DNA of 64,000 bases from Marinobacter subterrani (lineage in GTDB: Bacteria > Pseudomonadota > Gammaproteobacteria > Pseudomonadales > Oleiphilaceae), in the NCBI RefSeq assembly GCF_001045555.1, contig NZ_LFBU01000001.1, positions 620,001-684,000 on the forward strand, written 5' to 3'. Shown in pieces: positions 1-64,000 of the stretch. Position numbers and translations under genes: made by a program. Within the stretch, counting starts at the first letter, position 1, and each line of letters starts with the position of its first letter. The notes beneath the pieces were generated by a model. The model was not told the origin of the DNA. It ran no database searches and worked only from the letters and a program-made list of their open reading frames with translations.

Positions 1-137
1 TGAAGCAATCGGGCATTGCCGAATTTCGGTGCGTCGTACAACCCCTCGCCGCCTTTTGCCAAAGCAAGTTTTGGAGCAAGCCCGGCAAGGGCTGCCGCCT
101 GCATGGCCATAAGGAAGTCTCTGCGGGAAATTGTCAC
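1..137 (-). CDS. soxB: SoxB thiosulfohydrolase, N-terminus only (runs off the left edge)
   Basis: The visible 45 or so residues start at a GTG preceded by AAGGAGAG. They begin with a Tat-type signal (SRRDFL, then a small hydrophobic Ala/Leu stretch) and continue into FGNARLLH, the start of the metallophosphatase-like domain of SoxB. In the Sox pathway SoxB is the periplasmic dimanganese enzyme that hydrolyses sulfate off the SoxY-bound sulfur chain. It is the last visible gene of the sox operon, about 86 bp downstream of the SoxXA-binding protein gene, with a strong hairpin between the two. The catalytic domain lies outside the window, so the call depends on the N-terminus plus context. Confidence 0.8.
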   Translation of the reverse strand, partial: MTISRRDFLMAMQAAALAGLAPKLALAKGGEGLYDAPKFGNARLL

Positions 138-169
138 TGCACTCTCCTTTCTTGTCGTTATCGGAGCCA

Positions 170-204
170 ACCGGCTTTCCCCGTTCCGTGCGGGGAAAGC
201 CGGT
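170..204 (-). other. Strong intercistronic hairpin between saxB and soxB
   Basis: A perfect 13-bp inverted repeat (ACCGGCTTTCCCC at 170-182 and its complement at 192-204), extendable by one G-C pair, closes a loop of about seven bases. No T-run follows on the minus strand, so it does not look like a simple intrinsic terminator. It may stabilise or process the sox mRNA, or attenuate readthrough into soxB. The structure is seen directly; the role is inferred. Confidence 0.6.
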
Positions 205-223
205 CAGGTTTTCGCGGCAATCG

Positions 224-529
224 TCAGTTTCCTATGGCAACATTGCGCCAGACCTTCTGTTGCTGTTCACGCTGTGCGACGGACGCTTCGGCGAGATTCA
301 GCGCCTCCCGTGCCATGGATTTGGCCTTCTCATAGTCGCCGTTATCGGCAGCGGATTTTGCTGCCTTCAACCGGTCCGAGGTCACGGTCCACTGGAAAGT
401 TCCAGCGTCGTGATGGGTGCTTTGGGCTTTCGCGTAGAGGTCATTGAAGTCCTCTTTCGGGCCAGCCTGGGCGGACAGCGGTGCGAACAGTGCAAGCGAG
501 ATGCCGATTGTCAGTAAAGGCTTGTTCAT
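224..529 (-). CDS. SoxXA-binding protein (SoxK/SAXB-like)
   Basis: A 101-residue exported protein with a signal peptide ending near residue 22 (AQA), then a short, charged, Ala-rich helical domain ending in a Gln-rich coiled segment. Size, composition and position directly after soxA match the SoxXA-binding protein (SAXB or SoxK) of purple sulfur bacteria and relatives, which associates with the SoxXA cytochrome and raises its activity. The ATG is preceded by GGAG. There are no cysteines or heme motifs, so it is accessory rather than a redox protein. Assignment is by family resemblance and context. Confidence 0.75.
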   Translation of the reverse strand: MNKPLLTIGISLALFAPLSAQAGPKEDFNDLYAKAQSTHHDAGTFQWTVTSDRLKAAKSAADNGDYEKAKSMAREALNLAEASVAQREQQQKVWRNVAIGN

Positions 530-554
530 TGCGATTCTCCCTCTGCATTGCTGA

Positions 555-1394
555 CTATGGTCGGGTTGCCGGTCCTACAACAGGCAGGCCATTGCTCATG
601 TAGGTCAGGAAGTATTCGAGATTTCGGTATTCCTCGCTCTGGGCTGGCAGCGGTTCTGCCCGGACATTGTTATTGCAGCCTGCGAACCGGCGATGCAACG
701 TACCCAGCTCGCCCCATTTGGAACGGTGTACCGGAAAGTTTGCCGGTTGACCCAACGCTGGCGACAGAAAGTCCGCCCGAATCCATTTGCCGGGATTCTG
801 GACATGGCAGCTGGCGCAGGAAAAATTCAGCTGTCCCCGTCGGCTGTAGTAGAACTTCTTGCCATCCTGATAAGCAGCCATTGCATCGGGATCATCCGGG
901 ACCTTGATATTGATGGGTTTGCCCTTGGAGGTGGATGCCATGTAAGCGGAAATCGATGCTATCGCCCCTTTCTTCCATCTCAGGGGCTCTTCACCATTGG
1001 CCTCGCGACAGCGGTTTATGGCGAGCTCAAGAGTAATAACTTCGTTCTTCTCCGTGTCGAAGTACGGATAGTTCTGGCGGATCCCGATGCCGCCGTTTTC
1101 GAAACAGCTGGCGTAGGTCTTGCCATTGGCAAACGGCGTCTCGAACATTTCCTTCCCGTCCGCAACCGCAAATTCATAGGGCGGGAAATCCTGCATGGAT
1201 TCCCACTGGCTGCGGCGGTCTTCGTTCAGCGCGTACTGGCCGTTCACGAACTCCTCGAAAGGCACGTCCGGGAACATCTGCTTGAAGTATTCAACCGCTT
1301 CTTTCCGGTCTTCTTCCGGTGTCGAACCCGCCAGTGCCTGGGGCATGGCCAGTGCCGCCCCGAGAGCGACCAGAATGATTTTCGCTTTAAGCAT
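555..1394 (-). CDS. soxA: SoxA, c-type cytochrome subunit of the SoxXA complex
   Basis: SoxA with SoxX forms the periplasmic SoxXA enzyme that oxidatively couples thiosulfate to the SoxY carrier cysteine. The ATG follows a GGAGG site and the protein is 279 residues with a signal peptide. The C-terminal domain has the heme motif CASCH (about 193-197) and the heme-ligating, persulfide-forming cysteine in RRFAGC (about 240). The N-terminal domain has Cys 97 and Cys 129 but no second CxxCH, so this is the monoheme form. It sits between soxZ and the SoxXA-binding protein gene. Confidence 0.93.
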   Translation of the reverse strand: MLKAKIILVALGAALAMPQALAGSTPEEDRKEAVEYFKQMFPDVPFEEFVNGQYALNEDRRSQWESMQDFPPYEFAVADGKEMFETPFANGKTYASCFENGGIGIRQNYPYFDTEKNEVITLELAINRCREANGEEPLRWKKGAIASISAYMASTSKGKPINIKVPDDPDAMAAYQDGKKFYYSRRGQLNFSCASCHVQNPGKWIRADFLSPALGQPANFPVHRSKWGELGTLHRRFAGCNNNVRAEPLPAQSEEYRNLEYFLTYMSNGLPVVGPATRP

Positions 1395-1445
1395 GTCCAA
1401 TCCTCCTCTTCGGCGATTCAGGATGATCCTGCCCGCCGAAAATCT

Positions 1446-1757
1446 TCAGGCGATTGTTGCGATGGTTGAATCGCTCTCACCCTCGTTATCGATCCAACTG
1501 ATGGTGAGCTTGTCACCTTTTTTGGCCCCTTCGAATCGACACTCCAGGAACGGATCCTTGGATACCGCAGGGCCCCACTCGGCAACAAATACATCCTTGC
1601 CGTTATGGGAAACGGTCAGAACCTGAATGAAATGGGCTGGAATGACATTGCCCGCCGAATCCTTTACAAACCCTGAATCCATAGGGTGTCGAACCAGGGT
1701 CTTCAGCGATGTCACACCGCCACTCTCTACTGCACGAACTCTGATACTGGACGCCAT
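1446..1757 (-). CDS. soxZ: SoxZ, sulfur carrier complex subunit
   Basis: SoxZ is the partner of SoxY. Together they form the soluble periplasmic SoxYZ carrier on which sulfur intermediates are bound. The product is 103 residues starting MASSIRVRA, preceded by AGGAGA. It has no signal peptide, as expected because SoxYZ is exported as a complex through the Tat signal on SoxY. The C-terminal beta-sandwich features (FVAEWGPAVSKDP, then the acidic end DNEGES) are typical. A longer in-frame extension of 15 residues would overlap soxY and has no good ribosome site. Confidence 0.92.
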   Translation of the reverse strand: MASSIRVRAVESGGVTSLKTLVRHPMDSGFVKDSAGNVIPAHFIQVLTVSHNGKDVFVAEWGPAVSKDPFLECRFEGAKKGDKLTISWIDNEGESDSTIATIA

Positions 1758-1782
1758 TGTTATTCTCCTGTCCGGTTGGCTG

Positions 1783-2271
1783 TTAGCCGCCGCAGCCGCC
1801 AACGGTAACTTTCACGTTCTGGGTCGCCTTGTAGGCTTTTCCGTCCGAAATCACGACCGCCACCACATCCGTCGTTTCCGCCATCTTCAGGCGGTTCGAT
1901 ACAAATGGCAGTGTGCCTTCCGGAATTTGAAAAGAGGCCGCCAGGGCATTGGGGTTCTTGGCGACCAGCAAGGCAATGCCGGATACGTTCGGAAGCGTGG
2001 TCTCAATAGTCACAGGTACTACTGCGCCGTTCTGGGCAATGGTTGGCAGGTCCATGGTGATCTGGTCAGATTCCGTGGCTTCCATCCCGTAGAGTTCGGC
2101 AATGGTTTCATCAACCCCGGGCGTCTTGAACGCCTTCTTTGGCCAACTGGACGCATCAGGGACAGTCGCAGCCTCAACGCGCAATGGAACGATACCGGAG
2201 CCCAACGCAAAGCCAGCAACGCCTGCGCCCAGCATCCCCTTTAAAAAACCTCTTCGCCTTTGGTCAGTCAC
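1783..2271 (-). CDS. soxY: SoxY, sulfur-carrying subunit of SoxYZ
   Basis: The protein ends in GGCGG, the diagnostic flexible tail whose cysteine (about 160 of 162) carries the sulfur substrate during the Sox cycle. The N-terminus has a Tat-type RRRGFLKG signal followed by a hydrophobic stretch. The GTG start was chosen because GGAGGAGA lies just upstream; longer in-frame starts would run into soxX. It is followed after 25 bp by soxZ, the usual pairing. Confidence 0.95.
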   Translation of the reverse strand: MTDQRRRGFLKGMLGAGVAGFALGSGIVPLRVEAATVPDASSWPKKAFKTPGVDETIAELYGMEATESDQITMDLPTIAQNGAVVPVTIETTLPNVSGIALLVAKNPNALAASFQIPEGTLPFVSNRLKMAETTDVVAVVISDGKAYKATQNVKVTVGGCGG

Positions 2272-2290
2272 GGTAACTTCTCCTCCACAT

Positions 2291-2644
2291 TTAGAGCGTA
2301 TACAGGTAATCAACAATCCGGTTTATTTCTTGTTCGTTCAGTATCATGTGTCTTCCGAATGGCGGCATCACCGTCGTCGGGTTGAACTGGGTTTCGTCCC
2401 AGATACGTTTGAACAGAACCGCCCGGTCCGGATAGCGAGTCGTCATATTCGCCAGTTCCGGCCCGATGTTGCCGGTTAGCTTGCCGTCATCCATCTGGTG
2501 GCAGGCCAGGCAATTCCCATCCTTCCGGCTGAAAGCGAGTTCCTTTCCCCGGTCAATGTCAGCCTGGGTTGGTTCGGCGAACACTGGCGCAGTTGCACCC
2601 AGTGCGAGTGTGGTCAAGCACACGGAAATTAAGCCTTTTCGCAT
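2291..2644 (-). CDS. soxX: SoxX, monoheme cytochrome c subunit of SoxXA
   Basis: A 117-residue exported cytochrome with a signal peptide ending near AFA/EP (about 23), a single CLACH heme motif (45-49) and a distal methionine in VMPPFG (about 93). It partners SoxA and passes electrons from thiosulfate coupling to the respiratory chain. The ATG is favoured over the GTG one codon earlier because the GAGGAGG site then has normal spacing. It lies between the cytochrome gene and soxY. Confidence 0.92.
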   Translation of the reverse strand: MRKGLISVCLTTLALGATAPVFAEPTQADIDRGKELAFSRKDGNCLACHQMDDGKLTGNIGPELANMTTRYPDRAVLFKRIWDETQFNPTTVMPPFGRHMILNEQEINRIVDYLYTL

Positions 2645-2696
2645 CACGCAGTCCTCCTCGGCACGCGTTGTGGAGCCTTGTGCTCCTGATCAGCCT

Positions 2697-3374
2697 TCAC
2701 TGTGTTATCCCTTCGTCGAGGGGGCCGGTCGTGCTTGGTGTCAGGTTCTTGCCCGCCGCCGAGTCGGATACGGTTGCCTCCTCTTTGCAATCCTTCATGC
2801 AGCGCTCGTTGTTCACGTCGGGCCGCGGATCTTCCCAGGTAAAGTTACCTTGGTTGGGCATCACCACCTTTGGCAGCGTTTCCTTGTTGGCGACAAAGTC
2901 CCCGTCGACGATGTAGTTGAGATTCAGCACGTAGGCAGTTAATGCATAAACCTGGTCATCGGTCAGGGATTGGGGGGCAAAAAACGGCATCGCCCGATGA
3001 ATGTAGTCCCAGAGGGTGGAGGCGTAGGGCCAAAAACTTCCTACTGTTTTTTCCGGGCGATCCTCGGTAAGACTGCCCTCCCCGCCCGCAAGCTTGGGAT
3101 AGCGCCCCATGCCTTCACCAAAGGAGCCGTGACACGACGAACATTGCGTCTCGAAAATGGCCATGCCTTCGTCGACAGTGCCGCTGCCTTCGGGGAGCCC
3201 CATGCCATCAGGGCGAACATCGATGTCCCAGGCCGCAATCTGTTTATCGGTTGCGGGTTCACCGTACCCGTAGTGGCCGGCCTGATCGGCAGCAGCGAAG
3301 AAAGGAATCGATGCCAGAAAGACACCGCAACAGGTACTGACAATCAGGCGTGGTGATTTATGAAAGCTGAACAT
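2697..3374 (-). CDS. Cytochrome c partner of SoxC (short SoxD-like)
   Basis: A 225-residue exported cytochrome with one CSSCH motif (about 78-82) and a candidate distal Met in MPFFAPQS (about 129). It directly follows soxC, overlapping its end by 17 bp, which points to the electron-accepting subunit of a sulfane dehydrogenase. Classical SoxD is much longer and diheme; this protein is monoheme with an extra C-terminal CMKDC pair (about 182-186) and a Ser/Thr-rich tail. It is therefore a SoxD functional analogue rather than a clear orthologue. The ATG with GGGAG upstream is preferred over the GTG at 3383. Confidence 0.8.
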   Translation of the reverse strand: MFSFHKSPRLIVSTCCGVFLASIPFFAAADQAGHYGYGEPATDKQIAAWDIDVRPDGMGLPEGSGTVDEGMAIFETQCSSCHGSFGEGMGRYPKLAGGEGSLTEDRPEKTVGSFWPYASTLWDYIHRAMPFFAPQSLTDDQVYALTAYVLNLNYIVDGDFVANKETLPKVVMPNQGNFTWEDPRPDVNNERCMKDCKEEATVSDSAAGKNLTPSTTGPLDEGITQ

Positions 3375-4689
3375 TGACCACACTCCCGTCCGCGTTGACT
3401 TGCCAGGTCTGGATCGAGTTCTTGTGATAGATCGAGTTGGTACCGCGAGCCTCTATGAGCTGCGCCAGCGTTGGCTGTACGTACCCGGTTTCATCTATCA
3501 CCCGTGATTGCAGCAACGCAGGATTGCCGTCCCACTTCCACTCAAGGGAGAACCGGGTCAGCGATTTCGACATAACCGGTTCCCGTAGTTGCGCCTGCTG
3601 CCAGTTCCGACCGCCATCAATCGACACATCGACCGCTTTCACCTTGCCGCGACCGCTCCACGCCAGCCCTTCAATCTGGTGAATACCCTTGCCAGGCAGT
3701 GGCATTTCGGGGCACGGTAATGTGATAACCGACTTGGCTTCCATGACCCACGTGAAGCCATGGGCTGTGCCGTCCGGCATCAGGTCCGTGTACTTGGACG
3801 TTTCCTCACGCTGCATCCATGGCTTGTCGCCCACTTCCAGCCGGCGCAGCCACTTCACATGGGTATTACCCTCCCAGCCCGGCACCACCAGGCGAATTGG
3901 GTAGCCCTGCTCCCGACGCAGTGCCTCACCGTTCTGGGCATAAGCCACAATGACATCATCAAGGGCCTTCTCGAGAGGAATACTCCGGGTCATGGCGGCA
4001 CCGTCTGCGCCTTCGGCCAACAACCACTTACCCTCAGGATTGATGCCGACTTCCTGTAGTAGCGTGGAGAGCCGAACGCCGGTCCATTCGGCGCAGCTCA
4101 CCATTCCGTGCAGGAACTGCAGAGAATTGAGCTGGGCACCACGCCATTCCATGCCACCGTTGGCCGGACACTCGATAAAGTTAATCTGGGAAACGCTGGG
4201 GAATCGCTGCAGATCCTCCATGGAGAGAATGATCGGGCGCTCCACAAGGCCATGAATCATCAGGCGGTGTTGCTGAGGGTCGATTTCCGGGCGGCCAGCA
4301 TGATGACGCTCAAAGAAAAGACCGTTCGGAGTAATGATGCCTTTCAGGTGTTGAAGGGGGGCAAAGCTGATTGATGACACTTTGTCGGCAGTCAGCCAGG
4401 GTACGTTCCGGCGAATCACCTCCTTTTCGAATGGGGATGGTACTCCGTAAGGATCGGTAACCACACCCGCCCCGAGAGTTCGGGTCCATGGCGGAATCCC
4501 GGGCGGATACGGTGTCGCGGCCAGGGCCTTCGGCGCAATGCCTGCGAGGGCACCTCCTACCATGGCACCGCCGGCCGTGAACAGGCCGCTTCTGAGAAAA
4601 CGTCTGCGTTCTGATGAGGGTAAGCGTTCTGACTCTTCCAGGGCCACTTTGGATACACCCTGGTTGAGTCGGCGGAGTTTGCCGAGCAT
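3358..4689 (-). CDS. soxC: SoxC, molybdenum sulfane dehydrogenase subunit
   Basis: This sulfite-oxidase-family molybdoprotein of 443 residues oxidises the outer sulfane sulfur of SoxY-bound intermediates in the periplasm. It has a twin-arginine signal (RRRFLRSG, about 28-35), the molybdenum-ligating cysteine in FIECPANGG (about 174), and a C-terminal dimerisation domain. The start is the ATG directly after AAGGAGGAG; an upstream in-frame ATG at 4737 has no ribosome site. It is the first gene of the sox operon. The presence of soxC predicts full oxidation of thiosulfate to sulfate rather than sulfur globule storage. Confidence 0.93.
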   Translation of the reverse strand: MLGKLRRLNQGVSKVALEESERLPSSERRRFLRSGLFTAGGAMVGGALAGIAPKALAATPYPPGIPPWTRTLGAGVVTDPYGVPSPFEKEVIRRNVPWLTADKVSSISFAPLQHLKGIITPNGLFFERHHAGRPEIDPQQHRLMIHGLVERPIILSMEDLQRFPSVSQINFIECPANGGMEWRGAQLNSLQFLHGMVSCAEWTGVRLSTLLQEVGINPEGKWLLAEGADGAAMTRSIPLEKALDDVIVAYAQNGEALRREQGYPIRLVVPGWEGNTHVKWLRRLEVGDKPWMQREETSKYTDLMPDGTAHGFTWVMEAKSVITLPCPEMPLPGKGIHQIEGLAWSGRGKVKAVDVSIDGGRNWQQAQLREPVMSKSLTRFSLEWKWDGNPALLQSRVIDETGYVQPTLAQLIEARGTNSIYHKNSIQTWQVNADGSVVNVQLS

Positions 4690-4948
4690 ATTATTTTTCT
4701 CCTCCTTCGATACCCTTTCGGGGCAGTCGGCCGACATTCAGTACAGGACTGACAGACGGTCTTTTTATTTCTGTTATAAGGATATAATTTATTTATAGAC
4801 CCCTCGCGATCAGGTTACAAGAGGTTTCTGAACCCTGATTCACAGGATCTTATTCGGGAAAGCTGTATTTTGAATACTGATAAATTGATATTAGTCAGGG
4901 CCAAAACAGGCACTTATAGGCGTTATAAATGGAAAAGGAGAGGCCGAA
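4690..4948. promoter_or_regulatory. Divergent promoter region between the sox operon and the MBL-fold gene
   Basis: About 260 bp separate soxC and the divergent metallo-beta-lactamase-fold gene, and the stretch is much more A+T-rich than the flanking genes. It holds an imperfect dyad at 4876-4895 (ACTgATA, six bases, TATtAGT) that could be an operator, possibly for an ArsR-type SoxR/SqrR/BigR regulator. No regulator gene is in the window. Exact promoter elements cannot be assigned by eye. Confidence 0.5.
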
Positions 4949-5953
4949 ATGTGGGCAAAAAAAATTAGAATCAGTATGACATTTGCCGTAGTAGCTGCCG
5001 CAATGCTGACCGGGTCCGTAGCTCTGGCGGCCGGATCCTCACCTGGATATGCCCCACTCTCGATTCCTTTTGAGGCAGCGCCAGTGAGCGCGGACGACGT
5101 TTACTATTTCCGTGGCCAGTCGGGGGTTCCGGGTAAACAGAACGAAGGTTTCACGGCCAATTCAGGATTTGTAATAACTGGGGACGGTGTAGTGGTGTTC
5201 GATGCCTTGGGAACACCGAGCCTCGGTGCCGCAATGATCGATAAAATCCGCGAACTGACGGAATTGCCCATCACCCACGTTGTGATCAGTCATTATCATG
5301 CAGACCATGTTTACGGTCTCCAGGCCTTCAGGGAGCTGACCAAAGCGAAGGTCATTGCCCAGGAAGAATCTAGTCTCTATATCAACAGCCCGGATACGAC
5401 GCAGCGGCTGGAACAGCGTAAGCAAGCGCTCTCACCCTGGGTGGATGACAACACCAGGGTGGTCGCTCCTGATCTCACCTTTAAGGAGGAGATGTCGCTG
5501 GAATCCGGTCAACACCGGTTTCGTATCGTGCACGCCGGACCCGCCCATTCTCCGGATGACAGCCTGATGATGGTGGAGCCCGCCGGTGTTCTGTTTTCGG
5601 GCGATATAATCCAGAACGAACGGGTTCCGTTCCTTGCCAGCTCCGAGGTAGACACCGCGAACTGGATGAGGGCCATCGAGAAAGTCAGGGAACTGAACCC
5701 CCGAATTTTGATCCCCGGTCATGGCAAGGCATCGGAAAATGCCATGGAAGCTCTGAATTTCACCTATGACTATCTGGCGTATGTCCGGGACCGCATGGGC
5801 ACTGCCGTTGAGGCGTGGATCGAGTTCGAAAATGCCTATGAACAAACGGACTGGTCCCGCTACGAAAACCTGCCGGCATTCGAGGCGTCCAACAAGGCCA
5901 ACGCCTACCGGGTTTACCTTGAGATGGAAAAAGCAGCCCTGGGTGGAGGTTAG
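4949..5953 (+). CDS. Exported metallo-beta-lactamase-fold hydrolase (SoxH-like)
   Basis: A 334-residue protein with a signal peptide (cleavage near ALA, about 27) and a complete MBL metal site: HYHADH (115-120), a later His in VHAGPAHSPDD, Asp in FSGDII, and His in IPGHGK. It resembles the periplasmic MBL proteins (SoxH and quinoprotein-relay type) that accompany sulfur-oxidation clusters, where function is not settled; a thiol or persulfide ester substrate is plausible. It starts at an ATG with AAAGGAGAG and diverges from soxC. Beta-lactamase activity should not be assumed. Confidence 0.8.
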   Translation: MWAKKIRISMTFAVVAAAMLTGSVALAAGSSPGYAPLSIPFEAAPVSADDVYYFRGQSGVPGKQNEGFTANSGFVITGDGVVVFDALGTPSLGAAMIDKIRELTELPITHVVISHYHADHVYGLQAFRELTKAKVIAQEESSLYINSPDTTQRLEQRKQALSPWVDDNTRVVAPDLTFKEEMSLESGQHRFRIVHAGPAHSPDDSLMMVEPAGVLFSGDIIQNERVPFLASSEVDTANWMRAIEKVRELNPRILIPGHGKASENAMEALNFTYDYLAYVRDRMGTAVEAWIEFENAYEQTDWSRYENLPAFEASNKANAYRVYLEMEKAALGGG

Positions 5954-5960
5954 ACTAATC

Positions 5961-6569
5961 TCAGCGGATCAATTTTGCACCGCTCTCTTCTGTCAATTCT
6001 TCGAGGCTGCTGCACTCGCATTCCCGTTCTGCGAGAAAGGAGTCTGCGGAATCAACCAGGATATGGTCATCGCGCATAAATCGACGGCCCAACAATACCG
6101 GATAGGAAAAACGACCCCGGTCTGCCAGTGAAAACTGGGTTTCATGGATGGTTCCAGCGATACAAAACTCCATGCGCACCACAAATCGCCTCTGGGATGG
6201 TGCGCCTTTGCGTTTGATCAGCACGGTCCGCTCAACCGGGCGCTCGAACTTCAGGATCACGTCTTCGTGCTCCAGTGTCCCTTCCGTTGGCTGGTCATCA
6301 TGGTCGCCCAGGGGAATCTGAAATCTCACCCACTTTTGATCGTCTTTCTCGAACGGCTCGACGTTCACGGCATGCAGCGATGAGGTTCTGGCACCGGTGT
6401 CCAGGCGGGATTTGAGCCGGAGCGAGGTGTCTTTCAATACCACCCATTCGACAAAGCCAAGTACGTCTGGAATCCGGTTCTTAACGTTGTCGGTGGATTC
6501 TGCCGGGTGGACGAATGTCGAAATAGCCAGCAGTGTTCCAATCAGCAATATCTTTCCTCGAAACCTCAT
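5961..6569 (-). CDS. Retropepsin-like protein, RimB / DUF 'ATP-dependent zinc protease' family
   Basis: A 202-residue exported protein with a hydrophobic N-terminus and the aspartic-protease-like motif LDTGARTSSLHA (about 56-67), plus the matching flap/active-site region VLLGRRFM. This is the family historically called 'putative ATP-dependent zinc protease' (PF05618) and now viewed as retropepsin-like, related to RimB, which acts in RimK-dependent glutamate tailing. A secreted form cannot share RimB's cytosolic target, so the substrate is unknown. The ATG overlaps the stop of the upstream ACP phosphodiesterase gene by 4 bp, so the two are translationally coupled. Confidence 0.8.
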   Translation of the reverse strand: MRFRGKILLIGTLLAISTFVHPAESTDNVKNRIPDVLGFVEWVVLKDTSLRLKSRLDTGARTSSLHAVNVEPFEKDDQKWVRFQIPLGDHDDQPTEGTLEHEDVILKFERPVERTVLIKRKGAPSQRRFVVRMEFCIAGTIHETQFSLADRGRFSYPVLLGRRFMRDDHILVDSADSFLAERECECSSLEELTEESGAKLIR

Positions 6570-7153
6570 TCAATATCCCCTGCAAACTTCTGTAAATCCG
6601 TGAAAAATGAAAGAAATCGTTGTTCCAGCGCATCATGGTTGCTCCGGATCTCGGTGATGATGCCGGCAAAACTGTTCGGGAAACGGATGCGATCAGCAAC
6701 GCGGTCCAGGGCATAACCGATGCTTTCCAGGTCTTTGTAAGCGCCAAACCAGTCGTGCCAGACCATCCGGCGGGTCACTTTTGCCATGGGCGCCGGCATC
6801 AGGTGTTCGTGGTCCTGTAATTCATCGTAGATACGGTGGATAAATTGTTCCCTTTCAAGTTCGCTGAATTTATCCCAGTGTTTGAGCAGGAAATGATCGT
6901 AGAGAATATCCAGGGCAACCCCTGCAAACCGCCGACGCTGCCTGGAGAAAACCGTTTTGCTGGCGAGGACATCGGGGTGCTGGTCGGTGAAGCTGTCCAC
7001 CGCCCGATGGTGGTGAACGCCCTGCCTCACTGCGTTCGGGAGTTCCCCGATATCGACGCCCCGGGTGAAATCACCGAGGATGCTGCCCACCCGGGCTTCC
7101 GGTGAATCAGGTGCAAGGAATACGTGGGCCAGGTGGTTCAAACAATTCCCCAT
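6566..7153 (-). CDS. acpH: Acyl carrier protein phosphodiesterase
   Basis: A 195-residue protein starting MGNCLNHLAHV and containing the family signature GSILGDFTRG followed by the His/Asp-rich helix VHHHRAVDSFTDQHP. AcpH hydrolyses the phosphopantetheine group from holo-ACP in the cytoplasm. Longer in-frame starts exist up to 7255, but homology begins at this Met; the ribosome site is weak. It forms a two-gene unit with the retropepsin-like gene. Confidence 0.85.
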   Translation of the reverse strand: MGNCLNHLAHVFLAPDSPEARVGSILGDFTRGVDIGELPNAVRQGVHHHRAVDSFTDQHPDVLASKTVFSRQRRRFAGVALDILYDHFLLKHWDKFSELEREQFIHRIYDELQDHEHLMPAPMAKVTRRMVWHDWFGAYKDLESIGYALDRVADRIRFPNSFAGIITEIRSNHDALEQRFLSFFTDLQKFAGDIE

Positions 7154-7300
7154 TTGGTCTGTTTTGTTCGTTTCGCTTGTGTGTTTCGTAGCGCCAGACT
7201 GAACGTGCACCAATAACACGATACTTTCCATCCGGAAGATCCGCATTGGCCCCATTTTTACACCGATTTAATGCGCCGTTAAGTGCTCCGGGCGGCTCCG

Positions 7301-9829
7301 TTAACGAAGCCAGAGCACGGCGGGGTTCTCGAGGGGAAGGTTCAGGCGCTCATCGCGTACCCGCAAGCGCGGGGTATAGTGGCCGGCCGGCCGAGGAGGC
7401 ACCGAACACTCATACAGGAAACTGTGCGCCGAGCCACTGAGCGGGTGCTGCATCGCCATGGGAGTTACTGTTCTGGGTCCCTGTTCAGACGCTTCTGCCA
7501 CCAGTTCCACCGCAATGCGCTGCTCGTCGATACCGTCCAGGTACACTTCCACACTGAAGGTCTGGCGGCCTTCCGACTGGCTGGCATTGAACGCGCTGAA
7601 GCGCAGGCGTGGCCAGTGCTTCCGAATCTCCTGGTACTGGGTGAGGATTTCCGCGGCGGTCGCGGGGCTTCGTGCCTTGCCCTGCTCCACCATGGGCAGA
7701 TAGAACCGGTCCACGTATTCCCGAACCATGCGGTTGGCAGAATAGACGGCTGTTAGTTGGTCCATACTGGCCCGGATTCTCTGCAGCCATCGCCGGGGAA
7801 CGCCCTGCTGATCAACGTCATAGAAGCCCGGGATGACTTGCTGTTCCAGCAAATCAAACAGTTCCCGGGCGTCGGCAAGATCATCCTCGCTAGAGCTATG
7901 CAAATCCTCAAACACCGCACCCGGGTGGATCGCCCAGCCGACGTCGCGGTTCCAGGCTTCCGCCCACCAGCCGTCGTATTGCGACAGGTTCAGGCCGCCA
8001 TTGACCAGCACTTTCATGCCACTGGTACCGCAGGCTTCCCAGGGGTGCCGGGGGCAGTTCAGCCACACATCCACGCCCTGTATCAACTGGTTGGCGACGC
8101 CCAGATCGTAATCTTCAATGAACACGACTTTGCCTTCCACATCCGGGCGCTGGGCAAAGGCCTTCCATCGCCGGATGATGTCTTTACCCCGGCGGTCATA
8201 GGGGTGGGCCTTGCCGGCAAGCACAATCTGCAATGGGCGGTCCCGGCTCGCCAGCAGCCTGATCAGCCGCTCCGGGTCTTTCAGCAGCAGGTCTGGCCGC
8301 TTGTAGTCGGTAAAGCGTCGGGCAAAGCCGAGCGTAAGTGTTTCATTATCCAGTAACAGCCCGCAGGCGGCGGCACGGTTGCTGGCCGGGTTCTGTTCGC
8401 AGTGCTGGCTTGAAAGCCGCCGCCGGAGGTAGCTCACCAGCCGCTTTCGCTGCAGCCGCCTCATCTCCCACAGTTCTTCGTCGGAAATTGCCGTCATCGG
8501 GCAAGACACCTGCAACGGCCGCCGCCACCGGTCCTGGCCACAGGCCCGGGTCCAGATGGCATCAGATTCCGGGGAGTCCCAACTGGGCGTATGCACGCCG
8601 TTGGTCACATAGTCCGCCGGAATATCGTCTGCCGGCCAGCGGGGGAAAAACGGCTGGAAAATGGTTTGGGTAACTTTCTGGTGGATTCGGCTGACTCCGT
8701 TGATCCGGCCGCTCATGTTCAGCGCAAGCAACGCCATGTTCAGGCCCTGGTCACCGGCGTCATTGCCGGCGGAGGGATGCTCGCTGCCAAGATCGATCAG
8801 TTGCCCCGCACTCAGGCCCCGGTTTTCCAGCCAGGGCGCGAGGTAAAGCCGGAGGAGTGGGCCGGAAAAGTGATCAAATCCGGCAGCAACCGATGTGTGG
8901 GTGGTAAAAAGGTTGGTTGCCCGGGTTGCGGTTCGGGCCGTCTGAAAGTCGCTATTATGGTCTTCCTGCCAACTGAACGCACGCTCAACCAGCGCCAGCG
9001 CACAGTGCCCTTCGTTGAGATGGCACAGGCTGGGCCGCCGGCCCAGTTGCCTTAGCAGGCGCCAGCCACCAATTCCCAACACCATTTCCTGCTGGAGGCG
9101 CTTCTCCGGGTCACCGGTGTACAGCTCGCTGGTGATGCCCCGGTCGCCGGGCTCATTCCTGGGGTCATTGCTATCGAGCAGCAACAATTCGCAGCGTCCC
9201 ACCTGGGCCTTCCAGGCTCGCAGGCGAACGTGGCGGCCCGGAAAGGGTACCACCACCCTCACCCACTGGTCGTCGCTGTCCCGGAGCGGTGAAATCGGCA
9301 GCATGGTCGGGTCGTTGTAAGGGTAGAACTCCAGTTGCTCGCCATCGGTACTGATGGCCTGGCGGAAATACCCCTGCTGGTACAGCAATCCCACCGCGGT
9401 AACGGGCAGCCCAAGATCACTGGCAGCCTTGAGATAATCTCCGGCAAGAACGCCCAGCCCGCCACTGTAGAGTGGCAGGGATTCACTGAGCCCGTACTCC
9501 ATGCAGAAATACGCAATGCCTTCACCAAGATTGCTTGCGCACTCGTCGGAATACCAGGTGTCGGCATGAACGAATCTGTGGTGGGCAGCGAGCTGTTCCA
9601 GGTAACGCTGCTGAAACGAGGGATCCTGCGCCAGATCTTCCAGCCTGTCGCCAGACACACTGTTCAATACCAGCCAGGCGTTACCGGTTGCCTCCCAGGT
9701 TTCCTCGTCGAGTGCGCGCCACAGTTCGTCGCTGCCATGGTGCCAGGTCCACCGCAGGTCCAATGCCAGCTCAAACAATCCGTTCAGCGATTCGGGCAAG
9801 GACCGCGGAGTACAGGCAGCCAGGGTCAA
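7301..9829 (-). CDS. glgP: Alpha-glucan phosphorylase (GT35, DUF3417 type)
   Basis: An 842-residue phosphorylase of the long-N-terminus DUF3417 subgroup, which releases glucose-1-phosphate from alpha-1,4-glucans. The N-terminus (LFELALDLRWTWHHGSDELW) and the PLP-lysine region EACGTSGMKVLVNGGLN (about residue 605) are clear, as is the GYRVYIK-like C-terminal domain of this subgroup. The start is a TTG after GGAGAG. It ends the minus-strand half of the glycogen island, and a second GT35 enzyme (19187-21739) ends the plus-strand half; the two are clearly diverged. Two phosphorylases could differ in chain-length preference. Confidence 0.9.
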   Translation of the reverse strand: MTLAACTPRSLPESLNGLFELALDLRWTWHHGSDELWRALDEETWEATGNAWLVLNSVSGDRLEDLAQDPSFQQRYLEQLAAHHRFVHADTWYSDECASNLGEGIAYFCMEYGLSESLPLYSGGLGVLAGDYLKAASDLGLPVTAVGLLYQQGYFRQAISTDGEQLEFYPYNDPTMLPISPLRDSDDQWVRVVVPFPGRHVRLRAWKAQVGRCELLLLDSNDPRNEPGDRGITSELYTGDPEKRLQQEMVLGIGGWRLLRQLGRRPSLCHLNEGHCALALVERAFSWQEDHNSDFQTARTATRATNLFTTHTSVAAGFDHFSGPLLRLYLAPWLENRGLSAGQLIDLGSEHPSAGNDAGDQGLNMALLALNMSGRINGVSRIHQKVTQTIFQPFFPRWPADDIPADYVTNGVHTPSWDSPESDAIWTRACGQDRWRRPLQVSCPMTAISDEELWEMRRLQRKRLVSYLRRRLSSQHCEQNPASNRAAACGLLLDNETLTLGFARRFTDYKRPDLLLKDPERLIRLLASRDRPLQIVLAGKAHPYDRRGKDIIRRWKAFAQRPDVEGKVVFIEDYDLGVANQLIQGVDVWLNCPRHPWEACGTSGMKVLVNGGLNLSQYDGWWAEAWNRDVGWAIHPGAVFEDLHSSSEDDLADARELFDLLEQQVIPGFYDVDQQGVPRRWLQRIRASMDQLTAVYSANRMVREYVDRFYLPMVEQGKARSPATAAEILTQYQEIRKHWPRLRFSAFNASQSEGRQTFSVEVYLDGIDEQRIAVELVAEASEQGPRTVTPMAMQHPLSGSAHSFLYECSVPPRPAGHYTPRLRVRDERLNLPLENPAVLWLR

Positions 9830-9859
9830 GAGGTCTCTCCGGTCAGGTCAGTGCAAAGA

Positions 9860-10630
9860 TCAGTGAGCGGTGTAGCCGCCATCAATCACCAATTCGCTGC
9901 CGGTCATGAATTTGGACTCTTCCGAGGCCAGATACACGGCACCCCAGGCAATGTCGTCGGGTTCACCCATATGGCCCACCGGGTGCAACGCGGCGGTTGC
10001 CTGCTTTGCTGCTTCAAGGTCCTGGCCGGTGGTTTTCAGGTGCCCCTCCACCATGGGTGTCCAGATAAACCCCGGATGGATGGAGTTAACCCGGATGTTC
10101 TCGGTGGCATAGACCATCGCATCGGTTTTGGTCATCAGCCGCACTGCGCCCTTGGAGGCGTGGTAAGGCGGTACATCGGGAGCACCAACAAGGCCATAAA
10201 TGGACGAAAGGTTGATTATGCTGCCCACACGGGCTTTCTTCATGTGCGGAATGGCGTGCTTGGTGCAGAAGAACACACCCTTCACATTGACATTCTGCAC
10301 CCGGTCCCACTCCTCCTCGGTCAGTTCATGAGTCGGCTTGTTGGGGCCGGAAATGCCGGCATTGTTGACCAGTACGGTCAGGCTGCCGAAGGTGTCGGCA
10401 ACCTGGTCCAAAACCTGTTTGACCTCCTGTTCCTTGCTCACGTCGCAGTGCCAGTAGCCGGCTTTCAAGCCACGATCGGTCAACTGGCTGGCCAGGGCAT
10501 TGCCTTCTCTATCCTGGCAGTCGAGGATGGCAACAGCCGCACCCTCCTCCGCCATACGGGTAACCGTGGCGGCTCCAATTCCGACCGAACCACCGGTGAC
10601 AACGGCCACCTTACCTTTGAGTCGTTCCAT
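9860..10630 (-). CDS. Short-chain dehydrogenase/reductase
   Basis: A classical SDR of 256 residues with the NAD(P) motif TGGSVGIG (about 12-19), NNAG in the central strand, the catalytic Ser in INLSS, and YHASK (Tyr and Lys). The C-terminus IDGGYTAH is typical. The Asp at the end of the second strand (ILDCQD) suggests NAD over NADP. The substrate cannot be inferred; homologues are often called glucose or 3-oxoacyl dehydrogenases. The ATG has AGGGA upstream. It sits inside the glycogen island between a phosphorylase and a PilZ gene. Confidence 0.85.
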   Translation of the reverse strand: MERLKGKVAVVTGGSVGIGAATVTRMAEEGAAVAILDCQDREGNALASQLTDRGLKAGYWHCDVSKEQEVKQVLDQVADTFGSLTVLVNNAGISGPNKPTHELTEEEWDRVQNVNVKGVFFCTKHAIPHMKKARVGSIINLSSIYGLVGAPDVPPYHASKGAVRLMTKTDAMVYATENIRVNSIHPGFIWTPMVEGHLKTTGQDLEAAKQATAALHPVGHMGEPDDIAWGAVYLASEESKFMTGSELVIDGGYTAH

Positions 10631-10650
10631 GGCGATCATTCCCTGAAGTC

Positions 10651-11010
10651 TTAGTAGGCTTTCCGGCGAACCGGAAAATAGGCCATCGGCATGTGGTGTT
10701 TCTTGAGCCACTGCATCAATGAGGAGATTGTAAAGCCGTCGTTCTCAACCCCTTCGAAATCGACGCCGAGCCCGTTGTCGGATTTCCGGACAACGTGGGC
10801 CTTCAGCCTCCGAAACTGTTTTTCCTGTTTGTCAGGAAAGCGGAATTCGAGCTCTACCGTCTGGTTTAACTGGACATCTGTGTAGTCTGTGGCGATAAAC
10901 AGGCCGCGCTTTGAAGCGTCGCGTATCTGGCCGGTTGCGACGGGCATGCCGCGCTTGTACACCAGTAGACCAAGCTTTCCATGCACCCGTTTACTGAGTC
11001 TGTGTTCCAT
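10651..11010 (-). CDS. PilZ-domain c-di-GMP receptor protein
   Basis: A single-domain PilZ protein of 119 residues. Both c-di-GMP contacts are visible: RLSKR (RxxxR, 4-8) at the N-terminus and DASKRG (DxSxxG) about 25 residues later. The start follows GGGAGGAATT. It is placed between malQ and the SDR gene in the glycogen island, so a link between c-di-GMP and glucan metabolism is possible but unproven. The C-terminal tail PVRRKAY is basic. Confidence 0.88.
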   Translation of the reverse strand: MEHRLSKRVHGKLGLLVYKRGMPVATGQIRDASKRGLFIATDYTDVQLNQTVELEFRFPDKQEKQFRRLKAHVVRKSDNGLGVDFEGVENDGFTISSLMQWLKKHHMPMAYFPVRRKAY

Positions 11011-11116
11011 AATTCCTCCCTGCGACTCGTCAAGAACGTCAATTGTTGAAACTGCCTGTGTTTTATAGCGAAGTCTCGATGACGCCTTTTTGATGCTGAT
11101 CAAAAAACGATCACTC

Positions 11117-12622
11117 TCACGGCCGGCGTCCATGTTGCCGTACTGATTCAGAGATTCTGTATGACAGGCCTTTGGACAAAAGATTCCAGTCCAGTTGCCA
11201 CACCCAGTTGTTCACCACCGTGCCGGGGGTATTGAACCTGGCCTCGGTTCCCAGCCCCAGAAAATCCTGCATCGGGACGATAGCCAGCGAACAGGCAGAC
11301 CGGAAAGCAGCGTCGATCACCGGCCACGGCATGCCATCACCTGATGTGCCAAGGTATTCGTTAACATTTCGCCGGGTATGATCGTCCAGGCTCCGGTACC
11401 AGCCGAGCGTGGTGTCGTTGTCGTGGGTGCCCGTGTAGACAAGATCCCGTGCATGATGATTATGTAACAGGTGCGGGTTGTCCGGGCTGCCGTCAAAACC
11501 GAATTGCATGACTGTCATCCCGGGCAAATGGAACCGTTTGCGCAGTTCCTCCACATCGACGCTGATAATGCCCAGGTTTTCGGCAACCAGTGGCAGGTCC
11601 GGAAACCGGTTGAAACAGGCCTCCAGAAAGCGATCGCCCGGGCCGGCTACCCAATAGCCGTACCTGGGTTCCGGTGTCTGTGCTGGAATTTCCCAGTAGG
11701 CCTGGAGGCCTCGGAAGTGATCTATGCGGATCAGGTCAAACAGGTGGCGCTGGCTCTCGAGCCGTTCCAGCCACCATTGATAGCCCTCGCCGGCCATGGC
11801 CTCCCAATTGTAGAGCGGGTTGCCCCAGTGCTGGCCATTGGGAGAGAAATAATCCGGCGGCACGCCGGCCACCACGGTCGACTCTCCGCGCTCGTCGAGC
11901 TTGAACAGGTGCCGGTTGGCCCAGACATCGGCGCTATCGTGAGCCACGAAAATGGGAATATCACCAAACAATAGAACGCCCCTGGCCCGGGCATATTCCC
12001 GAAGGTGATGCCACTGTTGCTGGAACACAAATTGCTCGAACCGGATACGGCCGAGGCGCTCCTGATTCTGGTCCATAAAGTCCCTGAGTGCGCCGCTGTC
12101 CCGATCTCTCAAGGATTCGGGCCATTGCAGCCAGCCCGGAACGGCCTGCACTTCCCGGATTGCACAGAACAGGCAGAAATCATCCAGCCAGTAATCGTTG
12201 GCTTCCCGGAAGCGCTGGAAGCCAGCCTGGTCGGGGCTGTTGGAACCTTGCCCGTCCTGGTTGAAGAACCGCTTTGCCGCCAGGGCAAACGAATCTTCAC
12301 GTTGCTTTGTCGCCTCCGTGGCGTTTGTGCCGGGCTCCGCCAACTCTGCTTCGGTCAGCAGGCCTGATACCACAAGCTCGAACAGGTCAATGAACTCTGG
12401 ATTGCCGGCATGGGCGCTGAGCGACTGGTAGGGCGAAAGATCCCGGTGCGTTGGCCCGATGGGCAGCGTCTGCCAGACACTCAGGCCGCTGTCGGCCAGA
12501 AAATCTACAAATTTGCGGGCACTTGCACCAAGTACGCCCCAAGGGCCTGGCAGGCAAGTCGGATGCAAAAGCGCACCGGCGCGACGGGTGCTGAACAGGT
12601 CATTGGTGCTGCCAACCGTCAT
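11117..12622 (-). CDS. malQ: 4-alpha-glucanotransferase (amylomaltase)
   Basis: A 501-residue GH77 enzyme that transfers glucan chains between maltooligosaccharides in the cytoplasm. Characteristic segments are GPWGVLGASARKFVDFLADSG, SPYQSLSAHAGNP, the acid region DIPIFVAHDSADVW, the nucleophile region IRIDHFRGLQAYWEIP, VAENLGI, and YTGTHDNDTTLGW. Its ATG overlaps the stop of the GH57 gene by 4 bp (ATGA), so it is translationally coupled in the glgC-GH57-malQ unit. Confidence 0.95.
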   Translation of the reverse strand: MTVGSTNDLFSTRRAGALLHPTCLPGPWGVLGASARKFVDFLADSGLSVWQTLPIGPTHRDLSPYQSLSAHAGNPEFIDLFELVVSGLLTEAELAEPGTNATEATKQREDSFALAAKRFFNQDGQGSNSPDQAGFQRFREANDYWLDDFCLFCAIREVQAVPGWLQWPESLRDRDSGALRDFMDQNQERLGRIRFEQFVFQQQWHHLREYARARGVLLFGDIPIFVAHDSADVWANRHLFKLDERGESTVVAGVPPDYFSPNGQHWGNPLYNWEAMAGEGYQWWLERLESQRHLFDLIRIDHFRGLQAYWEIPAQTPEPRYGYWVAGPGDRFLEACFNRFPDLPLVAENLGIISVDVEELRKRFHLPGMTVMQFGFDGSPDNPHLLHNHHARDLVYTGTHDNDTTLGWYRSLDDHTRRNVNEYLGTSGDGMPWPVIDAAFRSACSLAIVPMQDFLGLGTEARFNTPGTVVNNWVWQLDWNLLSKGLSYRISESVRQHGRRP

Positions 12623-14346
12623 ACTGGCTTATCCACTTCATGCCCCGGCCGCATCGCTCCTCCCCGGGCCGGTTCGCCACTGCCCTGGCTCAACTGGTGG
12701 AATACCGATGGCGGGGCGGGATATCCGATCATTTCATACAGATTCACCAGATGCCGGCGGTACAGGTGCTCGAAATCGCTGACGATCTGGGCCGGGTTGT
12801 AATCACCGAACCACCAGAACCAGTCAGAACCCTCACAGACCGCCAACTGTTTCCTGGCGGATTCTTTTTGTTCGGCACTGAGGTTGCCGTTACCCATGAC
12901 CCGGTCATAGTGAACTTTTGCCTCGCAGAGCAGATCCCAGGCGCGATTCTTGTCCGGGTCACCAATCCAGGTGGAAAAGGTGCCATAGATCCAGCTTCCG
13001 GCCACCAGATGCGGCAAATGCACCGGCGCGGCAACCGGCTGGCTGACCAGGTCGGCGTAGGTGGTCAGTTTCAGCTTCGGATGGTGCGCGAGCACTGTGT
13101 AGAGTTCATCCAGAAAGTGAAAACCGTTCTCCGGGTAGTATTCCCAGGCGTTCTCGCCATCCATGATCACGGAAATAACGGGCCGGGAGGCGCCCCTGGC
13201 CTGGCCGGCGATGTTCTCCATGTGATGGACCAGGTCCCCTACCGCGTCTTTGGCGTGCCAATCGGCGTAGGTGAACCCGATAAGATCGGACAGGCCATCG
13301 TCCCGGAAGAAAACGGATACCGGGGAATCACCAAAGGTGTAGGGCTGATGGTTGCCGGAATCCGGCAGTTCCGGATTGTCTTCCCGCGCCCGGTTCAGGC
13401 TGTTGTGAATCACCGAATCCCCGCTGGCCGTCCACTGGAACCCGTGTTCATTGAGTAAAGCCAGTGTGGCCTGGCTAAGGCCGCCCTCGGACGCCCAGCA
13501 ACCGGCGGGTGCAATGCCAAAAAAACGCTGGAAAACCGCTTTTGCCTCCTGCAGTTGCCAGCTCGCCTGCTCGCTGCCACCGGGGTACACACGGTGGGCG
13601 GGCAGGATTATCTCCGGCATGGCCTCACGGGCGGATTCGAGTTCCAGAAGCAAGGGCAGCATGGCGTGGGTATAGGGGCTCACGGAGAGCTCAACCTGGC
13701 CTATCTGGGCCAGATGCCGGTATCTCGGCCCGATTCCGGAGAGCACATCGAAAATCACGTTCAGCAGGGCCCGCCGGTCGTCCGTGGAAAAGTTATACGC
13801 TTTCTCCTGAAGGCTCTGGATGCAGTTGTTTTCACGGCGTATGGATTCGCCCATCCAGCCCAGGTGATACCACACCAGAAGGTCCGACAGGAATCGGCTG
13901 GAGATATACCGCTGCAGCTCGGGCTTCTTGCGGTAGACATCGGCAAGCTCGGCCAGCCGGGCATAGGCCGGGTAGCGTTTGATAATGCGATCGGGGTTGG
14001 CCCTCAGGGATTTCTCCATCAGGCCAAGAAATGCCGGCGTGCCGGTCTCCGGCAATTCTTCTGCCACCAGCGCTGCGAGCAGCGGGTCGCCAATGTCCCC
14101 GGCGCCGTGGCGCCAGCGCTCAATCTGCACCAGATAGGTTTCAATCTGCTCAAGCAGAATAGGGGCAAAGTTGACCACTGCCCTCGCCTGCGGCTCATGT
14201 TCCAGATGCGCCGCCATGTCGCTGTAATCCTTGATGGTGTGCAGATACACCCAGGGAAACAGGAACTGCCCGGTGCGCATGTCCTCGTAGGAGGGCTGGT
14301 GCATGTGCCAGCAAATCACCACAGGGGTTTTGATGTCAGAGGCCAT
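12619..14346 (-). CDS. Glycoside hydrolase family 57 enzyme (alpha-glucan acting)
   Basis: A 575-residue GH57 protein. The first conserved region is HMHQP (14-18); the nucleophile Glu is in [10 protein letters not shown] (about 286) and the second acid in [16 protein letters not shown] (about 395). GH57 members include alpha-amylases, amylopullulanases and 4-alpha-glucanotransferases, and the motifs alone do not separate these. It lacks a signal peptide and lies in a 4-bp overlap with malQ and an 11-bp overlap with glgC, so it most likely acts on cytoplasmic glycogen or oligosaccharides. Confidence 0.9.
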
Positions 14347-15601
14347 GGGGATAATCCTGACCGAGCATCTCGGGCGTGATCAGTACAATCCCTTTGGGGG
14401 AAACATGGAACTGTTTGCGGTCTTCCACGGCGTCAAAACCGATGCGTGTCCCTTCCGGAATTCGACATCCACGGTCAATCAGGGCATTACGGATGTGACA
14501 GTGGCGGCCAATATCGACATCCGGGTAGATAACCGAATCCGAGATTTCACTGAAAGAATGCACCCTGACCTGCGAAAACAGAAGGGAATGTTTAACCATT
14601 GCGCCAGAGACAATACAGCCCCCGGCGACCATGGAATCAACGGCCGCCCCCCGGCGATTGTCATCATCGAAGATGAACTTGGCCGGTGGTAACTGCTCCT
14701 GGTAAGTCCAGATAGGCCAGTGCGAATCGTAAAGATTCAGTTCAGGACTGATGCCAATCAACTCAAGATTGGCCTGCCAGAGGGCATCAACCGTACCGAC
14801 ATCCCGCCAGTAGGCAGGTTTGTTGTTGACCGGGTCCCGGAACGGGAAAGCCACAACCCGCAAACGCTGGATCACGGACGGGATAATGTCCTTGCCGAAG
14901 TCATGGGAAGAACCACCCTCCATGGTTTGGTCGCGCATGAGCTCATCAAACAGAACCCGGGTGCTGAACACGTAAATGCCCATGGATGCCAGCGCCTTGC
15001 CGGGCTGGCCGGGCATGGGCTTGGGCTGCTCCGGCTTCTCCACGAATTCGGTGACGTTCAGCTCGTCATCGACCGACATGACGCCGAACGCCGACGCCTC
15101 CTCAATCGGCACCTCAATGCAACCCACCGTGATATCGGCGTCGGCTTCTACATGGGCCGCCAGCATGGTGCCATAGTCCATCTTGTAGATGTGGTCGCCG
15201 GCCAGGATCAGCACGTATTCCGGCTTGTGGCTGCGGATGATGTCGAGATTCTGCAGAACGGCATCCGCCGTACCCTCGTACCAGGACGTCTCTATGCGCT
15301 GCTGGGCCGGCAACAGCTCGACAAATTCATCCAGTTCACCACGAAGAAACCCCCAGCCCCGCTGAATGTGCCGGATCAGGGAATGGGACTTGTACTGGGT
15401 GATAACACCCACCTGCCCGATGCCGGAATTGATGCAGTTTGACAGCGGGAAGTCGATGATCCGGAACTTTCCACCAAAGGGAACTGCCGGTTTGGCCCGC
15501 CAGTTGGTAAGACCATGGAGGCGGGAGCCTCTTCCTCCGGCAAGTACCAACGCAAGAGTCTGACGGGTAAGACGACTGACGAATCGCTTGGCCGTTTGCA
15601 T
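14336..15601 (-). CDS. glgC: Glucose-1-phosphate adenylyltransferase (ADP-glucose pyrophosphorylase)
   Basis: A 421-residue enzyme catalysing ATP + glucose-1-P to ADP-glucose, the committed step of bacterial glycogen synthesis. Diagnostic motifs are [13 protein letters not shown] near the N-terminus, [36 protein letters not shown] and VEKP, with a C-terminal left-handed beta-helix. The ATG start (MQTAKRF) has AGGGAAG upstream. It heads the minus-strand half of the glycogen island and diverges from glgB across about 200 bp. Confidence 0.95.
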
Positions 15602-15807
15602 ATCTGCTTCCCTGAAGAGAACCTGTCCCTGTGGCCGGCTGATCAACCGAACGGGTTTGCCACGTTTTTGACGTCTACGACTATATTAGAACACTAGCAC
15701 GGAATTATGACGTAAACTTGTTTCGGGTCATTTTTTACCCAGGCCTCTTGGCGTCCAATGCAGTGACGCCCAATGGAAGCTACACCTGGTCAGGAATTGC
15801 ACGGTCT
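15602..15807. promoter_or_regulatory. Divergent glgC / glgB promoter region
   Basis: About 206 bp between the divergent starts of glgC and glgB must contain both promoters. An A+T-rich segment around 15668-15710 includes TATATTAGAACA, a possible -10 region, but no convincing -35 at normal spacing, so I do not assign a promoter. Head-to-head arrangement allows joint control of ADP-glucose supply and branching. Confidence 0.4.
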
Positions 15808-17694
15808 ATGGACAGTCCAACGCTCAGCGAGTTCGACCTCCACCTCTTTGCCGAAGGCAGGCATTGGCACATTTATAATGTATTGGGCGCTCACGTCTGC
15901 CGAAACCGGAGAGTCGAGGGTGTTCGGTTTGCGGTCTGGGCGCCCCACGCGAAAGCAGTGAGCGTGGTCGGTGAATTCAATCAGTGGAACGCCGGCAGCC
16001 ACAGCATGGCGCTGCACGAAGGCATGGGCGTGTGGTCGTGCTTCGTGCCGGGCATCGGCACCGGCACCCTCTACAAGTTTTCCATCACCACGGACAAGGG
16101 CCGCCAGCTTCTGAAAACCGACCCCTATGGCCAGGCCTTTGAGTTAAGGCCCGCCACCGCCGCCATAGTCACGGAGCGCGGCCACTATGGCTGGAGCGAT
16201 GGCGACTGGATCGCCCGACGCGGACGCTGGAACTGGCAGAACGCCCCCATTTCCATCTACGAGGTGCACGCCGCGTCCTGGCGCCACCATGGCTCAGGGC
16301 GTTGGCTCACCTATCGGGAACTTGCCGAGCAGTTGATTCCCTATGTGCTTGAGCTGGGCTTCACCCATATCGAGTTATTGCCGGTCACCGAGCACCCGCT
16401 GGATGAGTCCTGGGGCTACCAGACCACCGGCTACTATGCGCCAACCAGCCGCTTCGGCTCACCGGACGATCTGCGCTTTCTGGTAGACCAGTGTCACCAG
16501 CACAACATTGGTGTGATTCTGGACTGGGTTCCGGGGCACTTTCCAACCGATGAACATGCCCTCGCCCGTTTTGATGGCAGTGCCCTGTACGAACATGAAG
16601 ACCCCCGCAAGGGACAACACCAGGACTGGGGCACCCTGATCTACAACTATGGCCGGCACGAAGTCCGCAATTTCCTGATCGGCAGCGCCCTGTTCTGGCT
16701 CGATGCCTTCCACATTGACGGTTTGCGCGTGGATGCCGTCGCCTCGATGCTGTATCTGAATTATTCCCGCAAGGCAGGCGAGTGGTTGCCCAATGTTCAT
16801 GGCGGCCATGAGAACCTGGAAGCCATCGATTTTCTCAGGGAACTGAACCGCGTGTGCCAGAGCCGTTTCCCGGGAACGCTGGTGTGCGCCGAGGAATCAA
16901 CCTCCTGGCCCCGGGTTACCCGCCCGCCGGAAATTGGTGGCCTCGGCTTCAACCTCAAGTGGAACATGGGCTGGATGCACGACACCCTGGACTATCTCCG
17001 GCAAGACCCCGTGTACCGGCCCTATCACCATGAAAAGCTGACCTTCGGCCTGATCTACGCGTTTACCGAGAATTTTCTGTTACCCCTGTCTCACGATGAA
17101 GTGGTGCACGGCAAGGGCAGCCTGATCAACAAGATGGCCGGAGACGAATGGCAGCAGCGGGCCTCGCTCAGATTGCTGCTCACCTACATGTACGGCTATC
17201 CCGGTGCCAAGCTGCTGTTCATGGGTGGCGAGTTCGGCCAGCGCCGGGAGTGGAGTGAATCACGGGAACTGGACTGGTCGCTGCTGGCCCTTCCTGAGCA
17301 TCAGGGTCTCAAGCGCCTGGTACAGGACCTCAACGGCCTCTACCGCCGGGAAGTCTCCCTGCATGGTGCGAGTTTCCGGCCCGAGGGGTTTGAATGGATT
17401 GACTGTCACGACTCGTCCCAGTCGGTGATCAGTTTCGTGCGCACCGCCGGGGGCGAAACCTCGGTAATTGTGGTCAATTTCACCCCGGTACCCCGGCACC
17501 ACTACCGCATCGGCCTGCCTGAAGGCGGCACCTGGCGGGAAATTTTCAACTCGGACTCGGACTATTATGGCGGCAGTAATCTCGGCAATCCCTACCCCAT
17601 AGCCGCAGACGGGCAGGCCTGGATGAACCGCAACTGGTCGCTGGAACTGACGCTGCCGCCGCTGGGCGCAATCATCCTGAGGCCGGCGCTATGA
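15808..17694 (+). CDS. glgB: 1,4-alpha-glucan branching enzyme
   Basis: A 628-residue GH13 branching enzyme that makes alpha-1,6 links in glycogen. It has a single CBM48 domain ([22 protein letters not shown]), then the catalytic barrel with [10 protein letters not shown] (nucleophile Asp, about 308), CAEESTSW (acid Glu, about 360) and [12 protein letters not shown] (about 429). The ATG start gives a normal-length short-form GlgB; an in-frame TTG at 15718 is possible but lacks a ribosome site. Its stop overlaps the glgA start (ATGA). Confidence 0.94.
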
Positions 17695-19154
17695 TCCGGG
17701 TTCTGTTCGCCACCAGCGAAGTGTATCCGCTGGTGAAAACCGGCGGCCTTGCCGATGTATCCGCCAGCCTTCCGGAAGCCCTTTGCCGGCTGGAATACGA
17801 TGTCCAGATTCTGCTGCCGGGTTACCCGGATGCGCTGAAGGCCGCCAGAAAAGCCGGCTCCCGGAGAAAGTCCCGGTTCCAGGTCGGGCAATACAGCGTC
17901 AGCCTCTGGCAGACACGACTCCCGGGTACGGCGGTGACGCTCTGGCTAGTGGACTGCCCCCCGCTGTTCGACCGGCCCGGAAACCCCTACAAGAACGAGG
18001 AAGGTCAGGACTGGTGGGATAACGCCCATCGGTTCGAACTGTTTGCCAGGGTCGGCGCGATGATGGCCACCGGCGAAGCCGGGATCACCTGGCAGCCGGA
18101 CCTGGTTCACTGCAATGACTGGCAGACCGGCCTTCTTCCGGTCTTCCTGGAACCTTATCAGGATCGGCCGGGCACCGTTTTCACCATCCACAATCTTGCC
18201 TATCAGGGCGTTTTCTCCCACGAAACCTTCCGGGCCCTGGGCTTGCCGGATTCGCTCTGGCGACTGGAACAGTTGGAATTCTACGGCCAGCTATCCTTCA
18301 TCAAGGGCGGGCTGGTGTTCAGTGATCGCATCACGACCGTCAGCCCCGGTTACGCCCGGGAGATCCAGAGCCCGGAATTCGGCTGTGGTCTCGATGGCCT
18401 GCTGCGCTACCGCCAGTCGGTGCTCACCGGAATCCTCAACGGCATTGATTCCCGGGTCTGGAACCCCGAAACGGACCCGGAGCTGGCGTTCCATTACGGG
18501 CGCGATCACCTGAAGAACAAGGCCCAATGCAAAGCCCGGTTGCAGCAGGAGCTTGGCCTTGAGGTCAACGGCGACCCGTTGCTTGGCTTTATCGGCCGGC
18601 TGGTGGAACAGAAAGGCGTGGACTGGCTTATTACCGTGATGCCGGAACTGCTCCAGCGGGGTTGCCAGTTCGTGATCCTGGGCTCTGGCGAGGCCCGCTT
18701 TGAGGAGCCGCTGAAATTGCTGGCGCGACAATGGCCCGGGAAAATGTCATTGACTCTTGGTTATAACGAGGGGCTGTCCCACCGCATCACCGCCGGTTGC
18801 GACCTGTTCCTGATGCCTTCCCGTTTCGAGCCTTGCGGCCTTAACCAGATGTATAGCCTGCGTTATGGCACCCTGCCGGTGGTGCACGGGGTTGGCGGCC
18901 TGTCAGACACGGTGAATGATCCGCTGGAGGTCGGAGTTGACAGGGCCAACGGCTTCCGCTTCGGCGAACCGAATGCACCAGCGCTGCTGGCGGCGATAGA
19001 CCGGGCGCTCAAGGGGCTCGGCAAGCGCAAACAGTGGCGCCGGTTACAGAGCAACGGCATGGCGATCGACTATTCCTGGAATCAGCGAGCCCGTGACTAT
19101 GGCGATCTGTACCAGAGCATTCTCAAAGAACGTCACTATCAACTGCAGGATTAG
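17691..19154 (+). CDS. glgA: Glycogen synthase (ADP-glucose dependent)
   Basis: A 487-residue GT5 glycosyltransferase that elongates alpha-1,4-glucan from ADP-glucose. It has the N-terminal KTGGL nucleotide-sugar motif (16-20), the HNLAYQG segment in the middle, [12 protein letters not shown], and the C-terminal [20 protein letters not shown] containing the retaining-GT-B Glu. It overlaps glgB by 4 bp and precedes the second phosphorylase gene by 32 bp, forming a glgB-glgA-glgP unit. Confidence 0.95.
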
Positions 19155-19186
19155 GGCGAGCGCGTACCCGCCTGGGGGCAACCGAC

Positions 19187-21739
19187 ATGCATAACGCAAC
19201 CGAATTCCGACTTGAGGCCCACCCCTTTATTCCCGAGGCTCTGGAGCGTCTTGACGAGCTGGCCCATGATTTGTTTTACAGCTGGGATCACGGGGTTCGC
19301 AGCCTGTTTGCCCGGATAGACCTGCGCCTATGGCAGAAAGTCGAGCATAATCCCAAGCTGTTTCTCCGGCGCGTTGCCCAGGATCGGCTCGACGAAGCGG
19401 CCGAGGACCGGGCCTTCCTGGCCGAATACCGCCGGGTATTGAGCAGCTACGACACCTATCTGGAAGTAGGCCCGGGCCCGGAGGTCACCGAGCTTCTGGA
19501 CCCGGAAAACACTCTGGTGGCCTATTTCTGTGCCGAGTTCGGCTTCCACGAGAGCTTTCCGATTTACTCGGGAGGGCTGGGCATTCTGGCGGGAGATCAC
19601 TGCAAGGCAGCCAGCGACCTGGCCCTGCCTTTCGTCGCGGTTGGCCTGCTTTACCAGCAGGGGTACTTCATCCAGAGTATCGATGCCCTGGGCCAGCAGA
19701 TCGCCCGGTACAAGTCCCACTCCAGCGATGAGCTACCGATAACCCCGGTGGAGAAAGACGGCGAATTGCTCAAGGTGTCGGTGCCCTTCCCAGGCCGGGC
19801 GGTGGTGGCAAGGGTCTGGGAAGCACGGGTCGGGCATATCCGTTTGTATCTGCTGGACAGCCACACCGAGGAAAACAGCCCGGAAGACCAGAACCTCACC
19901 CTGCAACTATACGGCGGCGACGAGTCCACCCGTATCAGCCAGGAGATGCTTTTGGGCATTGGCGGCACCCGGGTTCTGGAGGCCTTGGGCCTGACACCAA
20001 CGGCGTGGCACATCAACGAGGGCCATGCCGCGTTCCAGATTCTGGAGCGCTGCCGGCGCACCATGGCCGCCGGGCTGAGCTTCGAGGCCTCGCTTGAAGC
20101 GGTGGCCGGGGCCACCCTGTTTACCACCCACACGCCCGTTGCGGCGGGCCACGACATCTTCCCCCGGGATCTTGTCCAGCATGCCCTTGGCAATTACCTG
20201 GAAGAGTCCGGGCTGGACTTCGAAGCGGTGTTTGCCCTCGGTGCCAAAGATGGCGGTGACACCTTCAACATGACCAGCCTCGGTCTGCGGGGCTCGCGCT
20301 TTCATAATGGGGTCAGCCGCATTCACGGCGGTGTGGCCTCCCACATGGAAGGCGATATCTGGCCGCAGGTTCCGGCGGAGGAGAATCCGGTCGGTTACAT
20401 CACCAATGGTGTCCATGTTCCCACCTTCCTTGCGCCGGAATGGTCGAGCCTGTTCGATATTCAGGCCCCTACCTGGAAAAGTGAGCTGAGAAATCCGGAT
20501 TTCTGGGAATTCATCGACCGGATTCCGGATTATCATTACTGGAGTGTGCACAAGGCGCTCAAGGAGCAGATGGGCGAATACATTGTTCGCCGACTCAGGC
20601 GCCAGCACAAACGCAACGGTACCGGGCACTCGGTGACCGACAGGATGACCCGGCAGTTGGTCTCCCCGGAAAAAGACACCCTGGTGATCGGCTTTGCCCG
20701 CCGCTTTGCCACCTACAAACGGGCCACGCTGATTTTTTCCGATCTGGAGCGGCTGGAAGGTATTCTTACCAACTCTGACCGGCCGGTGGTGTTGGTTTTT
20801 GCCGGCAAAGCCCACCCGAAGGACAGACCCGGCCAGCAGTTGATCAAGGTGATCCATGATCTTTCCATGCATCCAGCCCTGATGGGGCACCTGATTCTGC
20901 TTGAGGATTACGACCAGGCCATGGCCCGTCGCCTGCTGAGCGGTGTTGATGTCTGGCTGAATACCCCGGAATACCCCAAGGAAGCCAGCGGAACGTCCGG
21001 CGAAAAGGCGGCACTCAACGGCGCATTGAACCTCAGTGTGCTTGATGGCTGGTGGGGAGAGGGCTACGACGGCACCAATGGCTGGGCAATTCCGCCCCGG
21101 GATACCGGGCTGGACCCCGAATTCCGCAATGAGGAGGAAGCCCGCGATCTGCTGGACCTGCTGGAGTTCGAGGTGGTTCCGCTGTATTACGAACGGGCCT
21201 CCCAGGGCTTCTCGCAAGGCTGGGTGGAGCGCTCCAAGGCCTCCATGAAAACCATAACGCCGCGGTTCAACAGCCAGCGTATGGTGATGGATTACGTCAC
21301 CCACTATTACCAGCCAGCATCAAGCCAGGGCGCCCGGCTGATGGCGGATGGCGGCGAAATGGCGTCTGTATTGGCAGACTGGAAAGCCCGGGTTCGGGCA
21401 GCCTGGCCAGGTGTTCAATTGCAGGTGGTCGGCTGTGTGGAATGCCGCTGCCCCCATGACGGCACCGTAGAGCTTCGGGTCGAGGCGCTGCTCAATGGTC
21501 TGAGCGCCGACGATGTGCGGGTGGAGTGCCTGGTTACCCCGGAGTGTACCGGAACCCACAAGAGCCCCGGGCCAGGCAGTTTCTTTCTGGAAAAAGAAAG
21601 TGAAACGGATGGCAGAACGGTATTTGCCACCCGGGTCCAACCGCCCTACCCCGGGCTGCAGACCCTCAGGCTACGGATGTATCCGTACCATGAGGCATTA
21701 ACCCACCCGCTCGAAATGGGTGCCATGCTGTGGGTCTGA
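19187..21739 (+). CDS. Second alpha-glucan phosphorylase (GT35, DUF3417 type)
   Basis: An 850-residue GT35 enzyme of the DUF3417 subgroup, with a GGLGILAGDHCKAASDL segment, TPVAAGHDIF and the PLP-lysine region EASGTSGEKAALNGALN (about residue 610). The residue before the PLP lysine is Glu here, whereas the other phosphorylase has the common Met (TSGMK). Start ATG with a G-rich site upstream. It is the last gene of the glgBA unit. Role: phosphorolytic glycogen breakdown, possibly with a different substrate range from the 7301-9829 enzyme. Confidence 0.9.
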   Translation: MHNATEFRLEAHPFIPEALERLDELAHDLFYSWDHGVRSLFARIDLRLWQKVEHNPKLFLRRVAQDRLDEAAEDRAFLAEYRRVLSSYDTYLEVGPGPEVTELLDPENTLVAYFCAEFGFHESFPIYSGGLGILAGDHCKAASDLALPFVAVGLLYQQGYFIQSIDALGQQIARYKSHSSDELPITPVEKDGELLKVSVPFPGRAVVARVWEARVGHIRLYLLDSHTEENSPEDQNLTLQLYGGDESTRISQEMLLGIGGTRVLEALGLTPTAWHINEGHAAFQILERCRRTMAAGLSFEASLEAVAGATLFTTHTPVAAGHDIFPRDLVQHALGNYLEESGLDFEAVFALGAKDGGDTFNMTSLGLRGSRFHNGVSRIHGGVASHMEGDIWPQVPAEENPVGYITNGVHVPTFLAPEWSSLFDIQAPTWKSELRNPDFWEFIDRIPDYHYWSVHKALKEQMGEYIVRRLRRQHKRNGTGHSVTDRMTRQLVSPEKDTLVIGFARRFATYKRATLIFSDLERLEGILTNSDRPVVLVFAGKAHPKDRPGQQLIKVIHDLSMHPALMGHLILLEDYDQAMARRLLSGVDVWLNTPEYPKEASGTSGEKAALNGALNLSVLDGWWGEGYDGTNGWAIPPRDTGLDPEFRNEEEARDLLDLLEFEVVPLYYERASQGFSQGWVERSKASMKTITPRFNSQRMVMDYVTHYYQPASSQGARLMADGGEMASVLADWKARVRAAWPGVQLQVVGCVECRCPHDGTVELRVEALLNGLSADDVRVECLVTPECTGTHKSPGPGSFFLEKESETDGRTVFATRVQPPYPGLQTLRLRMYPYHEALTHPLEMGAMLWV

Positions 21740-21757
21740 GCGCCGGCAGGGCGACCT

Positions 21758-22435
21758 TCAAAGCACGTGGCGGCGGATAAAGCGGCCAATATCCAGCACC
21801 TCTTCAAGGCACACGCTGTGCTCCATGGGGAAGGTCTGGTACGAGGGGTCATAACCCATACTCTTGAGGGTTTCTACGCTGCGCACACCCAGAGATTCCG
21901 GCACTACCGGATCAAACGTGCCGTGGTAAACACTGATCGGAATGCCAGCACTGGCTTCCGAGCGCTGAATGGACTCCGCCGTGGCGAAATAGGTCGATAA
22001 CGCGAGAAGGCCACCCAGGCGTTCCGGGTAGCTGAGGCCCAGCTCATAGGCAACCGCCCCACCCTGGGAGAAGCCGGCGATGATAATCCGGCTGGCGGGA
22101 ATGCCCTTTTCGATTTCCCGGTCCACCAGTTTGCCGACAGCCCTGGCCGAGGCCATCAACTGCTCGGTATCCACCACCCGGTCGATGTCCATCGCCCTGA
22201 TGTCGTACCAGGCCGGCATGGTCATCCCGCCATTGATGGTGACCGGCAGATTGGGCGCATGGGGAAAGATAAACCGAACCGCGGCATCGTCCGGCAGGCC
22301 AAGTTCCGGCACAACCGGTTCGAAATCATGGCCACTGGCCCCCAGGCCGTGGAGCCAGATAACGGCCGCCCTCGGGTTTTCTCCGGTTTCGAGTTCAATA
22401 TACTGAAGATCCTGCACTGGGCTACCTCTTGTCAT
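21758..22435 (-). CDS. Carboxylesterase / acyl-protein-thioesterase-like alpha/beta hydrolase
   Basis: A 225-residue alpha/beta hydrolase of the phospholipase/carboxylesterase (PF02230) family. The oxyanion region WLHGLGASGHDF, nucleophile elbow GFSQGG (Ser about 123), Asp in GTFDPVVP (about 176) and His in MEHSV (about 207) are all present. No signal peptide, so a cytoplasmic esterase. It is 19 bp downstream of the acyltransferase gene and probably co-transcribed. The ribosome site is weak; a longer start at 22492 would overlap the upstream gene. Confidence 0.88.
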   Translation of the reverse strand: MTRGSPVQDLQYIELETGENPRAAVIWLHGLGASGHDFEPVVPELGLPDDAAVRFIFPHAPNLPVTINGGMTMPAWYDIRAMDIDRVVDTEQLMASARAVGKLVDREIEKGIPASRIIIAGFSQGGAVAYELGLSYPERLGGLLALSTYFATAESIQRSEASAGIPISVYHGTFDPVVPESLGVRSVETLKSMGYDPSYQTFPMEHSVCLEEVLDIGRFIRRHVL

Positions 22436-22454
22436 CAAAAAATAGAAGGCCGGT

Positions 22455-23651
22455 TTACCTGGAACCCTCGGTCTTTTCCGCGTTCGCTTCAAGGGCTGTC
22501 ACTACCGGATTGGCATACATGTCCAGCAGATAGGGCCGGATAGCCGGGTCACAGGCATCGAGCCGACGCTCCATTTCCGCTTCTGCGGCAGCCATCTCCG
22601 CCGGCGACCAGGTTTCGGCGGTTACCACGGCATCGCTGACAGTCTCCTGGGAGGCGTGGGCGTCGGGATGGATGCCCCGCTGCTGGTACGCCACCAGGTT
22701 TGACGCATGCAGGTGATAGTTGGCATGCATCTCCCGATCGATCTGCGCCGCCAGATCCTTCGCGTTGCCCGGTGAATCCTGGATAGGAGCGCCAAAGTGC
22801 ACATGTACGTGGCCCTTGAAGCCGGTCAGGCCCTTCATGATCTGGTCGGTATCCTCGCCTTCCCGCTTGATGTACTCGCCAGTGCGGGCCCGGGTTTCAA
22901 GTTCCCGGGCCTTGTCGGCGTCACAGGGGTCATACTCGTAGGCGATTGAAACAGGCACGATGTGCAGCCGGTTCATGGCCTCGGCAAAATTGAGCCCACT
23001 TTTTTTGCAGCTCATGTAGAACATCTTGATGATCGCCGGATCGGTGAAATCAAGACCGTCCTTGGCGCGCCCCTCGCGCTGGGCGATCCAGATGCTGTGG
23101 TTGGTATCAATGCTGTGATTGATAAAGCCGGACAGCGTTATGTAGGCGTCCCGCATTTCCCGGGGGCTGGTCATGTTCCGCCGAACCACGAAGCTCTTGT
23201 TCAGACGCATCATTTCGGCAAATACGCGGTTGGCGAGCAGATTGTCGCCAATGGCGATCCGGGTGGTATGGAACCCGTTCTGGAATAGCAGGTAGTTCAC
23301 CACCATCGGATCAAACACGATATCGCGGTGGTTGGAGATAAACAGATGGGCGCTCTGCTTGCTGAGGTTTTCCAGACCACTGGTGGTGACCCGGGTAGTG
23401 GTATTGTCGACAAGATCGCCGACGTACCCGGAAAGCCCTGCCTGCAGGTCATCAATCCGACTGAAGTTGCCGAAATGACCGAGCAGCCAGCGCCGGACAA
23501 AAACCCGCAACATGGCCGGTACCCAGCGGGCCAGTGTCGGCGACTTGAAGCGACCGACCATATCCAGAAATTCCTGATCGTTGACCAGGCGGTGAATAGC
23601 AGCGCCGGTTTCTTCGTCCGAATAGGGACGGATGGCATCAAATTCCTGCAT
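22455..23651 (-). CDS. PlsB/PlsC-like glycerol-phosphate acyltransferase family protein
   Basis: A protein of about 398 residues with the acyltransferase HX4D motif in SNHRDIVFDP (about 120-129) and later blocks GDNLLAN, FVVRRN and WIAQREGRAKDG matching the acceptor-phosphate-binding motifs of PlsB/PlsC enzymes. It likely acylates a lysophospholipid or glycerol-phosphate at the membrane. The ATG (MQEFDAIRP) with AGGGC is preferred to a GTG at 23681. It precedes the esterase gene, a lipid-related pair, and diverges from recQ. Confidence 0.8.
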   Translation of the reverse strand: MQEFDAIRPYSDEETGAAIHRLVNDQEFLDMVGRFKSPTLARWVPAMLRVFVRRWLLGHFGNFSRIDDLQAGLSGYVGDLVDNTTTRVTTSGLENLSKQSAHLFISNHRDIVFDPMVVNYLLFQNGFHTTRIAIGDNLLANRVFAEMMRLNKSFVVRRNMTSPREMRDAYITLSGFINHSIDTNHSIWIAQREGRAKDGLDFTDPAIIKMFYMSCKKSGLNFAEAMNRLHIVPVSIAYEYDPCDADKARELETRARTGEYIKREGEDTDQIMKGLTGFKGHVHVHFGAPIQDSPGNAKDLAAQIDREMHANYHLHASNLVAYQQRGIHPDAHASQETVSDAVVTAETWSPAEMAAAEAEMERRLDACDPAIRPYLLDMYANPVVTALEANAEKTEGSR

Positions 23652-23871
23652 GGAAGCCCTGTTATTATCAGTGTCTGTCACGGTCTGGCGTGAGCCGGTG
23701 GTTCAAAAACGCGGTATTGTAGCGTTTCTTCCACTCGTTTGCCTCCATCCGGCATCGGCCGGGTTTGCTGGCCAATCGCCAGGGTTAATCTGGTATCATT
23801 TGCCACCGCTCCGGACAGGGCATTTCATCCGCATCAAAACGCCGGCTTCTGGCCAATCAAACGGTTAACCT

Positions 23872-25740
23872 ATGCATCTTGATCAGGACTTCGAACAGCT
23901 TTCCACCGAACGCCCCACCACGTCCGGCACAAGTCCGGAGCAGGTTCTGCACGAAGTCTTTGGCTACGAAACCTTCCGGCCGTTGCAGGGTGACATTATC
24001 CGGGAAGTTTCGGAGGGCCGTGACGCCCTCGTCCTGATGCCCACCGGGGGCGGTAAATCCCTGTGTTACCAGGTGCCGGCCCTTGTAAGGCCGGGAACCG
24101 CAATCGTCATTTCTCCGCTGATTGCCCTGATGCAGGATCAGGTGGCTGCGCTCAAAGAACTGGGGGTAAAAGCCGCGTTCCTGAATTCCACCATGGACTT
24201 CGAGCAGGCCCGCGCCACCGAGTATGCGCTGATGACCGGCGAGCTGGATCTGCTGTATTGCGCCCCGGAGCGGCTCATCCAGCCACGGACGATCGAGTTG
24301 CTGCACAACGCCTCCATCTCTCTGTTTGCCATAGACGAAGCCCATTGCGTTTCCCAGTGGGGCCACGACTTCCGGTCGGATTATTTGCAACTGAGCATGC
24401 TGGCCGAGGCATTCCCGGGCATACCGCGAATTGCCCTGACCGCCACCGCCGATGAGCGTACCCGGAAGGAAATCGCAGAGCGGTTGTCACTGACCACCGC
24501 CAGACACTTCGTCAGCGGGTTTGATCGCCCGAACATTCAATATCGTATTGCGCCAAAGACTAATGCAAACAGCCAGTTGCTGAGCTTTATTAAAGCGGAA
24601 CACGAAGGTGACTGCGGTATCGTCTACTGCCTTTCGCGCAACAAGGTGGATGCCACCGCCCGGACTCTGGCCCAGAAGGGGTATACCGCGCTGCCCTACC
24701 ACGCCGGGCTGTCCTCGGAACAACGGGCGCATCACCAGGAGCGTTTCCTGCGCGAAGACGGAGTGATTATCGTCGCCACGATTGCCTTTGGCATGGGCAT
24801 CGACAAACCCGACGTGCGCTTTGTTGCCCATCTGGATCTGCCCAAAAGCCTTGAGGCCTATTACCAGGAAACCGGGCGCGCCGGGCGGGACGGCAAACCG
24901 TCCACCGCCTGGATGGTGTATGGCCTGGAGGACGTGATCAAGCTGCGCCAGATGCTTGAAGGCTCCCAGGGCAACGACCACTTCAAACGGGTTGAACGGC
25001 AGAAGCTGGATGCCATGCTGGGGCTTTGCGAGGTCACCAGTTGCCGGCGCCAGGTGCTGCTGCGGTACTTCGGTGACGAGCTGGATGAACCTTGCGGCAA
25101 CTGCGATACCTGCCTGACACCCCCGGAAACCTGGGATGGCACCGTCGCCGTCCAGAAGGCCCTTTCCTGCGTGTTCCGCACCGGCCAGCGCTTTGGCGTG
25201 ACCTACCTGATTGATGTGCTGAGAGGCTCGGAAAACGAACGTATTCTGCAGTCCGGGCACCATCAGGTTTCAACCTATGGCATCGGAACCGAACTCAGCG
25301 CCAACGAATGGAAATCGGTGTTCCGGCAACTGGTCGCCAACGGTTACCTCCGCGCGGATCCGGACGGGTACGGCGCCCTGCAACTGACCGAACAGTGCCG
25401 GCCATTACTGAAAGGCGAGCAGACGATTGAGCTGCGCAAGGATCCGGTGGTGAAAAAGCAGGCCACCCGCTCCTCGGGCGGCCGCTCAGGCACCCCCGTG
25501 AAAGACCAGATTACCGACCAGGCCGGCTGGGAGGCCCTGCGCGCCTGCCGCAAGGCTTTGGCCGACAAGCAGGGTGTGCCTCCCTACGTGATCTTCCACG
25601 ACACCACCCTGTTCGACATGCTCGAGCGCAAGCCGAGGACCCTGGAGGAACTGGGCGACGTCAGCGGCGTGGGTGCCGCCAAACTGGAGAAGTACGGCGA
25701 GATTTTCCTGGCAACCCTTGCAGGACTGGACCAGGCCTGA
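23872..25740 (+). CDS. recQ: ATP-dependent DNA helicase RecQ
   Basis: A 622-residue RecQ with the full domain set: Walker [12 protein letters not shown] (about 56-66), DEAH box in [15 protein letters not shown] (about 154), motif [12 protein letters not shown], the RQC zinc site with CxxCxxC (CGNCDTC, about 408-415), a winged helix, and a C-terminal HRDC domain ending in [14 protein letters not shown]. It unwinds DNA 3'-5' in recombination and fork repair. About 190 bp of upstream non-coding sequence separates it from the divergent acyltransferase gene. Confidence 0.96.
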
Positions 25741-25743
25741 GGC

Positions 25744-26298
25744 TCAGTCGTCTGCCTTGAAGCCTTTCTTTCTCACCCGGTAATGTGCGATGGAGGTGGC
25801 AACGTGATTACCGTCCTGGTCCGTCAGTTTGCCTTCCAGAGTGAATTTCGCCCGGCCGGTTTCATCGGCATCGGCAAGAATGGCCGCAACTGTCTCGGGC
25901 GACAGTGAAAACTCCACCGTCACATCGGAATTGGCCGGCTGCAGGAACTGCAGGGTCATTTCCTTGAGAATCGGCGTATAGGCCGGCCCCAGATCGAACA
26001 ATGTGAGCACACCACCGGGAATCTCGGCAACCAGAAAATAGGCGCCCGCATAGAGACTGCCAAAGTGATTCTTGTTGCCCTTCAGGCGAATTCTGGCCCG
26101 CACATACCCTGGCCGCACTTCCTCCACGCTGAAACCATTCCGGGGCGCAAAGGGTATGGAAAGCCCGATGATCCGGTTAACCGCCGCGTACCCACCGGTT
26201 TTCCTGAGCCAGGCCATTGGGCTGCCCAGGGTCGCTTTCGGGTCGGTACTGGCCACCCATTTGCCGGTGGCGCCGATAAGGTTGTCGATAAGCGTCAT
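25744..26298 (-). CDS. DUF4442 / hotdog-fold thioesterase-like protein
   Basis: A 184-residue protein matching the DUF4442 group of hotdog-fold, PaaI-like thioesterases. Recognisable parts are GYVRARIRLKGNKNHFGSLYAGAYFLVAEI, which corresponds to the hotdog helix region, and the C-terminal strand VATSIAHYRVRKK. The substrate is unknown. The ATG with AGGGA upstream was chosen. It is convergent with recQ, with only 3 bp between stops. Confidence 0.7.
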   Translation of the reverse strand: MTLIDNLIGATGKWVASTDPKATLGSPMAWLRKTGGYAAVNRIIGLSIPFAPRNGFSVEEVRPGYVRARIRLKGNKNHFGSLYAGAYFLVAEIPGGVLTLFDLGPAYTPILKEMTLQFLQPANSDVTVEFSLSPETVAAILADADETGRAKFTLEGKLTDQDGNHVATSIAHYRVRKKGFKADD

Positions 26299-26486
26299 AA
26301 GTGTTTTTCCCTGTTCAAACGACACGGATAATTGCAACGCCTCTCGCTGATCGCAAGAATCTTTTACAATTTTTTTGACGATAGTCCGGTCTATTCCCGG
26401 GTTTCTGTCCTACATTGAGGTGTGTCCGTGAGCGTCATCACATCGCCCCGGGCCGGCTTTCCCAGGACTACGAAAGGATTTCCAGT

Positions 26487-27425
26487 TTGGAACGTCATCT
26501 GCCCGCCTTTAACGCCTGCCAGGGATTGCGGCGACAAATCCTCCATGTGGCCACCCTGCTCCTGTGCCTGCTGATAATGCCGGCCTCGGCGGAGCCGGCT
26601 CCCGGCGCTGGCCGCAGTTACATTCTCTGGTACCGGAACTACGACAGCCCTGCGATTCATGCGCTGGTCGAGCTGGCCCTGACCAAAACGCCGGAGTACG
26701 GCGGGTTTAAACTGGTGCGAAGCGAAGAGCTGAGCCAGGGCCGGGTGCTCCGGGAACTGGCGAAGGGGCAGTCGCGCCTGGTCGATATTGCCAATGTCGC
26801 CACGTCGGCAGAACGTGAGGCGTTTCTCAACGCAATTCCTGTTCCGGTTGATGGCGGGCTGTTGGGTTTTCGGGTCTGCGTGGTTCTGCCGGAATCACTT
26901 CCGTTGTTCGAAGGTATTCGTAGCCTGGAAGATCTCCAGGATAGCGGCATCCGTATCGGCCAGGGTTCCCACTGGCCGGATACCCCGGTGCTGGAGGCCA
27001 ATGGTATTCCGGTGGTAACGCATTCCCGTTACGAAATCCTCTATGGAATGCTGCGCAACAAGAGGTTCGAGTGCTTTGCACGCGGTGTCAGTGAGGTGCT
27101 TTACGATCTGAAAGTCGTACACGACCCGAACCTGGTGATTGAACCCAACCTGCTGATCGCCTACTCCATGCCGTCGTATCTGTTTGTCGGGCCCAAGGAT
27201 CAACAAACCGCCCACCGCCTGCAACTGGGGCTTGAACGGTCCATTTCCGATGGCAGCTTCGGCCGGTTTCTCATTGAGTACTATGGCCAGGCGGCTGAAG
27301 TCCTGAATCTTGACAGACGTGTTGTCATCGCACTTGATAACCCCTATCTCAGCGAAGATTCACGCTCGGTTGGCCGCCAGGCTCTGAGCAACCTGCGCCG
27401 GCGCCTCGACCTCCTGGGGCGCTGA
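26487..27425 (+). CDS. Periplasmic solute-binding-protein-like protein
   Basis: A protein of about 312 residues with an N-terminal signal peptide (hydrophobic core LLLCLLIMP, cleavage near ASA) followed by a domain that resembles an extracellular solute-binding fold: a lobe around LGFRVCVVLPESLP, then IRIGQGSHWPDTPVLEANGIP, and a C-terminal helix. No ABC permease lies beside it. The start is a TTG after GAAAGGA; longer in-frame starts have no site. The neighbouring chemotaxis receptor is convergent, so a shared role in ligand sensing is only a guess. Confidence 0.6.
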   Translation: MERHLPAFNACQGLRRQILHVATLLLCLLIMPASAEPAPGAGRSYILWYRNYDSPAIHALVELALTKTPEYGGFKLVRSEELSQGRVLRELAKGQSRLVDIANVATSAEREAFLNAIPVPVDGGLLGFRVCVVLPESLPLFEGIRSLEDLQDSGIRIGQGSHWPDTPVLEANGIPVVTHSRYEILYGMLRNKRFECFARGVSEVLYDLKVVHDPNLVIEPNLLIAYSMPSYLFVGPKDQQTAHRLQLGLERSISDGSFGRFLIEYYGQAAEVLNLDRRVVIALDNPYLSEDSRSVGRQALSNLRRRLDLLGR

Positions 27426-27445
27426 GGCGCTTTCCGCTCCCCCGC

Positions 27446-29332
27446 TCAGACCCGGAACCGCGATACGTTCCGGTTCAGGGCGTTGCCAATGCTTTCAATC
27501 TGGCCACTGTAGACATCATTCTCGCTGGCCGCGGCAGCCGCCTCCTGGCCCTGGTCGGCGATACGGGTGATTGACGAATTCAGCTCCTCGGTCACCGAGG
27601 TCTGCTCTTCCGACGCTGTGGCAATCTGCGAGGTCATCTGGCTGATCGAGGTAATCGCCTCGGCAATCCGGTTCAGGGCTTCCATGGCGTCCTGAGCCTT
27701 TTCCATGCTGACATTGGAGACCGCCGTAGACGCCTTCATCACCTCCACGGCATCGTTCGCCCCCTTCTGAAGCCGCTCGATCATGTTGTTGATCTCTTCG
27801 GTGCTGGACTGGGTGCGCTGGGCCAGATTCCGGACTTCATCCGCCACCACCGCAAACCCACGCCCTGCTTCACCGGCGCGGGCTGCCTCGATGGCGGCAT
27901 TCAGGGCCAGCAGGTTGGTCTGCGCGGCAATCCCCTGGATCACCTCCAGAACGGTGGTAATGGAGGTTACATCCTTGCCCAGGGTGTCGATGACCTCTGC
28001 TGCGGCAGTCACTTCTTTCGACAGCTTCTGAACCGCATCCCGGGAGGCGGCAACAGTCTCCAGTGAGGCACGGCTGTCACTGTCAGCGGTATTGGCGGCA
28101 TCTGCCGTCTGCTGGGCATTCTGGGCAATTTCGCCGGCAGCCGCCGACATCTCGTTTATCGCCGTTGCCACCATATCGATCTCGGCCTGCTGGTTCTCGA
28201 CACTGGCACGGCTGGCACTGGCGGTATCCCGCAGGGAGCCGACATTGTCGCCAAGATCGGCGCTGCCCTTCTGGACATCCCGCACCACGGTCTGGATATT
28301 CTCGGCAAAACGATTGAAACTGCTCGCCAACTGGCCGAATTCATCTCTGGAGCTGGCGTCCAGCCGCTGGGTCAGGTCAGCATCCCCAGTGCCGATATCC
28401 GCCATGGCCGTATTCAACCGGCGAACCGGCGCCAACAAAACCCGGATGCCCAGACGCAGAACCACCAACGAAACAATCAGGGCGATTGCCGCGATCACCA
28501 GGCCTGTCATCCGGGCACTCTGTACCGGAGCACTGATTTTGTCGTCATTCACAAAGGTTCCCAGGTACCAGTTTACCCCCCTTGCCTCACTGATCGGGTG
28601 AAAGCTGGCATTCCAGGTGACTTCGCCACTCTCATAAACCTGGGCATTGCCGGTCAGGTCCGGCTGGCCGCCAATCAGGTCACTGATGTTTTTGCCGACC
28701 AGTTCCTGGCGCGGGTGGAACAGGATCGTCCCCCGCTCGTTGATCAGTGCGGCATAACCGGTATCGGCCAGGGTAACCGTTGACAGCGTTTTGGCAATCG
28801 CGCCCAGGCCGATATCAGCGCCGGCCACACCCTGGTATTCACCGCGTTTAACCGGGGCCAGCGTGGAGATGATCATGTCGCCGGTGCTGGCATCCTGATA
28901 AGGCTCGGTGAATGAGGCGCTGCCCAGGTTCATGGCTTTTTTATACCAGGGGCGCTGGCGGGGATCGTAGCCTGCCGGCAGAGTGGCGTCCGCCTCGGGT
29001 GACTGCATCAGCATGGAGCCGTCTGCCTGCCCCACGTAGACATTCTGGAATCCACCTCCGGTGGCAATGGCCTGCAACACCATCCGGGCCTGTTCATTAT
29101 TCTCGGCACCCTGCAGCGCCGTTGCCGTGGCTTCAGTCATCAACAGGCGGGTATTGAGCCAGCCGGCAATACTCGACGTACTCTGTTGCACTGCGTCTTC
29201 GATGAGAGCGTCCACATAGGTTTCCGTGGTGTTCTCGAGCCGCAGATCACTGGTGAACGTAAATACCCCCATCACCAGAACGAGCAAAATAGCGAACGCC
29301 GTCAGGAGCTTCTGTCCGAAAGTCAGTTGCAC
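27446..29332 (-). CDS. Methyl-accepting chemotaxis protein (dCache sensor)
   Basis: A 628-residue transmembrane receptor: TM helix near 8-28, a periplasmic sensor of about 240 residues with dCache features ([23 protein letters not shown]), a second TM near 275-295, a HAMP domain, then a methyl-accepting signalling domain with the hairpin tip [31 protein letters not shown]. It relays ligand binding to CheA. Starts at GTG after AGAGGA. The ligand is not predictable; dCache receptors often bind amino acids or organic acids. Confidence 0.93.
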
Positions 29333-29522
29333 AGCCGAATCCTCTGCAATTTAGGGTAAGTTGGTGTACCGGAGAGCGCACAAGGTACACCGTGCGGAAT
29401 TTGATATCCGTTAAGTCTTGTTTCGGCCTGTTATGCGAAGTCTTTAGCAGCTTCTGATAAACTTTCTGATTATTGGCGGGTTCCAGCCCTCCTTCCTCTT
29501 TCATCAACGGGAGCCGCACTGC

Positions 29523-31043
29523 ATGGCCCATGAAGAACTGCACCTTAACCTCCGGAATCTGACGCTCGAGGATTACGAGCAGCTCCAGAAACTGATGGAC
29601 CGGGTCTACGATGACATCGGCGGCGCCTGGCCCAGGGATACCATCAAGGCCCTGGTAGAGCAGTTCCCGGACGGACAGATCTGTATCGAGGAAAGCGGGG
29701 AGCTGGTCGCCGTGGCACTGACCGTGCTTGTAAAGTACGAACGGTTCAGTAACCCCCACACCTACGATGACCTGATCCTCCGCAATGAAAAGATCTGGCA
29801 TAACGCCACCGGGGACTCGTTGTACGGGCTTGATGTGTTCATTCACCCCGATTACCGTGGCTATCGCCTGGGTCGGAGGCTTTACGAGGCCCGCAAAGAG
29901 CTTTGCCGCTCCATGAACCTGCGGGCGATTCTTGCCGGTGGCCGTATCCCGAATTATTTCAAATACGCCGAACAGTATTCGCCGGAGGAATACATCCAGC
30001 GGGTGGATCGCAAGGAAATCTACGACCCTATCCTGAGCTTCCAGTTGTCCAACGATTTCCAGGTTACCCGGCTGATGCACAAGTATCTGCCGGAAGATGA
30101 GAAGTCACTGGGCTACGCCACGTTGCTGGAGTGGCGGAATATTCTTTACACCCCGCCGTCATCCATTCTGAATTTCAAGAAGACGCAGGTGCGCCTCGGT
30201 GCCGTTCAGTGGCAGATGCGGGAATTCACCTCCGTGGAGGAAGTGCTGAAGCAGGTTGAGTACTTCGTTGATGCGCTCTCTGACTACAAGAGCGATTTCG
30301 CCCTGTTTCCGGAGTTTTTCAATGCCCCGCTGATGGGCCTGACGGACCAGATGGACCAGACCCGGGCTATCCGTTTCCTGGCCGGATTTACTCAGCAGTT
30401 CCGGGAAGAAATGTCTGAAATGGCAGTCAGTTACAACATAAACATCATAACGGGCTCCATGCCGCTGCTGGAAAATGACCGGGTGTACAACGTCTCGTAC
30501 CTGTGCCACCGCGATGGCCGGGTAGACGAGCAGCGCAAGATCCACATCACTCCTCACGAGCGCCGTGACTGGGTCATTGAGGGTGGCAGCGAGTTCAAGG
30601 TGTTTGATACCGACGCCGGCCGGGTTGCCATCATGATCTGCTACGACATCGAGTTTCCCGAGCTTGGCCGCATGGCCGCCGCCCAGGACGTGGACATTAT
30701 TCTGGTGCCGTTCTGGACAGACACCAAGAACGGTTACCTTCGGGTGCGCCACTGTGCCCAGGCCCGGGCCATCGAAAACGAGTGTTATGTTGTCATCACC
30801 GGCAGCGTGGGCAACCTGCCGAAAGTCGAGAACCTGGACGTCCAGTACGCCCAGTCCTCGGTCTTCTCACCTTCGGACTTTGCCTTCCCTCACGATGCAG
30901 TGATGGCAGAGACTACGCCGAATACCGAGATGATCATGTTCTCCGACATGGATCTTGAAAAGCTGACCCTGGTGCGTAACGAGGGCTCCGTCACCAACCT
31001 GAAAGACCGCCGCGTTGATATGTACGAACTGAAAAACAAGTAG
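29523..31043 (+). CDS. GNAT acetyltransferase fused to nitrilase-superfamily carbon-nitrogen hydrolase
   Basis: A 506-residue two-domain protein. Residues about 8-160 are a GNAT fold (LDVFIHPDYRGYRLGRRLYE is the acetyl-CoA loop). Residues about 220-500 are a nitrilase-superfamily domain with the complete triad: Glu in FPEFFN (about 263), Lys in EQRKIHITP (about 339) and Cys in MICYDIEFPE (about 372). Such fusions are known in proteobacteria but their substrate is not established. Own promoter region of about 190 bp; followed by a hairpin. Confidence 0.9.
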   Translation: MAHEELHLNLRNLTLEDYEQLQKLMDRVYDDIGGAWPRDTIKALVEQFPDGQICIEESGELVAVALTVLVKYERFSNPHTYDDLILRNEKIWHNATGDSLYGLDVFIHPDYRGYRLGRRLYEARKELCRSMNLRAILAGGRIPNYFKYAEQYSPEEYIQRVDRKEIYDPILSFQLSNDFQVTRLMHKYLPEDEKSLGYATLLEWRNILYTPPSSILNFKKTQVRLGAVQWQMREFTSVEEVLKQVEYFVDALSDYKSDFALFPEFFNAPLMGLTDQMDQTRAIRFLAGFTQQFREEMSEMAVSYNINIITGSMPLLENDRVYNVSYLCHRDGRVDEQRKIHITPHERRDWVIEGGSEFKVFDTDAGRVAIMICYDIEFPELGRMAAAQDVDIILVPFWTDTKNGYLRVRHCAQARAIENECYVVITGSVGNLPKVENLDVQYAQSSVFSPSDFAFPHDAVMAETTPNTEMIMFSDMDLEKLTLVRNEGSVTNLKDRRVDMYELKNK

Positions 31044-31052
31044 CGCGACCCT

Positions 31053-31092
31053 GACCGCCAGGGCAGTTTGTTGAAAAGCTGCCTTAGCGGTC
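31053..31092 (+). terminator. Hairpin after the GNAT-nitrilase gene (possible terminator)
   Basis: Arms 31053-31066 and 31079-31092 pair with 12 of 14 bases around a 12-base loop, 10 bp after the stop codon at 31043. No T-run follows, so it may be a weak or Rho-assisted terminator, or an RNA-stability hairpin. Confidence 0.4.
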
Positions 31093-31183
31093 TGGCGTAT
31101 GGCACTGATGGCGTTGCAAAAGCAAAACCGAGTGTCTATTGTTTAATCAATATCCAGCCTGCCTCCCCTTGAGGCGGGTTGCT

Positions 31184-31615
31184 GTGGATACGGAAATCAC
31201 CAGAGAACCAGAATTCATGAACGAAGCATTGCCGGATCTTGTCGCCCGTTTCCGAGTCAGACACGGCCTTTTCCGAAAGGAGCTTGTGGAAGCGACCCTT
31301 TACGAACTGGATGGCTACGGGTGCGTGATGAAAACCGACAAGGTGTTCAACCCGGGCGATACCGTCGTTCTGGAACTGATCATGGACATGCCCTTTGACA
31401 AGATTCGCGCCGAAGGTCTGTCGGGGCTCGTGACCGAGCGCCGAAAACATTGCAGTAATTTCTTTTACTCCATCGATTTTGTGGAGCTCAACGCAAACGG
31501 AAGCTCTTCTTCCGCGGAGAAACTTCGTAGAATCCGGGAAGTACTTTCCAAAAAGCAGTCGCTTAAATCACGTCGCTCTTCAGGCTCCTCCCCCGGTTTC
31601 CGGCAAATGGCCTGA
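31184..31615 (+). CDS. Small PilZ-like hypothetical protein
   Basis: About 143 residues. The middle (GYGCVMKTDKVFNPGDTVVLEL through FFYSIDFVEL) has the strand pattern of a PilZ barrel, but I see no RxxxR and the DxSxxG motif is replaced by LDGYG, so c-di-GMP binding is doubtful. The C-terminus is basic and Ser-rich. The GTG with GAGG upstream is chosen; ATG at 31217 is an alternative. It stands 41 bp before the helix-hairpin-helix gene and may be in its operon. Confidence 0.6.
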   Translation: MDTEITREPEFMNEALPDLVARFRVRHGLFRKELVEATLYELDGYGCVMKTDKVFNPGDTVVLELIMDMPFDKIRAEGLSGLVTERRKHCSNFFYSIDFVELNANGSSSSAEKLRRIREVLSKKQSLKSRRSSGSSPGFRQMA

Positions 31616-31656
31616 TCCTGATTGTTTGTTGAAACCTGTCCGTAAGGAGACATTCC

Positions 31657-32343
31657 ATGGCGAAGAAAGCCAAACAGAACGTTGATAAGATCGTAAAAAA
31701 GGTCAACAAGGAGTTTGAGAAAACATCCGCCCAGATCGAAGGCCTTGTGAACGACGCACTGAAGCAGTTCGACAGCCTGCAGAATCAGGTTCAGGAACCG
31801 GTGCGCAAGCTCCTTAAAGAAATAGACGAGCTGCGCGATCGCGAGATGAAGCGCTTCCATGAGGAATTTGAGCGCCGGCTGAACGAGTTCCATGAGCTGC
31901 AGAGCAGCATTCTTGAACGCCTCGGCGTCGCCTCGAAAGAAGCGGGCGACGAAGTGAAGAAGCTGACGGATGAAGTCAGCAAGGAAGCAAAAACCGCAGC
32001 CCGGGATGCCGCGCCCAAAAAGACCACGAAGGCGCCCTCCGGAACAAAAACGGCTGCCAGCAAGCCGTCCGCCAAAACGCCGGCAGCGAAAAAGCCGGCG
32101 GCCAGGAAAACGCCCGCCACCAGGAAAGCACCTGCAACCAAGGCAGCCAAGCCCGTGGACAGGAGCGACCTGACCCTGATCAAGGGCATTGGCCCGGCAA
32201 CCGCCAAGAAGATGAAGGAGGCGGGGATCACCTCCATCGACCAGATCGCCAACCCTTCGGCGGCCGACCAGGAAAAACTCAAGGCTTTCTCCAATATCAA
32301 GGGGTACAGCCAACTGGGCGCTGAAGCCAAGAAAGTGAACTGA
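31657..32343 (+). CDS. Coiled-coil / Lys-Ala-rich linker / helix-hairpin-helix protein
   Basis: A 228-residue protein in three parts: a charged amphipathic coiled coil (1-115) resembling a phasin or histone-like scaffold, a histone-H1-like Lys/Ala/Pro/Thr-rich linker (about 115-165), and a C-terminal helix-hairpin-helix domain (LTLIKGIGPATAKKMKEAGI, then GYSQLGAEAKK). The C-terminal unit matches the HhH of DNA-associated or ribosomal-type proteins. A strong AAGGAG site precedes the ATG. Its TGA overlaps the ATG of the SelD fusion by one base (TGATG), so the two are translationally coupled. Function unknown; nucleic-acid binding is likely. Confidence 0.75.
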   Translation: MAKKAKQNVDKIVKKVNKEFEKTSAQIEGLVNDALKQFDSLQNQVQEPVRKLLKEIDELRDREMKRFHEEFERRLNEFHELQSSILERLGVASKEAGDEVKKLTDEVSKEAKTAARDAAPKKTTKAPSGTKTAASKPSAKTPAAKKPAARKTPATRKAPATKAAKPVDRSDLTLIKGIGPATAKKMKEAGITSIDQIANPSAADQEKLKAFSNIKGYSQLGAEAKKVN

Positions 32344-34619
32344 TGCAAACGCCTGACCAGCCTGTTTTACGGGACATAGTCCTGATTGGCGGCGGGCACA
32401 GCCACGTCGGGGTACTGAAACGATTTGCCATGAATCCGGTCCCCGGCGTGCGCCTCACGCTCATCTGCCGTGACACCCACACCCCGTATTCCGGCATGTT
32501 GCCCGGCTATGTCGCCGGACATTACAGCTACGACGATGTCCATATCGATCTGAGCCGACTGGCCGAATACGCCGGGGCACGTTTCTACCGTGCCGAGGCA
32601 ACAGGCATCGACCGTGACCGGAAACGGGTGCTCTGTTCCGGCCGCCCCGATGTGCCCTACGACATTCTGTCGATCAATATTGGATCGTCACCGCGCGTCA
32701 ACGAAGTGCAAGGCGCGTCCGATCATGCGGTTCCCGTAAAGCCGATTACCGGTTTCAACAACCGCTGGCTGGCGCTCCTCTCCCGCATTGAAAACCACCA
32801 GGGGCCGCTTACTGTGGCCGTGGTGGGTGCCGGTGCTGGTGGCGTCGAGCTGACCCTGGCCATGCAGTTCCGTCTCAGGAACGAACTGACACAACGGGGC
32901 AAGGACCCCGGGCAACTGCAGTTTCACCTGTTCGATGCCGCAGACGACATTCTTCCTACCCATAACCCGAAGGTTCGCAAGGTATTCCTGAAGAAGCTCT
33001 CTGAGCGCGGCGTAAAACTCCATCTTGGCGCACCCGTCACGAGAGTTGAGCAAGGGCTTCTTGAAACCGGGGCCGGTGAGATTCTGCACACCGACGAAGT
33101 ACTATGGGTAACCCGGGCCAGTGGTCCGGAATGGCTGAAGGAAACCGGCCTGGCCCTCGATGATGGCCTGTTTCTGCGGGTACTTGACACCCTGCAGGTC
33201 GAGAACGACGACAGCATCTTCGCCGCCGGGGATATTGCCAACGTCATCGATCATCCCCGTGAAAAAGCGGGGGTTTTCGCGGTACGTCAGGGCCCGCCCC
33301 TGGCGGGCAATCTCAAGCGCCTGGCAACTGGCAAAGCGCCGCGAAGTTTCTACCCCCAGAAAAAGTGGCTGGCGCTGATCAGCACCGGCGACAAGTACGC
33401 GGTGGCGTCCCGTGGCGAAATACAGTTTGACGGTGCCTGGGTGTGGCACTGGAAGGACTGGATCGACCGCCGGTTCATGAAAAAATTCAACGACCTGCCA
33501 CCGATGCAGGAAACCTCGAAACTGCCGGACACCGCCGCCGCCCTGAATGCGGAGGAAGCATCCCAGGCCATTTCTGCGGTTGCCATGCGCTGTGGCGGAT
33601 GTGGCGCCAAGGTCGGCAGCACCGTACTTTCCCGGGCCCTGGGCGAACTCAGGCCCATCGAACGGGATGACATCCTCATCGGCCTGCATGCGCCGGACGA
33701 TGCAGCCGTGCTCCGGGTGCCGCCGGGCAAGGCCGTGGTGCACACCGTGGATTTTTTCCGCGCGTTTATTGACGACCCCTACGTGTTTGGCAAGGTCGCC
33801 GCCAATCACAGCCTTGGCGATATCTTTGCCATGGGCGCGGAAGCCCAGAGTGCCACGGCGGTTGCCACTGTGCCCTATGGCATTGAATCGAAGGTTGAAG
33901 ACGTTGTGTTTCAGATGATGTCTGGCGCTGTGGAAGTTCTGAATGAGGCGGGCTGCGCGCTGGTGGGTGGCCACACCGGGGAAGGCAGGGAGCTGGCACT
34001 GGGCTTTGCCGTCAACGGCCTGATCGACCCGGAACAGGTCATGAGCAAGGGAGGACTCAAAGCGGGTGACGTACTGATTCTCACCAAGCCGATTGGTACC
34101 GGAACACTGTTCGCGGCCCATGCAAAACTGGCCGCCAGGGGCCGCTGGATTGATTCCGCCCTGGCGTCGATGATCCAGTCCAACAAGGCTGCGGCGGAGT
34201 GCCTGAGGAAATTCGGCGCCAGAGCCTGCACGGATGTGACCGGTTTTGGACTGCTTGGCCACCTTGTGGAGATGACCAAGCCGTCCGGGGTGGATGCCGA
34301 GCTGAACCTGTCCGCCATTCCGGTATTGCCGGGCGCCGAGGAAACCGCCGCCGCAGGGATTCTGAGTTCGCTGCAGCCGGCGAATATCCGGTTGCGGCGG
34401 GGCATTCGCGATCAGGAGCAATGGGTGGATCACCCCCGCTATCCACTGATCTTCGATCCGCAGACAGCTGGTGGCTTGCTGGCCAGCCTAACGGCCGACA
34501 AGGCAGAGGCGTGCGTGCAGGCGCTCAAGGCGCTTGGCTATGTTCATACCTCGGTTATTGGCCGGGTGACAGCCCAGGGCGACACTGGCCCCATCGAGCC
34601 GATCTCGCTTCGGGATTAG
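32343..34619 (+). CDS. selD: FAD/NAD(P) oxidoreductase fused to selenide, water dikinase (SelD)
   Basis: A 758-residue fusion. The N-terminal half (about 10-390) is an NDH-2-like pyridine nucleotide-disulfide oxidoreductase with the FAD motif IGGGHSH (15-21), a second Rossmann motif VVGAGAGGVEL and IFAAGDIAN. The C-terminal half is SelD, with the catalytic Cys and Lys in CGGCGAK (C420, K423), then DDAAVLRVPPG and the ATP-grasp-like end VGGHTGEGRELALG and DVTGFGLLGHL. SelD makes selenophosphate from selenide and ATP. The fused oxidoreductase probably supplies or reduces selenium species. Such fusions are recorded as a distinct family; the catalytic Cys is cysteine, not selenocysteine. Confidence 0.93.
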   Translation: MQTPDQPVLRDIVLIGGGHSHVGVLKRFAMNPVPGVRLTLICRDTHTPYSGMLPGYVAGHYSYDDVHIDLSRLAEYAGARFYRAEATGIDRDRKRVLCSGRPDVPYDILSINIGSSPRVNEVQGASDHAVPVKPITGFNNRWLALLSRIENHQGPLTVAVVGAGAGGVELTLAMQFRLRNELTQRGKDPGQLQFHLFDAADDILPTHNPKVRKVFLKKLSERGVKLHLGAPVTRVEQGLLETGAGEILHTDEVLWVTRASGPEWLKETGLALDDGLFLRVLDTLQVENDDSIFAAGDIANVIDHPREKAGVFAVRQGPPLAGNLKRLATGKAPRSFYPQKKWLALISTGDKYAVASRGEIQFDGAWVWHWKDWIDRRFMKKFNDLPPMQETSKLPDTAAALNAEEASQAISAVAMRCGGCGAKVGSTVLSRALGELRPIERDDILIGLHAPDDAAVLRVPPGKAVVHTVDFFRAFIDDPYVFGKVAANHSLGDIFAMGAEAQSATAVATVPYGIESKVEDVVFQMMSGAVEVLNEAGCALVGGHTGEGRELALGFAVNGLIDPEQVMSKGGLKAGDVLILTKPIGTGTLFAAHAKLAARGRWIDSALASMIQSNKAAAECLRKFGARACTDVTGFGLLGHLVEMTKPSGVDAELNLSAIPVLPGAEETAAAGILSSLQPANIRLRRGIRDQEQWVDHPRYPLIFDPQTAGGLLASLTADKAEACVQALKALGYVHTSVIGRVTAQGDTGPIEPISLRD

Positions 34620-35602
34620 ACCCCCATTGCGCAACGCTGCCGGGCAAGCTCCAGCGCCTGCTCAAGGGAGGCCCGCTCTTTTTCCGGTTCAAAACGCCCG
34701 GCCAATTGGCTTACCTCGGCCTTCAACCTTGCCAGAAAGTCAGCGCTCTGTTCTGCCCGATAAAGCAGGTCGGCCAGAGCGCGCTCATCCCGCACCGGGA
34801 AATAGCCGGGATAACCAGCGCCAAGCAAACCGATATTCCCGGGGATGTCTGAGGCAATGACCGGCAGGCCCGCCCTGCAGGCTTCAGACACGACATTGGC
34901 TCCACCCTCCATTATCGAACTGATGACCATCAGTTGGCTCTGGGCCATCAGGTGCCGGGTTTCATGCTTATCGAGTTCGCCCAGCCACCGGAAACGGGGA
35001 TTCTGCTGCATTTCCTGCTCAGCCATCCTCTGCCATGTTCCGTTGTGGGGTTTGCCGGCGCACAGAATCTGTATCCGGGAGTCATCTGGCAGCAGTCGCG
35101 CCGCATACGCCGCTCGTAACGAATCTTTCTCTTCCCGGAGATGGCCGATCACACATACCTGGAAACCTGTGGGCGCACGGGCAGGATCCGGTAAGGAACC
35201 GGCCTCAGGTTGGTCAGCGGATTGGAAGAGCGTAACCAGCTTTGCGGCAAACCGCCCGGGTATATCCCTGGCAACCTGCTCATGCAGCCCGATCAGTACG
35301 TCCGCCTCGGCCATGGAATACAGCGTCTCATCCGGAAACTCATGCTGGTGGCGGTAGATGTCCGTGCCGGTAAGCGCAACAATCAGAGGCTTGCCCGGCC
35401 AGCACTGACGGAACCGGCGAACCGCCCCAACGCTGCGCCAGGCGTGGAGCGCAATAAAGGCATCACAAGGTGCACCGTGGTATTCGGTAACCACAGAGAC
35501 AGTATGGCCGGCACTTTCCAGCAACAGGGCCCAACGCTCTGCCGTTGCCCGGTTACCCGCTTTGGAGCCCGCTGCCGCAGGCGTGATCATTATTATTTCC
35601 AT
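34616..35602 (-). CDS. senB: SenB-type selenosugar synthase (GT family, TIGR04348-like)
   Basis: A 328-residue GT-B glycosyltransferase. Its N-terminus (ITPAAAGSKAGNRATAERWA), ALTGTDIYRHQHEF, and the C-terminal MEGGANVVSEACRAGLPVIA match the family now described as SenB, which couples selenophosphate to a UDP-sugar (UDP-GlcNAc) to make a 1-seleno-sugar. Its stop overlaps the convergent selD stop by 4 bp, supporting a selenium role. The partner SenA (selenoneine synthase) is not in this window. The family call is mine by recall of motif patterns and context; a generic glycosyltransferase remains possible. Confidence 0.75.
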   Translation of the reverse strand: MEIIMITPAAAGSKAGNRATAERWALLLESAGHTVSVVTEYHGAPCDAFIALHAWRSVGAVRRFRQCWPGKPLIVALTGTDIYRHQHEFPDETLYSMAEADVLIGLHEQVARDIPGRFAAKLVTLFQSADQPEAGSLPDPARAPTGFQVCVIGHLREEKDSLRAAYAARLLPDDSRIQILCAGKPHNGTWQRMAEQEMQQNPRFRWLGELDKHETRHLMAQSQLMVISSIMEGGANVVSEACRAGLPVIASDIPGNIGLLGAGYPGYFPVRDERALADLLYRAEQSADFLARLKAEVSQLAGRFEPEKERASLEQALELARQRCAMGV

Positions 35603-35737
35603 GGCAATCGTTCAAGCCTGCTTAGCTGAGCAACAAGGCCATTGGCCGTGAGCTAATCGGTCGCGCGAATCGTATAGCTGTTCAGAGTTAACGTAAATCA
35701 AGGTATCCTGAGAGCCTCCGGGAAACGTCTGTTCTCC

Positions 35738-35757
35738 CAGTCTCGGTCAGTCTCGGT
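35738..35757. repeat. Tandem 10-bp repeat upstream of the binding-protein gene
   Basis: CAGTCTCGGT is repeated twice without gap, 37 bp before the start of the putative selenium-anion binding protein gene. It lies in the 190-bp region between the divergent senB and binding-protein genes. Could be a regulator site or chance. Confidence 0.35.
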
Positions 35758-35794
35758 ATCAAATCCAAACACTCCGGTAAAACAAGGAACTCCA

Positions 35795-36670
35795 ATGGCT
35801 CTTAATCTTATACGGAAATTGATGATTTCCAGTCTTTTCTGTTTCGCCGCCGGCTCGGCTTCTGCAGAAACCTTTGTGTTTACTGCCATACCCGATCAGG
35901 ATGAAACCAAGCTGGTGGAGCGCTTCCAGGGTGTCGCCGATTACCTTTCCAACGAGCTGGGTGTTGACGTGCGGTATGTTCCGGTCAAATCCTATGCCGC
36001 CGCTGTTTCTGCGTTCCGCAACAATCAGGTTCAGTTGGCGTGGTTTGGCGGTCTTTCCGGCGTCCAGGCACGGCGCCTGGTGCCAGGCTCGGAAGCCATC
36101 GCCCAGGGTGTGGAAGACGAAGCGTTCCGGACCTATTTTATCGCCAACACCAGCACCGGCGTTGAGCCTGCGGAGCAACTTTCTGCGCTCGAAGACGAGC
36201 TGCGCGGCAAGACCTTCACCTTCGGCTCCAAGGGTTCGACCTCTGGTCGACTGATGCCGGAGTTCTACATTCGCGAGGCCTTTGAAGCAGCACCCGAAGA
36301 GTTTTTCTCCCGTGTGGGCTTCAGCGGAAACCACACCCGTACCCTGCGACTTGTTGAAGCCGGCACCTATCAGGTGGGCGCATTGAACTTTCAGGTCTGG
36401 GAGACTGAACTGGCCAACGGCAACGTGGATACAGACGCCGTTCAGGTGATCTGGAAAACGCCTACCTACCCTGACTACCAGTGGACCATTCGCGGCGACG
36501 TCAACGAGCGTTTCGGTGATGGCTTCAAGCAGCGGGTTACCGAGGCTCTGGTGAACATGGACGATCCTGAGCTGCTGAAAAGCTTCCCACGCTCCGGTTT
36601 CATCCCGGCGTCGAACGATGACTACGAGCCTATTCGCCAGACAGCAGAAGAGATCGGAATCCTCGATTGA
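35795..36670 (+). CDS. PhnD-like periplasmic binding protein, putative selenate/selenite ABC transporter
   Basis: A 291-residue protein with a signal peptide (cleavage near ASA, about 24) and the PhnD-type fold: AIPDQDETKLVERF, then DYLSNELGVDVRYVPVKSYAAAV, FGSKGSTSGRLMPEFY and a C-terminal FIPASNDDYEP. The wider family binds phosphate, phosphite and phosphonates. A clade linked to selD loci is annotated in databases as putative selenate binding, and the selD/senB neighbours here fit it. The ATG has AAGGA. Which anion it binds is inferred, not seen. Confidence 0.75.
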   Translation: MALNLIRKLMISSLFCFAAGSASAETFVFTAIPDQDETKLVERFQGVADYLSNELGVDVRYVPVKSYAAAVSAFRNNQVQLAWFGGLSGVQARRLVPGSEAIAQGVEDEAFRTYFIANTSTGVEPAEQLSALEDELRGKTFTFGSKGSTSGRLMPEFYIREAFEAAPEEFFSRVGFSGNHTRTLRLVEAGTYQVGALNFQVWETELANGNVDTDAVQVIWKTPTYPDYQWTIRGDVNERFGDGFKQRVTEALVNMDDPELLKSFPRSGFIPASNDDYEPIRQTAEEIGILD

Positions 36671-37320
36671 TGTCAGGCTTCGACCTAACGGGCCTGACGG
36701 CCTCTTTTGGTGGAGAGCGGGTTATCGGCCCGCTCTCCCTGAGGGTTAAGCAGGGCGAAAAGGTCGCCCTTGTGGGCAAGAGCGGTGCTGGCAAATCCAC
36801 CCTCATACGCCTGATTCACGAGCGCGTTAATCGCGAGTCCTCCCTGGTGCCTCAGGATCTGGGCCTGGTCAATGCCCTGCCGGTGTTCCATAACGTGTTT
36901 ATGGGACAGCTTGACAGGCATTCCACCTGGTACAGCACCGTTACGCTAATGCGACCGTTCGCCCGCGACCGTGCCGAGGTACGGGAATTACTGGTGGAGT
37001 TGGGCATGTCAGAGAAACTCTGGATGCCAACGGCGTCGCTTTCCGGCGGCCAGCGCCAGCGGGTTGCCATTGCCCGGGCACTGTATCGCAAGGCGCCCCT
37101 GCTGCTTGCAGACGAGCCGATCTCTGCCCTGGATGGCCCCACAGCCCAGGTGGTCATGGCGCTACTTAAAGAGCGATTTACCACCAGCGTGATCGCACTG
37201 CATGATGTCGAAATGGCCCTGAAATTCTGCAACCGGATTGTCGGAATCCAGGACGGACAGGTTGCCCTGGACGAGACCAGTGACCGCCTGCAGGCATCAG
37301 ACATCATGTCGCTCTATTAG
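36670..37320 (+). CDS. ABC transporter ATP-binding subunit (PhnC-like)
   Basis: A 216-residue ABC ATPase with Walker A GKSGAGKST (36-44), the Q-loop region SSLVPQDLGL, signature LSGGQRQR, Walker B LLLADEPISALD and the switch His in ALHDVEM. The ATG overlaps the binding-protein stop by one base (TGATG), so expression is coupled. Somewhat short for PhnC. Cytoplasmic motor of the 35.8-38.8 kb importer. Confidence 0.88.
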   Translation: MSGFDLTGLTASFGGERVIGPLSLRVKQGEKVALVGKSGAGKSTLIRLIHERVNRESSLVPQDLGLVNALPVFHNVFMGQLDRHSTWYSTVTLMRPFARDRAEVRELLVELGMSEKLWMPTASLSGGQRQRVAIARALYRKAPLLLADEPISALDGPTAQVVMALLKERFTTSVIALHDVEMALKFCNRIVGIQDGQVALDETSDRLQASDIMSLY

Positions 37321-37335
37321 GGAACCGGCCAGTTC

Positions 37336-38802
37336 ATGCTTTTTTCCCCGACGGTTCGCACCAGCCTGATTTTTATCGCCGTAGCGCTGATTTCGCTGCT
37401 GTTTGCCGATATTGCGATAACAACCTCAAACCCCTGGCAGGACCTTGGCAACTTTTTCCTGGGCGTCATCACGCCGGATTTCTTTACCAACGCAGGATTG
37501 ACCACGGCTCTTCTGAGAACCCTCGCCTTTGCCTTTGTGGGGGTCGCGCTCGGCAGTGTGTGCGGATTCCTGCTCTCGCTGGTTTACCGATTCCTGCCGG
37601 TGCGGATTTTCTGTGCCTTTATCCGGGCCATTCATGAGCTTTTCTGGGCGCTGATTTTCCTTCAGTTCTTTGGCTTCCACCCGCTGACAGGCGTTCTGGC
37701 GATTGCCATACCCTATTCCGGAATTTTCGCCAAGGTCTATTCCGAGATCCTGGATGAGGTGGACCCGGAACCGGGTCGCCTTCTGCCACCGGGCACGGGC
37801 ACCATCGCCAGGTTTCTCTACAGCCGGATTCCCGATTGCTGGGCTCAGCTGCGCACATATACCGCCTATCGCCTGGAATGCGGCCTTCGTTCCAGCGCCA
37901 TACTTGGATTTGTCGGCCTGCCCACGCTTGGCTTTTACCTCGAATCGTCGTTTTCCCAGGGGCTCTATTCCGAGGCCGGGGCGATGCTGATTCTCTTCTA
38001 TCTGCTCATCGCGACCATGCCACTCTGGGTCAGGCCAAAGCTGCTGCCGCTGTACGTTCTTGGTGCACCTTTCTTCCTGGGTGAAGGACTCCCTATCGTC
38101 TGGGGTAACGTCGCACGTTTCTTCACCAAGGATATCGTGCCCGATCCGCTGCGGGACGGCGAAGGGCTGGCGGGATTGCTGCCCTGGCTGAGCGACCTGA
38201 TGATCAACGAGGCCCTGCCGGGCATCTGGAATACGGTGATACTGACCCAGATTGCCCTTGTCGCAACCGGGATTCTGACACTTCTGGCGTTCCCGCTGAT
38301 CTCGACTCATTTTGGCGGGCCGGTGCGGCGCACCTCAGGCCATGTGCTTCTGGTGATTGCACGTTCAACACCGGAATACGTCCTGGCCTACATTCTCCTG
38401 CAGCTCTGGGGGCCGTCCATGCTGCCGGCGGTGGTCGCTCTGGCGCTCCACAACGGCGGGATTATCGGCCACCTGATTGGCCGTCAGACCAACACCATCC
38501 GCCTTCGGCCGGACGCGCCGACCGGCGTTAACCGCTACACCTGGGAGCTGGTTCCAAGGGTTTACCGCTCGTTCCTCGCGTTTCTTTTCTACCGGTGGGA
38601 AATCATCATGCGGGAGACGGCCATTCTCGGCATCCTGGGCATCTACACGCTGGGTTTCTACGTCGACAGCGCCATACAGAACATTCGTTTTGATCGTGCC
38701 ATGATCCTGATCCTCATCACGGCTCTGTTGAACATAGGCATTGATGCCCTTGGCCGCTACATTCGCCGTAAACTCGCGTTGCAGACCATGCCAACCTGCT
38801 GA
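37336..38802 (+). CDS. ABC transporter permease, two fused PhnE-like halves
   Basis: A 488-residue multi-TM permease. Two related transmembrane cores are seen: the first near residues 45-220 and the second near 300-480. Both carry EAA-like cytoplasmic loops and end in similar phrases (LGFVGLPTLGFYLESS in the first half, ILGIYTLGFYVDSA in the second). A single PhnE is about 270 residues, so this is a tandem duplication that would give a monomeric permease for the importer. It starts 15 bp after the ATPase gene. Confidence 0.85.
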   Translation: MLFSPTVRTSLIFIAVALISLLFADIAITTSNPWQDLGNFFLGVITPDFFTNAGLTTALLRTLAFAFVGVALGSVCGFLLSLVYRFLPVRIFCAFIRAIHELFWALIFLQFFGFHPLTGVLAIAIPYSGIFAKVYSEILDEVDPEPGRLLPPGTGTIARFLYSRIPDCWAQLRTYTAYRLECGLRSSAILGFVGLPTLGFYLESSFSQGLYSEAGAMLILFYLLIATMPLWVRPKLLPLYVLGAPFFLGEGLPIVWGNVARFFTKDIVPDPLRDGEGLAGLLPWLSDLMINEALPGIWNTVILTQIALVATGILTLLAFPLISTHFGGPVRRTSGHVLLVIARSTPEYVLAYILLQLWGPSMLPAVVALALHNGGIIGHLIGRQTNTIRLRPDAPTGVNRYTWELVPRVYRSFLAFLFYRWEIIMRETAILGILGIYTLGFYVDSAIQNIRFDRAMILILITALLNIGIDALGRYIRRKLALQTMPTC

Positions 38803-38957
38803 GCCGCAGATTATCGGAACTGCCACTGCGATCCTCGTCACAGTTCCGTCACCTGAGCCAATTCCAAGCGCAGTTATGGCGACGGGTTGGCGGTATTGTC
38901 CGGATACATACCGTTACACTTCGATCACTTTTTGCAACATTCAGAGTTCTGGTGATC

Positions 38958-39527
38958 ATGGTTAACGGACTGATTCTTCTCTCTCAGGTGGGGCTTCTGG
39001 CGCTGCTGCTTTTCCTGGCTTTCCGGATGTCAGCGCTGGTACGCACAGAGCCCGTTAGTTTCACGTCCCCGCGCTATACCCGCGAGCCCCTCTCCTTTAA
39101 CCGGGACACTATCGAGGAGCCGTCCCCCAGACCTCTTTCGGATCGCGCCCGGCTCATCAGCCAGTTGCATATCCTTGCCAGCCTGCAGGAGCGGGACTGC
39201 AGGGTGAACGCGCTGGCGCTGCCTTCATTGCCGGAGGAGGTCAGGAGCTATGCCGCAGCCTGGCTGTATGGCGCCGGGTGCGCACTGAGTGAAAAACCAA
39301 CCCGTCACTCCGATGCGCTGGCCTCGGTAGTCGCACAGATTGCCAGCCGCAAGGCCGGCATCCGGCAGCCCCAGGCGCTTCAGACCATCAGCACATTAAC
39401 GGCAAGCCCGGTTTTGCTGGCGTGCTTCCGGGCGGGGTTGGAAGGTGCGGAATTCTGGCGGCATAGTCACTACGTGCCACCGACGTCGAGCCTCTACGAG
39501 GCCATTACCGCCAACGCGTTTATCTAG
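38958..39527 (+). CDS. Hypothetical protein with N-terminal membrane anchor
   Basis: About 189 residues: one TM helix (ILLSQVGLLALLLFLAFRM, about 6-24), a Pro/Ser-rich segment and a mostly helical C-terminal domain with no motif I recognise. Starts at ATG or the GTG two codons before; ribosome site weak. It follows the permease by 155 bp and overlaps the convergent small gene by 8 bp. Could belong to the selenium locus or be independent. Confidence 0.55.
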   Translation: MVNGLILLSQVGLLALLLFLAFRMSALVRTEPVSFTSPRYTREPLSFNRDTIEEPSPRPLSDRARLISQLHILASLQERDCRVNALALPSLPEEVRSYAAAWLYGAGCALSEKPTRHSDALASVVAQIASRKAGIRQPQALQTISTLTASPVLLACFRAGLEGAEFWRHSHYVPPTSSLYEAITANAFI

Positions 39528-39831
39528 CGGCCGGCCTGGCTGGAGAATCGAGCACCCAATCCGTGCCCAGGGCAACCGGTTCCGCGTGATCCTGCTCATC
39601 GGCCCGGGTACCGGTAATTTCGGGGGGTGTGAAACTACCATCATCGGTATTGGCCATGCTGTCCACATCCACAGACCGCACCACATAGGTGACGCCGCCG
39701 GCTAGCACTTTCGCACGGTGGGTCAGCCCAAAGACAAAACGGCAGTAATCGAGTTTCAGCTGGATCAGATCCTGCTCGGCCTTGCGGATTTTTCTCAGCA
39801 GCACTTTCTGAACACTATCTCCGTAATCCAT
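39520..39831 (-). CDS. Small hypothetical protein
   Basis: A 103-residue soluble protein starting MDYGDSVQKVLLRKIRKAEQDL with AGGGAA at normal spacing. The first 60 residues are helical then beta-rich; the tail is acidic and low complexity. No family recognised. Good ribosome site and coding-like composition support a real gene. Confidence 0.55.
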   Translation of the reverse strand: MDYGDSVQKVLLRKIRKAEQDLIQLKLDYCRFVFGLTHRAKVLAGGVTYVVRSVDVDSMANTDDGSFTPPEITGTRADEQDHAEPVALGTDWVLDSPARPAAR

Positions 39832-39914
39832 CACGTGTTCCCTGACATTGGCGAGTTCACCATTTTACACAATCCCGACCTCTTGTCAGCCGACTGGTCA
39901 CCGGTTTTCGGGGC

Positions 39915-40418
39915 TCAGTGACGCTCGGTGTCAAAGACCAGTTTCAGCGGAATATCCGCGATCGGCTCCTGCCCCTGCCGCAGATCGACACGCCAGGTCA
40001 TGGTGGAGTCCACTGTGCACAAAGGCGCGGTAAAGCGGGCGGAATAGTCATTCCCGGCACGGTTGCCCAGGGGAACCGGGTACTCGCCCATATACATGGA
40101 CTCGCCCCTCAGAACCGCGAGAAAACGCTCAGGTCGCTCGGGCGTGGTAACGTTCAAACGATATTCAGTGCCTTGTTCACCTTCCCCGGACACTTCCAGA
40201 GTTACCTGCCAGTCGCCGGCGCCAGTCGTCCACTGGCAGGGGCCTGCGAGCAGATTGCACTCTTTCACGGCCTGGCCGTTGCCGCTCTGGTTAACCTTAT
40301 TCCCGGAGCCGTCAGACAGCCTCTGGCCGATGATCACCACAGCAATCAGGCCTGCAATCAATCCCGCAACCGCTATTCCGCGTACCATACCCACACCCCT
40401 TGTGAACCAGCCGTGCAT
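39915..40418 (-). CDS. Membrane-anchored hypothetical protein
   Basis: A 167-residue protein with a TM helix (GIAVAGLIAGLIAVVIIGQ, about 13-31), a linker, and an extracytoplasmic beta-rich domain with three cysteines (CNLLAGPC and TAPLC). The ATG has GAGG upstream. The open frame continues to 41180, but that part is antisense to the ABC ATPase gene and is rejected. It diverges from the YadG-like gene. Function unknown. Confidence 0.6.
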   Translation of the reverse strand: MHGWFTRGVGMVRGIAVAGLIAGLIAVVIIGQRLSDGSGNKVNQSGNGQAVKECNLLAGPCQWTTGAGDWQVTLEVSGEGEQGTEYRLNVTTPERPERFLAVLRGESMYMGEYPVPLGNRAGNDYSARFTAPLCTVDSTMTWRVDLRQGQEPIADIPLKLVFDTERH

Positions 40419-40520
40419 TATCGTGGCCTCTGCTACCGAGGCAAAGGTTCCTAAACTGGCGCCAGTCATGAGAAAATACGGCGCCTTAAATTCAATCCAT
40501 TCTGACCACAGGACACGCCC

Positions 40521-41441
40521 GTGCAGCCGGATATTTCCGTTAAGCACCTGAGCAAGGTTTATGACGATGGTTTCGAGGCTCTGAAGGACATCAACCTGGA
40601 CATCATCCGGGGCGAGATCTTCGCCCTGCTCGGCCCCAATGGCGCCGGTAAAACCACGCTGATCAGCATTATCTGCGGCATCGTGAATCTGTCTTCCGGC
40701 GAGGTAAAAGCAGCCGGTTACGACATTGTAAAAGACTACCGCAAGGCCCGGGAGACCATCGGCCTGGTGCCCCAGGAGCTCAATACCGATTCTTTCGAAA
40801 CTGTCTGGAACGCGGTGTCCTTCAGCCGTGGCCTGTTCGGCAAGCCGCCGAAACCGGCGCATATCGAGAAAGTGCTGAAAGACCTGTCCCTCTGGGACAA
40901 ACGCAACAACCGGATCATGTCCCTCTCGGGTGGCATGAAGCGCCGGGTGATGATCGCCAAAGCGCTCTCCCATGAGCCGCAAATCCTGTTCCTGGACGAA
41001 CCCACGGCGGGCGTTGACGTGGAATTGCGCCGGGACATGTGGGAAATGGTCCGTAAGCTGCGGGAAAATGGCGTCACCATCATCCTGACTACCCACTACA
41101 TCGAAGAAGCCGAAGAAATGGCGGACCGCATCGGCGTTATCCGGAATGGCGAAATCATTCTGGTGGAGGATAAAGCCCAACTGATGACCAAACTGGGCAA
41201 AAAGGAACTCCGGCTGCAGTTACAGCAGAAGCTGGAACAGATTCCCGGCGAACTCACCCTGGAACCACTCGAATTGTCCGGTGACGGTTACGAACTGATC
41301 TACACCTTCGACTCGCAGCAGGAGCAGGCCGGCGTCGCCCGGTTACTTCGCACTCTCGGCGACCTTGGTATCGAGTACCGGGACCTGCAGACCCGGGAAA
41401 GTTCCCTCGAAGAGATTTTTGTCGGCCTGGTGCACGAATAA
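40521..41441 (+). CDS. ABC exporter ATP-binding protein (YadG-like)
   Basis: A 306-residue ATPase of the ABC-2 type: Walker [10 protein letters not shown] (about 37-45), signature [15 protein letters not shown], Walker [13 protein letters not shown], and an H-loop TTHYIEEAE, with a C-terminal extension of about 80 residues. It starts with GTG after AGGA. It pairs with the permease gene 25 bp downstream, as in E. coli yadGH. Substrate unknown. Confidence 0.88.
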
Positions 41442-41466
41442 GCCCGCCGGCCCATTGGAGAAAGGC

Positions 41467-42228
41467 ATGAACCTTTACGGTATCCGCGCAATCTACAACT
41501 TTGAAATGGCCCGCATGAAGCGCACGGTGATGCAGAGCGTGCTCTCACCGGTGATCTCCACCTGCCTGTATTTCGTCGTGTTCGGCTCGGCCATCGGCTC
41601 CCGCATGGGCGACATCGACAACATCGCCTACGGGGCCTACATCATTCCCGGCCTGGTGATGCTCTCCCTGCTGATGCAGAGCATTTCCAACGCCTCCTTC
41701 GGCATTTACATGCCGAAGTTCTCCGGCACCATCTACGAAGTGCTGTCCGCGCCGGTGTCCTATGTGGAAGTGGTGCTTGGCTATGTGGGGGCGGCGGCCA
41801 CCAAGTCCGTCATCCTGGGGCTGATCATCCTCGCGACCGCACGGTTTTTTGTGGACTACCACGTGCTGCACCCCTTCTGGATGTTCTCCTTCCTGGTACT
41901 CACGTCCATTACCTTCAGCCTGTTCGGCTTCATTATCGGCATCTGGGCGGACGGATTCGAGAAACTGCAGATTGTCCCAATGATGATTGTGACGCCTCTG
42001 GTGTTCCTGGGCGGCACTTTCTATTCCATCGATATGCTGCCGGAGATATGGCAAACCATCAGCCTGTTCAACCCGGTGGTTTACCTGATCAGCGGCTTCC
42101 GCTGGGCGTTTTACGGCGTGTCCGACGTCCATATCGCTATCAGCGTGGGTATGACCCTGGTATTCCTGACCGCCTGCATGGTGGGCATCTGGTGGATTTT
42201 CAAAACCGGCTACCGGCTACGCTCCTGA
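41467..42228 (+). CDS. ABC-2 type permease (YadH-like)
   Basis: A 253-residue membrane protein with six predicted TM helices and the ABC-2 motif [22 protein letters not shown] in its C-terminal half. It starts at [14 protein letters not shown] with GGAGAAAGG upstream; the in-frame extension to 41365 overlaps the ATPase gene and is not used. It forms the membrane part of the exporter. Confidence 0.87.
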
Positions 42229-42242
42229 GATCGGGGAGCGCC

Positions 42243-42743
42243 ATGCATAAGGCACTGAAGCTCTGGGCAATCCTGGCAGCCGGCTCGGCAATCTATGGCT
42301 GCTCCTCCGGCCTGGCCGCGCCCCAGCACGGCCTGCCGGTGGTCAAGGCCTGCTTTGTTTCCGGATCAGGCTCTGTTCCCGTGGAACTGGAAGTGGCCAG
42401 CACGCCGGAGCAACGGCGAACAGGATTGATGGGCCGAACCGCGATGGCACCCGATGCCGGTATGCTGTTCGAATACCAGCAGCCCAGAGGCCCAGATTAC
42501 GGTTTCTGGATGTTCCAGACCCTGATCCCGCTGGATATTGCCTACCTGGATGAAGAAGGGGTGATTGGCAGCACCCGCCGGATGGCACCCTGTACCTCCG
42601 CCAGCGGCTCCGGCTGCCCCAGCTATCCCGCCGGGGTTACATTCAGCAAGGCCGTGGAAATGAATGCCGGATTCTTCCGGGAACACAACCTCGGGAAAGG
42701 TGATCGGCTCGTTCAGGGCCCGGAGCCTTGCCCGGCCGGTTGA
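42243..42743 (+). CDS. DUF192 family exported protein
   Basis: A 166-residue protein with a hydrophobic N-terminus ending in GCSSG (a possible but atypical lipobox) and the DUF192 signature: VASTPEQRRTGLMGRTAM, then GFWMFQTLIPLDIAYLDEEGVI. Family function is unsettled. It starts 15 bp after the exporter permease gene with GGGGAG and is likely in the same operon. Two cysteine pairs (APCTSASGSGC) are in a loop insertion. Confidence 0.8.
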   Translation: MHKALKLWAILAAGSAIYGCSSGLAAPQHGLPVVKACFVSGSGSVPVELEVASTPEQRRTGLMGRTAMAPDAGMLFEYQQPRGPDYGFWMFQTLIPLDIAYLDEEGVIGSTRRMAPCTSASGSGCPSYPAGVTFSKAVEMNAGFFREHNLGKGDRLVQGPEPCPAG

Positions 42744-42755
42744 ACCGGCAGGCCC

Positions 42756-43547
42756 TCAGCTGTCTTTCCACTCCGGCTTCCGCTTCTCCAGAAACGCGCA
42801 GATGCCTTCCTGAGCATCGTTTGCCATCATGTTGTCGGCCATCACCTCTGAGGTGTATTCATAGGCATCCGCCAGGGGCATTTCCAGCTGCCGATAGAAG
42901 GCTTCCTTGCCAATTTTCAGGGTGTGACCGGATTTGTCGGCAATGGTACGGGCCAGCTTGTAGACCATCTCATCCAGGTGCTGTTCGTCTACGATCTGAT
43001 TGACCAACCCGATGCGCTCGGCTTTCACCGCCCCGATCATCTCACCGGTCAGCAACATTTCCATGGCATGCTTGCGGGACACATTGCGCGAGAGCGCCAC
43101 CATGGGCGTGGAACAGAACAGCCCGATATTCACCCCGGGGGTGGCGAACCGGGCTGTATCCGCCGCGACTGCAAGATCACAGCTGGCCACCAGCTGGCAG
43201 CCTGCCGCCGTGGCGACTCCAGCCACCCGGGCGATCACCGGCCGTGGCAGGTTCACAATCTGCTGCATCACCTTGCTGCACTGGTTAAACAGCTTCAGCT
43301 GAAAATCATGGCTATCAAACTGCTCCCGGACTTCCCGCAGATCATGGCCGGCACAGAACACGTTGCCCTTGGCCCCCAGAACCACGACCCGCGTTTCAGA
43401 ATCCGCGGCGATGCTCTCCAGCTCTTCAGACAGCGCTTCCAGCATGGCCATGGAAAGGCTGTTTTTTTTGTCTGGCTGGTTCAGGGTGAGCGTGGTAATG
43501 CCGTTTTCGCTGTACTTCTGAACCAGTGGTTCCGATTGTTCTGTCAT
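42756..43547 (-). CDS. Enoyl-CoA hydratase/isomerase family protein (ECHDC3-like)
   Basis: A 263-residue crotonase-fold protein. Oxyanion-hole segments AGHDLREV and GVATAAGCQLVASCDLAVAA are present. The position of the first catalytic Glu of classical hydratases (in PEI) holds Gly (TPGVNIG), while the second Glu (AMEMLLTGE) is kept. This pattern suggests an activity other than standard crotonyl-CoA hydration. Start ATG after CGGAG. Convergent with the DUF192 gene. Confidence 0.82.
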   Translation of the reverse strand: MTEQSEPLVQKYSENGITTLTLNQPDKKNSLSMAMLEALSEELESIAADSETRVVVLGAKGNVFCAGHDLREVREQFDSHDFQLKLFNQCSKVMQQIVNLPRPVIARVAGVATAAGCQLVASCDLAVAADTARFATPGVNIGLFCSTPMVALSRNVSRKHAMEMLLTGEMIGAVKAERIGLVNQIVDEQHLDEMVYKLARTIADKSGHTLKIGKEAFYRQLEMPLADAYEYTSEVMADNMMANDAQEGICAFLEKRKPEWKDS

Positions 43548-43585
43548 GACGACACTCCGGTTTTAATCGAATTGAGTGCAACGGG

Positions 43586-43686
43586 CGATCCGGAGGGCCT
43601 TCCCAAAATACGCTGTCAATACGTCCCTGTACGCTCGGCTCTGCCATCCATGGCTCCGCACGATTTTGGGAAGATCCTCCGGATCG
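43586..43686. repeat. 101-bp inverted-repeat element (MITE/REP-like)
   Basis: Two 24-bp arms, 43586-43609 and 43663-43686, are inverted copies with 22 of 24 matches (CGATCCGGAGG at the outer ends, TTCCCAAAAT at the inner ends). The 53-bp interior contains CCATCCATGG, typical of G+C-rich intergenic repeats in marine gammaproteobacteria. No transposase, and no clear target duplication in the flanks. It lies upstream of the crotonase gene. Confidence 0.6.
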
Positions 43687-43718
43687 ACCTTTCCGTTAAC
43701 TTAGTCAAAGTATTGCTG

Positions 43719-43734
43719 ACAGTAGCTATACTGT
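43719..43734 (+). promoter_or_regulatory. Dyad overlapping a possible -10 box
   Basis: ACAGTA, four bases, TACTGT forms a perfect 6-4-6 dyad, and a TATACT -10-like hexamer (43727-43732) lies inside it. It is about 110 bp upstream of the small peptide gene at 43843. A weak -35 only; the assignment is tentative. Confidence 0.35.
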
Positions 43735-43842
43735 CGAAGCGATTTTTGTAGGATGCTCAGTTTTCTGGCCTGAAGGTTGTTATAGGCACCCGCTGCCCAT
43801 AGGCTCTTACCAGAAGCCAGAAAATGCAAAGAGGAGCCATTC

Positions 43843-43983
43843 ATGTCCAAACTAACCGTCCTCAAAGCCATCGTTGCTGTCGCTATCATCGGGGGTGGCA
43901 TCCTGGTGATCATGAAAGACGACCCTACGATCTCCAGCGAGATCGACAATATCGATCCGTTGCCCACGCAGGACCAACCATAA
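43843..43983 (+). CDS. 46-residue single-pass membrane peptide
   Basis: A small gene with ATG after GAGGAG at six-base spacing. The product has a TM helix (LKAIVAVAIIGGGILVIM, about 6-23) and an acidic tail ending TQDQP. Length, ribosome site and clean stop favour a real small membrane protein, though no homologue is recognised. It precedes the DMT transporter gene by 28 bp, and the two may be co-transcribed. Confidence 0.65.
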   Translation: MSKLTVLKAIVAVAIIGGGILVIMKDDPTISSEIDNIDPLPTQDQP

Positions 43984-44011
43984 ACCAGCCCCCTGAACAG
44001 GCGATCCGCAT

Positions 44012-44890
44012 TTGCAGACAACCCGTATCAAAGGACTGACCATCGCAGCACTGGGCGTGCTTTTTATTGTTCCGGATGCCCTGCTGGTGAAAATAACCTC
44101 GGTCGACCCGGTGGTCTTCCTGTTCTGGCGCGGCCTGCTGCTTGCCCTCAGTTTCTTTGTGATCAGTTGGGCCAGATACCGCGCGCGGCTAATGCCGGAA
44201 ATCCGCAAATGCGGCCTTAAAGGCCTGTTCTGTGCCGGTGCCTTTGCCATCAGCACCCTCGGTTTTGTGGTGGGCATGAAAAACACCGCCGCTGGCAATG
44301 TGCTGGTGATCCTCAATACCGCCCCGGTAATTGCAGCGCTTATTGCCTGGGTGGTGTGGAAGGAAACCCTGCCCCTGCGAACCTGGATTATCATCCTGGT
44401 GTGCGTATCGGGCGCCACCCTCATGGCCGTCAGTGAATTTGGCAAAGGCGACCCGCTAGGCCTGGTCATGGCCGTCGTGGCCGCCACCGCGTTGGCCTCA
44501 AACCTGAACATGGCCCGCTCCAGACCGGAAAGCGATATGAGCGTGATGCTCATGTTCGGCGCTCTGGCACTGGCCGTCGTGGCCGCCCTGCTGGGTGGCG
44601 CCCAGATACCATCAGGCCGCGATTTCTTCTTCATTGCCCTGTTGTGCCTGGTGTTCCTGCCAACCGCGTGCATATTGATCCAGATAGGCCCACGCTATAT
44701 TCCGGCGGCAGAGGTCAGCCTGATGCTGCTGCTTGAGACCGTGCTCGGCTCCTTTCTGGTGTGGCTGTTTCTCGGCGAGGTGCCGCCAAAGCTCAGTCTG
44801 GTGGGCGGTGTGATCGTCTTCTCGGCGCTTGCGGCGCATGGCTGGACGGAAGTCAGCCGGTACCGAAAGGCGCGTCTGGCAGTTGATTAA
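44012..44890 (+). CDS. EamA/DMT-family transporter
   Basis: A 292-residue membrane protein with ten predicted TM helices and two EamA repeats; the C-terminal repeat has the motif LLLETVLGSFLVWLFLGEVP. The family exports amino acids, metabolites or nucleotide sugars; the substrate is unknown. A TTG start with AGGCGAT upstream. The small peptide gene is just upstream and an enoyl-CoA hydratase gene follows. Confidence 0.82.
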   Translation: MQTTRIKGLTIAALGVLFIVPDALLVKITSVDPVVFLFWRGLLLALSFFVISWARYRARLMPEIRKCGLKGLFCAGAFAISTLGFVVGMKNTAAGNVLVILNTAPVIAALIAWVVWKETLPLRTWIIILVCVSGATLMAVSEFGKGDPLGLVMAVVAATALASNLNMARSRPESDMSVMLMFGALALAVVAALLGGAQIPSGRDFFFIALLCLVFLPTACILIQIGPRYIPAAEVSLMLLLETVLGSFLVWLFLGEVPPKLSLVGGVIVFSALAAHGWTEVSRYRKARLAVD

Positions 44891-44942
44891 TCCGGTTCCT
44901 GCGCGCGAAGATACGCGCTGACCAAAAACAAGGAACCGAATC

Positions 44943-45749
44943 ATGGCCGCCGTACCGACGCTCACTGACGCCCTGCTCACCCTGGAAAACCGGGTAGCCA
45001 CCCTCACCCTGAACCGCCACGATCTGCGCAATGCCCTCACAGGCTCAAACCTGATTGAAGACATCGTGACCACGGCAGAATGGGTAAACCAGTGTACAGA
45101 CGTTTCCGTATTGTTGATCACCGGTGCCGGCTCCGCGTTCAGCGCCGGCGGCAACATCCGTGATATGGCCAACCGCAGCGGTGATTTCGCAGGTGACGTG
45201 GCCGAGTGCGCCGACCGCTACCGCAAAGGCATACAACGCATTCCCCTGGCGCTGCAAAACGTGGAAGTTCCCATCATCGCGGCGGTCAACGGGCCCGCCA
45301 TCGGCGCCGGATTCGACCTGGCCAACATGGCCGATATCCGCATTGCCTCAGAGAACGCGAAGTTTGGCGAAACCTTCCTGAACCTCGGCATCATCCCCGG
45401 CGACGGCGGCGCCTGGTTCATGCAGCGGCTGATCGGCTACCAGCGTGCTTTTGAGCTGACACTCACCGGCCGGGTGATTGATGCAGCCGAAGCTAAAGTG
45501 TTGGGTATCGTTCTGGAAGTGGTGCCCGCAGGCGAACTGCTCGACGCCGCGAGTGCCATGGCAAGCCGTATCGCCAGCCAGCCACCAAAGGCCACCCGCC
45601 TGACCAAACGCCTGATGAAAATGGCTCCGCGAATGGAATTGGAGGATTTTCTGGATGTATGCGCAAACTTCCAGGGCATGTGCCACAACGAGCCGGAGCA
45701 TCTGGAGGCGGTTAATAAGATGTTGGAGACTATGGCAAAGAAGAAGTGA
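44943..45749 (+). CDS. Enoyl-CoA hydratase/isomerase family protein
   Basis: A 268-residue crotonase-fold protein with SAGGNIRDM, NGPAIGAGFDLANMADIRIAS and IPGDGG. The first catalytic Glu of true hydratases is replaced (FGETFLNLG), while the Glu in AFELTLTGRV is kept. Start ATG after AAGGA. A different subgroup from the crotonase at 42756. Its stop directly abuts the CCA end of the tRNA-Leu gene on the other strand. Confidence 0.85.
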   Translation: MAAVPTLTDALLTLENRVATLTLNRHDLRNALTGSNLIEDIVTTAEWVNQCTDVSVLLITGAGSAFSAGGNIRDMANRSGDFAGDVAECADRYRKGIQRIPLALQNVEVPIIAAVNGPAIGAGFDLANMADIRIASENAKFGETFLNLGIIPGDGGAWFMQRLIGYQRAFELTLTGRVIDAAEAKVLGIVLEVVPAGELLDAASAMASRIASQPPKATRLTKRLMKMAPRMELEDFLDVCANFQGMCHNEPEHLEAVNKMLETMAKKK

Positions 45750-45836
45750 TGGTGCCCGGAGCCGGAATCGAACCGGCACAGCCTTGCGGCCGAGAGATTT
45801 TAAGTCTCTTGTGTCTACCAATTTCACCATCCGGGC
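45750..45836 (-). tRNA. tRNA-Leu (UAA)
   Basis: Reading the minus strand: acceptor GCCCGGA pairs with TCCGGGC, discriminator A, and an encoded CCA. The anticodon loop CTTAAAA sits in stem AGAGA/TCTCT, giving anticodon TAA (UAA). The long variable arm (CGGCCGCAAGGCTG) marks a type II tRNA (Leu), and GGTTCGATTCC is the T-arm. 87 nt including CCA. Confidence 0.97.
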
Positions 45837-45930
45837 ATTCGGAGGGAGGTTTTGACGGGCAGAATTGTATAAGGCCGCGTAGGGTAACGCAATTCGGATT
45901 CTGCTCTCGCCCACAAGCCACTGGGCTGAC

Positions 45931-46566
45931 TCAGGAAGGCTTGATCGCCCTGCCCTTGAAGATGTACCCGGCAATTTTCGGAGCTTTGGGGATATAGAGG
46001 TTTTCCAGCTCCTGGATCTCGAAGCCGGCGTTGCGGATAAGATCCGTTATGTTGCGGTTCAGATGGCAGCCGCCAGCGACTTTTTTCCAGCCCGGGGTGA
46101 TACGATTTTGCCATTTTCGGATGCTGTCGTGCGGGGATTCGCCGTGTTCGATGAACAGGAGGTCGCCGCCGGGTTTCAGTACCCGCTTCATTTGCTCCAG
46201 GGCGGTGTGCCAGTCCGGGATGGTGCACAGGGTGAACGTGAGCAGCACCGTGTCGACGGATTCGTTTTCAAGAGGAATTTTCTCGCCCGGCAGGTCCAGC
46301 CATTCAACCTTGACAGGTGACCGGGCGAGATTGGGCTGAGCTTTACGGCGCATGCCCTCGGAGGGCTCCAGGCCGTAGACCAGCTCAACATTATCGGCGT
46401 TATAGAACGGCAGGTTGATGGCGGAACCCATGCCAACTTCCAGCACCCTGCCTCTTGCCCGGGGCACTACCTGGCTGCGCAATTTCATAACCTGGCCCAT
46501 GGAGCAGGCACGGTCTATGATATGGGGGAGTATCCGGTTCTCGTAAAAACTCATTGGCTTCACCAT
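45931..46566 (-). CDS. Class I SAM-dependent methyltransferase
   Basis: A 211-residue methyltransferase with motif I VLEVGMGSAINLPFY, acidic residue in YGLEPSEGM, and VLLTFTLCTIPDW followed by VLKPGGDLLFIEH (motif III). It resembles the UbiE-like or thiol/phospholipid methyltransferase group. Several upstream in-frame Met starts exist up to 46683; this one has CAGGAA upstream and gives a typical length. Acceptor unknown. Confidence 0.8.
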   Translation of the reverse strand: MVKPMSFYENRILPHIIDRACSMGQVMKLRSQVVPRARGRVLEVGMGSAINLPFYNADNVELVYGLEPSEGMRRKAQPNLARSPVKVEWLDLPGEKIPLENESVDTVLLTFTLCTIPDWHTALEQMKRVLKPGGDLLFIEHGESPHDSIRKWQNRITPGWKKVAGGCHLNRNITDLIRNAGFEIQELENLYIPKAPKIAGYIFKGRAIKPS

Positions 46567-46683
46567 ACTTGTTCCTGGCCCCCTTAATTGTTTTAAATCA
46601 AGGGGTGCGACAATCTGCCCTATCGGCTTTGTGGCCATGTTTAGTAGCATGGTAAATATCTGCCGGTAATAACAACACAACAA

Positions 46684-46757
46684 ATTGAGCTAAGGCAGCG
46701 GCTGAACGGGTTCGCTGGGCCCGTTTGTTCTGACGTGTACATTACCGGAGGGTTCCC
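46684..46757. promoter_or_regulatory. Region upstream of cydA
   Basis: Short intergenic stretch holding a small hairpin (AACGGG at 46705-46710 pairing with CCCGTT at 46720-46725) and a strong GGAGGG ribosome site for cydA. No FNR/ArcA-like site is obvious by eye. Confidence 0.35.
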
Positions 46758-48191
46758 ATGGAACTAGATCCTCTCATCCTGTCGCGAATCCAGTTCGCGT
46801 TCGTGGTGTCATTTCACGCCATATTCCCGGTGTTTACCATCGGCCTTGCTTCCTACATCGCGGTCCTCGAAGGCCTGGCCTTCAAAACCGAAAACCCGGT
46901 CTGGGTGAAGCTCTCTGCTTTCTGGACCAAGGTTTTTGCCGTGGTCTTCGGGATGGGCGTGGTTTCCGGGATTGTGATGTCGTTCCAGTTCGGCACCAAC
47001 TGGAGCAACTTCGCCCAGGCGTCCGCCAATTTCCTGGGGCCGATGCTGAGTTATGAGGTGGTCACCGCCTTTTTCCTTGAGGCTGCCTTCCTGGGCGTGC
47101 TGTTGTTCGGGCGCGACAAGGTGCCCGCAGGCGTTCACCTGTTCGCGGCAATCATGGTGGCAACCGGCACGTTTATCTCTTCATTCTGGATTCTGGCCGC
47201 CAACAGCTGGATGCATACCCCGGCCGGCATTGAGTTTATAGACGGCGTGTTCCATGTAACCTCATGGAGCGAGGCAATCTTCAACCCGTCGTTCCCCTAT
47301 CGCTTTACCCACATGGTGCTGGCGTCCTTTCTCACCGGCAGCTTTGTGGTCGCAGGTGTAAGCGCCTGGTACCTTCTGAAAGGCCGGGAAGTTGAAGCCA
47401 ACCGGAAGGCGTTGTCCATGTGCCTTTGGCTGCTGCTGTTTCTGGCACCGACCCAGGCAGTGGTTGGTGACTTCCATGGCCTGAACACCCTGGAGCACCA
47501 GCCCATGAAAGTGGCTGCCATGGAAGGTAACTGGGAGACATCCCGCAACGTACCGCTGCTGCTGTTCGCCATTCCCGATCAGGAGAGCCAGACCAACCTC
47601 TTCGAGATCGGCATTCCAAGCCTTGCCAGCATGATTCTCACCCATGAATGGGACGGAAAGGTGCCGGGCCTGAAGGAAATACCGGTTGCACAGCAGCCCC
47701 CGGTTGGCATTGTGTTCTGGTCGTTCCGGGTGATGGTGGGCCTCGGGCTGTTGATGATCGCCTTCGCCGTAACTGGCCTTATCCTGCGGGCCGGCGGTCG
47801 TTACTGGCGCACCCGGTGGTTCCTGCAGGGCATGCGGTTCATGAGTATTGCACCCTTCCTTGCAGTCCTGGCCGGCTGGTTCGTTACGGAGATCGGCCGG
47901 GCACCCTGGCTGGTGTACGGCATGATGACCCAGGCCGAAGCGGTGACACCCTCGCTGACGGGGGGCATGGCACTGTTCACCCTGATCGGTTATATCGTGG
48001 TGTACGCCCTGGTGTTCTCTGCCGGTGTGTATTACCTGATGCGGGTGCTATATGTCGGCATGGAGGACGAGCACGACGACGATGAGCACGAGGCGGAAAG
48101 ACCCAAGCGTCCCTTCTCTGCCGCCCATGTGCCTTTTGAGATTGACGAAGACGAGCATCACGGCAAACCGGCCAGCCAGGGAGGTCACTGA
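46758..48191 (+). CDS. cydA: Cytochrome bd-type ubiquinol oxidase subunit I (cyanide-insensitive type)
   Basis: A 477-residue integral membrane quinol oxidase subunit carrying the hemes. The N-terminal FHAIFPVFTIG contains a heme-ligand His, and GWFVTEIGRAPW (about 373) is the conserved core. It is shorter than E. coli CydA because the Q-loop is short, which matches CioA-type oxidases. The C-terminal tail is His/Glu-rich. ATG with GGAGGG; overlaps nothing and is followed by cydB after 2 bp. Confidence 0.94.
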   Translation: MELDPLILSRIQFAFVVSFHAIFPVFTIGLASYIAVLEGLAFKTENPVWVKLSAFWTKVFAVVFGMGVVSGIVMSFQFGTNWSNFAQASANFLGPMLSYEVVTAFFLEAAFLGVLLFGRDKVPAGVHLFAAIMVATGTFISSFWILAANSWMHTPAGIEFIDGVFHVTSWSEAIFNPSFPYRFTHMVLASFLTGSFVVAGVSAWYLLKGREVEANRKALSMCLWLLLFLAPTQAVVGDFHGLNTLEHQPMKVAAMEGNWETSRNVPLLLFAIPDQESQTNLFEIGIPSLASMILTHEWDGKVPGLKEIPVAQQPPVGIVFWSFRVMVGLGLLMIAFAVTGLILRAGGRYWRTRWFLQGMRFMSIAPFLAVLAGWFVTEIGRAPWLVYGMMTQAEAVTPSLTGGMALFTLIGYIVVYALVFSAGVYYLMRVLYVGMEDEHDDDEHEAERPKRPFSAAHVPFEIDEDEHHGKPASQGGH

Positions 48192-48193
48192 TT

Positions 48194-49195
48194 ATGGAAC
48201 TGTTTGATCTGCCCCTTATCTGGGCATTCATTATCGGCTTCGGCATCATCATGTATGTGCTGATGGATGGATTTGATCTGGGCGTTGGCATTCTCTTTCC
48301 GTTCGCGCCCAACGAGGAAAGCCGGGATACCATGATGAACTCCGTGGCCCCGGTCTGGGATGGCAACGAGACCTGGCTGGTGCTGGGGGGTGCCGGGCTT
48401 CTGGCCGCATTCCCGCTGGTGTACTCCATCCTGCTGCCAGCGCTTTATATCGGCGTATTCCTGTTGCTGGCCGGCCTGATCTTCCGGGGCGTGGCATTCG
48501 AGTTCCGGTTCAAGGCCCGGACCTCCCGCTACCTCTGGAACTGGGCGTTCGCCGGGGGCTCGACTGTGGCCTCCTTTGCCCAGGGTGCCGTGGTTGGCGC
48601 CTACATCCAGGGTTTTGAGACCGCCAACGGGGTATATGTCGGGGGCGCTCTGGACTGGCTGACGCCGTTCACGGTACTCACGGGCCTGGGCATGCTTTGC
48701 GGCTATGCGCTGCTTGGTTCCACCTGGTTGATCCTGAAAACCGAAGGCCGGTTGCAGGACTGGGCTTACCGAATCAGCCTGCCGCTGCTGGCCGCAGTGC
48801 TGGTGGTATTCGGCATTATCAGCGTGTGGACCCCGTTTGTAGACGACATGGTGCGGCAGCGCTGGTTCTCCAACCTCTCGGTGATCTGGGTCCTGCCGGT
48901 GCTGACCTTGCTCTGCGCCCTCCAGATCTACCGTTCGGTTCGCGACCGAAAGGAAGGCATGCCATTCGTATCCACCATGGGGTTGTTCATTACCACCTAT
49001 CTCGGCCTGGTGGTCAGCCGCTGGCCCTACGTGGTTCCGCCGGAATACACGCTCTGGGAAGCCGCCTCCGCCTATGAGTCGCAGTTGTTCCTGCTGTTGG
49101 GGCTGCTGTTCGTGATTCCCATCGTGCTGGTCTACACCGCCTGGACCTACTGGGTGTTCCGTGGCAAGGTTCGTGCCGGCGAGGGCTACCACTAA
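48194..49195 (+). CDS. cydB: Cytochrome bd-type ubiquinol oxidase subunit II
   Basis: A 333-residue multi-TM partner of CydA. The N-terminus IWAFIIGFGIIMYVLMDGFDLGVGILFPF and the segment NGNETWLVLGG-like (WDGNETWLVLGGAGLLAAFPLVYS) are characteristic. Its C-terminus (FRGKVRAGEGYH) runs directly into cydD. No cydX-like small gene separates the two. Confidence 0.94.
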   Translation: MELFDLPLIWAFIIGFGIIMYVLMDGFDLGVGILFPFAPNEESRDTMMNSVAPVWDGNETWLVLGGAGLLAAFPLVYSILLPALYIGVFLLLAGLIFRGVAFEFRFKARTSRYLWNWAFAGGSTVASFAQGAVVGAYIQGFETANGVYVGGALDWLTPFTVLTGLGMLCGYALLGSTWLILKTEGRLQDWAYRISLPLLAAVLVVFGIISVWTPFVDDMVRQRWFSNLSVIWVLPVLTLLCALQIYRSVRDRKEGMPFVSTMGLFITTYLGLVVSRWPYVVPPEYTLWEAASAYESQLFLLLGLLFVIPIVLVYTAWTYWVFRGKVRAGEGYH

Positions 49196-49196
49196 A

Positions 49197-50909
49197 GTGG
49201 CTGAGCCCCCGGCAGAGGGTGGCGGAGATTCACGCTCCGCCACCCGTCAGAAGGCTGTCAGGCAGTGGCTTTCGGAACTGGCCCGTGGTAACCGCCTCTG
49301 GATTCAGGGCACGGTGGCCGCCGGCATCGTTGCCGGAATTGCCACCATTATCCAGATGGTTTTTCTCGCCCGGATCATCCATCTGGGAATCATTGACGAG
49401 GTTCCCATTGCGGAGCTGACGTCCCTGTTTCTCGGACTGATCCTGGCTATCGTTTTCCGTGCTATTGGCCAGGGTTTCCAGACCCGGCTTGCGGCCCGTT
49501 GCAGTGAACAGGTTCGCCGGCATGCCCGGCGCCAACTCAATAAACACTGGCGGGCCACCGGGCCCGTGGCGTTGGGCCAGTCCTCAGCCGGCACCCTCGC
49601 CCGGGAATGGATTGACCACGTGGAAGCGCTGCACGGTTACTTCGCCCGTTTCCTGCCGCAAATGGCCCTGTCGGTGATCGTGCCGCTGCTGATACTGGTA
49701 CTGGTCTTCTGGCTGGATTGGTTGGCAGGGATTTTTCTGTTGCTCTCTGCGCCTCTTATTCCGCTGTTCATGGCCCTGGTGGGGATGGGCGCGGAAAAGC
49801 TCAACCAGCAGCACTTTGAAATCATCAGCCGGCTCTCCGGGCAATTCCTCGACAAGGTTCGCGGGCTAACAACCCTGCAGTTGTTCGGCCAGACTGCCGG
49901 GGCCACCGAGCTTATCCGCCTGCGGTCGGACTCTTACCGGCGCATCACCATGAAAACCCTTCGGGTGGCGTTCCTGTCGTCGGCGGTTCTGGAATTTTTT
50001 GCCTCGGTCGCCATTGCGGTGCTGGCCATCTATATCGGGTTCGGCCTGCTGGGTTACATCAGCTACGGCCCCGCCGATCAGTTGACCCTGTTTTCCGGGT
50101 TACTGATCCTGCTGCTGGCGCCAGAGTTCTTTCAGCCCCTGCGGACTCTGTCCCAGCATTACCACGACCGCGCCGCAGCAATGGGGGCCGGTGCGGAGAT
50201 TCTTGCACGCCTGAGTTCACCCGTGCAAAGCCATCGCACTTCCACCTCGGCTCCTGGGGCGATCGGGAGCGACGTGATCGAGCTGAGTTCGGTATCAAAG
50301 GCGTTCCGTTCCGATCAGCAGGTTCTGCGGGATCTTTCGCTGGTCATTGGCAAGGGCGAGGTCATCGCGCTCACCGGCCCTTCCGGGGGTGGAAAATCCA
50401 CCCTGCTGCATCTGCTGGCCGGGTTCCTCGCCCCGGATAACGGAACCATTCAGGTGTTCGGCCAGGTGCCCGGCAGTTTCCGGTTCGGCTGGCTGGGACA
50501 GAAAGGCTTTCTGGTACAGGGCACCTGGGCCGATAATCTTCGCCTGACCACGCCGGATGCTTCGGATATTGCCATTGAAACGGCTCTGCGAAATGTCGGC
50601 CTCGGGCCACTTCTGGACAGCCGGAAAGAAGGCATCCACAGCGCGGTGTCCGAAGAGGGCCAGGGGCTTTCGGGCGGGCAGGCGCGGCGGCTGAGCCTGG
50701 CCCGCACTTTCCTGGCGGATTACGATCTGATTCTGCTGGACGAGCCCACAGCCGGGCTGGATATCGACAGTGAGGTGTTTGTTCTCGAAGCCCTGCACAA
50801 ACTGGCGGTGGCCGGGAAAACCCTGATCTTCTCCACCCATCACCACGCCCTGCTGACCCTGGCGAACCGGGTTCTTCTGGTGTCCGGCGGGGAGGTGCGC
50901 GATGCGTGA
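49197..50909 (+). CDS. cydD: Thiol reductant ABC exporter subunit CydD
   Basis: An ABC half-transporter of about 570 residues with an N-terminal six-TM domain and a C-terminal ATPase (Walker A GPSGGGKST, signature LSGGQARRLSLAR, Walker B LILLDEPTAG, H-loop FSTHHHA). With CydC it exports glutathione/cysteine needed for bd oxidase assembly. The start is uncertain: GTG at 49197 follows GAGGG, but GTG at 49173 or 49161 within cydB is possible. Confidence 0.9.
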   Translation: MAEPPAEGGGDSRSATRQKAVRQWLSELARGNRLWIQGTVAAGIVAGIATIIQMVFLARIIHLGIIDEVPIAELTSLFLGLILAIVFRAIGQGFQTRLAARCSEQVRRHARRQLNKHWRATGPVALGQSSAGTLAREWIDHVEALHGYFARFLPQMALSVIVPLLILVLVFWLDWLAGIFLLLSAPLIPLFMALVGMGAEKLNQQHFEIISRLSGQFLDKVRGLTTLQLFGQTAGATELIRLRSDSYRRITMKTLRVAFLSSAVLEFFASVAIAVLAIYIGFGLLGYISYGPADQLTLFSGLLILLLAPEFFQPLRTLSQHYHDRAAAMGAGAEILARLSSPVQSHRTSTSAPGAIGSDVIELSSVSKAFRSDQQVLRDLSLVIGKGEVIALTGPSGGGKSTLLHLLAGFLAPDNGTIQVFGQVPGSFRFGWLGQKGFLVQGTWADNLRLTTPDASDIAIETALRNVGLGPLLDSRKEGIHSAVSEEGQGLSGGQARRLSLARTFLADYDLILLDEPTAGLDIDSEVFVLEALHKLAVAGKTLIFSTHHHALLTLANRVLLVSGGEVRDA

Positions 50910-52518
50910 ACTGAAACCCTGGCTGGCCCTGGTCTTCAGGCGCCCCGGCAGACTGGCTGTCGGTGGCCTTCTGATTCTGGCAACGCTGCTGGCCGGTATC
51001 GCCCTGCTCGCGGTGTCGGGCTGGTTTATTACCAAAACGGCGCTGGTGGGGCTGCTGCTTGCCGCCAGCGTGGCCGCCACTATCAACCTGTACGTTCCCG
51101 GAGGTGCTATCCGTTTCTTTGCGGTATCCCGGACTCTGTTCCGGTATCTGGAGCGGGTTTACAACCACGACACGGTGCTGCGTTTACTCACTGACATCCG
51201 CGTGGCGCTGTTCCAGAGGCTGGCCCTGGCAAGCCGAAGCCGCCGGAGCGAGCTGACGGGAGCCCAGTGGCTTTCAAGACTGACCAACGATGTCGATGCG
51301 CTGGACACCCTCTACCTTCGACTGATTGCGCCCACAGCCCTTGCCGCCCTGGTTACCGTGCTGGTCGTGGTGCTGGCCGCCATACTGTTTGATGGGCCGA
51401 CCGCTCTGTTGACCGGCCTGGTTCTTCTGTTGGCGCTGGTTATTGCCACGCTCGGCACCTATCTGAGAACCCGCCAACTGGCTGCCCGGCAGAGCGATCG
51501 CCAGGAAGCCTTACGAACGGCTGTCATCGAACACATTGAAGGCTTTTCGGAACTGACCGCCGCGGGCCGGACCGGTAAACACGCCGCCTGGTTAATGCGC
51601 CAGGCCCATCAGGTGACCTCGGAACAGGCCCGGACGGATACCCGCACAGGCTGGCACCTTGCCGGATCCAATCTGCTGGTTAATCTGGCAGCGGTGTTCA
51701 CGCTCTGGGCGGGGTTTGATCTGTTCCAGGCAGGCGCTGTGTCCGGGCCGGTGCTGGTGCTACTGCCTATTGCCCTGCTCGGGCTTGCGGAGGCCTATGC
51801 GATGCTGCCGGATGCCTTCGGCAAACTGGGCGCTACCGCTGCTTCGGCGGCGCGCCTGAACCGGGACTGCCGGGCCGATGAACCGGCCGCTGTTGCAGGC
51901 GCTCTGGACCTGCCTGCCGATACCGCCCTCCTGGCGGAGAATCTCACGGTAAAACATCCCGGTTATGCACCATTATTCACGCACTTCGAACTTACCGTTC
52001 AGGCCGGCGAACGAGTCGGTATCCTTGGCCATTCTGGCAGCGGCAAGTCATCCCTGGCGGATACCTTTGCCGGGCTGCTCTTGCCCACGCAAGGCCATCT
52101 GAGATGCCAGGACCAGGTGTACCTGACCCAGAAAACCGTACTGTTCGAGGATACCCTGCGGGCAAATCTGTTACTCGGCTCCCCGAATGCCAGTGATACC
52201 GACCTGTGGCGGGTGCTTGAGATGGTTGAGCTGGCAGAGCGTTTCGCCCCGGAACCGGATCAGCTTGATACCTGGCTGGGAAGCGCAGGCAGCCGGCTTT
52301 CTGGTGGCGAGGCCCGGCGGGTGGTGCTGGCGAGGGTGCTGTTGAACCCTGCGCCGCTGGTGATTCTGGACGAGCCGTTTACCGGCCTGGATGCCGAAAC
52401 CCGGGCCCGGATTTCAAAACGGATGGATCAACTTCTGGCAGGGAAAGCGGTGATCAGCCTGGCCCACGGGGCCGATGCCCTTCCGGGCACCGACCGCGTG
52501 ATTCACCTGAGCCACTAG
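50902..52518 (+). CDS. cydC: Thiol reductant ABC exporter subunit CydC
   Basis: A 538-residue half-transporter overlapping cydD by 8 bp. It has a TM domain, Walker A GHSGSGKSS, a Q-loop VYLTQKTVLFEDTLRANLL, signature LSGGEARR, and Walker B LVILDEPFTGLD. It pairs with CydD to form the heterodimeric exporter that supports CydAB heme assembly, completing a cydABDC operon. Confidence 0.92.
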   Translation: MRELKPWLALVFRRPGRLAVGGLLILATLLAGIALLAVSGWFITKTALVGLLLAASVAATINLYVPGGAIRFFAVSRTLFRYLERVYNHDTVLRLLTDIRVALFQRLALASRSRRSELTGAQWLSRLTNDVDALDTLYLRLIAPTALAALVTVLVVVLAAILFDGPTALLTGLVLLLALVIATLGTYLRTRQLAARQSDRQEALRTAVIEHIEGFSELTAAGRTGKHAAWLMRQAHQVTSEQARTDTRTGWHLAGSNLLVNLAAVFTLWAGFDLFQAGAVSGPVLVLLPIALLGLAEAYAMLPDAFGKLGATAASAARLNRDCRADEPAAVAGALDLPADTALLAENLTVKHPGYAPLFTHFELTVQAGERVGILGHSGSGKSSLADTFAGLLLPTQGHLRCQDQVYLTQKTVLFEDTLRANLLLGSPNASDTDLWRVLEMVELAERFAPEPDQLDTWLGSAGSRLSGGEARRVVLARVLLNPAPLVILDEPFTGLDAETRARISKRMDQLLAGKAVISLAHGADALPGTDRVIHLSH

Positions 52519-53756
52519 CGGGTTTCAACCACCTCAAAGGACAGACCGGCCTTGCCAGTCAAGCGCTCCATCAGCTTGCCATCGAGCAGCGACGCCGGTG
52601 TCCAGAAGCCTCCGGGCTGGTCCGCCGGAACATCAAGGGCCAGACACATGCCCGCCTCGCCCAACATCTTGCCGGTGGAACCGTACCCCGGATCCCGGTC
52701 ACCGGTCACCTTGGTGATGATGGTCTTGCCATCTTCCGTGCGGCCGACAAACCGCAGGTCGTAGAACCCGGATTTCTGGGCGTCGGGGCCGGGGCCTTCG
52801 CCCGGTTGAGGCACGAACTTTTCCACCAGCCAGCGGGTCGGCTTGATCGCGGAGGCAGTAAAGAACGCTGCCAGGCCGCCTGTGATCGCGTAAGCCGCGA
52901 GGCGGCCCTTGGTGCCGCGCCCCGTCATCATCGCTTCGTCGTAGGTAAACTCCTTGCCGTACCGGGCATTTTGCAGGGCATTAGACCGATGAACCACCCG
53001 GGTGTTGATCGCCCCCATGACAAACGGTGCCAGCCAGGTCTTGAAGGTTTTGTCATACTCTGCACCCTTGAGGCTTGGCTGACGGGTGTTGGAGCGGTGC
53101 TCCGGCGGGCAGATGGAGAAGGGGTTTGCCAGCTCCTTGCGAAGCTTCGGGTCCGCCGCTGCTTCCTTCGCCACGTTCATCATTGAGGCAACCGTACCGC
53201 CGGAAAACTCCCCTTTGGCAACTTTCACCCGCATCCGAACATCCCGGCATGGCGCGCCGAAGATCTTTTCGGCCTCGTTCTGCAGGAACCAGACGCCCAT
53301 ATCCGACGGGATGGAATCAAAACCGCAACAATGCACAATGCGGGCGCCGGATGACCGGGCGTCATCTTCGTAGCGTTCCACCATTTTCCGGATCCACTGC
53401 ACTTCGCCAGTGAGGTCACAGTAGTCTGTTCCGGTTCGCACACAGGCTGCCACCAACGGCTCGCCGTATAGCGCGTAGGGGCCGACGGTGGAAATAATCA
53501 CACGGGTCTGTTCGCACATGGCCTGAAGGGCCTTCGCATCCGCGGCATCCGCCAGAATCAGTGGCAGATCTTTCGCGGTATCGCCCAGGCTGGACTTCAG
53601 AGTGTTCAGTTTGCTCTCCGAGCGCCCGGCAATCGCCCATTTCACCGACTGCCCCACCCCGTAGGTGTCGAACAGGTAACGGGTGAGAATCTGGCCGACA
53701 AAGCTGGTGGCACCAAACACCACAAGATCGAAGGTTGTTTCTGTTGCTTTGCTCAT
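52515..53756 (-). CDS. Saccharopine dehydrogenase-like / trans-acting enoyl reductase family protein
   Basis: A 413-residue protein with an N-terminal Rossmann fold (LVVFGATSFVGQIL) and the block VISTVGPYALYGEPLVAACVRTGTDYCDLTGE, as in the saccharopine dehydrogenase NADP-binding family and trans-acting enoyl reductases. Substrate unknown; membrane-lipid metabolism is possible. Start ATG with AAGGAAG. Convergent with cydC, ends overlapping by 4 bp. Confidence 0.8.
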   Translation of the reverse strand: MSKATETTFDLVVFGATSFVGQILTRYLFDTYGVGQSVKWAIAGRSESKLNTLKSSLGDTAKDLPLILADAADAKALQAMCEQTRVIISTVGPYALYGEPLVAACVRTGTDYCDLTGEVQWIRKMVERYEDDARSSGARIVHCCGFDSIPSDMGVWFLQNEAEKIFGAPCRDVRMRVKVAKGEFSGGTVASMMNVAKEAAADPKLRKELANPFSICPPEHRSNTRQPSLKGAEYDKTFKTWLAPFVMGAINTRVVHRSNALQNARYGKEFTYDEAMMTGRGTKGRLAAYAITGGLAAFFTASAIKPTRWLVEKFVPQPGEGPGPDAQKSGFYDLRFVGRTEDGKTIITKVTGDRDPGYGSTGKMLGEAGMCLALDVPADQPGGFWTPASLLDGKLMERLTGKAGLSFEVVETR

Positions 53757-53792
53757 TGCTCTTCCTTAAACAGAGAAAATAGGGAATTCCTG

Positions 53793-54206
53793 TCAGTGAG
53801 TCGTTATCGCCCGGGCGCCCAGCAGGCGCATGAAAACCGCCACACCAAGGCCCCAGAAACCATTCAGAATCAGCCCGCCAACCCAGGTCTGGGCGGATGC
53901 ATCAAGTCCCTTAAGGGGGAAGACCACCAGCATGGCGACGATGGTCGGGCCCACAGCCCCCACAATGACATCACCAAGCCAGAACTTCATCCCGGCCAGA
54001 CGTCCGAGAATCAGCCACAGCACCATGCCCCACAAGCCACCGAAAAAGGCCAGGGAAACCACGGCCGGAACACCCAGTGGCGGCACCGGCGAAAGATTGA
54101 ACGGCGCCATGGGCACCACGCCCCCGAGCCAGAAGAGCGCGAACAGCCCCTGATGAAAAACCAGAGTTGCAAGAAACCCGCTTGCGAAGGCTTTGAACCA
54201 GATCAT
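53793..54206 (-). CDS. Small integral membrane protein
   Basis: A 137-residue protein with four hydrophobic helices, Pro/Gly-rich loops and no recognised motif beyond a general similarity to short conserved proteobacterial membrane proteins. The ATG has AGAGGA. About 36 bp downstream of the saccharopine-dehydrogenase-like gene, so likely the same unit. Confidence 0.6.
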   Translation of the reverse strand: MIWFKAFASGFLATLVFHQGLFALFWLGGVVPMAPFNLSPVPPLGVPAVVSLAFFGGLWGMVLWLILGRLAGMKFWLGDVIVGAVGPTIVAMLVVFPLKGLDASAQTWVGGLILNGFWGLGVAVFMRLLGARAITTH

Positions 54207-54413
54207 GAATAATCCTCTTCTGACATGAGAAACCGGTTTTAACTCATTGATTCTTAGTCGTACAGTCCGCAAACACAACCAATACTAGCAGGTTTGCGGG
54301 CCCGTTCTACTTTCCCGAAAACGCTGGCAAATCTGTCGTCACGGCCAATCGTTTGTCACACTTTATCGGGCACACTGCACGATGTTGCGCGGAACGAATC
54401 CCGGAGGTTCGAA

Positions 54414-54743
54414 TTGATCACCTTTCTCACGGTACTGAGCGTTTTGCTTGTCCTGTTCAGCGGTTTTGTTTCCTGGCAGGTTCTGGAACAGCGTAAAGTG
54501 ATCGCACAAATGATGGAGAACGACGATATCGGCGATTCCCGGCAGGATCCCGAGCTGGTTATTACGCTGCGGGTGCTGGATCCGATTGCCCTGGCAAAAC
54601 GCGAATCCCGCTCTGCCCGTGTGCTGGCGGACAAGCTCCCGGTGATGGTTCGCAAAATGGTTTACCAGGAAGTGATGAAGGAGCTCGAACAGGAACTCAC
54701 CGAGCGCGAGATTGATGTGGAAATGCAGATTGAGTACCGATAG
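54414..54743 (+). CDS. Small membrane-anchored protein
   Basis: A 109-residue protein with one N-terminal TM helix (ITFLTVLSVLLVLFSGFVSW) and a cytoplasmic/periplasmic charged part with a long helix (KELEQELTEREIDVEM). A TTG start follows a strong GGAGG; the ATG-less extension to 54294 is not used. Followed after 12 bp by a second membrane-anchored coiled-coil gene, so the two likely form one unit. Confidence 0.55.
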   Translation: MITFLTVLSVLLVLFSGFVSWQVLEQRKVIAQMMENDDIGDSRQDPELVITLRVLDPIALAKRESRSARVLADKLPVMVRKMVYQEVMKELEQELTEREIDVEMQIEYR

Positions 54744-54755
54744 GAGCGCATTGCC

Positions 54756-55232
54756 GTGATCACCCTGTTTTTCGTGTCAGGCCTCCTTTTGCTGGCCTTC
54801 TGCACACTCGGTTACAGTTATTGGCAGTTGTTGCTCTGCCGGCGGGAAACCCGAATCCTCAATTCGCACCGCATTGTCGCCAGCAGTGCTATTCAGAAAA
54901 GCAGAATGGACCTGCTTGAAGTCCGGAATCGCGCCAGACTGCTTGAGGATTCCGTCTCAAACGGTGCCAGCGCGGTTGAGAAACTGCACAAGGCGATCTC
55001 CAACACCACCTTCGGCCTGATCGATCTGTTCTCGAAGGACGACGAGTTCCGGCGATCCGCACGCAAGGCACGGGAAACCCATGATGAGGCCAGCCAGCAG
55101 ATTTATCGAACGGTGCGCACCACCAACAAGGCGCTGCATATCCTCGCGGACACCCTGATTATCGGCAAAGCGGAGAAGCGCCTCGCTTCCCGAAAACGAG
55201 GCGCCAGGCCAGGCAGCAACGATCGTCAGTGA
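54756..55232 (+). CDS. Membrane-anchored coiled-coil protein
   Basis: A 158-residue protein: an N-terminal TM helix (LFFVSGLLLLAFCTLGYSYW), then a charged coiled-coil segment (about 45-140) and a basic tail. No known domain. GTG start with GGAG upstream. Its partner upstream is also membrane-anchored and coiled, which suggests they interact. Confidence 0.55.
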   Translation: MITLFFVSGLLLLAFCTLGYSYWQLLLCRRETRILNSHRIVASSAIQKSRMDLLEVRNRARLLEDSVSNGASAVEKLHKAISNTTFGLIDLFSKDDEFRRSARKARETHDEASQQIYRTVRTTNKALHILADTLIIGKAEKRLASRKRGARPGSNDRQ

Positions 55233-55242
55233 GCTTATGCTG

Positions 55243-56082
55243 TTACACCTTCTCGAAACGTTGCAGTGTTGCGTTCACGGTCACAGCCAGGGATTCAAGG
55301 GCTGCAGCCTTTTCGAGACCTTCCGCGCTGGCCCGGTAAAAATGCGGTGTCATCGCCAGCAGGTCAGCAATCCGGTTGCCATCAGGCAGGAACAGGTCGA
55401 AACGAATCTCCTGTGAGCCGACCGACCGAAAGCCATCAGGAACCGCCGCGGCGGCCTCATTCGCCGGCTTCAGTTCAGGATAGATAATTTCGCGAAGTTC
55501 CCGAAGGTGGTCCGCACCGGCGTCCACCTGCAGCACCTGCCCTCCGGGCCTCAACACCCGGAGAAATTCGCCGTACACCGGAAAGCCGAACAGGCAAAGC
55601 ACCAGATCCAGCGACTCCGGCAATACCGGCAGGTTTGCGTTGCTGCCAACCACCCACCGGCTGTGTCTGTTCTGCCTGGACGCCGCGAGAATGGCCCATT
55701 TGGAGATATCCACACCAATCATGGCGAGGCTCCTGTCGCCAGCCATGCCTGCCAGGTGCCGGAGGTAATAGCCCTCACCGCAACCGGCGTCCAGTACCGA
55801 GGCAGTCCGGCCCCCGGGCAGCGCCTGCATCGACAGATTGCTCACGGCGTCGGCAATTTTCCCGTAGAACCCGGCATTGAGAAACCGCTGGCGGGCCGCC
55901 ACCATCTCTTTGCTGTCACCGGGGTCCCGGGATCGCTTCTTCTGAACCGGCAGCAGATGCACATAGCCTTGCCGGGCGACATCAAAACTGTGCCCATTTT
56001 CGCAACGCCAGGCGTTATCGATGGGGGCCAGAGGGCCACCGTCCAGCGGACAGGCCAGGGCATCAAACGGCATGGTGGTCAT
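55243..56082 (-). CDS. rlmA: 23S rRNA (guanine-N1)-methyltransferase RlmA family
   Basis: A 279-residue enzyme with an N-terminal zinc-like module and the conserved block GYVHLLPVQKKRSRDPGDSKEMVAARQ, then the SAM motif VLDAGCGEGYYLRHL. It methylates G745 or G748 of 23S rRNA. The first zinc-ligand pair reads CPLD rather than CPLC of E. coli, so one ligand differs. The ATG at 56082 (MTTMPFDALAC) avoids the upstream terminator. Confidence 0.85.
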   Translation of the reverse strand: MTTMPFDALACPLDGGPLAPIDNAWRCENGHSFDVARQGYVHLLPVQKKRSRDPGDSKEMVAARQRFLNAGFYGKIADAVSNLSMQALPGGRTASVLDAGCGEGYYLRHLAGMAGDRSLAMIGVDISKWAILAASRQNRHSRWVVGSNANLPVLPESLDLVLCLFGFPVYGEFLRVLRPGGQVLQVDAGADHLRELREIIYPELKPANEAAAAVPDGFRSVGSQEIRFDLFLPDGNRIADLLAMTPHFYRASAEGLEKAAALESLAVTVNATLQRFEKV

Positions 56083-56150
56083 GGTTGGTTTATCCGGTTC
56101 TGCGGTCAGGGCTTTGTAGCATGGCAGGTAATTCAGTCCGGCCCAACGAA

Positions 56151-56176
56151 AAAGGCACCCGTGGGTGCCTTTTTTC
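56151..56176 (-). terminator. Intrinsic terminator after etfA
   Basis: A G+C-rich stem (AAAGGCACCC paired with GGGTGCCTTT, with a very short loop) flanked by A-run and T-run, symmetric enough to work in both directions. It lies 16 bp after the etfA stop. Confidence 0.85.
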
Positions 56177-56191
56177 AAGCCAGACAGAAAG

Positions 56192-57133
56192 TTACAGAAC
56201 TTTCTTTAGCTCTTCTTCCAATTGCGGAACCGCTTCAAACAGGTCCGCAACCAGGCCGTAGTCGGCCACCTGGAAGATCGGCGCCTCTTCGTCCTTGTTG
56301 ATCGCCACGATCACCTTGGAGTCAGACATACCCGCCAGGTGCTGGATAGCACCAGAGATACCGACCGCCACGTACAGCTGCGGGGCAACGATCTTACCGG
56401 TCTGACCAACCTGCATGTCGTTCGGCACGAAGCCGGCGTCGACAGCGGCACGGGATGCACCAACGGCAGCACCCAGCAGATCAGCAATCTGCTCCAGCAT
56501 CTTGAAGTTGTCGCCGTTCTGCATGCCACGTCCACCGGAGATAACAATTCCGGCGGAGGCCAGATCCGGACGATCGGACTGTGCGAGTTCTTCCTTCACG
56601 AACGAAGACAGGCCGGCGTCCTTGACCACATCCAGCTGCTCAACAGAGGCAGAACCACCTTCTGCGGCCACGGGATCAAACGCGGTCGGACGAACGGTGA
56701 TCACCTTGATGCTGTCGCTGGACTTCACAGTCGCGATGGCATTACCCGCATAGATCGGACGAACAAAGGTGTCTTCGGACTCGACGCGCATGATGTCAGA
56801 CACCTGGGCAACGTCCAGCAGCGCAGCAACGCGCGGCATGAAGTCTTTGCCGGTGGTGCCGGCAGCAGCCAGGATGTGGCTGTAGCCCTTGCCCACTTCG
56901 GCAACCAGCTCACCCAGGTTCTCACCCAGGAAGTGACCATAAGCAGCGTTGTCGGCAACCAGTACCTTGTTAACGCCCTCGGCCTTGGCAGCCGCTTCAG
57001 CAACGGCCCCGCAGTTTTCACCGGCAACCAGTACGTCGATGTCACCGCCGATGGCCTTGGCAGCCGCTACAACATTCAGGGTAGCCTGTTTCAGGCTGCT
57101 GTTGTCATGTTCAGCAATTACAAGGATGCTCAT
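56192..57133 (-). CDS. etfA: Electron transfer flavoprotein subunit alpha
   Basis: A 313-residue FAD-binding ETF subunit, with the C-terminal signature [20 protein letters not shown] and [27 protein letters not shown]. It accepts electrons from acyl-CoA and related dehydrogenases and delivers them to ETF-quinone oxidoreductase. The ATG comes directly after the etfB stop (TAAATG), so the two are translationally coupled. Confidence 0.95.
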
Positions 57134-57883
57134 TTAGATCACCTTCGCTTCATTCTTCAGTTTATCGACCAGCTCGGCAACGTCGGCCACTTTCACACCC
57201 GCCTGACGGGAAGCTGGTGCTTCAACCTTCAGAGTGGCAAGGCGCGGAGCGATGTCGACACCCAGATCGGCCGGGCTCATGGAGTCCAGCGGCTTCTTCT
57301 TGGCCTTCATGATGTTCGGCAGAGACGCGTAACGCGGCTCGTTAAGGCGCAGGTCGGTGGTAACAACCGCCGGCAGGCTCAGTGACAGGGTCATCAGACC
57401 ACCGTCTACTTCGCGGGTTACATTGACCTTGTCGCCTTCAACAACCACTTCGGAAGCGAAGGTGCCCTGACCCATGCCGGTCAGTGCGGCCAGCATCTGG
57501 CCAGTCTGGTTGTTATCGGAATCGATGGACTGTTTGCCAAGGATGACCAGCTTGGGCTCTTCCTTCTCGACAACAGCCTTCAGCAGCTTGGCCGCTTCGA
57601 GAGACTGAACCTCCTCGTCGGTTTCGACGTGGATACCACGGTCCGCACCCAGCGCCAGCGCAGTACGGATCTGCTCCTGGCAGGCTTTCGGGCCAATGGA
57701 TACCACCACGATTTCACTGGCAACACCCTTCTCCTTCAGGCGAACGGCTTCTTCAACCGCGATTTCGCAGAACGGGTTCATTGCCATCTTGACGTTGGCG
57801 AGATCAACACCGGTGTTGTCCGGCTTGACGCGCACCTTTACGTTGTAGTCGATTACTCGTTTTACAGCGACCAGAACCTTCAT
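57134..57883 (-). CDS. etfB: Electron transfer flavoprotein subunit beta
   Basis: A 249-residue ETF beta subunit with [33 protein letters not shown] and the AMP-binding loop [22 protein letters not shown] after GAGGAA. Head gene of the etfBA operon, divergent from etfD across a 420-bp region with a PsrA-like site. Confidence 0.95.
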
Positions 57884-58303
57884 AGATTCCTCGTTCTTCT
57901 ACGATGGGTTTATGACTTGCAGTCCTCACGCGGAGCCTGCCGAAACTCAGTGCGCACTAATGATGGAGGCAACAGTCAGCAGAATCAATAGCCTCAAACG
58001 CCGCGTCAGGACTGACCTTTCAGCCAATTCCCCGGTATTGACCGGGAATGACAATGAGACGATACTAGATTTCGACTCAAAACACACGATGTTTCAGTGT
58101 GCCTCTACAATGCCAAAGGAAAGACCAAATTTCAAACAAACGTTTGTTTGATTCTTCAAATACGGTATCCTTTTCGCAAGGTGAGTCGGTTTGATCGGCG
58201 GGCGACAGTCGTCTATACGCAGTTTTACCGGTATGATGGCGGCCCGGAAAACCTTCGCCTGCGGGCAACATAATATCCATTAAAGAAGTTTGAGGAGACC
58301 AAC
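57884..58303. promoter_or_regulatory. 420-bp divergent etfBA / etfD regulatory region
   Basis: No gene is seen here. A perfect 20-bp palindrome lies at 58132-58151, with a possible plus-strand promoter overlapping it (-35 TTGTTT at 58144, -10 TATCCT at 58166, 16-bp spacing). A second candidate plus-strand promoter is TTGACC at 58038 with GATACT at 58061 (17-bp spacing). Both operons would be controlled from this region. Confidence 0.55.
58132..58151. promoter_or_regulatory. PsrA-like operator (perfect 20-bp palindrome)
   Basis: TCAAACAAACGTTTGTTTGA is exactly self-complementary. It contains the CAAAC/GTTTG arms reported for PsrA, the TetR-family fatty-acid regulator of Pseudomonas and relatives, whose known regulon includes etf genes. 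The sequence and its place between two electron-transfer-flavoprotein operons are seen; the regulator's identity is inferred. Confidence 0.7.
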
Positions 58304-59956
58304 GTGGAACGCGAATCGATGGAATTTGATGTTCTGATCGTCGGCGGCGGCCCGGCGGGCCTGTCGGCAGCGTGCCGTGTCATGCAGTTGGCACAGGAAG
58401 CTGGCGAAGAACTCACCGTATGCGTGGTAGAAAAGGGATCCGAGATCGGTGCTCACATCCTGGCCGGCACGGTATTCGAGCCCACTGCCCTCAACGAGCT
58501 CTTCCCGGACTGGAAAGAGAAAGGCGCTCCGCTCAACACGCCCGTTACCCGTGACGACATTTTTCTGCTGAAGAACCAGGAAAACGCCACCAGGATTCCC
58601 AATGCGTTTGTGCCCAAGAACATGCACAATCATGGCAACTACATTATCAGCCTGGGCAACCTGTGCCGCTGGCTGGCCGAACAGGCCGAAGAGCTGGGCG
58701 TTGAAGTCTATCCCGGATTCGCAGCCGCCGAGACCATTGTTGAAGACGGTCAGGTAAAAGGCATTATTACCGGCGATATGGGCGTTGCCCGTGACGGTTC
58801 CGAAAAAGACGGCTACATGCCGGGCATGGAGCTGCGAGCCAAGTACACTCTATTTACCGAGGGCTGCCGTGGACACCTGGGCAAACGCCTGATTAACGAC
58901 TTCAAACTTGATGAAGGCAAGGATCCCCAGCACTACGGTATCGGTATCAAGGAGCTGTGGGACATCGATCCGGCCAAACACGAGCCAGGACTGGTGGTTC
59001 ATACCACTGGCTGGCCGCTGACCGAGAGCAGCTCTACCGGTGGTTCCTTCCTCTACCATCTGGAAAACGGCCAGGTGTACGTGGGCCTGATTGCGGATCT
59101 GTCCTACAGCAACCCGCACCTGAGCCCGTTTGACGAATTCCAGCGCCTTAAGCTGCATCCGGAAATCAAAAAACACCTGGAAGGCGGCAAGCGAGTGTCC
59201 TACGGTGCCCGCGCCATTGCCAAAGGCGGCTATAACGCTCTGCCGAAGATGAGCTTCCCGGGCGGCCTGCTGCTGGGCTGTGATGCCGGCACCCTGAACA
59301 GCTCCAAGATCAAGGGCTCCCACACCGCCATGAAGTCCGGCCTGTTGGGAGCCGAAGCGGTCTTCGAAGCATTGAAAGAAGGTAAGAACGGAGAGGAAAT
59401 CACCAGCTTCCAGAAGAAGTTCGAAGACAGCTGGCTGTTCAAGGAGCTCTACGCCGAGCGCAACTTCGGCCCGGCCATGCACAAGTTCGGCAACGTGGTT
59501 GGCGGTGCCATCGCCTTCTTCGAGCAGAACATCCTGCGTGGCAGCCTGCCGTTCACCTTCCACGACACCACTCCGGATTACGCCACCCTGAAGCCGGCCT
59601 CCGAGTGCAAGAAGATCGATTACCCGAAGCCGGATAACCAGCTGACGTTCGACAAGCTTTCCTCGGTGTTTATTTCCAATACCAACCACGAGGAAGACCA
59701 GCCGGTTCATCTGAAGCTGACCGATCCGGAGATTCCCATCAAGGAGAACCTGCCGAAGTACAACGAGCCTGCGCAGCGCTATTGCCCTGCCGGCGTTTAC
59801 GAGGTGGTGGATGCCGACGATGGTAGCGGTAAACGCTTCCAGATCAATGCCCAGAACTGTGTTCACTGCAAGACCTGCGACATCAAGGATCCGGCCCAGA
59901 ACATTACCTGGGTAACGCCGGAAGGCGGCGGTGGCCCGAACTATCCGAACATGTAA
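58304..59956 (+). CDS. etfD: Electron transfer flavoprotein-ubiquinone oxidoreductase
   Basis: A 550-residue membrane-associated enzyme linking ETF to the quinone pool. N-terminal FAD motif IVGGGPAGLSAAC, ILAGTVFEP, FTEGCRGHLGK, and a C-terminal 4Fe-4S site formed by YCPAGVYEV (about 493) and CVHCKTCDIKDP (about 518), ending GGPNYPNM. GTG start after GAGGAG. With etfBA it serves fatty-acid beta-oxidation. Confidence 0.95.
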   Translation: MERESMEFDVLIVGGGPAGLSAACRVMQLAQEAGEELTVCVVEKGSEIGAHILAGTVFEPTALNELFPDWKEKGAPLNTPVTRDDIFLLKNQENATRIPNAFVPKNMHNHGNYIISLGNLCRWLAEQAEELGVEVYPGFAAAETIVEDGQVKGIITGDMGVARDGSEKDGYMPGMELRAKYTLFTEGCRGHLGKRLINDFKLDEGKDPQHYGIGIKELWDIDPAKHEPGLVVHTTGWPLTESSSTGGSFLYHLENGQVYVGLIADLSYSNPHLSPFDEFQRLKLHPEIKKHLEGGKRVSYGARAIAKGGYNALPKMSFPGGLLLGCDAGTLNSSKIKGSHTAMKSGLLGAEAVFEALKEGKNGEEITSFQKKFEDSWLFKELYAERNFGPAMHKFGNVVGGAIAFFEQNILRGSLPFTFHDTTPDYATLKPASECKKIDYPKPDNQLTFDKLSSVFISNTNHEEDQPVHLKLTDPEIPIKENLPKYNEPAQRYCPAGVYEVVDADDGSGKRFQINAQNCVHCKTCDIKDPAQNITWVTPEGGGGPNYPNM

Positions 59957-59977
59957 GTTCGAATTCCGGTGACAGAA

Positions 59978-60002
59978 ACGGCCCAACGCGGGCCGTTTTT
60001 TT
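59978..60002 (+). terminator. Intrinsic terminator after etfD
   Basis: Stem ACGGCC (59978-59983) pairing GGCCGT (59991-59996), extended by one pair, with a loop of about five bases and a run of seven Ts. It lies 21 bp after the etfD stop. Confidence 0.88.
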
Positions 60003-60032
60003 GGGTTACCGAATTGCGGATTTTGTTGGGGC

Positions 60033-60130
60033 TGTCGGATTACGGCTTCGCCTAATCCGACCTACTGGGTTGGCGTGGGCGTTTGAGGTGCACCTTTGTA
60101 GGTCGGATTAGGCGCAGCCGTAATCCGACA
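60033..60130. repeat. Inverted pair of REP-like 33-bp repeats
   Basis: Copies at 60033-60065 and 60098-60130 are inverted and differ at one base. Each is itself a hairpin with the palindromic ends GTCGGATTA...TAATCCGAC. This is the layout of REP/BIME elements in gammaproteobacteria. They lie between the etfD and slyD-type terminators in a non-coding gap. Confidence 0.8.
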
Positions 60131-60150
60131 ATTTTTCGAAGGCCCCAAAA

Positions 60151-60177
60151 AAAACGGCTCCCTCGGGAGCCGTTTTT
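60151..60177 (-). terminator. Intrinsic terminator after the FKBP gene
   Basis: Stem AAAACGGCTCC and its complement around a short loop, with A-run on one side and T-run on the other, 20 bp past the stop of the peptidyl-prolyl isomerase gene; can act bidirectionally. Confidence 0.85.
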
Positions 60178-60196
60178 GATCGCGCTTCAGAACAGC

Positions 60197-60658
60197 TTAG
60201 TGAGCGTGACCGTGCTCCTGCTCTTCGTCAGTCGCCTCGCGGGCCTCTACCACTTCTACGTCGAAGTGCAGAGTCTGTCCGGCGAGCGGGTGGTTGGCAT
60301 CGATGGTAACGGTCTCGTCGCCAACTTCAACCACGCGAACAACCTGAGGGCCGCCCGGAGTCTGCGCCTGGAACTGCATGCCCGGCTCGATGGTATCGAC
60401 ACCTTCAAATGCAGAGAGCGGGACCGGCTGAACCAGCTCTTCGTTAACTTCGCCGTAGCCTTCAGCGGGCTCTACAGATACTTTGACCTGGTCGCCTGCA
60501 TTCTTTTCGTTCAGTGCGCTTTCCAGTCCACCGATAATGTTCTGTGCACCTTCCAGATAAGACAGAGGCTCACGACCTTCTACACGGGAGGAGTCAAGCT
60601 GCTCTCCCTGATCGTTGGTGAGCGTGTAATGGATGGTGACAACACGAGGTTGGGCCAT
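60197..60658 (-). CDS. FKBP-type peptidyl-prolyl isomerase (SlyD-like)
   Basis: A 153-residue two-domain FKBP: short FK fold halves with an inserted IF chaperone domain between. VTIHYTLTNDQGEQLDSS, SYLEGAQNIIGGLESAL, then ANHPLAGQTLHFDVEV are the SlyD signature. The C-terminal tail ends in HGHAH, a reduced metal-binding tail compared with E. coli SlyD. ATG after AAGGAG. Confidence 0.88.
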   Translation of the reverse strand: MAQPRVVTIHYTLTNDQGEQLDSSRVEGREPLSYLEGAQNIIGGLESALNEKNAGDQVKVSVEPAEGYGEVNEELVQPVPLSAFEGVDTIEPGMQFQAQTPGGPQVVRVVEVGDETVTIDANHPLAGQTLHFDVEVVEAREATDEEQEHGHAH

Positions 60659-60857
60659 GTGATCTCCTTGCGTGTCGCAATGACTGTTTAATTGATTTAG
60701 GCAATCGAAAGTGATCGTGAACAGCCAGACTGCACAGAGGGACTAACGACCACCGGGCCTCGTTAGAGAGCCAGGCTCATAACAAGTATGAAAACACAGT
60801 TTAACAAGTGACATAGTGCGTTTTCTACCGTCAATTCTGGGGGCATGGCATGGGTTT

Positions 60858-61424
60858 TCAACCGCTCCGGCCGATTTTGTAGAAAATTCCGTGACTAAAC
60901 ACCCCCAGCACGGGATGGCCGCCTTGGTTCCGCTCCACCACATGTTCCGCCAGGTCGTAATAGGCGGCGGTCACCAGCCGGGCTTCAACGCCGTGCCGTA
61001 CCTTCACAATCGGACGAGGCTCATCTGAGCCCGGGTAGGTTCCCACTTCCAACGGGTGGTCCTGGCCAATCTCCAGAGATTCACCGACGTTGGTGGTCAC
61101 CGACACCACCTGGCGGTCGCCCTCCCCCGTTACCCGCAGGGAATGGGCCAGCAGGGGGGCATCTTCCACCTGGATGCGCCACTTTTCCACCGGTGTTAAC
61201 AGGTAGTACTCGCCGTCTTCCTCACGGCGTAGGATGGTCGAAAATAATCGCACGATGGCTTCACGGGCCAGGGGGTCGCCCTTGAAGATCCAGTGCCCGT
61301 CACGGCTGATCCGAAGATCCATGTCACCGGACAGTTCAGGGTGCCACTGATCCAGGGGTGGAGGACCGGGGTTCTTCACAGTTTTCTCGACCTGTTTTGC
61401 AAGATTTTCCGGATTCATGCTCAT
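60858..61424 (-). CDS. DUF1285 family protein
   Basis: A 188-residue protein with the DUF1285 block SGDMDLRISRDGHWIFKGDPLAREAIVRLFS and the C-terminal FYKIG. Family function is unknown. The ATG has GGGAG. It is separated from the FKBP gene by about 200 bp in which I see no other gene. Confidence 0.75.
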   Translation of the reverse strand: MSMNPENLAKQVEKTVKNPGPPPLDQWHPELSGDMDLRISRDGHWIFKGDPLAREAIVRLFSTILRREEDGEYYLLTPVEKWRIQVEDAPLLAHSLRVTGEGDRQVVSVTTNVGESLEIGQDHPLEVGTYPGSDEPRPIVKVRHGVEARLVTAAYYDLAEHVVERNQGGHPVLGVFSHGIFYKIGRSG

Positions 61425-61448
61425 TACGGTGGCTCCCGGTCCGGTGAA

Positions 61449-62345
61449 TTACAACCCGCGCATCCATTCCGCTCGCAGCGGGGCCGCGCCAGGGTTGGTG
61501 ATCGCCAGATTTACCTGGTCCAGCATTTTCTGTTTGTCGCGCCCCAAGGTGCCCTTGAGTACCAGGTAGTTGGAGGCGTGGTCGCTGCGGAAGACGGTTT
61601 TGTCCAGTTCCAGATGCTCCAGGAACAGGCGGATTTCCTCGAAGAGCCCCTGCTGGGAAAGCGGGACAAAGTCATCACCAAACCCTTCCCGGAAACGTTC
61701 CTCACCCTGAGGAAAGCTTACGACCAGTGTCGACAGAAAATCCGGCTGGGTTTCGTTGCACAACGTGGCGGTATTAATGGCATGTTGGCGGGACAGAGCC
61801 TCGCCACCCAGCCCGTTGAGAACCATCACCGAACTGGTCAGCCCCGCTTCCCGGATTGTAAGCAGCGCCGAGCGAGTAGATTCCCAGGTCTCGCCTTTGT
61901 TAACCCGGCGCAGGACTTCGTCATCGCCGGATTCCATGCCGATATAGAGAATCTCCAGACCCGCTTCTTTCAGCTCCGCCAACTCGCCCACGCTTTTTTT
62001 CGCCAGGTTGCGGGGCAGGCAGTAACTGGAGACTCGCTGTAAGTCCGGGAAGGCCTCGCGCAACTGGCCCAGAATCTCCAGAAGGCGGCGCGTTGGCAGA
62101 ACCATGGCGTCGCCATCCGCCAGAAAGACCCGACGTACGCTACCCAGGCTTCGGGCGGCCTTCTGAATATCATTCAGCACATCATCTGGTTTGCGGGCCC
62201 GGAATTTCTTCTGGGGCTGCGTGTACATCTCACAAAAGGTGCATTTGTTCCAGGAGCAGCCATTAGTCACGGGAAGGATCAGTGATTTGGCTTCACTGGG
62301 GGGCCGGAACACCGGCTCAACGTAGTCAATCGGAAAGCTGTACAT
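61449..62345 (-). CDS. Radical SAM protein
   Basis: A 298-residue radical SAM enzyme. The cluster motif is GCSWNKCTFCEMY with cysteines at 30, 35 and 38, giving CX4CX2C, a spacing found in some COG1032-type members. Downstream are FLADGDAMVLP and GLEILYIGMESGDDEVL. Substrate unknown; start ATG weakly supported by ribosome site. Between DUF1285 and sixA genes. Confidence 0.85.
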   Translation of the reverse strand: MYSFPIDYVEPVFRPPSEAKSLILPVTNGCSWNKCTFCEMYTQPQKKFRARKPDDVLNDIQKAARSLGSVRRVFLADGDAMVLPTRRLLEILGQLREAFPDLQRVSSYCLPRNLAKKSVGELAELKEAGLEILYIGMESGDDEVLRRVNKGETWESTRSALLTIREAGLTSSVMVLNGLGGEALSRQHAINTATLCNETQPDFLSTLVVSFPQGEERFREGFGDDFVPLSQQGLFEEIRLFLEHLELDKTVFRSDHASNYLVLKGTLGRDKQKMLDQVNLAITNPGAAPLRAEWMRGL

Positions 62346-62391
62346 AGTCTGGCTCGATTCGTCTGAATGCAGTTAGCAGATACTCCGAGTA

Positions 62392-62841
62392 TCAGGGCAG
62401 AAACTGTGCTTTCAGGTCCGCGCAGCCAGGGCCGACTACGGGCATGTCCAGCATCACTGCCTGGGAAGTCATGAACGGGATGCCCCGGCGGTGGGCATCC
62501 ACCAGCAGGGTTGCGAGGCTGCCCACCAGAGGCATGTGGGACACAATCAGCAGCGGCGATTCGTGCTGCTCAATCAGGGCGTCGAGGCATTCTCCGGGGT
62601 CATCGTCCGGCGTTATGAACATTTTCTCTTCGACCGGGCAATTCAGAATTTCAGAGACAATCGCCGCGGTTTGCCGGGCCCGCACATAGGGGCTGCTCCA
62701 GATCAGTTTCGGGCGCCAGGGCGATTCCGCAATCCGCGCAGCCACTTCCGCGACACCCGAACGGCCGGATTCGGTTAATTCCCGCTCCTGATCCAGGGTA
62801 TGCCACCCGGCCTCCCCGTGGCGCATGATCAGCAATTGCAA
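62392..62841 (-). CDS. sixA: Phosphohistidine phosphatase SixA
   Basis: A 149-residue histidine phosphatase with the RHG signature at residues 7-9 (MQLLIMRHGEAGW). SixA dephosphorylates phosphohistidine in relay proteins. The TTG start at 62841 is chosen because GCGGAGG lies at normal distance; a TTG two codons earlier would be too close. It is followed downstream by the radical SAM gene, and gpsA lies upstream. Confidence 0.85.
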   Translation of the reverse strand: MQLLIMRHGEAGWHTLDQERELTESGRSGVAEVAARIAESPWRPKLIWSSPYVRARQTAAIVSEILNCPVEEKMFITPDDDPGECLDALIEQHESPLLIVSHMPLVGSLATLLVDAHRRGIPFMTSQAVMLDMPVVGPGCADLKAQFLP

Positions 62842-62865
62842 GGGCAACCTCCGCTTTGTGGCCGG

Positions 62866-63933
62866 CTACTGAGTAATCGTGCGCGGCAGAATAAACTCCA
62901 CATCGGAATTCTGTACCGACATCATCAGGCTGTTGATAACGGCCTTGATGGAGGCGTTGCCATACAGAATCTCGTAGAGGCCACGAACCAGCGGCATATA
63001 AATGCCAATGGCTTCGGCCTTTTCCTTGACCAGTTTGAGGGTATAGATACCTTCAGCGACCTGCCCCAGTTCCGCCACTGCATCGTCCAGGTTCTGGCCC
63101 TGCCCCACAGCATAGCCCACCCGGAAATTCCGGCTCTTGGAGGAGGTACAGGTTACAATCAGATCCCCAACGCCTGCCAGCCCCATAAAGGTCATCGGAT
63201 TGGCGCCGAGACTCACCGCGAACCGGCTCATCTCCGCCAGGCCACGGGTGATCAGCATGGCCTTGGCGTTTTCGCCCATTTCCAGGGCGGAAGCCAGCCC
63301 CGCGACAATGGCATAGATGTTCTTGAGGGCACCGGCCAGTTCGACGCCGTATATGTCGACGTTGGCATAAACGCGGAAATACTCGCAGCCCAGCAGATCC
63401 TGCACGGCCCGACGCACATCCGGGTCCTTGGCGGCAATAACGGTGGCAGTCAGATCACGATTCACAATTTCGGCCGCGAGATTGGGCCCGCTCAGAACCC
63501 CGATACGGCAACGCGAAATTTCCTCCTGGAGAATTTCGCTCATCAGTTTGAAACCGTGTTCTTCAATACCCTTGGTCAAGCTGACAACAATCTGTTCATC
63601 GCGGAATTTGTCGGCATTTTCCCTGATAACCGCACGGAAAGCCTTGCTGGGTATGGCAACAAACACAATCTCGGCCTTGCTCACAGCATCGGCAAGATCA
63701 TTGGTGGGCTGAATATCGCCGGTCAGCTCGATGCCCGGCATATAGCGGCTGTTGATTCGGGTGGTGCGGATTTCCTCAGCCTGGGCGTCGCTGCGCATCC
63801 AGAAGTGAACGCGATGGCCGTTCTCGCCAAGCACTTTGGCCATGGCAGTGCCAAAACTGCCGCCACCCAGAACCGTTACGTCATGCACTGGCCCTGCTAC
63901 CCCGTTCTCCTGAGGCGTGTTTTTTTCAGACAT
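62866..63933 (-). CDS. gpsA: NAD(P)H-dependent glycerol-3-phosphate dehydrogenase
   Basis: A 355-residue GpsA converting dihydroxyacetone phosphate to glycerol-3-phosphate for phospholipid synthesis. N-terminal GGGSFGTAMAKVL (nucleotide motif), SGPNLAAEI, and the catalytic Lys in GALKNIYAI are present. ATG after GGAAGAG. Located upstream of sixA on the same strand. Confidence 0.94.
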   Translation of the reverse strand: MSEKNTPQENGVAGPVHDVTVLGGGSFGTAMAKVLGENGHRVHFWMRSDAQAEEIRTTRINSRYMPGIELTGDIQPTNDLADAVSKAEIVFVAIPSKAFRAVIRENADKFRDEQIVVSLTKGIEEHGFKLMSEILQEEISRCRIGVLSGPNLAAEIVNRDLTATVIAAKDPDVRRAVQDLLGCEYFRVYANVDIYGVELAGALKNIYAIVAGLASALEMGENAKAMLITRGLAEMSRFAVSLGANPMTFMGLAGVGDLIVTCTSSKSRNFRVGYAVGQGQNLDDAVAELGQVAEGIYTLKLVKEKAEAIGIYMPLVRGLYEILYGNASIKAVINSLMMSVQNSDVEFILPRTITQ

Positions 63934-64000
63934 AGCTCTTCCGTTTTTTTGATGTCAGACGGGAAACCGGTATCTCGAGACGAAGCAAACGAGTGGCGTC
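63926..64000 (-). CDS. Possible C-terminus of an upstream gene (right edge)
   Basis: An open frame enters from the right and ends at a TGA that overlaps the gpsA start by 8 bp. The 24 visible residues (DATRLLRLEIPVSRLTSKKRKSYV) are basic and plausible as the end of a coupled upstream gene. Too short to identify. Confidence 0.35.
   Translation of the reverse strand, partial: DATRLLRLEIPVSRLTSKKRKSYV

Follow-up and report, generated by a model that had tools for sequence, protein, structure and literature searches.

The window examined here, a stretch of 64,000 nucleotides from Marinobacter subterrani, covers positions 620001 to 684000 of contig 1 of a two-contig, 4.45-Mb genome assembly (G000) that is rated 100% complete. 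We scanned the nine proteins encoded between window positions 29523 and 39527 with hidden Markov models (HMMs) and inspected the remaining open reading frames (ORFs) of the window by eye. The ORFs and the HMM matches define a selenium locus composed of a gene for an oxidoreductase-SelD fusion, a SenB gene, and the three genes of an ABC importer (Table 1). The senB gene is convergent with the fusion gene, with an overlap of 4 nt, and the binding-protein gene is divergent from senB and is overlapped by the ATPase ORF, again by 4 nt. An initial annotation of this DNA had described the same arrangement (SelD with an N-terminal oxidoreductase, tail to tail with a SenB-type glycosyltransferase, and a binding protein, an ATPase, and a permease diverging from the latter), and the ORFs together with the HMM scores bear it out. 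However, that annotation let the locus begin at 31657, which is the start of a separate phasin-like gene; the selenium genes run from 32343 to 38802. As it had also stated, no SenA, SelA, or SelB was found among the nine scanned proteins, and no genes for phosphite or C-P catabolism were found among them.

Table 1. Genes of the selenium locus and the adjoining upstream gene (window coordinates)
Feature	Position	Strand	HMM match
Phasin-like coiled protein ending in a helix-hairpin-helix domain	31657..32343	+	HHH_5, 33.7 bits
Fusion of an Ndh-type FAD/NAD(P) oxidoreductase with SelD (selenide, water dikinase)	32343..34619	+	TIGR03169, TIGR00476
SenB, predicted selenosugar synthase (Se-glycosyltransferase)	34616..35602	-	TIGR04348
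Periplasmic binding protein of the TIGR04553/PhnD1 family, predicted selenite (selenium oxyanion) binder	35795..36670	+	TIGR04553
Importer ABC ATPase, PhnC-like	36667..37320	+	TIGR02315
ABC permease with two fused PhnE-like domains	37336..38802	+	TIGR01097

The phasin-like gene overlaps the start of the selD fusion gene by 1 nt; it has a match in all five other SenB loci of the same genus (partial in L085) and none in the four SenA-type SenB loci of the order. Farther upstream, at 29523 to 31043, lies a GNAT-nitrilase fusion gene with no known selenium link, which is 92 to 93% identical in the same-genus loci L085, L086, L087, and L091.

The fusion protein scores 503.5 bits against TIGR03169 (cutoff, 310) and 301 bits against TIGR00476 (cutoff, 125), and it stays below the cutoff of the “fusion_not_SelD” model TIGR04369 (477 bits; cutoff, 700). 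Its SelD part has the catalytic Cys/Lys motif in the form of CGGCGAK, from residue 417. With an Ndh domain joined to a Cys-type SelD with CxxC, the protein resembles the Ndh-SelD fusions described from aquatic bacteria, with no notable differences; according to that description, CxxC is present in all such fusions detected, and they are common in marine samples (PMC2398784). A role of an NADH dehydrogenase in producing the SelD substrate has been suggested (PMC2432076).

The glycosyltransferase scores 406.5 bits against TIGR04348 (cutoff, 300), and its solved relatives at an E value of ≤0.001 are four SenB sequences (147 to 148 bits). It is 79% identical to the SenB of Marinobacter guineae and 37% identical, over 308 positions, to that of Variovorax paradoxus (PDB 8JJN and 8FBX), with which it shares all nine residues reported as important (N20, T23, H58, R61, T83, T85, R155, the catalytic K158, and E231) (PMC10891094). 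It differs from the V. paradoxus enzyme in having EGGANV in place of EGGAHV and in the lack of an adjoining SenA gene. A tree was built from the window SenB, 15 other SenB sequences, and, as an outgroup, five other GT4 glycosyltransferases, of which three have long branches that were flagged; a sixth intended outgroup sequence (L031) was left out for want of a usable frame. The 16 SenB sequences form one clade (97/96) without the five other GT4 sequences, and the 10 SenA-type SenBs, that of V. paradoxus included, cluster inside it (86/99; midpoint root). The SenB-type assignment of the initial annotation therefore stands: family membership and conserved residues mark the glycosyltransferase as a true SenB, and its predicted activity is the formation of a selenosugar from selenophosphate. 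A single-sequence SenB scan of genome contigs matched 39 stretches, none of which was confirmed.

SenB is present above the cutoff in 10 of 194 genomes of the order, and in all 10 (the window and nine further loci) the genes for the SelD fusion, for SenB, and for the three importer components lie together, a clustering that exceeds chance. At one of these loci (L088), the contig ends within the SelD fusion gene, and the gene for the binding protein is split in two.

The binding protein of the importer scores 426.8 bits against TIGR04553 (cutoff, 250), the curated name of which is putative selenate-binding protein, and 164.6 bits against TIGR01098, a broad phosphate/phosphite/phosphonate subfamily (cutoff, 112.05), whereas the general phosphonate PhnD model yields 150.4 bits, below its cutoff of 261.1. 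The ATPase (165.5 bits against the PhnC model TIGR02315; cutoff, 266.1) and the permease, which has two PhnE-like stretches (205.1 bits against TIGR01097; cutoff, 216.7), stay under the cutoffs, the latter just so. At 217 aa, counted from a TTG start codon, the ATPase is unusually short, with the Walker A, Q-loop, signature, Walker B, and H-loop motifs all present; the spacing from Walker A to the Q loop is 24 residues. The nearest solved relatives of the binding protein are the PhnD1 proteins of picocyanobacteria (7S6G, 245 bits; 5LQ5, 202 bits); PtxB follows far behind, with 105 bits. One solved relative has 46% identity. Since both PhnD1 sequences themselves pass TIGR04553 (333.6 and 294.5 bits, respectively; cutoff, 250), they and the window binding protein make up one family by that model. 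The window importer is thus like picocyanobacterial PhnD1-CE (PDB 5LQ5 and 7S6G) in its family and its ligand pocket; unlike PhnD1-CE, which is described as a phosphorus importer, it sits in a selenium locus.

In Pm_PhnD, phosphite is contacted by Y46, S126, T127, S128, H158, D205, and the cap residue Y206, with D13 and N176 in supporting positions, and D205 implies a protonated ligand; the second pKa of phosphite is given as 6.7 (PMC5700983). The window binding protein is identical to Pm_PhnD at all 10 pocket positions. In a set of 127 family proteins (the 80 best relatives from a scan with the family alignment, those of 38 loci of the phylum and of eight SenB loci, and that of the window), Y46, F90, S126, T127, S128, and H158 are invariant, while 125 proteins have D13, 126 have Y206, and 112 have N176; at position 205, D is found in 105 proteins and N in the other 22. 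Selenium-linked and unlinked members are alike at the invariant positions, and they probably share one ligand. Selenite, like phosphite, is a three-oxygen pyramid, and hydrogen selenite resembles monoanionic phosphite; because the second pKa of selenite is near 8.4, hydrogen selenite would be plentiful at seawater pH. From the phosphite-like shape of selenite and the nearly unchanged phosphite pocket, we infer a selenite importer. Two features of the pocket count against this: the lone pair of selenium would need to take over the P-H...pi contact with Y206, and the pocket residues are those that a phosphite binder needs. As for the initial annotation, which had proposed a selenium importer and pointed to selenate, the genome context supports selenium import, whereas “selenate” is no more than the putative name of the HMM and the pocket appears to favor selenite.

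The genome context was followed in three samples. (i) In the phylum to which the window organism belongs, 42 of 397 genomes have the TIGR04553 family, four of them with SenB loci of the window type. Among the other 38 loci, SelD lies within about 8 kb in 13, five of which also have SenB; no selenium gene was detected within about 8 kb in the remaining 25, a finding that counts against a strict selenium role, and the recurring neighbors of these 25 show no common theme by eye. (ii) The family-alignment scan found at least 566 relatives, of which the best 80, mostly cyanobacterial, were retained; Picosynechococcus PCC 7117 is one of the carriers of the family. SelD or SelU is present in the fetched flank of eight of these 80 loci (six Synechococcaceae/Cyanobium-type, one Moorena, and one Thermoflexales metagenome-assembled genome [MAG]), many loci being shortened by contig ends. 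In 50 genomes tested from the best 80 of at least 566, SelD was found at an E value of ≤1e-30 in 45 (44 over the cutoff), mostly in frames of about 680 to 890 aa, long enough for a fusion. (iii) Among 339 cyanobacterial genomes (the phylum of G223, a Picosynechococcus counted among them), 61 have the TIGR04553 family and 80 have SelD at 1e-30, 79 of them over the cutoff. SelD is present in all 61 family-positive genomes, in one of which (G525) it scores 124.3 bits, just under the cutoff of 125, versus 19 of the 278 family-negative ones, and the family was found in none of the 259 SelD-negative genomes (Fisher P = 8e-51, uncorrected for relatedness). Fifteen of the 61 genomes exceed 3.5 Mb; the trait is therefore not limited to picocyanobacteria. 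The association is without exception in these 339 genomes, but SelD went undetected in 5 of the 50 genomes of the second sample (Synechococcus sp. GFB01, a Propionibacteriales MAG, Zarconia navalis, Prochlorococcus sp. AG-402-I21, and a Synechococcus TMED19 MAG). In an earlier survey, an ABC ATPase near orphan selD is listed as a candidate selenium gene and three Prochlorococcus strains are listed as orphan-SelD organisms (PMC5029168). In G776 (L286:7533-9344), two tandem TIGR04553 binding-protein genes lie beside SelD, and in the Thermoflexales MAG (G214), in which SelD adjoins the importer (L174), the SelD gene has one in-frame TGA (L190), as expected of a selenoprotein SelD.

We put it at even chances that the TIGR04553/PhnD1-CE system is a dedicated high-affinity selenite importer, in the window organism and in picocyanobacteria alike, the measured phosphite affinity being a by-product of shape. 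The opposing view, namely, that phosphite, phosphonate, or phosphate is what the importer transports and that it adjoins selenium genes for other reasons, seems to us unlikely, although it can draw on binding data. Pm_PhnD, which has the identical pocket, binds phosphite at a published value of about 0.05 to 0.12 µM, and for Synechococcus PhnD1, dissociation constants of 0.67 to 4.3 µM for phosphite and 7 to 88 µM for phosphate are given in PMC10284923. In that study, PhnD1 is stabilized in a thermal-shift screen only by cocktails with phosphorus sources, strain WH8102 of Synechococcus is noted to respond to P-deficient medium with induction of the transporter, and the title names the system as likely a constitutive transporter of phosphate. 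The 25 of 38 phylum loci that lack a nearby selenium gene fit this view as well; yet among the neighbors common to at least two of these 25, none is phosphonate-like by eye. It is further opposed by the linkage to SelD, SenB, or SelU (all 10 SenB loci in the order, 13 of the 38 phylum loci, and 8 of the mainly cyanobacterial best 80 of at least 566) and by the cyanobacterial SelD counts. Moreover, PMC10284923 and PMC5700983 describe phosphite catabolism as lacking in most picocyanobacteria and the gene of MIT9301 as neither P responsive nor located with genes for phosphite or phosphonate. On account of this lack in most strains, PMC10284923 calls the PhnD1 system paradoxical, and according to PMC5700983, what Prochlorococcus PhnDCE does in vivo is unknown.

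A selenite importer would explain why picocyanobacteria keep a “phosphite” importer without a phosphite metabolism, and it would supply selenium for the SelD fusion, SelU, and SenB in both the window organism and picocyanobacteria. Family membership in itself suggests that the PhnD1 importer carries selenium too. Therein lies a significance greater than that of the locus, as the importer bears on the trace-element supply of the most abundant photosynthetic cells; given the near-constant pocket and the SelD association, a simple test could be made on PhnD1 proteins that have already been purified. As the name of TIGR04553 shows, this family was already associated with selenium by the curators at NCBI. 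In the open-license literature, we found no paper that equates PhnD1 with TIGR04553 or names selenite as its ligand, and the string “selen” is absent from the main texts of PMC5700983, PMC10284923, PMC8786288, and PMC10119275.

The enzyme that would accept the selenosugar is encoded elsewhere in the genome. From the absence of SenA at the locus, the initial annotation had concluded that the selenosugar may feed another product or that SenA lies elsewhere. A genome-wide search for the FGE-sulfatase fold overturned the first conclusion: there is an acceptor enzyme at a distance, and it is OvsA and not SenA. Nor is the locus self-contained, a possibility that the annotation had raised, since the OvsA gene (C1:2869458-2870831) lies 2.2 Mb away, unlinked to senB. 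OvsA is reportedly an enzyme of the ovoselenol pathway (Kayrouz, 2024), and we take it to be the selenoxide synthase of that pathway. The protein is 64% identical to the solved OvsA (PDB 8U41), against which it scores 654 bits (versus 177 for EgtB and 172 for SenA), and it falls in one clade with 8U41 (100/100), set apart from nine SenA-type homologs of SenB loci and from ten homologs of SenB-less genomes. By orthology to this solved selenoxide synthase, the enzyme would form a C-Se bond on histidine. Unlike in the known OvsA system, ovsA is unlinked to senB here, and no methyltransferase gene lies beside it.

The distribution of these enzymes in the order agrees with such a pairing. An OvsA query (1e-30) matches the six same-genus SenB genomes, that of the window included, with 718 to 1,122 bits and 68 to 100% identity, whereas the other four SenB genomes yield 267 to 322 bits, from a SenA-type gene right beside SenB. 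The best match in the 184 SenB-negative genomes has 150.5 bits, and no match at 1e-30 comes from the one same-genus genome that lacks SenB or from the one other genome of the family. The counts for SenB versus OvsA or SenA-type genes are thus 10/0/0/184 (Fisher P = 6e-17, uncorrected for relatedness). We rejected EGGANV of SenB as a signature of an OvsA partner; the motif is not partner specific, because it is common to other order-level sequences of the tree, SenA-type ones included.

With good confidence, we therefore read the locus as the supply half of an ovoselenol-type pathway, that is, one leading to a selenohistidine antioxidant. Among the observations that count against this are the lack of linkage between OvsA and the locus and the NCBIfam SenA model, which also passes on OvsA, if barely (420.6 bits; cutoff, 420). 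The same model yields 471, 502, 509, and 512 bits for four SenA-type proteins (three of the four of the order were scanned, with 471 to 509 bits) and 373 bits for a stretch of L277, and it cannot separate OvsA. Conversion of the selenosugar into selenoneine by a SenA, or into some other product, is in our estimate improbable. This alternative could appeal to the distance between ovsA and senB and to the SenA-type loci of the order and the phylum, in which SenA directly adjoins SenB in eight of nine cases and is in the same cluster in the ninth (L277), while no such gene was found at the same-genus loci. It is opposed by the inventory of acceptor candidates: of the six FGE-sulfatase-domain genes in the genome, one clusters with OvsA 8U41, one is a full OvoA, and the other four are shorter (open frames of 300 to 356 aa) and have no match to the OvsA query at 1e-30, the sole match in the genome being OvsA itself. 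Three FGE-sulfatase-domain genes lie within 3 kb of one another at L014 (C1:1334000-1348000).

As to the genome searches that the initial annotation had suggested, SelU is present (353.7 bits; cutoff, 219.75), SelA is absent from the genome, and the SenA model just passes, on OvsA. The presence of SelU means that selenophosphate also has a use in tRNA. That the locus serves mainly tRNA selenouridine, through SelD and SelU, with SenB having drifted to another glycosyl acceptor, is a very remote prospect, for although several genomes have SelU in the neighborhood of SelD and the importer, SenB keeps all nine functional residues at 37% identity, and each of the 10 SenB genomes of the 194 also encodes OvsA or a SenA-type protein.

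On the ovoselenol reading, gene identities, conserved residues, co-occurrence, and linkage allow a route to be proposed. The ABC importer would take up a selenium oxyanion, most likely (hydrogen) selenite, which would be reduced to selenide, the fused Ndh domain being a candidate for part of the reduction. SelD would convert selenide to selenophosphate, from which SenB is predicted to move selenium onto a UDP-sugar to give a 1-selenosugar; the same selenophosphate would also feed SelU for tRNA selenouridine. OvsA presumably joins the selenium to histidine, and the final step to ovoselenol may fall to a methyltransferase resembling the C-terminal part of OvoA. The gene set thus probably imports selenium and makes a selenium-sugar for a selenium antioxidant. 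SenB, OvsA, and Ndh-SelD were already known, and the locus is a new example of a selenosugar pathway that was likewise known and that can now be paired with its acceptor enzyme.

For the last step, a methyltransferase above the cutoff of TIGR04345 accompanies OvsA in all six genomes that have it and is missing from the six OvsA-negative genomes tested. It adjoins OvsA in three of the six (G019, G060, and G093) and lies elsewhere in the window genome, G121, and G169. That of the window genome is a standalone protein of the OvoA C-terminal type, encoded on contig 2 (L082:7864-8619, plus strand) downstream of genes that look eutBC-like by eye. It is 71 to 73% identical to the enzymes of G121 and G169 and 61% identical to one inside a 741-aa OvoA-like frame of G060 but only 48 to 49% identical to the OvsA-adjacent enzymes; these identities weaken a simple OvsM assignment, so that the enzyme is an uncertain candidate for the methylation step. 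The full OvoA of the genome, which has a methyltransferase domain of its own, likewise counts against a simple assignment of this step. This OvoA (735 aa; L012:4275-6482, minus strand, corresponding to C1 at about 2,503,300 to 2,505,500) has both halves over the cutoff (660.6 and 292.4 bits), and through it the organism may also make ovothiol. Its gene lies about 1.2 kb from a pair of genes named by eye as IS21-like istA and istB.
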